Below the pieces are notes generated by a model. It was not told the DNA's origin and made no database searches. It saw only the letters and a list, made by a program, of their open reading frames with translations. Below are positions 1-36,709 of a stretch of DNA of 36,709 nucleotides, piece after piece. Source of the DNA: Pseudomonadota bacterium (GTDB lineage: Bacteria > Pseudomonadota > Gammaproteobacteria > Steroidobacterales > Steroidobacteraceae); assembly GCA_021822385.1 (NCBI GenBank), contig JAKARC010000025.1, forward strand, positions 1-36,709. The letters run 5' to 3'. Positions within the stretch are counted from its first letter, which is position 1, and each line of letters starts with the position of its first letter. Both the position numbers and the translations under genes were made by a program.

Positions 1-1
1 C

Positions 2-390
2 TCGGACATGTGGCAGCCGTACCTGAACGTGATCGCCGAGCGCGCCCCGCAGGCACTGAATATCCTCGACCGCTATCACATCGCCGCCACGATGAACAAG
101 GCGATCGACGAGGTGCGTGCCAAGGAGACCCGCGAGGTGCGCGCCCGCAACCGCCTCAGCAAATCCTCCCTGGTGTTGAAACACTCGCGCTGGTGCCTGC
201 TGAAGCGCGTGGAGAATCTCACCAGACCGTCAAGCTCAAGGAACTCCTCGCCTGCAACCTGCGCACCGTTCGCGCCCACCTCCTCAAGGAACAGTTCCAG
301 TTCTTCTGGGAGTACGCCTCGGCCGCCTGGGCCGGCAAGTTCCTCGAGCAGTGGTGCGCGGCTGCGATGCGCTCGCGCCTTGAACCGATG
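2..390 (+). pseudogene. ISL3-family transposase fragment, frameshifted
   Basis: This is the C-terminal part of a DDE transposase of the ISL3 family. The first frame (from position 2) reads DMWQPYLNVIAERAPQA, then LDRYHI and MNKAIDEVRA, all typical of the ISL3 catalytic core. It continues to SRWCLLKRVENLT. Near 220-230 the similarity moves to the next frame, which reads TVKLKELLACNLRTVRAHLL, then FWEYASAAWAGKFLEQWC and MRSRLEPM. Similarity stops abruptly at about 390, so the family's C-terminal end is missing. The window edge cuts the 5' end. One frameshift plus a 3' truncation make this a dead remnant. With the IS3 remnant further right it marks the area around the mer genes as a site of repeated insertion. 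Confidence 0.8.
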
Positions 391-581
391 AATTCGAACC
401 TACAGAGCAATAAAAGTCATGTTGTCTCATAAACTTGGCGCGCTGCCCGAGCCGGAACACGCCCACAGATTCTGCTGAGGCACCGCCTTTTCCTCTGCGC
501 GCGCAGACCAGAGTCCTCCGCTGCCGGGCGCAGTCGATGTCGCCTCATCGCCGGAAGCGATCACACACGTGTCAATCCGCC

Positions 582-2688
<2,107 letters not shown>

Positions 2689-2952
2689 CTTTGCTCCTTA
2701 CAGAAGGTGGTGGCCATTGAACGAGCGCCGATCGCAGCGGTTCGGCAAAGCCCCCGCTGCGCTGGAGATCGGGGAGGGCTGCGACCGTGTGGCTGCGCTC
2801 CGCGTACGCGGCGGAAGCGCCACCCGGGTGAACCGAGACCGGCGCGCGCATTCAGCGACGCTGGTAATCGGGTCGCGATTGAATGTGACTCCTTCGACTA
2901 GGAACGAGCGGTACACGGATAACCTCTGTCAAGTCAGCTCCTGTCGGCAGGA

Positions 2953-2983
2953 ACTCTAAGACCGTACTCACGTACGGAGTCAA
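2953..2983 (-). promoter_or_regulatory. mer promoter with MerR operator
   Basis: On the minus strand there is a -35 TTGACT (2978-2983) and a -10 TAGAGT (2953-2958) separated by 19 bp. The spacer holds a perfect dyad, CCGTAC and GTACGG, separated by four bases (2962-2977). A long 19-bp spacer centred on this dyad is the hallmark of MerR-controlled PmerT promoters such as that of Tn21, and the -35 plus dyad match that promoter closely. It points toward merC and merA. About 265 nt lie between the -10 and merC, longer than in classical mer operons. No merR gene lies next to it. Confidence 0.88.
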
Positions 2984-2987
2984 TCCC

Positions 2988-3450
2988 CTGTTAAACCCAT
3001 CCGTCCATTCGAACTTGCCGTATTCCACTGCGCTCAGAGAGCGCCAGGGGCCGCGAGGGTGGATCACCTCGGTCTTGAACAGACCGATGCTGGATTCAGC
3101 CGTGGCGTTGTCGCAGAAATCTCCCGTGGTACCCGCAGCGCCTCCGCGCCTGTGTCCTTGAGCCGCCCGCTGTATGGAATGGACAGAGATTGAACGCCAC
3201 TGTCGCTGTGGTGAATCAGCCCTTTGCCGACCTGGCGAACGTGCAGAATGTGCTCCAAAGCATCAAAAACCAAGTCGGTCTGGATGGATCGGCTGGCGGC
3301 CATCCCACGATGTAGCGGGCAAACACATCGATCCCGAACCCGACATGCACGAAGCCCATCGGGGTGGCGGCGTAGGTGAAATCGGTGATCCACAGCTGAT
3401 GACGCAAGACCTCAGAGCAGTCACTTTCGTTCACATGAAACCGCGCGTCG
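2988..3450 (-). pseudogene. IS3-family transposase (OrfB) remnant, multiple frameshifts
   Basis: Decayed integrase-core (rve/DDE) transposase of the IS3 family, read across three frames. In order on the minus strand: HQLWITDFTYAAT with FGIDVFARYIVGW (first catalytic Asp region), then after a frameshift TDLVFDALEHILHVRQ and GLIHHSDSGVQSLSI (second Asp), then after another frameshift GDFCDNATAESSIGLFKTEV (catalytic Glu) and IHPRGPWRSLSAVEYGKFEW. Homology ends at DGFN near 2988, only a few bases upstream of the mer -35. The usual C-terminal NNRRLLEPIG segment and OrfA are absent. It occupies the place where a divergent merR would normally be. Confidence 0.82.
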
Positions 3451-4266
3451 GCTCGTCCCGAGTGAATAGCGGACATAGCGGGTCTGCAGGCGCAGGTCCG
3501 CATGGAATTCGAGCCGCTGGCTAGTGCGCTGCCGCTCGAGTGCCTCGAGCTGCTCGCCGGAGAGGTCCATCCACAGCTCGAACGGAGGCACATGGGCAAT
3601 GCGGACGGTCAAGCTCGCGCACCGCTCGCTGTGTTCGGTTCAGTGAGCGGCGGCCGTGGCCCGGGATGGTCACCGAGATCTCGGCCAGGAACTGGGTGAG
3701 AAGCGAAGGAATGTCCGCTTGTCCGGATGCCGTCCTCTTATTTTACATAATATACATTATGCGTACTCATGTGGCGCCTGAGTCTGCAATTCAGTGGCGT
3801 CGACTCGATCCTGGCGTCCCTGAGCGCAATTCATCACCGCCGCCGGGCCATGCAAGCACAGCGTCGTGCGCCAATGCCTGCGCTGAGCGAAGAACTCATC
3901 CGAACCGGCGATCAGGCGCGGCGGCGGCAATTCTCCCGCGGCGCGTCCTGAGCAGCGGCTGGCCCTGGCCGGAGAGCAAGAGCTGCGCACGATCTGCCGC
4001 GCCACCGTCGACCTCGATCGGATCCGCACGCACTGCGATGAGTCGGTGCAGTGCGCGCACACCAGCGCTGTCCACGTCACCGCACGCTACGGCACCACCG
4101 CCCGCGGCACTCCGCTCTTCGAGGCCATCTCGCATCTCGGCTGGCTGTTGCGCATCGCCCATGTACGATAGTCGCCAATATGCGCTTCGCGTAAAACGCG
4201 AATATCCGCATCGGTGAACTCGCTCATGCGCCATCTGCCAGGCGACGCACGGTTCACGTGTGCGCT
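3451..4266. other. Decayed region without an intact gene (contains dif)
   Basis: About 800 nt without a convincing gene. On the minus strand 3451-3735 there are short open stretches such as PPFELWMDLSGEQLEALERQ in one frame and LLTQFLAEISVTIPGHGRRS in another, which look like pieces of an old coding sequence broken by frameshifts; I do not recognise the family. On the plus strand about 3900-4171 an open stretch without a clear start reads EQELRTICRATVDLDRIRTH and ends at TAG 4171; also unrecognised. The only feature I can name here is the dif site at 3740-3767. Confidence 0.5.
3740..3767 (-). other. dif: XerCD recombination site dif
   Basis: Read on the minus strand, the 28 bp consist of a XerC arm AGTACGCATAA, a 6-bp centre TGTATA and a XerD arm TTATGTAAAAT. 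Against the E. coli dif, the centre is identical, the XerC arm differs at two positions (1 and 4) and the XerD arm at one (position 3 of that arm), so 25 of 28 match. In gammaproteobacteria this site is normally unique, lies in the replication terminus, and is where XerC and XerD, activated by FtsK, resolve chromosome dimers. It is also used by integrative elements that exploit Xer (IMEX), which may explain the surrounding mobile debris. Confidence 0.9.
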
Positions 4267-5412
4267 TCAGCGATATTGACGCAGATAATTCCATTCGTAG
4301 AACCGCTTGGCCCAGTGTAGGGCCCGGCTTCGCGGCACTACGATAGTTCGCTTCTCGTTGCGCAGGACCAACGTTCCGCACGCAAGATCATCAATGATGC
4401 AGCTCATCTCGACCTTGAATCCATGCCCGAGCGGGCGACCCGCCAGCTCCTCGCTCAGGTTGCGAGCGGCCGCTGCGGCCTGCAGGTCCGCCATGTGAGC
4501 CTGCTTTGGCATCCAGTCCGGTCCCGGGAAACTGCCCACATCGCCTACTGCATAGACGCGCTCGAGGCCCGGAACGCGACAATGGGCGTCGGCTTGAATG
4601 AATCCCCCCGGCGAACGCGGCAACGACGTCGCATCGAGCCATCCAGGTCCGGTTAAACCCGGCATGAACAGAATCAGGTCGGCCGCGACCTCACCGTCCT
4701 CGGTCACGACTTTGTCACTCTCGAAGCGAACCAGCTTGTGACCGAGGTGCGTGGCGATCCCGCACTGTTGCATTCGTTTGAGCAGACCCGCGACAGCTTT
4801 TTCTCCAAGTCGCGCGCCCGGCTGAGCGGCGGGACTGAAGAAAACCAGCTTAAAACGGTCGCGACGCCTCTCATTGCGCAGTTGCTGGTCGATGCCGAAA
4901 AGGAATTCAAACATGGGGCCGCCGCGCACCGCGGCGGGCTCGTTGGGGTTTCCGGCAAAGCCCATGGCAATGGTGCCTGCGGCCATCGCGATCAGCCGCT
5001 GACGGATGCTCTCGGCCGCCGCGATGCCCTGACAGGGGATAATTGCGTGTTCGATACCCGGAAGTTTTTTGATGTACCGCGCGCCGCAGGCGATGACCAG
5101 CGCATCAGTGTCGATGTCTCCGGCGCTCGTGACTATTCGGCGGCCGTCGGCGACAAGACCAATCGCCTCTGCGGCAACATGCCGCACGCTCATTCGACGG
5201 AAGAACGACTCGAGCGGCACCCGCAGATCTTCACCGCAACGCAATCCGCTTGGGATCCAGATGCTGCCGGGAAGGTAATGCAGCTCTGGTTGCGGCGCAA
5301 TGAGAGTGATCTCGGCGTCAGTGCCGAGCCTTCGCAACTCTCGGACCGTCGTGAGGGCACCGAAGCCCGAACCAATGATGCCGATATGGTGCGGCTTGTG
5401 AGCGCGTGTCAC
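4267..5412 (-). CDS. SQR-like FAD-dependent oxidoreductase
   Basis: A 381-residue flavoprotein of the sulfide:quinone oxidoreductase / flavocytochrome c / type II NADH dehydrogenase group. The N-terminal dinucleotide fold shows GIIGSGFGALTTVRELRRLG (residues 12-31). The region ITLIAPQPELHYLPGSIWI and the FAD motif VYAVGDVGSFPGPDWMPKQA are typical of SQR-like proteins. There are seven cysteines, including PCQGIAAA and the pair SCIIDDLAC near the C-terminus, which could supply redox cysteines, but I cannot match them with certainty to the three essential cysteines of a biochemically proven SQR. No signal peptide is seen; SQRs are peripheral membrane proteins and the C-terminus (AKRFYEWNYLRQYR) is basic and aromatic. 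The peroxiredoxin gene lies 100 nt upstream on the same strand and may share a transcript. Substrate (sulfide, polysulfide or quinone only) is undecided. Confidence 0.75.
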   Translation of the reverse strand: MTRAHKPHHIGIIGSGFGALTTVRELRRLGTDAEITLIAPQPELHYLPGSIWIPSGLRCGEDLRVPLESFFRRMSVRHVAAEAIGLVADGRRIVTSAGDIDTDALVIACGARYIKKLPGIEHAIIPCQGIAAAESIRQRLIAMAAGTIAMGFAGNPNEPAAVRGGPMFEFLFGIDQQLRNERRRDRFKLVFFSPAAQPGARLGEKAVAGLLKRMQQCGIATHLGHKLVRFESDKVVTEDGEVAADLILFMPGLTGPGWLDATSLPRSPGGFIQADAHCRVPGLERVYAVGDVGSFPGPDWMPKQAHMADLQAAAAARNLSEELAGRPLGHGFKVEMSCIIDDLACGTLVLRNEKRTIVVPRSRALHWAKRFYEWNYLRQYR

Positions 5413-5512
5413 CGCGACAGCCTCCCCGGGGCATCAGCTAGTCGTGTGCCTGTCACCGGCAACTTCCACGGTCGCATCTTCACTCCTCTTTCCTCGCGAT
5501 GGTCACGAATCC

Positions 5513-6181
5513 CTATCGCGTTGAGCTTTTCAAGTCTTTTTTTGAGAAGTACCAATCGGTGTAGTCGTATCCTTCATTTTTTCGTTCCTCGGCCGAAGAT
5601 TGAGTCTGAGGAGGTCCCACCAGCACTTTGTCGCCGACCTTCCAGGCTTCCGGCGTCGCCACTCCATACTTGTCGCTCGTCTGCAGCGCTTCCAACAGCC
5701 TGAGAAACTCCTCGATGCTGCGTCCGTTGCTCATGGGATAATACACCATGGCGCGCAACTTGCTTTCAGGGTCGATGAAGAAGGTCGCCCGTACGGCCGA
5801 GGTGTCGCTCGCGCCCGGCTGAATCATTCCGTAGGCGTGTGCGACCTTCATAGAGAGGTCTTCGATGATTGGAAAGGGGACCTTGATACCGAAGTTATGT
5901 TCGATGCTGCGCGTCCAGGCAATGTGCGCAAAGGTACTGTCAACCGAAAGACCCAGGAGCTCGCAATTCAGTGCGTGAAAGCGCGGGTAATTTTTCGCGA
6001 ACCCGATGAACTCGGTTGTACACACGGGAGTAAAATCCGCCGGATGCGAGAAGAGTACAAGCCACTTTCCTCGATAGTCCGACAACCGCCTCGGCCCGTG
6101 CGTGGTCTTTGCTGCGAAATCCGGCGCCGGCTCATTGAGCCGTGGCATTGCCAGTACCGCTTCCAGGGTCGCATCGTTCAT
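5513..6181 (-). CDS. 1-Cys peroxiredoxin (AhpC/TSA, Prx6 type)
   Basis: Thiol peroxidase of 222 residues that reduces peroxides. The peroxidatic Cys lies in the motif FSHPADFTPVCTTEF (near residue 54), the signature of the Prx6/archaeal long-form subgroup. The C-terminal extension (YDYTDWYFSKKDL) is the dimer arm of this subgroup. The only other Cys is in NCELLGLSVD; the C-terminal resolving cysteines found in some archaeal members are absent, so a 1-Cys mechanism is inferred. A GGAGG site lies 8 nt before the ATG. No signal peptide. It lies directly upstream of the SQR-like gene on the same strand, suggesting a joint role in sulfur or oxidative stress. Confidence 0.92.
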   Translation of the reverse strand: MNDATLEAVLAMPRLNEPAPDFAAKTTHGPRRLSDYRGKWLVLFSHPADFTPVCTTEFIGFAKNYPRFHALNCELLGLSVDSTFAHIAWTRSIEHNFGIKVPFPIIEDLSMKVAHAYGMIQPGASDTSAVRATFFIDPESKLRAMVYYPMSNGRSIEEFLRLLEALQTSDKYGVATPEAWKVGDKVLVGPPQTQSSAEERKNEGYDYTDWYFSKKDLKSSTR

Positions 6182-6883
6182 TCGTCTGCCTCCGTCACCG
6201 GCCTATCCGCAGTACCGGGGGCACTGCCGAGCAACCCGCAAGACGCATGGAAAATTGAGTGTATGTCCGTTAACGCAGTCTATCGGACGACGCTGGCGCG
6301 TCTGTACGGTTGCACACAACTGCCTCAGCCTGAGCTGAGCGTGACATCATGGGGTCCAAAGCCCGCATACAGCGCACAAACCACGTGCCGATCTCATTCC
6401 CGGCGTCGTACTTTGGGTCACCGTACCCATGTCGCGCGTCATTTGTTGAGCGCAGTACTTACGGAAGCGGCGCACGCCAGTTATGTTCGCGGCGCCCATG
6501 ACAAGGCGCCAAAGTGCTTACGGGGCACTCGGCACCCGACTTGCTTGCTCGGCAGTCGCACTCGACGGTCGGACGGATCCACGCGAGGTCGTCTACAACC
6601 CGCCAGAGAAAATAGATGCTGAAGATGCTGAGAAGATCAGATCGTAGAGGATCTAGGTCCGCACGCAAACTGAGCAAGCGCCCGCCGCAGCTACGGACCT
6701 GACCACCTCAGTGTGAGCGGGTTCCGCGGCGTCCCCCAACTCCTCTCGCTGCGACCATCGTGTCGACGGTAGTCTCCTATGAGGGTCTAGAGATCGCTGC
6801 ACCGCCATGCAGGGCACAGCCCCCCGAGGCACGCCCACAAGATCACAGCGCGCTGCGACCGTATCTGCTCCCGCTGAGGTGCC
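6182..6883. other. Gene-free stretch of about 700 nt
   Basis: No open frame here shows a recognisable domain, good start signals or coding-like composition. The part next to 6182 must hold the promoter of the minus-strand peroxiredoxin gene, but no clear -35/-10 pair stands out. No tRNA, IS end or strong terminator is seen. It may be decayed sequence like the 3451-4266 region. Confidence 0.5.
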
Positions 6884-7624
6884 CTATCCCGCCGCGGCGC
6901 CGCGGCCCATGACCGCGCTGTTTGTGAGCCACGATGTCCGGAATCCCTCTCTGACATCGACCGCGCGCACGAGCTCTGCGTCATCACACGCCAGCGAGTT
7001 GATTCTCGGGCTTACCGGATGGCTGCTCAGCACTCCATCGGGCTGCGTCTGCAGCAGCGCCCGCGCTTCAACCGGAGTCCCGCGCAGCCACGCTGCACAA
7101 TCCTGACGACGGATAATCGCTGGTATTTCCTGTGCCGCTCCCTGAGTGGTCTCAAGACGCCCCTGCCCCGGTACCATCAGGATGGCAAAACCCTCGATCA
7201 CATCGCCGTCGTCGGTCTCCGTACGGTCCCAAACTCCAGCAACGGCGAGCAACGAGCGATCCGGATCATACACAAAGTACGGCTGGCGGTAACCTATGGG
7301 CCGCAAACGCCAAATATAAAAGCCGGCGAACGGCAGGATGCAGCGCTGGCCATTCAACCAAGGACCGCGAAACAGTGCGGTGTTTTCCAACGTGGCGCTC
7401 GATAGCCGCAGCCAGTTTCCCGCGGAGGCATCCCCGCGCGCCCACGCCGGAATGAGTCCCCAGCGCATCATGACCCCTTCGGACTGTCCATCGTGTACAC
7501 GCACGGCCGGAACGTAGCGCGACGGCGCCACGTTAAAACTCGGCGCAAAACGCCACCACGCGCAATCCGGGACCAGCTCGCGTTCAGCAACATCTTGAGC
7601 AGGCAGGACATAGCGTTCGCACAT
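6884..7624 (-). CDS. SRAP-family (YedK/HMCES) protein with altered active site
   Basis: A 246-residue member of the SOS response-associated peptidase family, whose normal members crosslink to abasic sites in single-stranded DNA through Cys2. Seen: MCERYVL (family MCGRY, Cys2 kept), PSFNVAPSRYVPAV, MMRWGLIPAWA, RCILPFAGFYIWR, QPYFVYDPDRSLLAVAGVWD and SSHPVSPRINSL. The family's catalytic residues are changed. The Glu in the GFYEW motif is Ile104 here, the His in the IHxRMP motif aligns with Ala164 (GAAQEIPAII), and no NARxET motif can be found in the segment GNWLRLSSATLEN. It may therefore bind or crosslink DNA through Cys2 but be unable to catalyse release or proteolytic self-processing, or it may have another role. 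It stands alone between two long gene-free stretches. Family assignment is strong; function is open. Confidence 0.85.
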   Translation of the reverse strand: MCERYVLPAQDVAERELVPDCAWWRFAPSFNVAPSRYVPAVRVHDGQSEGVMMRWGLIPAWARGDASAGNWLRLSSATLENTALFRGPWLNGQRCILPFAGFYIWRLRPIGYRQPYFVYDPDRSLLAVAGVWDRTETDDGDVIEGFAILMVPGQGRLETTQGAAQEIPAIIRRQDCAAWLRGTPVEARALLQTQPDGVLSSHPVSPRINSLACDDAELVRAVDVREGFRTSWLTNSAVMGRGAAAG

Positions 7625-8377
7625 CGAGGCAACTTATTCCCGCTTTGCCGGAAGTGTCTGTGACCCGGTTCACCGTCTCGGGCTGCACAGACCCGACGCG
7701 CGCACGGACGCCGCGAGGTCCCCAGATAAGACCTGCGGCAATGACTGCACCCTTGCCAGGATGCCGCTGCCACAGCAGCGTGGACTTTACGCGTGATTTC
7801 TCAACGTCTTGACGTATGCGCACAGTACAGTTGTGCGCCAGCGCTCGTCAGAATCGTCTGCGGCACGCTCGCTCCGGTTCGCCATCGCCTCGAACCGTGA
7901 AATGAAGTCGCGCGGGCCCCCGCAAAACCAGTCCGGCTCTCCTGCCCTCACGCATCCGACAACATTGCTGGCACAGCACCGGTTTTAGGCAATTATTTTA
8001 CATTAAATATACTCTATATATGATTGTTTTATTTATTTTTATATAAATAGATTGCGCAGGGATGAAACGCCGCTCAATCCACGGACACTGAGCAGCGGTG
8101 CTGCTCACCTTGACTCCTCCCGATTCTGGCTTCCGAACCCGCTTTGGCAAGAGGCGGCCACCGCGAAAGTGGCCTGGCCGGCGGGCGACACCCGTACAAG
8201 ATCATCCTGACCTGCAACCTTTGCGCAGCATTAGTGTTCTAGCTCCGAGCCCGGTCGCAGATGTAGGCGCGCCACCATGGCGCGAAGTCTGGCGTCGGAC
8301 CCAAAATCGCTCGCCCCGCACCGAACGGGCGGCCGCCGGGCGATGCCTAATTCGGGTTTCGAACGAGGTCACTTACC
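7625..8377. other. Gene-free stretch with an AT-rich island
   Basis: About 750 nt without a convincing gene. Positions 7985-8050 are strikingly AT-rich against the GC-rich background. The segment at 7993-8003 repeats the eleven bases TTATTTTACAT found at the XerD side of dif (3738-3748) and is followed by a close variant of the dif centre, but the XerC arm is not conserved. The AT-rich island could also be the upstream part of a promoter for the gene at 8378, although it lies more than 300 nt away. The rest shows scattered short frames only. Confidence 0.5.
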
Positions 8378-9289
8378 ATGAACAGATCGACCGTCCAAGT
8401 GCTCGCAGTCCTAACCGCAATGCTATGCACATCGGTGGCCGTCGCGGCACAAAGATCCTACAACCGACAGCTCCCTGCACCGCCCGGCGGTCACTTCACG
8501 TTGCGCACCGCGGTGGGCTCGGTGAGCGTGATCGGGCACGCCGCTCAAGACGTCGCCGTTCATGTCGCGATGCGCGGTCCACAGTCGTTCCTTGACCGGC
8601 TGCACATCAGTGCGCGGACGACGCCCTCCGGGGTGCGGATTTCGGCGCGTCTCTACCCCGGGGACCGGCTCGAGGCATTCGACTTCTGGTCACGTCAACG
8701 GGTTCGGTTTAGCGTTGAAGTGCCGAGTGACGATCCGGTTGCGCTGCACACCTCAGGCGGAAACCTCACCGTGCAGCGGCTGACCGCCCCGGTTCGCGCG
8801 TACAGCTCCGGCGGGCGAATTCGGTTGCAGCGAATCACGGGAGCGATCAGCGCGCATACCTCGGGCGGATCTGTTGCCGCGAAGCACATCAACGGGGCCG
8901 CAGACTTGAGCACCTCCGGTGGAAGCATCGCGGTCTCGGACGGTTCCGGCCCCCTCATGCTGCGGACCTCCGGCGGCAATATCCGCCTTCAGAACGACGA
9001 CGGCGCGATCGACGCAGTAACCTCTGGGGGTGACATTCGCGCCGATCTGCGCGGCAACTGCCGCATCACGCTGCGCACCTCCGGCGGCAACGTCAGCCTT
9101 TTGCTGCCGCATGATGCGCGGGGAGCCGTAGACGCCAGTACGGACGGCGGGACGGTGAGCATCGGGTTTCCCTTGACCACCACCGCGACCGATTCCCCGA
9201 CACATCTACGTGGGACGATCGGCGGCGGCGGCGCGACGATAGACCTGCACTCCTCCGGCGGAGACATCCAAATCCGGCCGGCGAGCTGA
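8378..9289 (+). CDS. Secreted DUF4097-type beta-solenoid protein
   Basis: A 303-residue exported protein. Residues 1-24 form a signal peptide (hydrophobic VLAVLTAMLCTSVAVA, cleavage near AAA/QRS). The remainder is built from a repeat of about 18 residues, each starting with a turn of the form T/S-S-G-G-x-I/V. I count TSGGNL, SSGGRI, TSGGSV, TSGGSI, TSGGNI, TSGGDI, TSGGNV, TDGGTV and SSGGDI. This is the pattern of DUF4097/DUF4098 'putative adhesin' proteins, predicted to fold as a right-handed beta-solenoid. A GAGG element lies about 11 nt before the ATG. No membrane anchor or lipobox is seen, so the protein is likely periplasmic or outer-surface. Its molecular function is not known. Confidence 0.85.
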   Translation: MNRSTVQVLAVLTAMLCTSVAVAAQRSYNRQLPAPPGGHFTLRTAVGSVSVIGHAAQDVAVHVAMRGPQSFLDRLHISARTTPSGVRISARLYPGDRLEAFDFWSRQRVRFSVEVPSDDPVALHTSGGNLTVQRLTAPVRAYSSGGRIRLQRITGAISAHTSGGSVAAKHINGAADLSTSGGSIAVSDGSGPLMLRTSGGNIRLQNDDGAIDAVTSGGDIRADLRGNCRITLRTSGGNVSLLLPHDARGAVDASTDGGTVSIGFPLTTTATDSPTHLRGTIGGGGATIDLHSSGGDIQIRPAS

Positions 9290-9539
9290 GGAGCGAGGCG
9301 ATCCGCCGACTGCCTCGACGCTCAAGGCGATTGACGGGCGTTGTGGCCAAATCCCCGCTACTGAGCGCGGATCGCGCGGAGCCGCGGCCGCCCGGTCGGC
9401 GCACGCATGATGACCCCACGCGACAGGCCATCAGCCCCCTGCAGTACCGAGCCGCTCGCGTCGCGCCGCTGCCGCCGTAATCTCGCCGGTTTCGATGTCC
9501 ATATGCACGCCGGCCGGCGCTCAGTCCTGGTTTGCCGAC

Positions 9540-11624
9540 CTACTTGCCGCTACGCAGCTCCTTCACCAGAGCATTGGCGTGATAGACGTGCTGCAGCGCT
9601 GCCAGGATCACCGCGCTATCAACCGATACCGCCCGGTTGTTCGCATCATCGTACCAGAAGGCTCCGCCGAGCGACGGCGGGTTGCCGTCGAAGACCAGTC
9701 CGACGAGTCGGCCGGCGCGGTTGATCACCGGACTGCCAGAATTACCGCCGACGATATCGTTGCTTGAAACCAGATTCATCGGCGTGTCGGGATTGATGCG
9801 GTGCCGCGCCGCCAACCAGCGCGGACTCAACTTCAACGGGTTGTAACCGCGTGCATGGGCATAAAGACCGGCCACCGTCGTGAACGGGGGCACCGGCTTG
9901 CCATCCCTCAGCCAACCCTTGACCACTCCGTACGAGACCCGTTCGGTGAACGTCGCATCAGGCGCGAAACGCGTTCCATACACAGCGAACCGCAACCGAG
10001 CGATCTTCGCTGTGTTCGCCTCGATTGGCGCGATCACCTCATCTTCGTGCTGCCGGTAGAGCCGCAGATAGAACGGCAGCACCTTCCGTGCCAGAACAAT
10101 CATCGGATCTGTCGAGGTCGCGACTGCCCGTTCGCCCCCCTGCCACAGCGTCCGGCGGAATGCAACGCTCGCAAGTCGAGTGCCCTCGACAGCGTGCAGC
10201 GCTACCTCACGCGGCGAGTGATGCGCGAAAAGAGCGGCACAAATGGGCGCATCCGTTCCGAGCAGATCGCGCGTCATGGTCAGGGTCGAGACAAGCTCAA
10301 GCTTGTCGAGACTTGGATGCACCGGCGCCCGTGAGAGGATCTGCTGCTCGAGTAGCGGTAGATTCGCAGCGCGGAATGCACTCATGCGCTTGGCATCGGG
10401 GAGCGTCCGTTCATGCGCGCCAAGGACCAGGTCGAACGCGATATTGAACAATCGCGCACTGAAATAGCGCGCATCCAGGATCATTGTATCAGGCAGAAGC
10501 ATCGCTGCGTTGCGTCGCTCTGCCATCGCGATCGCTTTCCACGCTCCTCCGTACTCGCGGCGCCAGCGCGGATTGGCTGCCACCTTGGCGCGCAACAGCG
10601 CCTGCGCGCGCACCTTGCGGGCGAACTGTCGTGCATTGTGCAGCGCCGCAAGCTGCCCATCGATCGACTTGATGTCGTTGTCGATGAAGAAAAGCGTGCC
10701 GGCGGCGATGGCCGCATTGTGGGCATTAGCGGCGGAAAACGCCTCGAGCAGACCTTGCTGATGCGCGAGCAGCTGCAACAGCAGTGGGAATACCGGATAA
10801 CGCAGCGCCCGCAACTCGGCCACTGTGTCACCACGTTCGGTGGATCCGGGATTACCCGAAGTGAACACCAGTTCACCCGCACGCGGTCCGCGGCTTGAGA
10901 GACGGAAGTACTGCGGCGTATGCGCCGGTTTGCCATGCGTATATACGCGCAATATGCTGATGTCGAAGTCATAGCGCGGATAGTTGAAATTATCCGGATA
11001 GCCGCCGAAGAACGATGTCGCCTGGCTCGGTACGAACACCAGTCGCACGTCCTGGTAGCGGCGGTACTTGTACAGCCAGTCCTGGCCACCGTGATACAGA
11101 CGCACCACCTCACAGCGCCATTTGCGCGCATGGCCGGCGACGCATGTGGTTTCGAGGCGATTTGAGATCGCTCGCATCGCCGCCGCGTACGCGGCCCCGC
11201 TCTTGCCGCGTGTCGCTCCATCGACCGCCGCTGTCACGTTCCGCATCGATACGAGCTGCTCGATCTCCATGGACGGGCACCTCGGCTCCTGCCTGCGCGT
11301 TGCCGCATAGAAGTAATGCGCCATGAGATTCTCGCCCGGACGCGACAGACCCTCTAGACATCCGACCGCACAATGGTGGTTGCTCAGCACTAATCCATGT
11401 GGCGATACAAACGATCCGGAACACCCTCCCGCGAGCCGCACCGACGCAAGCTGCACGTGCCGAATCCAGCGTGCAGTCGGCGTGAAGTGAAAGCGCCGCT
11501 GCAGTGCAGCGACCGGCAGGTTCGACAGTGGCCACATTCCCTCCGCGGCGCGTGCCTTTGGCATCATCGGCAGCATGAACAGCAGGAAAACGGCGAGCAT
11601 CCCTAGAGCGGCTTTATTTTTCAT
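9540..11624 (-). CDS. S46-family dipeptidyl-peptidase (DPP7/DPP11 type)
   Basis: Periplasmic serine peptidase of the S46 family, which removes dipeptides from peptide N-termini. The chosen ATG at 11624 (694 residues) has a GGGGAAGG site just upstream and gives a normal signal peptide (MKNKAALGMLAVFLLFMLPM to KARAAEG); an ATG 48 nt further upstream lacks these signals. Chymotrypsin-like catalytic residues are visible: His in VLSNHHCAVGCLEG, Asp in NYPRYDFDIS, Ser in DIVGGNSGSPV. Family hallmarks GGCSGSFVSP, GGYPDNFNYPRYDFD and ARRHRINPDTP-like spacing are present. The specificity position in the FDxN motif is Gly (VFDGNPP), as in DPP7-type enzymes that prefer hydrophobic P1 residues, whereas acidic-specific DPP11 has Arg; this is inference from family knowledge. 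It stands alone, divergent from the pilus operon. Confidence 0.93.
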   Translation of the reverse strand: MKNKAALGMLAVFLLFMLPMMPKARAAEGMWPLSNLPVAALQRRFHFTPTARWIRHVQLASVRLAGGCSGSFVSPHGLVLSNHHCAVGCLEGLSRPGENLMAHYFYAATRRQEPRCPSMEIEQLVSMRNVTAAVDGATRGKSGAAYAAAMRAISNRLETTCVAGHARKWRCEVVRLYHGGQDWLYKYRRYQDVRLVFVPSQATSFFGGYPDNFNYPRYDFDISILRVYTHGKPAHTPQYFRLSSRGPRAGELVFTSGNPGSTERGDTVAELRALRYPVFPLLLQLLAHQQGLLEAFSAANAHNAAIAAGTLFFIDNDIKSIDGQLAALHNARQFARKVRAQALLRAKVAANPRWRREYGGAWKAIAMAERRNAAMLLPDTMILDARYFSARLFNIAFDLVLGAHERTLPDAKRMSAFRAANLPLLEQQILSRAPVHPSLDKLELVSTLTMTRDLLGTDAPICAALFAHHSPREVALHAVEGTRLASVAFRRTLWQGGERAVATSTDPMIVLARKVLPFYLRLYRQHEDEVIAPIEANTAKIARLRFAVYGTRFAPDATFTERVSYGVVKGWLRDGKPVPPFTTVAGLYAHARGYNPLKLSPRWLAARHRINPDTPMNLVSSNDIVGGNSGSPVINRAGRLVGLVFDGNPPSLGGAFWYDDANNRAVSVDSAVILAALQHVYHANALVKELRSGK

Positions 11625-11985
11625 AACCTTCCCCAGATTCGGCTTGCGCGAGCACCCCACCTGGCGGGGCACATCGAGCGTGATGCGACGAGCATAATCG
11701 CCCCGTCATGCCTTTGAAAGCCCGCGTCCCGAGGGCACCCGAAGATACGTATATTTATCAAAGTGTTACGCGCCGAACGCTGTGCCACCGCGCTGCGGCC
11801 GCCGCGCAGCGACTGCGCCGGCACGGCGTCGCGTCGGCACGTGCGCATGCGTTTTTGTGACGCACGTCGCAACCGTGTTGGATTGACCGTTTGTCGGTCG
11901 CGCGAAACCGCTGGTCGGAACACGGACAGCCGGTCGATCAGTGCAGGTACAGTAGCGCCACCTTAAGCTCTCGCGACATTCGTCC
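11625..11985. other. Divergent promoter region between peptidase and pilus genes
   Basis: About 360 nt between the minus-strand S46 peptidase and the plus-strand pilus operon, so both promoters should lie here. An AT-rich tract at 11743-11763 (ATACGTATATTTATCAAAG) is the most promoter-like element. I cannot assign confident -35/-10 boxes for either gene, nor a sigma-54 -24/-12 pair. No small gene is seen. Confidence 0.4.
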
Positions 11986-12594
11986 GTGCATCATCGGCTC
12001 CCAACAGATGCTCCAGAGCACAACCGCAAGCGCACTCGCTTCCGGCAACGGGGTGTGACGCTCGCGGAGTTGGTGATCGTGATGATGATCGTCGCCATCA
12101 TTACCGCCATTGGCGTGCCCATGTATCGGCATGTGACAACCGACAATCGCATGTCGGCAGAGGTGAACGCCCTCCTCGGCGACCTCGAGTATGCTCGCTC
12201 CGAAGCGGTACGCGAGGGCCGTACCATCACGGTCTGCGTCGCTGCCAGTACCACCGCGCCATATGCGTGCGCAGCGACCGGCACCGATACTTGGCAGAAC
12301 GGCTGGATCACCTTCGTCGATATCGATGACAACCAGACTATTCAAGGCTCCCAATATGTGCTGCGCGTACACGCGCCGTTTGCGAGCAGTGATACCTTCG
12401 AATCCGATTATGGTGTCAATTTCGTCTCGTTCAATCGCTATGGATTCGCGTACACAGGCGAGGCGAATGTGACCCTGACGTTGAAAAATTCGACTGACAA
12501 CGCCGTGTTTACCCGCTGCCTCTTGCTCAGCCAGTCCGGCATGATGACGACCGCTCTGCATATCACCGATCCAGGCGAGTGTCCGGGAACCTGA
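11986..12594 (+). CDS. fimT: Type IV pilus minor pseudopilin FimT/GspH
   Basis: A 202-residue prepilin, first gene of the minor pilin operon. After a basic leader of 23 residues comes the prepilin peptidase site RQRG/VTLAE, with Glu at mature position 5, followed by a hydrophobic helix (LVIVMMIVAIITAIGVPMY). The region DLEYARSEAVREGRTITVCVA is the FimT/GspH signature; the C-terminal half carries two pairs of cysteines that could form disulfides. The start codon is GTG at 11986. The stop codon overlaps the pilV start (TGATG). Minor pilins of this set form the pilus tip complex that primes assembly with PilY1. Confidence 0.88.
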   Translation: MHHRLPTDAPEHNRKRTRFRQRGVTLAELVIVMMIVAIITAIGVPMYRHVTTDNRMSAEVNALLGDLEYARSEAVREGRTITVCVAASTTAPYACAATGTDTWQNGWITFVDIDDNQTIQGSQYVLRVHAPFASSDTFESDYGVNFVSFNRYGFAYTGEANVTLTLKNSTDNAVFTRCLLLSQSGMMTTALHITDPGECPGT

Positions 12595-13199
12595 TGCATA
12601 TGTCCCCACACACTCATCGTGCGCGTGGCTTCAGTCTGGTCGAGGTGCTGGTTGCGCTGATCATCATTTCGGTCGGTCTGCTCGGAATTGCCAAAATGCA
12701 GGCACTGCTGCTCGCCGGAACCGGGGTATCGCGCCTGCGCACCCTGGTGGCACTGGAAGCCTCGAGTCTTGCCGCATCCATGCATGCCAATGCCGATTAC
12801 TGGGCGGTGACGCCAGCGTCGCTCGCGGGCGACCTCACGGTGACGATAAATCCGAGCAATCCCACCCCGGTGACCTCCAGCGGTGACAGCAATCTTGCCG
12901 CTGGCATCTCGGCAGCACTCGCCAATCCGCAACTCTGCCAGCTCGGCAGCGGCGCCGTGCCGTGTACCGCCCCCGAAATGGCGGGCTATCAGCTGGTGCA
13001 GTGGGAACAAGCGATGGCGAACGTGCTGAACACCGCGACCACCAATATCGTGTGCACACCGGTGAATAACGGCGTCACCGAGATCTCAGTGTGCACGATC
13101 ACGGTGTCCTGGATGGAAAACACGGTAAATGCCAATCAGGAAGAAGGCAACAACACGGCCTTCGAGAACGAAAGCTATGAACTGGTGGTGGACCCATGA
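12594..13199 (+). CDS. pilV: Type IV pilus minor pilin PilV
   Basis: A 201-residue minor pilin. The start at 12594 overlaps the fimT stop in TGATG, suggesting translational coupling; a further ATG two codons on (12600) is also possible. The prepilin site is RARG/FSLVE with Glu at mature position 5, then VLVALIIISVGLLGIAKMQ, the typical PilV helix. The segment ALEASSLAASMHANADYWAV matches the PilV pattern of small residues before the globular domain. It overlaps pilW by an ATGA at its 3' end. Confidence 0.9.
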   Translation: MHMSPHTHRARGFSLVEVLVALIIISVGLLGIAKMQALLLAGTGVSRLRTLVALEASSLAASMHANADYWAVTPASLAGDLTVTINPSNPTPVTSSGDSNLAAGISAALANPQLCQLGSGAVPCTAPEMAGYQLVQWEQAMANVLNTATTNIVCTPVNNGVTEISVCTITVSWMENTVNANQEEGNNTAFENESYELVVDP

Positions 13200-14008
13200 G
13201 CCCTCGTCCATCGCTACCAACCGGTTCAAGCCGTGTGCGGGGCTATTCGCTGATCGAGCTCATGATCGCAATTGTGATCGCCCTGTTCCTGATCGCCGGG
13301 GTGATCACCATCGAGCAGAGTGTGCACAATTCCTATGCCGATCGGAATGGCGTGGCGCAGCTTGAAAACGACGAACGGTTCACGATGACGATGCTGGGGG
13401 AAATCACCCAGTCGGCAGGCTACTATCCGGACCCGGCCGTCGTGTCTCAGGTCACGGCCCTGCCGGCCGCCACCGCGACCGCGCCGAACGGTGATGCGCT
13501 TGCATTCGCCTCCGGACAGGCACTCGATGGTATTGCCGGTAGCACCGTGATCAACGGTACAACCTACCCGAGCGACACGCTTGCCGTGCGCTTCATGACC
13601 GCGAGCGGTGACGGCATCCCCCTTTGCGACGGCACGTCGAACAACACCGGCAGCAATACCGTTTATACGAACTACTTCTACGTCGGCGCGGATAACGGTA
13701 CGAATTACCTATATTGCGCTTTGGAGATCGGCAACCAGTGGTCCGCGACGAGTCCCGTGCCGCTCGTTGAGAACGTCGAGGCCATGCAAATCTCCTATGG
13801 CCTGCACACCACCGCCAACGCAAATCCCGGCGACTACTCCGTCGACACATACGTTCCAGCGGCGCAGATGACCGCCCAGGACTGGAACGAAGTCACCGCG
13901 GTGAGCATTACCGTCACCTTCAAAAATCCCCTGCAGGCCGAGGCTGGCCAGAATGCAGCGACCTTCACCAAAGTCATTGCACTGATGAGCCGCACCGGAG
14001 GTACCTAG
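13196..14008 (+). CDS. pilW: Type IV pilus minor pilin PilW
   Basis: A 270-residue minor pilin joined to pilV by an ATGA overlap. The prepilin site is RVRG/YSLIE with Glu5 and the helix LMIAIVIALFLIAGVITIEQ. The segment NDERFTMTMLGEITQSAGYY is the PilW signature (ENxRFAM..L...I..AGY). The C-terminal part EVTAVSITVTFKNPL is also family-like. PilW acts with FimT, PilV, PilX and PilE in the priming complex at the pilus tip. The end carries the GGAGG that serves as ribosome binding site for pilX. Confidence 0.9.
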   Translation: MSPRPSLPTGSSRVRGYSLIELMIAIVIALFLIAGVITIEQSVHNSYADRNGVAQLENDERFTMTMLGEITQSAGYYPDPAVVSQVTALPAATATAPNGDALAFASGQALDGIAGSTVINGTTYPSDTLAVRFMTASGDGIPLCDGTSNNTGSNTVYTNYFYVGADNGTNYLYCALEIGNQWSATSPVPLVENVEAMQISYGLHTTANANPGDYSVDTYVPAAQMTAQDWNEVTAVSITVTFKNPLQAEAGQNAATFTKVIALMSRTGGT

Positions 14009-14010
14009 AC

Positions 14011-14577
14011 ATGCCTGCTCCGACGCGCACTCGTACCGCACGGCATGACGGCATGGTGCTGATCACGACGCTGCTGCTGCTGCTCGTCATCACGATTCTC
14101 GCCCTCGCGATGTTTCGCGGCGTCGGCCTCGAGAACCGCATTGCCGGCAACGTGCTTGACAAGCAGCGCGCGCTGCAAGCAGCCGACAGCGCCCAGGAGT
14201 ACGCCGAGCAATGGCTGTTCGACAACGTGACCACAATGCCCATGGTCAGCTGTGGAACACAGAACACGGCAAATACAACACCAGTAATCTGTTCGGAACC
14301 GCTCGGCGAGCCAACGCAGGTCACCACCGTCCCGTGGGTGAATGGCGGCGCATTCGACTATACGACCGACATTACGACCAGCACGGACGGCGGCCCGAAC
14401 ACCTTATATGGCTATCCGCAAGCGTACATCGGCTACCTGGGCGCCGATGCCACGATCCCCGGCGCTCAGGACTATGTCATCGACGCCTGGTCGTACGGCG
14501 GTTCGCAGGCGACTGTCGCCGTGGTGCAGGCCACGTATCAGATCCGTTATGCGGTCACATCCGCCAGTGGCCCATGA
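14011..14577 (+). CDS. pilX: Type IV pilus minor pilin PilX
   Basis: A 188-residue minor pilin. The N-terminus reads RHDG/MVLITTLLLLLVITIL, followed by FRGVGLENRIAGNVLDKQRA and LQAADSAQEYAEQWL, the characteristic PilX pattern. Mature position 5 is Thr, not Glu; lack of Glu5 is a normal feature of PilX/GspK-type tip pilins. A GGAGG lies about 9 nt before the ATG, and the gene begins 2 nt after pilW. It ends just before pilY1, in line with PilX and PilY1 working together at the tip. Confidence 0.87.
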   Translation: MPAPTRTRTARHDGMVLITTLLLLLVITILALAMFRGVGLENRIAGNVLDKQRALQAADSAQEYAEQWLFDNVTTMPMVSCGTQNTANTTPVICSEPLGEPTQVTTVPWVNGGAFDYTTDITTSTDGGPNTLYGYPQAYIGYLGADATIPGAQDYVIDAWSYGGSQATVAVVQATYQIRYAVTSASGP

Positions 14578-14594
14578 ACATTTGGAGGCGGCCC

Positions 14595-17500
14595 ATGAGC
14601 ATGCTCAGAGTTGACGGTAGAGTCCTGCTGGCGGCACTGCTCGCCACCGGACTCGTGTACACGATACCGACGTATGCGCAATCCACCGTGGCCACGGTAT
14701 CCAACCTGAAGGAGGATTTCACTGGGGCCACGACCGAGAATCCCTGGTACTACTTCAATGGTGCGTGCCTGACTGCCAGCACCGCAAGCGCCGCCGCCGC
14801 ACCGGGACCCGGCTCGCCACCCGGATGCGTGGCCATTCAGAACTCTTACTACAATCAGCCGCTCGTCGGCGGCTACAATGGCGTGCCGGGCGGCCAGGAG
14901 ACGCTGCCCGACCCGGTCGGCGAGGGCGCTCTGCGCTTCACCAACGGCTGCACGGACAGCAATTGCAGCACCGGCGGCTATAACGAGAATGGCGCCATCG
15001 TGTCGGCCGACACGTTCTCCACGAACGAAGGGCTCGACATCACTTTCAAAACCGTAACCTATCGCGGAAATTCCGGTGGCGCCGACGGCGATGGCGCCGA
15101 CGGCATGAGTTTCTTCTTGCTGAATGCGGCCGAATGGAGCCCGACCCAAGACCCGATCGGCGCCTTCGGCGGCAGTTTGGGTTACGACTGCTCGAACAGC
15201 AATAATCCGCATGATGGCATCATTGGAGCGTATCTCGGCCTCGGCATCGACGAATTTGGCAATTTCCTCAACGGCGTGACCAATACGCTCGGGGAAAACA
15301 GTCTTTATACCAGCGGCGACAACACCGCGACCGGGGGCGGTTATCAGCCGAACCGCATCGGCTTGCGCGGTGCAGGCAGCATTGCCTGGCCGTGGTTGAA
15401 TACCAATTATCCCAGCGACTATCCGGCCACGCTGTCGTACGCGGACCAGGAATATGCGGTACAGACTACCTGCGCGACCGGCTATGTCTGGAATTTCTCG
15501 AATCCCAATAGTCCGCAGGAGACCAGTACCGCGGTCGCCGACTACGCGGCGATTCCGAACGGGTACGCTGTACTGCCGACCTCGGGCCCAAATCGTGTCT
15601 TGATTGGCGATGAATACGCGAACGGCGGTTATTCGCGCCAGGACGCCACCCCGATCACCTATCGCATCAAGATCACCGACAATGGTCTGCTCAGCATGTG
15701 GTACAGCTATGACGGCGGATCGTGGATCGGTGTACTGCAGAATCAGAACATCACGGACTCAAATGGCGCCCTGCCCCCGTTGCTGCGTTTCGGCTTCGCC
15801 GGCTCAACCGGTGGCGACACGAATATCCACGAGCTGTTGTGCTTCCGGGCCCGACCGGTCACTCAGGCCGCCAGTTCCTCGGCCCTCAATCAGCAGGAGT
15901 CCTCCCGCGTCGAGAATGGGTCGCAGGTGTACCTCAGCTACTATGATCCATCGGACTGGACTGGCCGGCTCACGGCGAATGAACTCAGCACCGACAGCGC
16001 CGGCAACCTCGTCATCGCCGCGTACGCCAATTGGGATGCCTCCTGCGTGCTCACCGGAGTGGCAAGCGGCAGCACCTGCGCCTCAACAGGCCAAAACGGA
16101 CCGATCGCGGCGGAGTCGCCGAGCAGCCGCGTCATGCTCACCTGGAGCGGCACGGGCGGTATTCCCTTCGAATGGACGAGCCTCACCACGCAGGAGCAGG
16201 ATGCCCTCGATGCGGGCGACACGACGACCGTCGGCGAGGATCGGCTCGAGTATCTGCGCGGTGTGCGCAGCAATGAAATCAACAGTAATGGTGTCGGTCT
16301 GTTTCGTGATCGGGACGGGTTGCTCGGGGACATCGTCGATTCGAGTCCGGTCTGGGTCGGTCCACCTGCGATGATGAGCTTCAGCGCCTACCAGTCGCCG
16401 ATCACCTGGAAGAACGATCTGTATCCGAATACCGTCATGCCCGAGAATGCGGGAGAGAGCTACACTCAGTACGAGGCCGACGAGGCCACGCGCCTCAATG
16501 TCGTCTACGTCGGGGCGAACGACGGCTTCCTGCATGGTTTCGCGGCCGGCTCATATACTGCGAGTGGTACGTACGATAGCAGCACCAATACTGGTGAGGA
16601 GGTCCTCGCGTACATGCCACAGGGAGTGCTCGATGACATTCACAACGCCAGCAATCCCAATCTCGATTATTCCAATCCGCAATACGGCCACAATTTCTAC
16701 GTCGACGCCACCCCGGGCGTCGGCGATCTTTATTATGAGGGCAAGTGGCACACGTGGCTCGTGAGTGGTCTTGGTGCTGGCGGCGCTGAGATATTTGCCC
16801 TCGATGTCACGCATCCCTCGCAGTTCAGCGAGAGCAATGCCTCGAGTCTCGTCATCGGCGATTGGATGGCCTCGAACCTCACCTGCGTCAACGTCACCAA
16901 TTGCGGCACCGACCTTGGCGACACCTATGGCACGCCGGTGATCCGGCGGCTGAACGATGGTAATTGGGGCATCATTTTCGGCAACGGCATCGGCAGTGCC
17001 AGCGGAGATGCCGGCATCTATGTCATGGACGTCAACTCGAGCACCGGCGCGATATCGACGTACTATCTGTCGACCGGTCAGTCGGGGACCGGCGACGGCA
17101 TCGCCTATGTCACACCGGTTGACATGACAGGCGATCACATCGTCGATTATGTCTATGCCGGGGATCTAAAGGGGAATGTCTGGCGTTTCGACCTGACGAG
17201 TCAGTCGCCATCCAACTGGGCGGTAACCCCGGGACCGATTTTCACGACCCCCGCGGGCCAGCCGATCACGAGCGCCGTCCAACCGGCATTTGTGACCAAC
17301 CCGACCACGGATCAGACCCAGTTGATGCTGTTCTTCGGTACCGGGGAGAAATTTCCGCTCACGAACTCACATACCGCGAGCTACGCCAGCGGCACGCAGG
17401 CGTTCTACGGAATTTGGGATTGGAACATGGGCAGTTGGAATGCGCACGGTCTTACCCAATTCGCGAGCCTGACCCCTGCGACTGTCGCCGGTCTGATCAA

Positions 17501-18095
17501 CTCGAGCAGCGCCAATCCGACCCTGACCAGCAGCAACCTCGCGCAGCAGGCGATCAGTATCGGCGCAAATGGCGCGCGCACGATGGGCACGGCCACACCC
17601 ATCTGCTGGGCTGGCACGCTCGCCTGCGGCAGCAATGGCAATCAGTTCGGCTGGTATTTCGACTTTCCGGGCAGCAGTAGCGGCTACTCGCAAACGACAA
17701 ACGAGCAACTGATCTACAATCCCACGATCGTCAGCACCGCGGTCGTGTTCAATTCCACGCTGCCGGCGATCGACTCGCCGCTCGATTGCAATCCCGGCAC
17801 TGATTCCGGCTTCACCTACGCCGTGAACGCCGCGACCGGCGGACCGCTGCCGAATTTCTTTGCCGACAGCTCGACGACACTGAACAACGGCAATGTCTTC
17901 ACGGTCGCTTTTCAATCAGAAGCCACCGGCACGGATTCCGTCGTTACCACGGGTGCGACCAGCGGGTCCGGCAGCTCGAGCGCGGGCAATACCTATCTGA
18001 TATATCAGACCGTGAATGGGACCGCCGGCGCGCAGCAAATCATCGAACCGAACGACATCACCGGTGTACCGCAGACCTGGATCGAACTGCGCTAG
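14595..18095 (+). CDS. pilY1: Type IV pilus tip protein PilY1 with lectin-like N-terminus
   Basis: A 1166-residue secreted adhesin at the pilus tip. The start at 14595 has GGAGG at 14584-14588 and yields a signal peptide (VLLAALLATGLVYTIPTYAQ); an ATG at 14574 overlapping the pilX stop is an alternative. Residues about 30-420 resemble an L-type (legume-like) lectin: DGADGMSFFLLNAAEW, GAFGGSLGYDCS, GAYLGLGIDEFGNFLNG and LLRFGFAGSTGGDTNIHELL. This takes the place of the von Willebrand A domain of Pseudomonas PilY1. From about residue 430 the PilY/PilC domain begins (SYYDPSDWTGRLTANEL), with the beta-propeller from about 565 (GDIVDSSPVWVGPP, ANDGFLHGF, VYAGDLKGNVWRFDL). A calcium-loop-like DMTGDHIVD sits near residue 843. 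It controls pilus extension and adhesion in the family; the lectin part suggests glycan binding (inference). Confidence 0.9.
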   Translation: MSMLRVDGRVLLAALLATGLVYTIPTYAQSTVATVSNLKEDFTGATTENPWYYFNGACLTASTASAAAAPGPGSPPGCVAIQNSYYNQPLVGGYNGVPGGQETLPDPVGEGALRFTNGCTDSNCSTGGYNENGAIVSADTFSTNEGLDITFKTVTYRGNSGGADGDGADGMSFFLLNAAEWSPTQDPIGAFGGSLGYDCSNSNNPHDGIIGAYLGLGIDEFGNFLNGVTNTLGENSLYTSGDNTATGGGYQPNRIGLRGAGSIAWPWLNTNYPSDYPATLSYADQEYAVQTTCATGYVWNFSNPNSPQETSTAVADYAAIPNGYAVLPTSGPNRVLIGDEYANGGYSRQDATPITYRIKITDNGLLSMWYSYDGGSWIGVLQNQNITDSNGALPPLLRFGFAGSTGGDTNIHELLCFRARPVTQAASSSALNQQESSRVENGSQVYLSYYDPSDWTGRLTANELSTDSAGNLVIAAYANWDASCVLTGVASGSTCASTGQNGPIAAESPSSRVMLTWSGTGGIPFEWTSLTTQEQDALDAGDTTTVGEDRLEYLRGVRSNEINSNGVGLFRDRDGLLGDIVDSSPVWVGPPAMMSFSAYQSPITWKNDLYPNTVMPENAGESYTQYEADEATRLNVVYVGANDGFLHGFAAGSYTASGTYDSSTNTGEEVLAYMPQGVLDDIHNASNPNLDYSNPQYGHNFYVDATPGVGDLYYEGKWHTWLVSGLGAGGAEIFALDVTHPSQFSESNASSLVIGDWMASNLTCVNVTNCGTDLGDTYGTPVIRRLNDGNWGIIFGNGIGSASGDAGIYVMDVNSSTGAISTYYLSTGQSGTGDGIAYVTPVDMTGDHIVDYVYAGDLKGNVWRFDLTSQSPSNWAVTPGPIFTTPAGQPITSAVQPAFVTNPTTDQTQLMLFFGTGEKFPLTNSHTASYASGTQAFYGIWDWNMGSWNAHGLTQFASLTPATVAGLINSSSANPTLTSSNLAQQAISIGANGARTMGTATPICWAGTLACGSNGNQFGWYFDFPGSSSGYSQTTNEQLIYNPTIVSTAVVFNSTLPAIDSPLDCNPGTDSGFTYAVNAATGGPLPNFFADSSTTLNNGNVFTVAFQSEATGTDSVVTTGATSGSGSSSAGNTYLIYQTVNGTAGAQQIIEPNDITGVPQTWIELR

Positions 18096-18106
18096 GGTGA
18101 CCTGCC

Positions 18107-18583
18107 ATGACACGAAAACATGCCACAACCACGACGTCCGCAGCGCGGTGGACCGCCGGGTTCACTTTGATCGAGCTGATGATCACGCTCGTTGTGCTGG
18201 CGATCCTGGCGGTGATCGCGGTCCCCATATATGAGCACCAGGTCGAGGCGTCACGACGCACCGAGGCCCGCACCGCGTTGCTCGAACTTGCCGAGCGCGA
18301 AGAGCGCTACTATGCCACGAACAATGCGTACACGAGCGATCCGACCGATCTCGGCTACAACGCCGCATCATGGCCGGTGATCATCGGCGGCGGCTACTAC
18401 GAAATCGAAGCGCCGCAGATCACAGATGTGCCATCGCAACCACCGTACTTTCTCCTCACGGCGGTGGCAATCGGCAATCAGGCGCAGAACGATACCGACT
18501 GTGAGACCTTCACCGTCGACTCTATGGGCGTGGACGCCTCGTTGAACAACGCCAATCAAAACTCCACTGCCGAGTGCTGGTGA
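18107..18583 (+). CDS. pilE: Type IV pilus minor pilin PilE
   Basis: A 158-residue pilin closing the operon, 11 nt after pilY1. The prepilin site is WTAG/FTLIELMITLVVLAILA with Glu5. The segment YEHQVEASRRTEARTALLEL, then AEREERYYATNNAYTSDPTDLG, is the typical PilE-like minor pilin signature. A Cys pair near the C-terminus (TDCETF and AECW) forms the D-loop disulfide of pilins. The last position in the fimT-pilV-pilW-pilX-pilY1-pilE order matches the Pseudomonas-type cluster. Confidence 0.92.
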   Translation: MTRKHATTTTSAARWTAGFTLIELMITLVVLAILAVIAVPIYEHQVEASRRTEARTALLELAEREERYYATNNAYTSDPTDLGYNAASWPVIIGGGYYEIEAPQITDVPSQPPYFLLTAVAIGNQAQNDTDCETFTVDSMGVDASLNNANQNSTAECW

Positions 18584-18731
18584 GGCGCGCGGCGCACCCC
18601 GGGCAGGCATACTGCCGCTGTGGCCTTGAACCCTACCGCTCGCGACTGCATCATAGGCGGATTAGGCTGGGGCGCTCTGGGATCGAATCCATGCGCCCTG
18701 CGCCCGTTGTTGCGAATTTCACCCGGAGCAT

Positions 18732-19136
18732 ATGATGGATTACCAGACCGCTGAAAATCAGGCCGTGCAGTTGCAGAACCAGGCGAATCAAGTGGGCCAG
18801 AACGTCAAGGCGCTCGCCGACAAGCTGCAGGCAAAACTGAGCGATGCGGGGCTCTCGCGCGAGCTGCTGCTCGATCTGCGCGAGATTGCACTGTCGATCC
18901 AGCAGCAGAATCAATCGGCGGTGACGCTCATTCAGCAGATGGCCGAGTACATCCATGGACTCGAGACGCACATCGACTCGCAGCCGCAGCAGAATTATCA
19001 GACGCGCGGCTGGTCGTCCCAGCCCTATGCGGGCAGCAGCGGCGGCTTCCTCGGTAATGTGATGTCGGGGCTCGGGATGGGCGCAGGCTTCGGGATCGCG
19101 AGCGACCTGGTCGGCAGCATCTTCAACAGCTTCTAG
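18732..19136 (+). CDS. Small helical protein with Gly-rich C-terminus, unknown
   Basis: A 134-residue protein I do not recognise. Residues 1-80 are rich in Gln, Asn, Leu and Glu with no Pro or Gly breaks over long spans (QLQNQANQVGQNVKALADKL, ELLLDLREIALSIQQQNQSA), so a helical bundle or coiled coil is likely. Residues about 85-105 form a Gln/Ser/Gly linker. The C-terminus is Gly- and Met-rich and hydrophobic (GGFLGNVMSGLGMGAGFGIA), which might be membrane-associated or glycine-zipper-like. A GGAG lies about 8 nt before the ATG. No signal peptide. It follows the pilus operon after 148 nt and may be independent. Confidence 0.65.
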   Translation: MMDYQTAENQAVQLQNQANQVGQNVKALADKLQAKLSDAGLSRELLLDLREIALSIQQQNQSAVTLIQQMAEYIHGLETHIDSQPQQNYQTRGWSSQPYAGSSGGFLGNVMSGLGMGAGFGIASDLVGSIFNSF

Positions 19137-19338
19137 GCGCCGCGCCGCGCAGGTCGGATGCCGGGAACGGTTCGTACCGGACCCGGGGCATGCGGTGTAC
19201 GGCGTCCGCAATGCCCTCGGGCGGTGCCGCGCGCGTTGCGAGAACAGCTGCGCCCGGACGGCGGACCGCCGGATGGGCATGCCATAATGGCTTGCGGTAC
19301 GCGTGGTGCCGTTGCCGTTCCGGGAGTCCGCTCACCCG

Positions 19339-20586
19339 ATGCCCGTGTTCACGCTGATTTCGGCGGTCATCACTGTGGTGGCCCTGAGCGCATACGCCAA
19401 TCACAAGCTGGTGCGCCTGCCCGACTCGATCGGCATCACGGTCGTGGCGCTGCTGCTGTCGCTTGCGACCGTGACGGTCGGGCAATTCGTGCCCCAGGTG
19501 GCTGCCTGGGGCGAACAGGTCGCCCACGGGGTGAATTTCCCGGATCTTGTGTTCCACGGTCTGCTCGGACTGCTGCTGTTCGCCGGCAGCCTGCAGATCG
19601 ATCTCACCGCGCTGCACCGCGCGCGCTGGACAGTACTGATTCTCGCCACCGCCGGCGTCGTCCTGTCAACGGCAATCATCGGCTGGGCGTTCTTCTACCT
19701 CACCGGCATGCTCGGGATCCCGATTACCCTGCGTGACGGGCTGCTGTTCGGCGCCCTCATCTCCCCGACCGATCCCATCGCCGCCCTCGGACTGCTGCGC
19801 AAGGCGAGCGTGCCACCGTCGCTGCTCACCAAGATCACCGGCGAAGCGCTGTTCAACGATGGCACCGGTGTCGCCCTGTTCGTCGCTCTGCTTGGAGTCA
19901 CAGGCGCACAGATTCCAACGGCCGCGCACATTACCGAGCTGGTCGCACGAGAAGCGCTCGGTGGGCTCGCCTTCGGCGCGCTGGCGGGATTTGCCGCTGT
20001 GGCGCTGCTGCGCACAGTCGACAGCCCTTCCGTGGAGATCCTGATCACGCTTGCGCTCGCCACGGCCGGCTATGCCGCCGCCGCGGGACTCGGGATATCG
20101 GCCCCCATTGCAACAGTGGTCATGGGCCTGGTGGTGGGTGCCGATAGTCGGCGTTTCCCAACGCCCACGGCCGTGCGCGAGCGCCTGCATCAGTTCTGGT
20201 TGGTCGCGGACGACTTGCTCAATCTGTTGCTGTTCGGGCTGGTCGGACTGCAGCTGACATCCCTCACTGGTGCGATACGCCACTATCTACTGCCGGCAAT
20301 ACTCGCCGTGCCGCTGGTGCTCGCGGCACGCTACGTGAGTGTCGGTCTGCCGAGCGTGCTGCTGCAGCGCCTGCAGCCCTTCGAGCCGAACTTCATCAAA
20401 TTGATGACCTGGGCCGGATTGCGCGGCGCGCTGTCCGTCGCCCTCGCCCTGTCGCTGCCGCCGAGCCCGGCGCGAGAGTTGATCGTCACGAGCACGTCTG
20501 TGGTTGCCATTTTCAGCATCCTGGTGCAGGCCCCGACGGTCGAGCCTTTGGCGCGGCGTTGGACCGCAGCGTCCGACGAGACATGA
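19339..20586 (+). CDS. CPA1-family cation:proton antiporter
   Basis: Inner-membrane Na+ or K+/H+ antiporter of 415 residues with about 12 hydrophobic segments. The start at 19339 removes a non-hydrophobic N-terminal stretch and places the protein at VFTLISAVITVVALSAYANH. Family motifs: FGALISPTDPIAALGLLRKA, and GEALFNDGTGVALFVALLG with the Asn-Asp pair of electroneutral CPA1 exchangers (NhaP/NHE type), plus MTWAGLRGALSVALALSLPP. It probably supports pH or ion homeostasis. It converges with thiD and shares no operon with its neighbours. Confidence 0.9.
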   Translation: MPVFTLISAVITVVALSAYANHKLVRLPDSIGITVVALLLSLATVTVGQFVPQVAAWGEQVAHGVNFPDLVFHGLLGLLLFAGSLQIDLTALHRARWTVLILATAGVVLSTAIIGWAFFYLTGMLGIPITLRDGLLFGALISPTDPIAALGLLRKASVPPSLLTKITGEALFNDGTGVALFVALLGVTGAQIPTAAHITELVAREALGGLAFGALAGFAAVALLRTVDSPSVEILITLALATAGYAAAAGLGISAPIATVVMGLVVGADSRRFPTPTAVRERLHQFWLVADDLLNLLLFGLVGLQLTSLTGAIRHYLLPAILAVPLVLAARYVSVGLPSVLLQRLQPFEPNFIKLMTWAGLRGALSVALALSLPPSPARELIVTSTSVVAIFSILVQAPTVEPLARRWTAASDET

Positions 20587-20634
20587 GCGGGCCGCGATCG
20601 ATCTTCGACTGAGCTGAGGACGTCCCCGTGCGGG

Positions 20635-21429
20635 TCAGGACGTATCCGATGCTGGCGTGTCTACTGACGCTGGCTTCTCCCGGAACAATGCACGCACGTG
20701 GGCGCGGCCGCACCGGCAGGCCTGCTCGAGATCCTCGCCGCGCGCCAGTGCACCCGCGACCGCCGCGGCCAGGGCGCATCCGGTCCCGCGTGCCTGCCCT
20801 TCGAGTCGCCGGTCGGAAAACCACAGCGCCTCGCATCCAGGGCGCACGAGTACATCTGCAACCGCGGCACCGGTGGCGTGCCCGCCCTTGAGCAGCACGG
20901 CTTGCGGACCTTGCGCGAGCAGCGCGTGTGCCCATCCTTCGACAGTCGTTCGTGCGCTCGCGACCCCGGGCGTGAAGTGGCCACCCTGAGCAAGGTAGGC
21001 CGCTTCCGGCAGATTCGGCGTCAACAGTGCCGCTAACGGGAAGATTAGACGCCGCAGCGCCACAATGCCCGCCGGATCGAGCAGGGATGAACCCGAGGAA
21101 GAGTACAGGACCGGGTCGAGCACAATGGGCGGTCCACGATGATCCGTGAGCACCTCGGCGACGATCTCGACAATGGCCTGTGTGCCCAACATCCCAATTT
21201 TGATGGCACCGATGTCTCCACTGCCGAGTGCCGCGCTCATCTGCGCACGCACTTCGGCGGGAGGCAGCGGATAGACGCTGCTCACGCTCGAGTCGGTTTG
21301 CGCGGTCACCGCCGTGACCGCACACGCGACCGGCACGTTCATCCTCGCAAGCGTACGCACATCGCGCACGAGCCCCGCGCCGCCGCTGCTGTCCGTGCCG
21401 GCAATGACCAGTACCCTCCGGCCGGACAT
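20635..21429 (-). CDS. thiD: Hydroxymethylpyrimidine (phosphate) kinase ThiD
   Basis: Cytoplasmic kinase of 264 residues that phosphorylates HMP and HMP-P to HMP-PP for thiamine synthesis. The start at MSGRRVLVIAGTDSSGGAGL is chosen because this segment is the conserved N-terminus of ThiD and it begins 2 nt after the thiF stop. Other motifs: IKIGMLGT, LDPVLYSSSGSSLLDP, LTPNLPEAAYLAQ, VLLKGGHATG and the anion-hole/catalytic ARGTGCALAAAVAGALARGE. Last gene of the thi operon; it ends 48 nt from the convergent antiporter gene. Confidence 0.95.
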   Translation of the reverse strand: MSGRRVLVIAGTDSSGGAGLVRDVRTLARMNVPVACAVTAVTAQTDSSVSSVYPLPPAEVRAQMSAALGSGDIGAIKIGMLGTQAIVEIVAEVLTDHRGPPIVLDPVLYSSSGSSLLDPAGIVALRRLIFPLAALLTPNLPEAAYLAQGGHFTPGVASARTTVEGWAHALLAQGPQAVLLKGGHATGAAVADVLVRPGCEALWFSDRRLEGQARGTGCALAAAVAGALARGEDLEQACRCGRAHVRALFREKPASVDTPASDTS

Positions 21430-21431
21430 CG

Positions 21432-22400
21432 TTACTCGCCCAGTGCGATCAGCGCGACATCGCGCATCTCGCGCGCGAGCAGTGCGCGCGCCGCCCGCCA
21501 CGCGCGAACCCCCGACCGGCAGCACAATACGACGCGCCCCCCGGACGGCAGTCCGTGCTCGGACACTTCTTCGACCGACAATCGCAGCGCCCCCGGAAAC
21601 GGCGATACTGGAGCCTCGGTGCGGCTGCGCAGGTCGACGACGATGTCCTCCGTACGCACCTCGCCGGGAGCAATGAAGCGCAGTAGCGGCTCGGCGGGCT
21701 CTGCGACACCGGCAAACGAGAACCCGCCAAAGCGCAGGCTGGCAAGGTCGACCGTCACCAGCCGACCGAGTACCGGCGGATCGAGCCGCAGGATATGCGC
21801 GAGCGTCAAATGCGCCTGCACGGTGCCGAGCACTCCCACCGCAGTGCCGAGTACGCCGGCTTCAGCACACGAACCCGCCCGCTGCGGCATCTCGGGGAAT
21901 ATGGCACGGTAGCTGGGGCCACCGCCGCAGAATACGCCGGCGTACCCCGACAGGCCCAAGACCGACGCGCTCACCAGCGCCCGGCCCTGGCGACGGCATT
22001 CGTCGCTCAGGACGTAGGTCAGCGCGAGGCTGTCGCCCGCATCGAGCACGACGTCGGCGCTGGCGCACCATCGCGGCGCATTTTCAGGCGTCACCCGTTC
22101 GGACGCCGCCTCGACGGCAACGTCTGGGTTGAAGGCCGCAACGCGTCTGGCCGCGGCAAGCGCCTTTGGGACACCGATATCGCTCATTGAATACAACGGC
22201 TGGCGGTGGAGGTTGGACAATTCGACGCGGTCGGGATCGACAATGCCGAGTCGACCCACACCGGCAGCGCTCAAATAGTGCAGCACTGCGCAACCGAGCC
22301 CCCCGGCACCCACCACGAGAACCCCAGCTGACCGCAGACGGTCCTGACCTTCAGACCCGATCTGGGGCAACGCCATCTGCCGGAGGTAGCGAGTGCTCAC
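21432..22400 (-). CDS. thiF: ThiF/MoeB-type ThiS adenylyltransferase with rhodanese domain
   Basis: E1-like enzyme of 322 residues that adenylates the ThiS C-terminus and, through its rhodanese domain, could pass on sulfur. Residues 1-230: ATP-binding GAGGLGCAVLHYLSAAGVG, the Arg in ELSNLHRQ, Lys in IGVPKALAA, the Asp in DAGDSLALTY and the conserved SCAEAGVLG. The usual zinc-binding CYRC is replaced by SYRA, so the structural zinc site appears lost. Residues about 250-322 form a rhodanese domain with the active loop CCRSGVRAWRAA. It overlaps thiE by an ATGA. Fusion to rhodanese resembles MOCS3/MoeZ proteins. A MoeB role in molybdopterin synthesis cannot be excluded, but the operon position argues for ThiS. 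Confidence 0.9.
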   Translation of the reverse strand: MSTRYLRQMALPQIGSEGQDRLRSAGVLVVGAGGLGCAVLHYLSAAGVGRLGIVDPDRVELSNLHRQPLYSMSDIGVPKALAAARRVAAFNPDVAVEAASERVTPENAPRWCASADVVLDAGDSLALTYVLSDECRRQGRALVSASVLGLSGYAGVFCGGGPSYRAIFPEMPQRAGSCAEAGVLGTAVGVLGTVQAHLTLAHILRLDPPVLGRLVTVDLASLRFGGFSFAGVAEPAEPLLRFIAPGEVRTEDIVVDLRSRTEAPVSPFPGALRLSVEEVSEHGLPSGGRVVLCCRSGVRAWRAARALLAREMRDVALIALGE

Positions 22401-22993
22401 ACCGTCTGTCCCGCCCGAACCCAGGCCCGCATACGGGCCTCGGGGTCGGGGCTGCGCACAATGTCGGTGACCACCGCAGCCGAGTCGGCGCCCGCCTCCA
22501 GGACATCATGCAGGCGCTCGAGGGTGAGCCCGCCGATGGCGACGAGGGGTCGCGACCCGATGCGTCGTTTCCACTCCCCGATGCGGGCCACTCCCTGGGG
22601 AGGCACCGCCATGACCTTGAGCACTGTCGGAAATATCGGCCCCAAGGCAATGTAATCCGGAGCAAATTCTAAGGCACGCTCAAGCTCACGCTCATCATGA
22701 GTGCTGATTCCAAGACGCAAGCCTGCGCGCCGCAGCGCCGGAACATCCGCTGTATCGAGGTCGCCCTGACCGAGATGCACCCAACCGCATTGCTCCTCCA
22801 GGGCAAGCCGCCAGTGATCGTTGACCACCAGCTGCGCACCGCTGCGGGCACAGAGTGCGCGGGCCGCTCGAATCTCGGCACGAAGTGTCGCGCACGGTTC
22901 CTTGATACGCAGCTGAATCAAGCGCACGCCACAGGGTAAGAGCCGACCGACCCACTCGGCGCTATCGACGATCGGATAGACGCGCGCCAGCAT
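22397..22993 (-). CDS. thiE: Thiamine phosphate synthase ThiE
   Basis: Joins HMP-PP and the thiazole phosphate to form thiamine phosphate. 198 residues, the normal size. Motifs in order: YPIVDS, VRLIQLRIKE, VVNDHWRLALEEQCGWVHLG, QGDL, GISTHDERELERAL, YIALGPIFPTVLK and VAIGGLTLERL, which line the pyrophosphate and thiazole pockets in the TIM barrel. The stop/start overlaps with thiG and thiF point to tight translational coupling. Confidence 0.95.
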   Translation of the reverse strand: MLARVYPIVDSAEWVGRLLPCGVRLIQLRIKEPCATLRAEIRAARALCARSGAQLVVNDHWRLALEEQCGWVHLGQGDLDTADVPALRRAGLRLGISTHDERELERALEFAPDYIALGPIFPTVLKVMAVPPQGVARIGEWKRRIGSRPLVAIGGLTLERLHDVLEAGADSAAVVTDIVRSPDPEARMRAWVRAGQTV

Positions 22994-23766
22994 CAGCGCA
23001 ACAGAGCTGTACCGACCCGGGGCGTGGACGGTACCGCCATCTCACGCGGCTCCATGAGTCCTGCCTGATAGGCTTCCCGACCGGCAACGACCGCCTGGGC
23101 GAACGCCCTCGCCATGCCGATCGGATCGGCTGCCTGCGAGACCGCCGTGTTGATCAGTACGCCATCGAAGCCAAGCTCGAGCGCCTGGGCGGCGTGCGAA
23201 GGCGCCCCAATACCCGCATCGATGATGAGCGGAACCTCGGGCAATCGTGCGCGCAGCGCCTTCAGACCAAAGAGATTATTCAGACCCCGTCCGGAGCCGA
23301 TCGCCGAGCCCCACGGCATCAGCACGCGGCAGCCCGCCGCGCACAGCCGCTCGGCGATGCTCAGATCCTCCGTGGTGTAGGGGAATACCTCGAACCCCTC
23401 GGCACAGAGGACCCGCGCCGCTTCAAGCAGCGCAACCCCATCGGGCGCCAGCGTATCGTCATCGCCGATCACCTCGAGTTTCACCCACTGGGTGCCGAAC
23501 ACCTCGCGCGCCATATGCGCCGTGGTGACTGCTTCCTTGACCGAATGACACCCCGCGGTATTCGGCAGCACACGCACACCGAGATCCCGCACGATGGACC
23601 AGAATCCCTGTCCGGCGCGCTCCCCGGCGGCCTCGCGCCGCAGCGACACGGTCACCACCTGCGTGCCGCTTGCCCGAACCGCCTCGATCAGGACCTCGGG
23701 GGACGGATAGCGCGCGGTCCCGAGTAAAAGACGCGATCCCAGCGTGACATCGTAGAGCGTGAGCAT
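22993..23766 (-). CDS. thiG: Thiazole synthase ThiG
   Basis: Condenses deoxyxylulose-5-phosphate, dehydroglycine and ThiS thiocarboxylate to the thiazole. 257 residues. The Schiff-base Lys is in [15 protein letters not shown]; further motifs are [45 protein letters not shown] and [18 protein letters not shown]. It starts directly after thiS, as usual for ThiS-ThiG partners. Catalytic and phosphate-binding regions are all present. Confidence 0.96.
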
Positions 23767-23964
23767 TCAGCCACCCTGCATGGGCGCGAGAACCTCGACT
23801 TCATCACCTTCGGCAAGTGCAGCAGCCGACCGCTTGGAGGCGGGCACGAAATTGCCATTCACCGCCGTGGCAACGACGGCGTCTGCGTACCCGAGTTCCG
23901 CAAGCGCAGCGGCAAGTTCCACCGCGCGCACGTCGCGCCACTCGCCGTTCACACGAATCTTCAA
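23767..23964 (-). CDS. thiS: Sulfur carrier protein ThiS
   Basis: A 65-residue ubiquitin-like sulfur carrier. It begins KIRVNGEWRDV and ends in the diagnostic MQGG; the terminal Gly is adenylated by ThiF and turned into the thiocarboxylate. The segment VATAVNGNFVPASKR matches the ThiS core. The start overlaps the thiO stop by ATGA, and thiG follows with no gap. Confidence 0.95.
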   Translation of the reverse strand: MKIRVNGEWRDVRAVELAAALAELGYADAVVATAVNGNFVPASKRSAAALAEGDEVEVLAPMQGG

Positions 23965-24947
23965 TGCATCACCTCGGGGTCGGTGCGTCCCTCAAGCACG
24001 AAAGCGGCCGCACGTCGCGCCAGAGCAGGTGCGGCCAGATACCCATGCCGGTACAACCCATTGACGTACAAGGCATCACCGTGTCGCGTCAGGCGCGGCA
24101 GATTATCCGGAAACGCCGGTCGGACGCCGGTCCCGATCTCGAGAATCTGCGCCTCACCGAATGCCGGATGCAGCGCATATGCAGCGCCGAGCAGTTCCAA
24201 CATTGAGCGAGCCGATATCCGCGTCGGCTGATCGCTCTCGATCATGGTCGCCCCAATCATATAGTGGCCGGCTCCGTGCGGCACCAGATACACCGGTGTA
24301 CGTGGGTGCAACAGCCGGATGGGACGGGACAAGGACAAATCCGCGGCCTGTACGTGCAACATTTCTCCCTTGACGCCCCTCAGCGCGGTGAGCACGCCCC
24401 GGGCCGCAAGACCGGTACAGTCGATGACACGAACGTCACCGGCCACACTTGCCGCAGGCCACTCGGTCTGGAAGGAAATCGTGCCGCCGAGCGCCCGCAC
24501 CCGCTCGGCCAGTGCTGCGAGCGCCGCGCGCGGATCGATGTGACCCTCGTCCTTGAAGTACAGGCCGCGCTCGAAACGCCCCGCCAGATCGGGCTCGAGC
24601 GCCGCGATCTCATCGGCATTGACCCACTCATATCGCTCAGTGCGGCGTGCAAAGTTGGTAAGCTCCGCGCTGTCGCGCGCCTGCGCCAACACCAGCGTGC
24701 CGCGCCGGACCATGCCCGGATACTTCTCGCTCCACCAGGCAAAACCCTCGTCCCCGAGCGCCGCGATGAGGGGCGGAGCGCTGACACGCTCGCACCACGG
24801 CGCGAGCATGCCTCCGGCATACCAGGAACAGCACCCGTCACCGAGCCGCGTGCCACGCTCCAGCACCTCAACACTTGCGCCGCGCTCGGCAAGCTCCACC
24901 GCGCAGGCAAGCCCGGCAACACCCGCGCCGATCACTATGGTCTTCAT
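23961..24947 (-). CDS. thiO: Glycine oxidase ThiO
   Basis: FAD enzyme of 328 residues of the D-amino-acid oxidase family that oxidises glycine to dehydroglycine for ThiG, needing oxygen. The N-terminus shows the FAD motif VIGAGVAGLACAVELAERGA, followed by GCCSWYAGGMLAPWCE, the segment VINCTG-like VIDCTGLAARGVLT and the C-terminal LYVNGLYRHGYLAAPALARR. The presence of ThiO rather than ThiH indicates an aerobic route. It starts 4 nt after thiC ends. Confidence 0.94.
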   Translation of the reverse strand: MKTIVIGAGVAGLACAVELAERGASVEVLERGTRLGDGCCSWYAGGMLAPWCERVSAPPLIAALGDEGFAWWSEKYPGMVRRGTLVLAQARDSAELTNFARRTERYEWVNADEIAALEPDLAGRFERGLYFKDEGHIDPRAALAALAERVRALGGTISFQTEWPAASVAGDVRVIDCTGLAARGVLTALRGVKGEMLHVQAADLSLSRPIRLLHPRTPVYLVPHGAGHYMIGATMIESDQPTRISARSMLELLGAAYALHPAFGEAQILEIGTGVRPAFPDNLPRLTRHGDALYVNGLYRHGYLAAPALARRAAAFVLEGRTDPEVMH

Positions 24948-24950
24948 GTC

Positions 24951-26933
<1,983 letters not shown>

Positions 26934-27131
26934 AACAATAATACGCCGCCCAGTCGTGGTCAACACTCTCTGCTCGGTACACATTCGTAACATCGGAGCG
27001 GACCGAGTGCGCAGGCCCGTCACGCGCCGCGCTCGGCCCAATCCCTCAAACCCATGCTACGACAGCCGGCCCACCGGTGCGGCCATACAAGAGACCCTGT
27101 CGCAGCATGAGGCGCGATCGAGGACTCCCGA

Positions 27132-27494
27132 TCACTCCCGGTGGGAGGCGTGACTCGCCTGCCCACCCTTGCGGCCAGCTTCCGCGGCAAGCTGGCGATT
27201 TTGTGAAAAGCTCCGTTTCTCATCCGGCACACTCTGGCCACCCTTGCGGCCGGCCTCCGCAGCCAAACGGCGGTTCTGCGAGAAGCTGCGCTTTTCATCC
27301 GGGACACTCTGGCCGCCCTTGCGGCCGGCTTCCGCGGCCAAATGACGATTCTGCGAAAAGCTGCGCTTCCCATCCGGTACCGCCTTGCCCCCCATGCTGG
27401 CGATCTGGCGCTGCCGCTCTTGGCTCATGGATGCAAATCCACGGCTGCTGACACCCTTTTGGGGCTGTGTTTCCGCTTGAGCTGGCTGAATCAT
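27132..27494 (-). CDS. KGG-repeat stress protein
   Basis: A 120-residue hydrophilic protein with three tandem 25-residue units of the form SVPDEKRSFSQNRxLAAEAG plus RKGGQ, preceded by a variant copy (GFASMSQERQRQIASMGGKA). This is the KGG motif family seen in GsiB, Con-10 and YciG-type proteins, associated with general stress and desiccation. The three units also repeat at DNA level with a period of exactly 75 bp. The start at 27494 has GGAG 7 nt upstream; another ATG two codons earlier is too close to that site. Two palindromes lie 50-90 nt upstream. Confidence 0.85.
   Translation of the reverse strand: MIQPAQAETQPQKGVSSRGFASMSQERQRQIASMGGKAVPDGKRSFSQNRHLAAEAGRKGGQSVPDEKRSFSQNRRLAAEAGRKGGQSVPDEKRSFSQNRQLAAEAGRKGGQASHASHRE
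27168..27392 (-). repeat. Three 75-bp tandem coding repeats
   Basis: Three direct repeats beginning CTTGCGGCC at 27168, 27243 and 27318 on the plus strand, period 75 bp exactly, encoding the KGG units. They differ by scattered, mostly third-position substitutions, so the duplications are not brand new but are kept in frame. Confidence 0.85.
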
Positions 27495-27543
27495 GGGCAT
27501 TCTCCTCGGGTCATACGTGCAACGGGCTCAGCATAAGCCCGCG

Positions 27544-27581
27544 GCGGTATCGCTACCGCTCAACATAAGACCTTTCTTATG
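27544..27581. repeat. Two adjacent palindromes between ccmI and the KGG gene
   Basis: The first is GCGGTA-TCGC-TACCGC (27544-27559), the second CATAAGA-CCTT-TCTTATG (27564-27581), both perfect and 4 bp apart. They follow the 3' end of ccmI and precede the KGG gene on the same strand. Neither has a T-run typical of an intrinsic terminator, so an operator or a processing hairpin is also possible. Confidence 0.6.
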
Positions 27582-27637
27582 CCCAAACGGTTCCTACGCT
27601 CCACGAATTCCATAAAGTTCGGAGACCTGCTGTCCTT

Positions 27638-28309
27638 TTACTTTGGCGCTTTTCGAGGCGGATCGACGCTTTTCTCATTAATTTTTGCATTAATTCCGCT
27701 AATTTCCCTCTTCAACATCGTCTTGACCTGTGCCGGAGGGTTCATGGCCAATAATCGACTGAATCGCGCGCGAGCCAATGCCAAATTTCCGCCACGCATT
27801 GCCTCGGCTGCTCCAAAGAACAGCGCCTGAGGTGAATCAGGGTCTATTGCAAGCGCCCGGTTGATCAGCCGCCCCGCACGCCCTTCCAATGAAGAGTCAT
27901 GAATCAGGATCATGGCTTCGGCCTCCCCGACCAGCGCCGGAACATCGCGTCCGTCGGCCACCGCATTCGCCCGAGCGAAGGCTCGCACCGCAAACGGGTA
28001 CTCCTGCACGATGATGTAAGAGCGGCCGAGCTTCATCCACGCATCGACATTTTTCGGCTGCCGATGCAGCTGGTCGATCAAGCTGATGATGGGCGATTGC
28101 GGCGATGCAATCCCCGGATACCGTTTCCAGGGCCAGTTGCTCTCCTTCAGGTACAGGGCCACCGAGCCCGCCGCCAACAGCGCGCAGACGAGAAGCGCCG
28201 TCCAGCGTGCCGGCGGTTGCTGTGAAAGCGCGGGCCTGAGCAAAGGAACAACGATCAGACCGACGGCAACGGCGAGCAACACTACCGCCAGCAGGATGAA
28301 TAGGATCAT
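27638..28309 (-). CDS. ccmI: Cytochrome c maturation protein CcmI (TPR)
   Basis: Apocytochrome c chaperone of 223 residues from the ATG at 28309, which overlaps the ccmH stop (ATGA). Residues 1-20 form a membrane helix (ILFILLAVVLLAVAVGLIVV) and a second hydrophobic helix lies near residue 40 (WTALLVCALLAAGSVALYL). The periplasmic part holds TPR-like units (DAWMKLGRSYIIVQEYPFAV, FARANAVAD, LINRALAIDPDSPQALFFGA). It presents apocytochrome c to the CcmF/CcmH heme lyase. Last gene of the ccm operon. Shorter than long CcmI proteins but in range for CcmI/CycH types. Confidence 0.85.
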   Translation of the reverse strand: MILFILLAVVLLAVAVGLIVVPLLRPALSQQPPARWTALLVCALLAAGSVALYLKESNWPWKRYPGIASPQSPIISLIDQLHRQPKNVDAWMKLGRSYIIVQEYPFAVRAFARANAVADGRDVPALVGEAEAMILIHDSSLEGRAGRLINRALAIDPDSPQALFFGAAEAMRGGNLALARARFSRLLAMNPPAQVKTMLKREISGINAKINEKSVDPPRKAPK

Positions 28310-28779
28310 CGAGCGCGCTCCTCGGTGCACGCCAGTCCATCACGCGGATCGGGATTCTCGTGATCGCTCGCCACCAGGGTCGTGCGCTTGCGAATGACCC
28401 AGCCGGCGGAAAGTGCCCCGACACACAGCAGTATTCCCGGCGTCAGCCACAACCATGCCGTCCGCCACACAAACGGCGGCTTGAATAGGATGAAATAGCC
28501 GTAGCGCGACACAAAGAAGTGTCGAATCTGCTGATCCGTGTCACCGGCAAGCAGCATCTGGCGAATCTGCCGTCGCATGTCGGCCGCAAGACTCACTGGG
28601 GAGTTGGCGAGCGATTCATCCTGGCACTGCATGCACCGAAACCCGTGGATGAGCCGCTCGTAGCGCGCCTGCAGCGCCGGTGTTGGCAGTTTCGTGAATG
28701 CAATTGCCCGCGCCGGTGGCGCAGCCAGCAGCAACGCCACAGGCAGTAGTGCCAGCAGGACGCGTGGCAGGCGCATCAT
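28306..28779 (-). CDS. ccmH: Cytochrome c maturation protein CcmH
   Basis: Membrane-anchored thiol-disulfide protein of 157 residues. A signal peptide (LLALLPVALLLAAPPARA) precedes the conserved FRCMQCQDESLANSP, in which the RCxxC cysteines reduce or hold the apocytochrome c heme site. Then MRRQIRQMLLAGDTDQQIRH and FFVSRYGYFILFKPPF, and one transmembrane helix (WLWLTPGILLCVGALSAGWV). It overlaps ccmG and ccmI by ATGA. Confidence 0.95.
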   Translation of the reverse strand: MMRLPRVLLALLPVALLLAAPPARAIAFTKLPTPALQARYERLIHGFRCMQCQDESLANSPVSLAADMRRQIRQMLLAGDTDQQIRHFFVSRYGYFILFKPPFVWRTAWLWLTPGILLCVGALSAGWVIRKRTTLVASDHENPDPRDGLACTEERAR

Positions 28780-29318
28780 GAGCCCACCACGGCGGCGTCC
28801 GCCGGAATTCGCGGCCGAATGTCATCCGCCCACGCCTGCGGCGTGATCGGGCCGATGTATTTGTACACGATGATGCCCTTGGGATTGACAAGGAACGTTT
28901 CGGGCGCGCCATACACGCCCCAGTGGATTGCCTCAAGACCACCCGGGTCAAAGGCAATGCGCTGGTAGGGATCGCCCCGCGTACTCAAAAACGCCAGCGC
29001 CTCCGCGCGTGTATCCTTCCAGTCGAGTCCAATCAGCCGTATGACCCCCGAATGAGCAATGGCGAGCAGTTCGGGATACTCCTCACGGCAGGAGATACAC
29101 CAGGTGCCCCAGACGTTGAACAGGTACCAATGGCCATCCAATTGAGCAGTGCTCACCCGGCGTTGCGGATGCGTCAGGCTGGGCAGCGAGAAATTCGGCG
29201 CGTGTTTGCCGATCAACGGCGAGGGCACCAAGTCCTTGCGGGGTGCCTGTTTGATTCCCATCGCGAGCAGCGCGGCAACTCCCACAAATAGCGCAAGCGG
29301 TATGAACCGTCGGATCAT
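28776..29318 (-). CDS. ccmG: Thioredoxin-like CcmG (DsbE)
   Basis: Periplasmic membrane-anchored thioredoxin of 180 residues. The N-terminal anchor is FIPLALFVGVAALLAMGI. The active site is NVWGTWCISCREEYPEL (WCxxC), followed by VIRLIGLDWKDTRAEALAFL and the cis-Pro region YGAPETFLVNPKG, both diagnostic for CcmG/DsbE. It keeps the apocytochrome and CcmH cysteines reduced for heme attachment. It overlaps ccmF and ccmH. Confidence 0.95.
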   Translation of the reverse strand: MIRRFIPLALFVGVAALLAMGIKQAPRKDLVPSPLIGKHAPNFSLPSLTHPQRRVSTAQLDGHWYLFNVWGTWCISCREEYPELLAIAHSGVIRLIGLDWKDTRAEALAFLSTRGDPYQRIAFDPGGLEAIHWGVYGAPETFLVNPKGIIVYKYIGPITPQAWADDIRPRIPADAAVVGS

Positions 29319-31273
29319 GGCGCATTCCCTTGTGCAAGCGGTGCGACCGCGCTGTCTGCTTCAGCCTGCTCGATTCGATAGCGCCTGTCGCTGATCGCAA
29401 GCAACCCGCCGAAGGCCATGATCAGCGCCGCAATCCAGATGAAGCTGACCAGCGGACGCACCTGCAACCGCATGCTCCAGCGCCCATCGCCGAGATTCTG
29501 GCCGAGTGCCACCAGGATATTGCTGCCATCATGAAAGAGAATGGCGGAACTTGTCGTGACGGTGTGCTGCACCCAATAGGTCCTCTTCGCAGGATGCATC
29601 ACCGCCACCGGGGCGCCATCGCGACTCACGATCACGGTCGCCATCGAACCGCCATAGTCCCTACCCTGCATCGGTTTGACGCCGTCGAACTGAAAGGTGT
29701 ATCCGCCGGCACGTGCGCTTGCACCCGTTCGCAGCGCGACGTCGTGTTCGACCGTAAATCCCTGCACCGCGGTCATCGCAAACACGAAGATTCCAAGCGC
29801 GATGTGCGCGAGGGTCATGCCGAGCACCGCACGCGGTATGGCAATGCGCCGCCGCAGCCGATCGATCGGATCGAGCAGCGAAGAGAGAATGATCCACGCA
29901 CCAAGGGTCATCCCCACCGGCGCCAGCACGCCTCTACCGCCGAAGATGCCGATTGCCGTCACACACCCGATGATTGCCGCCGCGGCAAACGTCAACAGGA
30001 GCGTGCGGCTCTGGACCCCCAAGCCGCCACGCTTCCAGCGCGCATGAATGCCAATAGCAAGCAGCGCCAGCAATGGCAACATCGAGATCAAGAAGGTGGG
30101 GTTGAAGTACTGTGGTCCAACCGAAAGCTTGCCGAGCCCGAGCGCCAGCGAAATGATCGGCGCGACTTCGCCCGCAAATACCGTACCACACGCGGTGACC
30201 AGCAGAATATTGTTAAACAGAAGAAACGATTCCCGCGCCGTGAGCTCGAATCCAGCCTCGGAGTGCAAGTGCGGCGCGCGCCACGCATACAGCGTCAGTG
30301 CCGCTCCGATCATGATCACAAGGAAGGTCAACAGAAAGATTCCGCGCCCCGGGCTGACGGCAAAGGAATGCACTGAAATCAGAATGCCTGATCGCACCAG
30401 GAAGGTGCCGATCAGGCTCAGGGAAAATCCGAGCACCGCCAGCAACACTGTCCAGCTTTTGAACAGGCCGCGCTTCTCGGTCACAGCCAGAGAATGAATG
30501 AGCGCAGTCGCCATCAGCCACGGCATAAACGAGGCATTTTCCACCGGATCCCAGAACCAGAATCCTCCCCAGCCCAGCGTGTAGTACGCCCACCAGCTGC
30601 CCAAAACGATCCCACAGGTGAGAAATGCCCAGGCCGCCGTTGTCCAGGGCCGTGTCCAGCGCGCCCACTCGCGGTCGAGCTTGCCCTCGAGCAACGCGGC
30701 GCACGCGAAGGCAAACGCCACCGACAGACCGACGTAGCCGATATAGAGCATCGGCGGATGGGCCGCGAGCCCCGGGTCCTGCAGCAAGGGATTCAGGCCG
30801 AGTCCGTCGGCCCACGGTTGCGTGAGACGCACGAACGGATTGGAGGTCAGGAGCGTATAAAGTAGAAAGCCGAAACTGATGCTACCGAGCACTCCGAGCA
30901 CACGCGCGGAAAACTGTCGCGGCAACCGCCGCGTGCCGAATGCGGCGGCGAGCGTCCAGCAGGCCAGCAAGAAGATCCACAGCAGGAGCGACCCGGCATG
31001 CGCACCCCAGACACCGGCCACCCGGTAGAACAAGGGCAGCTGTGAATTCGAGTTCTCGGCAACATAGCGGACCGTGAAGTCATTCTGCACGAAGGACGTC
31101 ACCAAGCATCCGAATGCCGTCGCTACCATCACGAACTGACCGGCTACCGCCGGCGTAACCGCCGCCACCCAACGGTCGCGCTTCAGAGCGGGACCAGCGA
31201 TGCCGAACAAGGCCTGCAACCCGGACAATAACAGCGCCAGGATGAGGGCAAACTCCCCAAGCTCCGGAATCAT
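29315..31273 (-). CDS. ccmF: Heme lyase subunit CcmF
   Basis: Large polytopic membrane protein of 652 residues, core of the CcmF/CcmH/CcmI heme lyase that joins heme to apocytochrome c. The tryptophan-rich WWD motif is WGGFWFWDPVENASFMPW; the preceding TCGIVLGSWWAYYTLG and the opening MIPELGEFALILALLLSGLQ are typical. Conserved His residues are present near GVWGAHAGSLLLW and in TALIHSLAVTEKRG. It overlaps ccmE by ATGA and ccmG at its 3' end. Full length. Confidence 0.97.
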   Translation of the reverse strand: MIPELGEFALILALLLSGLQALFGIAGPALKRDRWVAAVTPAVAGQFVMVATAFGCLVTSFVQNDFTVRYVAENSNSQLPLFYRVAGVWGAHAGSLLLWIFLLACWTLAAAFGTRRLPRQFSARVLGVLGSISFGFLLYTLLTSNPFVRLTQPWADGLGLNPLLQDPGLAAHPPMLYIGYVGLSVAFAFACAALLEGKLDREWARWTRPWTTAAWAFLTCGIVLGSWWAYYTLGWGGFWFWDPVENASFMPWLMATALIHSLAVTEKRGLFKSWTVLLAVLGFSLSLIGTFLVRSGILISVHSFAVSPGRGIFLLTFLVIMIGAALTLYAWRAPHLHSEAGFELTARESFLLFNNILLVTACGTVFAGEVAPIISLALGLGKLSVGPQYFNPTFLISMLPLLALLAIGIHARWKRGGLGVQSRTLLLTFAAAAIIGCVTAIGIFGGRGVLAPVGMTLGAWIILSSLLDPIDRLRRRIAIPRAVLGMTLAHIALGIFVFAMTAVQGFTVEHDVALRTGASARAGGYTFQFDGVKPMQGRDYGGSMATVIVSRDGAPVAVMHPAKRTYWVQHTVTTSSAILFHDGSNILVALGQNLGDGRWSMRLQVRPLVSFIWIAALIMAFGGLLAISDRRYRIEQAEADSAVAPLAQGNAP

Positions 31274-31761
31274 CTTGCTCTCCCCATGCCGGCGCCGAAC
31301 TCGCTCGTGCTGACTGCGAGCGACGGATCGCGCGGATCACCGTAGTCGATGCCCCACTTCGGATGAATACCCGGCGGACGATAGTATTGATCGTGCTTGG
31401 CAAGGACCTGATTGGCCAAAAACACTCCGTTCGGCAGCAGTTTGCCTTGCACGATCACGCCGGAATTCGCGCGAAACAGATCAGGCAGCACGCCGGTATA
31501 TTCAACAGGGATCTCATGCTTGTAGTCCGTGACCTTGAAATGCACCTGCATCGTGCCGGGCGTTCTATAAACACTCCCCTTCGCCACGATCCCCCCGAGC
31601 CGGAACGTCTCCCCCACCGGCGCCTTGCCTTCTGCCACCTGCGTGGGCACGAAATAAAACATCACGTTGTCGCGCAGGGCCGAAAGCGCAAGACCGCCGG
31701 CGATCGCAACGCCGCCGAGCAGGCCAATCACCAGCAGCATCCGTCGCCGCCGCGGTGTCAT
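31270..31761 (-). CDS. ccmE: Heme chaperone CcmE
   Basis: Periplasmic heme carrier of 163 residues from the ATG at 31761, which overlaps the ccmD stop. The N-terminus MTPRRRRMLLVIGLLGGVAI is a membrane anchor with typical Arg cluster. The OB-fold domain contains FRLGGIVAKGSVYR, FKVTDYKHEIPVEYTGVLPD and the heme-binding motif VLAKHDQYYRPPGI, in which the His forms the covalent bond to heme and the Tyr follows four residues later. Confidence 0.95.
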   Translation of the reverse strand: MTPRRRRMLLVIGLLGGVAIAGGLALSALRDNVMFYFVPTQVAEGKAPVGETFRLGGIVAKGSVYRTPGTMQVHFKVTDYKHEIPVEYTGVLPDLFRANSGVIVQGKLLPNGVFLANQVLAKHDQYYRPPGIHPKWGIDYGDPRDPSLAVSTSEFGAGMGRAR

Positions 31762-31934
31762 GCCGGTTCCTCCTGCATGTCGATTTGAACTTCCACCCGG
31801 CGTCGCGCCGCCTGACGCGCCCGAGCGAGCAATCGTTTGGCCCAATAGATATTGAGTCCGATCACGATGAAGGTCACCGCATAGGCTGGCCACACGAACG
31901 GGTAATACCCCCCCATCCACAGAAAGTTCATCAT
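31758..31934 (-). CDS. ccmD: Cytochrome c maturation protein CcmD
   Basis: A small single-span membrane protein of 58 residues that helps release holo-CcmE from CcmC. It reads MMNFLWMGGYYPFVWPAYAV, then a helix TFIVIGLNIYWAKRLLARAR and a basic/acidic tail. The MGGYxxFVWxAY motif is diagnostic for CcmD. Its start overlaps the ccmC stop (ATGA) and its stop overlaps the ccmE start (ATGA), which fixes both ends. Confidence 0.93.
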   Translation of the reverse strand: MMNFLWMGGYYPFVWPAYAVTFIVIGLNIYWAKRLLARARQAARRRVEVQIDMQEEPA

Positions 31935-32665
31935 GCTCCCACCTCCTCACGTACCCAGCGCGCCGAACGCTCGCGATTGAGCACCTCGGCTCGAAGCCTC
32001 ATTGCCAGCACGGACAGGCTGAACAGCGTGAATCCCACAAACATGAGCATCAGCGGAACCGTCATGGAGAATGGCATAGCCCGTCGACCGAGGAAGACCA
32101 AGGCACCCTGGTGCAGGGAGTTCCACCAAACCACCGAATAATGAACTATTGGAACGTCAACAAGCCCAACGACTGCAAGCACTGCGCTCGCCCGATCGGC
32201 GCGTTGCAATTCCTCGAAAGCCGAGCGCAGTCCCATATACCCGAGGTAGAGCAGGAACAAGAAGAGTTCCGAAGTCAGCCGCGGATCCCACGCCCAATAC
32301 GTGCCCCACATCGGCTTGCCCCACAGCGAGCCAGTCACCAAAGTCACAAGTGCAAACGATGCACCAATGGGTGCGGCGCTCGCGGCCACTGCATGCGCCG
32401 CCTTCATCCGCCAGATCAAACCGATCCCGCCGGCGATACCCATGATCCCGTACATCATCAACGACAGCCACGCGCTCGGCACATGGACGTACATGATTCG
32501 ATATGCGTCGCCCTGTTGATAGTCCGGCGGCGCCAACCACAATCCGCCGATCAGACCGGCAAAGATCAGGATCGCCGCCGGCCAGGCAAACCAGGGCGTC
32601 AGTCGACCGGCAGTGCGGTACAGGTACGGTGGCGAGGCAAGTCGATGAAACCAAGTCCAATTCAT
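31931..32665 (-). CDS. ccmC: Heme exporter/handling protein CcmC
   Basis: Six-span membrane protein of 244 residues that attaches heme to CcmE. The WWD motif reads WGKPMWGTYWAWDPRLTSEL, flanked by His-containing periplasmic loops (YVHVPSAWLSLMMYG and DVPIVHYSVVWWNSLHQG), all conserved in CcmC. Located 14 nt after ccmB and overlapping ccmD. Confidence 0.96.
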   Translation of the reverse strand: MNWTWFHRLASPPYLYRTAGRLTPWFAWPAAILIFAGLIGGLWLAPPDYQQGDAYRIMYVHVPSAWLSLMMYGIMGIAGGIGLIWRMKAAHAVAASAAPIGASFALVTLVTGSLWGKPMWGTYWAWDPRLTSELFLFLLYLGYMGLRSAFEELQRADRASAVLAVVGLVDVPIVHYSVVWWNSLHQGALVFLGRRAMPFSMTVPLMLMFVGFTLFSLSVLAMRLRAEVLNRERSARWVREEVGA

Positions 32666-32678
32666 TGTGATCTATGCC

Positions 32679-33416
32679 TTACTCCAAGTTAATGCGTACT
32701 GCGGCCGTAACCGCAAGCGGGGCGAGCGTGATCGCCAGCACGGCGAGCGCCGCAAGCAACAGCAGCGGTCCCCGGTAGGCTTCACTCCTGATCGCCAATT
32801 GCGTGGCCCGTGCTCCAAAGATCAATACCGGTATCACCAGCGGCAACGTCAACAGCGACAGCAACGCACCCGAGCGGCGCAGTCCCATCGTGAGCGCCGC
32901 CCCCACCGCACCGATGAGGCTGAGTGTGACCGTGCCGATGGCGACGGTGGCAAGAATGCCCGGCATCGCCGCCTCCGGTACACCGAGCGCGGCTCCCGCG
33001 ATGGGCGCCATCAGCGCCAGGGGCAAACCGGTCAGCAGCCAATGCGCAACAGTTTTCGCCAGAAGCAGCCCGGTCAGTGATCGACCCGAAAGCGCGAACT
33101 GTTCGAGCGTGCCGTCATGGGCGTCATCACGGAACAGGAATTCCAGCGCGAGCAGAGAGGAAAGCAAGGCCGCCGCCCAAATCACCCCCGGAGCGATCCG
33201 GCGCAGCTGCACAAGATTCGGAGTGACCGCCAGAGGAAAGAGCGTGGTCACGATCACAAAGAAGGCCATGGGCTGCACGAGCTGGCTCGCCTTGCGGAAG
33301 GCCAGACGCAAGTCACGCTCCAGCATCAGGCGTGCAACGGACCCGATTGAGGGCACCGCCGGGCCCTGTGAACCGGCTGCGGAGCGCAGGGCCGCCCAAG
33401 CACTCGCCTCAGCCAT
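32679..33416 (-). CDS. ccmB: Heme ABC exporter permease CcmB
   Basis: Membrane subunit of the CcmAB(C) ABC complex, 245 residues with about six hydrophobic spans. The ATG at 33416 overlaps the end of ccmA by 8 nt and removes an unrelated N-terminal stretch. Conserved parts: ERDLRLAFRKASQLVQPMAF, LFRDDAHDGTLEQFALSG and SGALLSLLTLPLVIPVLIFG. With CcmA it drives ATP-dependent release of holo-CcmE. Confidence 0.94.
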   Translation of the reverse strand: MAEASAWAALRSAAGSQGPAVPSIGSVARLMLERDLRLAFRKASQLVQPMAFFVIVTTLFPLAVTPNLVQLRRIAPGVIWAAALLSSLLALEFLFRDDAHDGTLEQFALSGRSLTGLLLAKTVAHWLLTGLPLALMAPIAGAALGVPEAAMPGILATVAIGTVTLSLIGAVGAALTMGLRRSGALLSLLTLPLVIPVLIFGARATQLAIRSEAYRGPLLLLAALAVLAITLAPLAVTAAVRINLE

Positions 33417-34038
33417 TGCCGAGCTCCAGTGTGTGCAACCCCTGGGGCGACATCTGCAACGCATGATGCACGGCGACCACCGCAAGGCCTCCAGAGGCCA
33501 AATGTTCCGCGATCAGCGTGCCAACCTGTCGCTGCCCGTCCACGTCCAGATTCGTCGTAGGCTCATCGAGCAGCCACAGCGAGACTGCGCTCAGAAGCAG
33601 ACCTGCGAGCGCCACACGCCGCTTCTGACCCGCCGAAAGCGTGTGTACGGGCCGGTCGGCCCATCGATCCCCACCCACCTGCTCGAGCGCTTGAGCCATT
33701 TCGCGGTCGCTGCTACGCCGCCGCACACCGATCCAATATTTGAGGTTTTCACGAGCCGTGAGCTCCATTTTCAAGGGGGGCTCGTGTCCCAAATACGTCA
33801 TCTGCGCATGAAAAGCCGGCAAATCCTGCCGGATATCCTCGCCCCTCCAGTGGACAGATCCAGCTTCCGGATAGGAAAGCCCGCAGATGGTGCGCAGCAG
33901 ACTCGTTTTTCCCGATCCATTCGGTCCGGTCAATTGCAGGCACTGCCCGGCTGCGACCGTGAAATTCACACCGCGCAGGACATGCCGCTCACCGCGCCAC
34001 AAATGCAGATGCTTGCCCTCGAGTGTCGCTTCCGACAT
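33409..34038 (-). CDS. ccmA: Heme ABC exporter ATP-binding protein CcmA
   Basis: ATPase of 209 residues, first gene of the ccm operon. Walker A is TGPNGSGKTSLLRTICGL, the signature is HTLSAGQKRRVALAGLLL, Walker B is LWLLDEPTTNLD and the switch His is in VVAVHHALQ. The start at MSEATLEGKH gives the family's usual length; a TTG at 34089 preceded by AGGAG is possible but gives an untypical 17-residue extension. The promoter should lie between this gene and the divergent tRNA-Leu; TTGCTA about 120 nt upstream of the start is a candidate -35 but is not convincing. Confidence 0.95.
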   Translation of the reverse strand: MSEATLEGKHLHLWRGERHVLRGVNFTVAAGQCLQLTGPNGSGKTSLLRTICGLSYPEAGSVHWRGEDIRQDLPAFHAQMTYLGHEPPLKMELTARENLKYWIGVRRRSSDREMAQALEQVGGDRWADRPVHTLSAGQKRRVALAGLLLSAVSLWLLDEPTTNLDVDGQRQVGTLIAEHLASGGLAVVAVHHALQMSPQGLHTLELGNG

Positions 34039-34213
34039 GGTGCTGGTCGGCCCATAAACAAAAGGTTCCGAAGGACGAAGCTTGACCAATCTCCTGTCAT
34101 CTGGCCATAGGCACTGCGCCGCGATAAATACGTATCCTTGCGTATAGCAACCGCCATTACCATAATCGTATTGCAGATTACGCTCTCAGGTACAATGGTA
34201 GTGTGATCGCTCT

Positions 34214-34554
34214 GCCCGGGTGGCGAAATTGGTAGACGCAAGGGACTTAATCTAAAATTGAGCATTCGGCGCGGAAACGGCCGGGATGAATGGGGTCAAA
34301 TTCGGTGGAACAGGAACACGTCGTGGTGTCTGCAATACCGAGCTAAGCCACCCGCCTGAGGGGTGGAAAGTGTAGAGACTTGACGGCCCCTACCTAAACG
34401 CCGCGGCGAATGCTGCGGGGCACGGTAAAGATAAAGTCCAGACTCCAAATGCGCGTACCGCTGCATGCGGGGTGCGCAGCGGCGAAAGCCGTAGCGGGTA
34501 TGAAAATCCCTCGGGGGCAACCCCATGCCGGTTCGATTCCGGCCCCGGGCACCA
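34214..34554 (+). tRNA. tRNA-Leu(UAA), interrupted by a group I intron
   Basis: The 5' exon is 34214-34248 and the 3' exon 34503-34554. Joined they form a normal class II tRNA: acceptor GCCCGGG pairs with CCCGGGC (34544-34550), discriminator A and encoded CCA (34552-34554). The D-arm is TGGCGAAATTGGTAGACGCA, the anticodon stem AGGGA pairs with TCCCT around a CTTAAAA loop, the variable arm is CGGGGGCAACCCC and the T-arm GCCGGTTCGATTCCGGC. The anticodon is UAA, with the intron between U34 and A35. The 254-nt insertion explains why an uninterrupted tRNA is not visible. It probably reads UUA codons, rare in a GC-rich genome but needed. It is divergent from the ccm operon and bordered downstream by integrase debris. 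Confidence 0.92.
34249..34502 (+). ncRNA. Group I self-splicing intron in tRNA-Leu(UAA)
   Basis: Intron of 254 nt, no ORF inside. The 5' splice site lies in a P1 helix where CUUAAU (34246-34251) pairs with AUUGAG (34257-34262); the last exon base U34248 forms the required U-G wobble with G34260. The intron ends in the conserved G (34502). Conserved core elements are seen in order: Q-like CAATACCGAGCTAAG (about 34332-34346), R-like GTGTAGAGACTTGACGGCC (34369-34387) and S-like AAAGATAAAGTCCAGA (34426-34441). GACT of R pairs with AGTC of S to form P7, the guanosine-binding helix. The insertion position (U34/A35) and small size match the IC3 introns of cyanobacterial and plastid tRNA-Leu(UAA). 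Confidence 0.9.
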
Positions 34555-34608
34555 GGTGGATTCAAACCCCGCCTTCCTTACCCGTCTTCCAACATCCAAA
34601 AATTGCGT

Positions 34609-34635
34609 GGAAACACTGGAATTCTTGGTGTTTCC
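34609..34635. repeat. Inverted repeat downstream of tRNA-Leu
   Basis: GGAAACAC (34609-34616) and GTGTTTCC (34628-34635) form an 8-bp stem around an 11-nt loop. It lies 55 nt after the tRNA and 131 nt before the integrase start. No T-run follows. It could be a tRNA 3' processing or termination hairpin, or a site from the integrated element. Confidence 0.45.
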
Positions 34636-34765
34636 GAACCGACACCTGCCGACGCCCGTCTACCGCCATGCAAAGGCATGATAACACGCCTGGGGTGCGA
34701 AAAGTGGGGTAAGTCAGGTCGGTGTGACTCCCGGTGACCCCAAAAGGGCTGGTGGAGCGGCGCCA

Positions 34766-35105
34766 ATGTTGTCGGATGCGAAGATTCGAAGGCTCAAACC
34801 GAAGGAGAAGGCATACAAGGTCTATGACGATCGCGGGCTCTACATGGGAACGGGTCGCGGTGGTGGCGGTTTAAGTACAAGTCCGACGGGCGGGAGCGCG
34901 GGATTTCGCTCGGCGTGTACCCGGATGTGACGCTGCAATATGCGCGGGAGCAGCTGCAGGAGGCGCGGCAGCTCCTTGCTCGGGGGATCGACCCGAGCGC
35001 GCAGCGGCCGACAGTCAAGATCGCCAGGGCGGACACCTTCAAGGTGATCGCCGAGGACTGGCTGGAGATGCAGGCGGAGACGCTGGCGCCGATCACGATG
35101 TCGAA
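34766..35105 (+). pseudogene. P4-type tyrosine integrase, N-terminal fragment with frameshift
   Basis: The N-terminal part of a phage P4/CP4-57-like integrase. It starts MLSDAKIRRLKPKEKAYKVY with DDRGLYM, the DUF4102 arm-binding domain. Near 34850-34860 the frame shifts; the continuation in another frame reads RWWRFKYKSDGRERGISLGV, YPDVTLQYAREQLQEARQLL and FKVIAEDWLEMQAE. The similarity ends at SKARW at about 35105, before the core-binding and catalytic domains. A GGAG precedes the ATG. The location just downstream of a tRNA gene fits an integrase that targeted that tRNA. The gene is dead by frameshift and by loss of the catalytic half. Confidence 0.82.
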
Positions 35106-35564
35106 GGCGCGGTGGACCCTGAGAACAGACTCGTCGCACGCGGGCTCGAAGCCGAGTGGGAAGGCGCCCTGCAGGAGCTCAAGACCGCCGAAGCTGAGCT
35201 CGCCAATCGAGAGAGCGGTCGCCCCCGACCGCTCACACGCGAAGAACGCGAGTCGATCCTCGCCCTCGGCAAAGATCTCAAACGCGTCTGGTATGCTCCC
35301 ACGACAAGCGATCGCGATCGCAAGGAGTTGTTGCGCACGCTGCTCGATGATGTCGCCTTGACGGTCGCGCGCGCACAATCCAACGCTCATCTGACGCTGC
35401 GCTGGCGTGGCGGCCTCTTGAGCGAGATCGACGTACCGCTGCCGCGCTCGCATCCCTCGCCAATCCGCACCGCCGACGATACTGTTGATCTGTTGCGGCG
35501 TGATGACGCCTGCGAGCGTGATTATCAGCGTCTCAGGCGGATGCGATCTCAGCGTGTCGGCTGA
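35106..35564 (+). pseudogene. Large serine recombinase, C-terminal fragment
   Basis: A 150-residue open frame corresponding to the C-terminal part of a large serine recombinase. It reads DPENRLVARGLEAEWEGALQ, ELKTAEAELANRE (coiled-coil part), LALGKDLKRVWYAPTTSDRD, RKELLRTLLDDVALTV, HLTLRWRGGLLSEIDVPLPR and IRTADDTVDLLRR. These are typical of the region after the recombinase and zinc-ribbon domains. The catalytic resolvase domain is missing because the sequence joins directly to the tyrosine integrase fragment at about 35105. It is therefore a remnant, not an active recombinase. Confidence 0.75.
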
Positions 35565-35585
35565 GGTGGATCCAGAACTCGCGGT

Positions 35586-36011
35586 TCAGATAAACAGGTC
35601 AGCCGTGACATTGAACCTGTGCGCGAACTTCTTCGCGAGTTCCTTGCTGACCGCGCGTCTACCGTTGAGGATGTCAGAAATTCGGCTCTGCGGCGCGCAG
35701 TCGGCCAGATCTTCCTGTTTCAGGCCGTGCTGCTCCATCAGAAACCGTAGAACCCCAGCCGGTGCGGCCTCGGGGACGACGGTGTGTTTCTCCTCGTATG
35801 CCGCGACCTGGTCGGCCAGGTAATCGAGTACGTCGGCGAGCGGGTGGTCTTCGTCGTCCCCAATCGCATCGATCAGCGCATCGACCGTGGCACAAGCTTT
35901 CGCGTAATCCGCCTTGGTCCGCACCGCGGTGACTCCGACTGCTCTCTTGAACGGCATCCAGGCACGCAGGATCGCCTGCGGATCTGGAGTAGCACGGTGT
36001 GCAGGGCGCAT
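35586..36011 (-). CDS. higA: HigA-type antitoxin (XRE HTH)
   Basis: A 141-residue antitoxin and DNA-binding protein that neutralises the HigB toxin and represses the operon. The C-terminal half is an XRE helix-turn-helix: LRFLMEQHGLKQEDLADCAP, SRISDILNGRRAVSKELAKK and FAHRFNVTADLFI. The N-terminal half is acidic and helical (DALIDAIGDDEDHPLADVLD, YLADQVAAYEEKH), as in the COG5499 type. The ATG at 36011 has GGAG upstream and lies 2 nt after the higB stop. The order toxin-antitoxin is typical for hig modules. Confidence 0.9.
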   Translation of the reverse strand: MRPAHRATPDPQAILRAWMPFKRAVGVTAVRTKADYAKACATVDALIDAIGDDEDHPLADVLDYLADQVAAYEEKHTVVPEAAPAGVLRFLMEQHGLKQEDLADCAPQSRISDILNGRRAVSKELAKKFAHRFNVTADLFI

Positions 36012-36013
36012 AT

Positions 36014-36307
36014 TCAGCTTCTCCGCTTCCACTTGTCGCCGTCGTACTCGGCATGGGTGAGCACCTGGCGGATGTACACCTTGCGCCGATTGTAGTGGAC
36101 CACCGCAATCAGGCGGTACCTGTTCCCGCCGATATTGAATACCGTGAACGGATCGACGTAATCGGCGCTACCGAATGTCTTTCGCAGCGCGTTGAAGTCC
36201 GCAAAGACCTCCAGGCGCATGATCCGGTACCACGCCTCGAGCGACCCCTTGGCCTCCGGATGCCTCTTCCAGAATTCAACCAGCGCGGGCTTCGCGATGA
36301 CGTGCAC
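36014..36307 (-). CDS. higB: HigB-type mRNA interferase toxin
   Basis: A 97-residue toxin of the RelE/HigB fold that cleaves ribosome-bound mRNA. The start is GTG at 36307, giving VHVIAKPALVEFWKRHPEAK, the exact family N-terminus (MHVI...). Later motifs: TVFNIGGNRYRLIAVVHYNR and KVYIRQVLTHAEYD, typical of the HigB_toxin family with its basic catalytic surface. A promoter with -10 only 8 nt upstream of the GTG implies an almost leaderless transcript. Upstream in-frame codons up to 36481 do not look like the protein. Confidence 0.9.
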   Translation of the reverse strand: MHVIAKPALVEFWKRHPEAKGSLEAWYRIMRLEVFADFNALRKTFGSADYVDPFTVFNIGGNRYRLIAVVHYNRRKVYIRQVLTHAEYDGDKWKRRS

Positions 36308-36314
36308 CGGGGAA

Positions 36315-36342
36315 ACTATACCATAACGGTATTCTTCATCAA
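36315..36342 (-). promoter_or_regulatory. higBA promoter with operator palindrome
   Basis: On the minus strand, -35 TTGATG (36337-36342) and -10 TATAGT (36315-36320) with a 16-bp spacer. The palindrome ATACC-ATAAC-GGTAT (plus strand 36318-36332) overlaps the -10 and spacer, a fitting site for repression by HigA. The start codon of higB is just 7 nt beyond the -10. Confidence 0.65.
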
Positions 36343-36550
36343 GTCTCGTGGCGAAACTCCCCCACTCTAATGACGCCTGAGTAGCGTAGGATTGAATTGG
36401 TAGCTGACGAGCGATCCTGCTCCCGCGAGCAGACTGGTGAGACTCTTTTGAGCACGCAGACTGGATTGGGACTGGCTGCATTCATCCTGATCGTAGGTGC
36501 CGGCTGCTTCGCGTTGATGAGCGCCGCCGCTATGAGACCACTGGCTCCGT

Positions 36551-36709
36551 TCACCGTTTCGGTAGCGTGCCCACCTTCGGTGCCGGTGGCGGTGTCATGG
36601 CGGCTGGGGTGATGGGACCCGGAGCGACGCGCACGGGCGTGGTGAGCCACGCATTGATCCGGCTCACCTCGGGCGGGTAGAGGGTACCGGCGGCGAGCTG
36701 CAGGGCGAT
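36551..36709 (-). CDS. C-terminal end of an unrecognised protein (partial)
   Basis: An open frame enters from the right edge on the minus strand and ends at TGA 36551-36553 after 52 codons: IALQLAAGTLYPPEVSRINA, WLTTPVRVAPGPI, then a Pro/Ala-rich tail (TPPPAPKVGTLPKR). The proline-rich tail after a possible folded part looks like a genuine protein end, but I cannot name the family, and the 5' part lies outside the window. Confidence 0.3.
   Translation of the reverse strand: MALQLAAGTLYPPEVSRINAWLTTPVRVAPGPITPAAMTPPPAPKVGTLPKR

Follow-up and report, generated by a model that had tools for sequence, protein, structure and literature searches.

The boundary between U34 and A35 of tRNA-Leu(UAA) is the classical group I intron site of cyanobacteria and plastids. 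A tRNA-Leu(UAA) gene interrupted at this site was found in the window, the analysed stretch of 36,709 nt from a gammaproteobacterium of the family Steroidobacteraceae. The locus raises the questions of whether the split gene is functional, how widespread such genes are, and where the intron came from.

Split tRNA-Leu(UAA) gene

Positions 34214-34554 of the window represent a tRNA-Leu(UAA) gene with a 254-nt group I intron between U34 and A35. The joined exons, 87 nt in length, form a complete tRNA-Leu(UAA) with a full cloverleaf, a long variable arm, and an encoded CCA. ARAGORN run with the intron search recovered this gene, confirming the initial annotation of a perfect tRNA split between U34 and A35, with exactly the same coordinates. 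The same program without the intron search found no tRNA in the window, in line with the suggestion that the gene is missed by tRNA finders. At the Rfam gathering threshold, no group I intron was found and the only element listed in the window was a TPP riboswitch. In the proposed check against the Rfam group I model, run with an E-value threshold, RF00028 (Intron_gpI) matched positions 34239-34453 with an E-value of 5.2e-8, but the score of 37.3 bits was below the cut-off of 50. A simple scan revealed no terminator and no convincing promoter for the split gene; one promoter-like match was located inside the gene. The features of the locus are as follows:

33409..34089, minus strand: ccmA, divergent neighbour and locus marker in the family (match at family loci)
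34214..34248, plus strand: 5' exon of tRNA-Leu(UAA), up to U34 (ARAGORN with introns, joined exons)
34246..34262, plus strand: P1, exon CUU and intron AA paired with the internal guide UUGAG (34258-34262), U.G at the splice site (structure and covariation)
34249..34502, plus strand: group I intron, 254 nt, terminal base G (ARAGORN with introns, RF00028, covariation)
34292..34297, plus strand: 5' strand of P3, GGGGUC, partner at 34385-34390 (both-sided change in 4 of 6 pairs)
34302..34341, plus strand: P4 (34302-34306 with 34337-34341), enclosing P5 (structure and covariation)
34348..34366, plus strand: P6a hairpin, the region that holds an HNH endonuclease gene in bacterial relatives (structure and covariation)
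34377..34381, plus strand: 5' strand of P7, GACUU, partner AAGUC at 34434-34438 (both-sided change in 3 of 5 pairs)
34391..34427, plus strand: P8 (34391-34394 with 34424-34427) and P8a (structure and covariation)
34451..34491, plus strand: P9 and the P9b hairpin with a GAAA cap (structure and covariation)
34503..34554, plus strand: 3' exon of tRNA-Leu(UAA), from A35, including the encoded CCA (ARAGORN with introns)
34915..35361, plus strand: fragment of a degraded tyrosine integrase, 3' of the tRNA gene (PF13356, residues 2-31)

The integrase remains suggest that an element once integrated at the 3' end of the tRNA gene. A second attachment site, which an exact repeat of at least 16 nt of exon 2 could mark, was not found on the window's plus strand. 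Next to these remains, an HTH protein and a HigB-like toxin (PF09907), likely a toxin-antitoxin pair, are encoded on the minus strand (35586-36481). Elsewhere on the minus strand, the TPP riboswitch (26810-26932) precedes thiC, and a mercury(II) reductase gene (NF010311) occupies positions 582-2234.

Intron structure and covariation

The reconstructed structure comprises 70 pairs, including the intron helices P1-P9b and the acceptor and anticodon stems, with P3 treated as a pseudoknot, and was scored on 25 aligned genes from several lineages. Paired bases occupied 95.6% of the cells versus 79.1% in shuffles, and the covariation score was 0.436 versus 0.149. Changes on both sides were observed in 42 of the 70 pairs compared to 30.9±2.2 in shuffles, and none of the 500 shuffles reached this value. 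When partners were slid by one column, pairing fell to at most 45.5%. Since the structure was read off the window's own sequence, it has an advantage over the slid versions, and the shuffle comparison is raised by the relatedness of the genes; stronger evidence for the structure comes from the both-sided changes. The P3/P7 pseudoknot is present together with P4-P6 and P8; P3 and P7 were paired in 99.3% and 100% of the cells, respectively, and both covary. The P1 helix with U.G at the 5' splice site, the terminal G, and the P7 pairing described in the initial annotation are all present, and covariation over the 25 genes supports the structure. The terminal G was found in all 255 Leu and Arg introns inserted at 34/35 (duplicates counted).

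The 3' half of the intron (34391-34511) gave a sub-threshold match to LOOT RNA (RF03000; 31.1 bits at a cut-off of 46.4), whose consensus resembles P8 of the window's intron. This partial match raised the possibility that LOOT RNA represents a fragment of introns of this kind. A search for LOOT matched none of 299 genomes, and the controls gave no match either; two viral pattern matches resemble ordinary coding sequence.

Gene copies in the genome and in its relatives

A second intact tRNA-Leu(UAA) gene, named beforehand as an observation that would make the split copy a pseudogene, was not found in the window's own genome, although a further copy could exist because the assembly is 85% complete. 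In 13 more complete genomes of relatives with the split gene (93-100%), six other full-length matches were typed; Leu(CAA) and Leu(CAG) accounted for three each, and no intact Leu(UAA) was among these six; similar 74% matches in the rest of the 13 genomes lay outside this typing. The same genus also includes members with uninterrupted tRNA-Leu(UAA) genes (L032, L033), so the intron is dispensable. At all four same-genus loci with uninterrupted genes that were checked (L473-L476), ccmA was present in the stretch, as in the window; empty alleles thus occupy the same locus within the genus. A truncated second copy, consisting of exon 2 and the 3' half of the intron, was observed at a contig end in one same-genus genome (L417, G147:C2:51700-52176).

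Distribution in Pseudomonadota

Sixteen of the 36 genomes of the same genus matched across the entire split gene, and four more matched in parts. For the wider survey, a covariance model of the 3' core of the window's intron was used. Matches were found in 90 of the 296 genomes of the order, of which 62 were strong (E-value no higher than 2e-11) and 28 weak, in 55 of the 370 genomes sampled from the class, and in 43 of the 397 genomes sampled from the phylum, the latter two counts including other tRNAs, such as Arg(CCU). Therefore, the intron is not exceptional for a gammaproteobacterium, contrary to the initial expectation, given the strong matches in the order and the matches in the class. 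Twelve of the weak matches in the order were fetched (L197-L208); ARAGORN read six of them as tRNA-Arg(UCU) split at 34/35, and the other six were unread or misread. These split tRNA-Arg(UCU) genes (L197, L198, L200, L204, L205, L206) are located mostly in the Pro-Arg-His-Lys tRNA operons of the order. The tRNA order Gly-Cys-Leu was observed at many loci of the class sample. Only 1 of the 20 scanned loci of relatives contained a group I match at the Rfam cut-off.

Interrupted tRNA-Leu-TAA and tRNA-Arg-TCT genes have already been noted in Beggiatoa BOGUAY and Thiomargarita (PMC4853749). These are likewise gammaproteobacterial tRNA-Leu(UAA) and Arg(UCU) genes with putative group I introns; the accessible text of that paper leaves the structure and type of the tRNA introns undetermined and does not mention CAA, phage, or HNH genes.

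Among other known tRNA introns of this group, those in tRNA-Arg(CCU) are known in alphaproteobacteria. They interrupt another tRNA in another lineage, with insertion after the anticodon according to ARAGORN. Four Arg(CCU) introns from other classes of the phylum formed one clade near the Leu(UAA) introns in a tree of 216 introns. Group I introns have been described in tRNA-Ile(CAU) of Acidovorax and Burkholderia (PMC8450103) and Azoarcus (PMC3984707); as far as described there, these also belong to Pseudomonadota tRNAs but interrupt a different tRNA after U36. The window's genome contains a second group I intron outside the window (G000:C66:25936-26291; positions 1478-1833 of L272), which scored 53.2 bits, above the Rfam cut-off, and splits a CAU-anticodon tRNA after U36, as the Azoarcus tRNA-Ile intron does.

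Second intron lineage and tRNA-Leu(CAA)

In the same genus, another intron lineage (B) interrupts tRNA-Leu(CAA). Its P7 and P3 differ from those of the window's intron through compensatory changes. A scan of genome contigs revealed the lineage B core at no fewer than 118 loci. ARAGORN assigned the 118 matches listed to Leu(UAA) (77), Leu(CAA) (34), and Phe (3, probably misread), leaving four unread. Of 80 of the matches listed, nearly all came from beta- and gammaproteobacteria, for example, Achromobacter, Variovorax, Rhodanobacter, Stenotrophomonas, and Pseudomonas jinjuensis; contamination may account for one Mycobacterium record and one Chloroflexi MAG in this set.

The 5' exon of the split tRNA-Leu(CAA) ends with C34, while the guide is still UUGAG; the splice-site pair is C-G instead of U.G. 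Solimonas soli (L084) is one carrier of such a split tRNA-Leu(CAA) gene. After removal of identical introns, the exon ended with U in 166 UAA genes and with C in all 44 CAA genes. Of these introns, 161 of the 166 UAA and 43 of the 44 CAA ones show UUG[A/G]G as their guide motif, and the pairing stated here applies to them. A shifted cut would not restore U.G in Leu(CAA), since exon 2 starts with AAAATC after the terminal G. The genome G1007 (single contig, 100% complete) carries both a split Leu(UAA) and a split Leu(CAA) gene, and a search of it with the Leu(CAA) query at an E-value of 0.001 gave no uninterrupted copy. Another genome (G325) has a split Leu(CAA) gene alongside an intact Leu(UAA) gene. 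The UAA and CAA introns found in the genus represent different lineages (98, starred), and an origin of the CAA intron by duplication of the UAA intron within one genome was therefore rejected. Within lineage B, one switch between UAA and CAA would be compatible with the tree (AU test, p 0.37 and 0.56).

Phage introns

Viral contigs contained the window-type core in no fewer than 119 stretches. ARAGORN read 124 viral loci, including five of lineage B, as Leu(UAA) (38) and Arg(UCU) (8); 50 were unread, and 28 received scattered assignments that may be misreadings. Several viral split tRNA genes are located in tRNA arrays, and one split Leu(UAA) gene is carried by the 735-kb uncultured phage LR756501. 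The viral introns performed better at the Rfam group I cut-off than their bacterial relatives: 9 of the 12 loci scanned passed it (L314 twice). In the 216-intron tree, 18 of the 25 viral Leu rows were in one clade with viral Arg(UCU) introns (97, starred), the others being placed elsewhere, and one viral row (L348) adjoined a bacterial row.

An unannotated CAU-anticodon tRNA of Klebsiella phage Muenster, between tRNA-Ser and tRNA-Asn, also seems to be split (positions 1414-1724 of L402; MT708547.1, 302826-303136), as read by eye from the sequence, the joined form being rejected by ARAGORN. Similar intron cores were observed between two capsid coding sequences of Pelagibacter phage HTVC120P (L400, MH598807.1) and between two ribonucleoside reductase coding sequences of a Rhizobium phage (L405, MN988507.1). 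According to the accessible text of a 2014 review, all phage introns observed by then were in protein-coding genes (PMC3984707). In titles and abstracts of open-licence literature, a scope that gives no proof of absence, we found no survey of Pseudomonadota tRNA-Leu group I introns, no Leu(CAA) case, and no recognised split phage tRNA. Group I introns in tRNA genes generally, the UAA site, and the brief note on Beggiatoa and Thiomargarita were known already; the Leu(CAA) lineage, the phage split genes, and the HNH linkage described below are newer than the split Leu(UAA) gene itself.

HNH endonuclease

An intact antisense HNH gene encoding 154 amino acids is located in the P6a region of four gammaproteobacterial introns, each about 690 nt long; the frame in one of them (L228) opens 30 codons earlier than in the other intact loci. 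In a same-genus locus (L034), the HNH gene is present as broken pieces inside the intron. The window's intron had no HNH match and thus lacks a homing endonuclease gene of its own. In the class sample, this HNH family was found in 5 of the 370 genomes (E-value of 1e-15), in all five inside the tRNA-Leu(UAA) intron, with one copy broken. One bacterial intron HNH matched the phage family PHROG 10822 at 3.9e-46, and only weak matches were obtained with Pfam. In contrast to the phages of PHROG 10822, bacteria of the class sample have this HNH gene only inside tRNA-Leu(UAA) introns; in the bacterial loci whose orientation was examined, it is antisense.

Among 40 viral split Leu(UAA) genes, the HNH gene was inside in three (two antisense, one sense), and in eight, near-copies among them, an antisense HNH gene overlapped the 3' end of the split gene or lay 3 nt from it. 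In the remaining 29, no HNH was found within the stretch examined. Viral HNH loci were also collected by protein alone, independently of the intron (34 loci). The nearest tRNA was Leu in 23 of the 33 such loci with any tRNA, and Leu accounted for 17 of the 151 other tRNAs there; counted by distinct HNH genes, the nearest tRNA was Leu in 19 of 29. One locus counted as Met (L423) was recognised by eye as a split Leu(UAA) gene, and L424 received the same call; L444 resembles a split Leu(UAA) gene with the HNH inside.

Descent of the intron and the ccmA locus

In the FastTree phylogeny of 216 introns, which contained no cyanobacterial sequences, the window's intron belonged to a starred set of 28 rows, all representing tRNA-Leu(UAA) of its own order. 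The nearest rows were from the same genus and then from other gammaproteobacterial families, with no phage row nearby. Recent phage-to-host transfer of the window's copy was considered, and none was seen in this tree. Of the two origins proposed in the initial annotation, transfer or wider ancestry, the latter is supported, but recent transfer was not seen, given the nearest rows from the own genus and the ccmA neighbour within the genus. A scan for the cyanobacterial intron core gave no match. The cyanobacterial intron occupies the same site of the same tRNA and is similar in size; the relatives found here are Pseudomonadota and phages.

Among 38 loci examined, ccmA was present in the stretch at 26 of the 27 family loci, representing the window's genus and three sister genera, versus none of the 11 loci of other families. 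In 13 stretches from further genera of the family, ccmA was found in 11 and a split tRNA-Leu(UAA) gene in 12, often near Gly and Cys tRNA genes. Only one of these 12 split genes (L469) joined the window's clade (29 rows; 97, starred); nine were in two other starred clades, and two were elsewhere. Since 11 of the 12 fall outside the window's clade, one locus holds different intron lineages in different genera, and the family has not inherited the intron by simple vertical descent. A purely vertical history across the family was dropped for the same reason; it is retained as probable only for the window's genus and a few of its sister genera. The ccmA-linked locus is old, but split genes at this position turn over in the family. 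Over longer times, the gene or the intron has likely been replaced there. Other intron lineages at the ccmA locus in several genera (L461-L472) are accompanied by differing tRNA exons, a sign of replacement.

Proposed function and alternative explanations

We are highly confident that the window carries a split tRNA-Leu(UAA) gene whose group I intron is free of an endonuclease and belongs to a group of lineages with signs of mobility in other hosts. Gene, intron, structure, locus, and HNH linkage can be read directly in the sequences; from these we infer splicing, homing, and passage through phages, the latter two from the linkage. Splicing may be expected from the intron anatomy and the need of the cell for the tRNA. 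Following the steps known for group I introns, the internal guide UUGAG would pair with CUU of the 5' exon, a guanosine bound in P7 would cut after U34, and the freed U34 would attack behind the terminal G, joining the exons. That the split copy is dead, with tRNA-Leu(UAA) supplied by another copy outside the assembly, is very improbable: the incomplete assembly leaves room for such a copy, but the exons are perfect, the pairs of the intron core are maintained by compensatory changes, and the full-length matches typed in the more complete relatives included no intact UAA gene. Long-fixed introns can come to depend on proteins, and the loss of self-splicing in favour of a host protein would be in keeping with this; the intact and covarying core helices make it improbable, though less so than a dead copy.

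The window's copy, free of an endonuclease, is shared by much of the genus and by a few of the sister genera, where it adjoins ccmA. Related lineages still look mobile, with HNH genes borne by introns and with split tRNA-Leu(UAA) genes of large phages having the same HNH inside or adjacent. A possible, still tentative explanation is phage-centred homing dedicated to tRNA-Leu, in which an HNH gene located beside intact phage tRNA-Leu genes would join an intron, enter one of its loops, ferry it between the tRNA-Leu(UAA) genes of phages and bacteria, and then be lost to leave introns such as the window's, one lineage having switched between UAA and CAA with a C-G pair. Less probable is that the HNH family acts on phage tRNA arrays in general, with no functional tie to the intron. 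The phage HNH gene often adjoins uninterrupted tRNA-Leu genes, that of Erwinia phage Cronus lies between Leu(UAG) and Tyr tRNA genes, and most viral split Leu(UAA) genes (29 of 40) have no HNH in the stretch examined; against this, all five bacterial carriers in the class sample have it inside the tRNA-Leu(UAA) intron, and 11 of the 40 viral split genes have it within the intron or at their 3' end. It is also rather unlikely, if somewhat less so, that the genus acquired the intron or the entire split gene horizontally, with cyanobacteria, plastids, phages, or other bacteria as the source. The shared insertion site with the cyanobacterial intron speaks for such transfer, and the other lineages at the same locus in the family together with the uninterrupted genes in part of the genus imply that gains, losses, or replacements occurred, but the nearest rows of the tree, from which cyanobacterial sequences are absent, are from the same genus and other gammaproteobacterial families, not from phages. 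Phage-centred homing, if true, would explain the different intron lineages at one locus within the family.

Apparent stages of HNH association coexist: the HNH gene adjoins an intact or a split tRNA gene, lies within the intron, is decayed, or is absent. They provide a natural test of how a tRNA-adjacent endonuclease joins a mobile intron. The intron family is likewise a natural test of faithful group I splicing with C-G replacing U.G at the 5' splice site. Many Pseudomonadota can seem to lack essential tRNA genes in annotation, because most split forms examined here were reported neither by a plain tRNA search nor at the Rfam cut-off.
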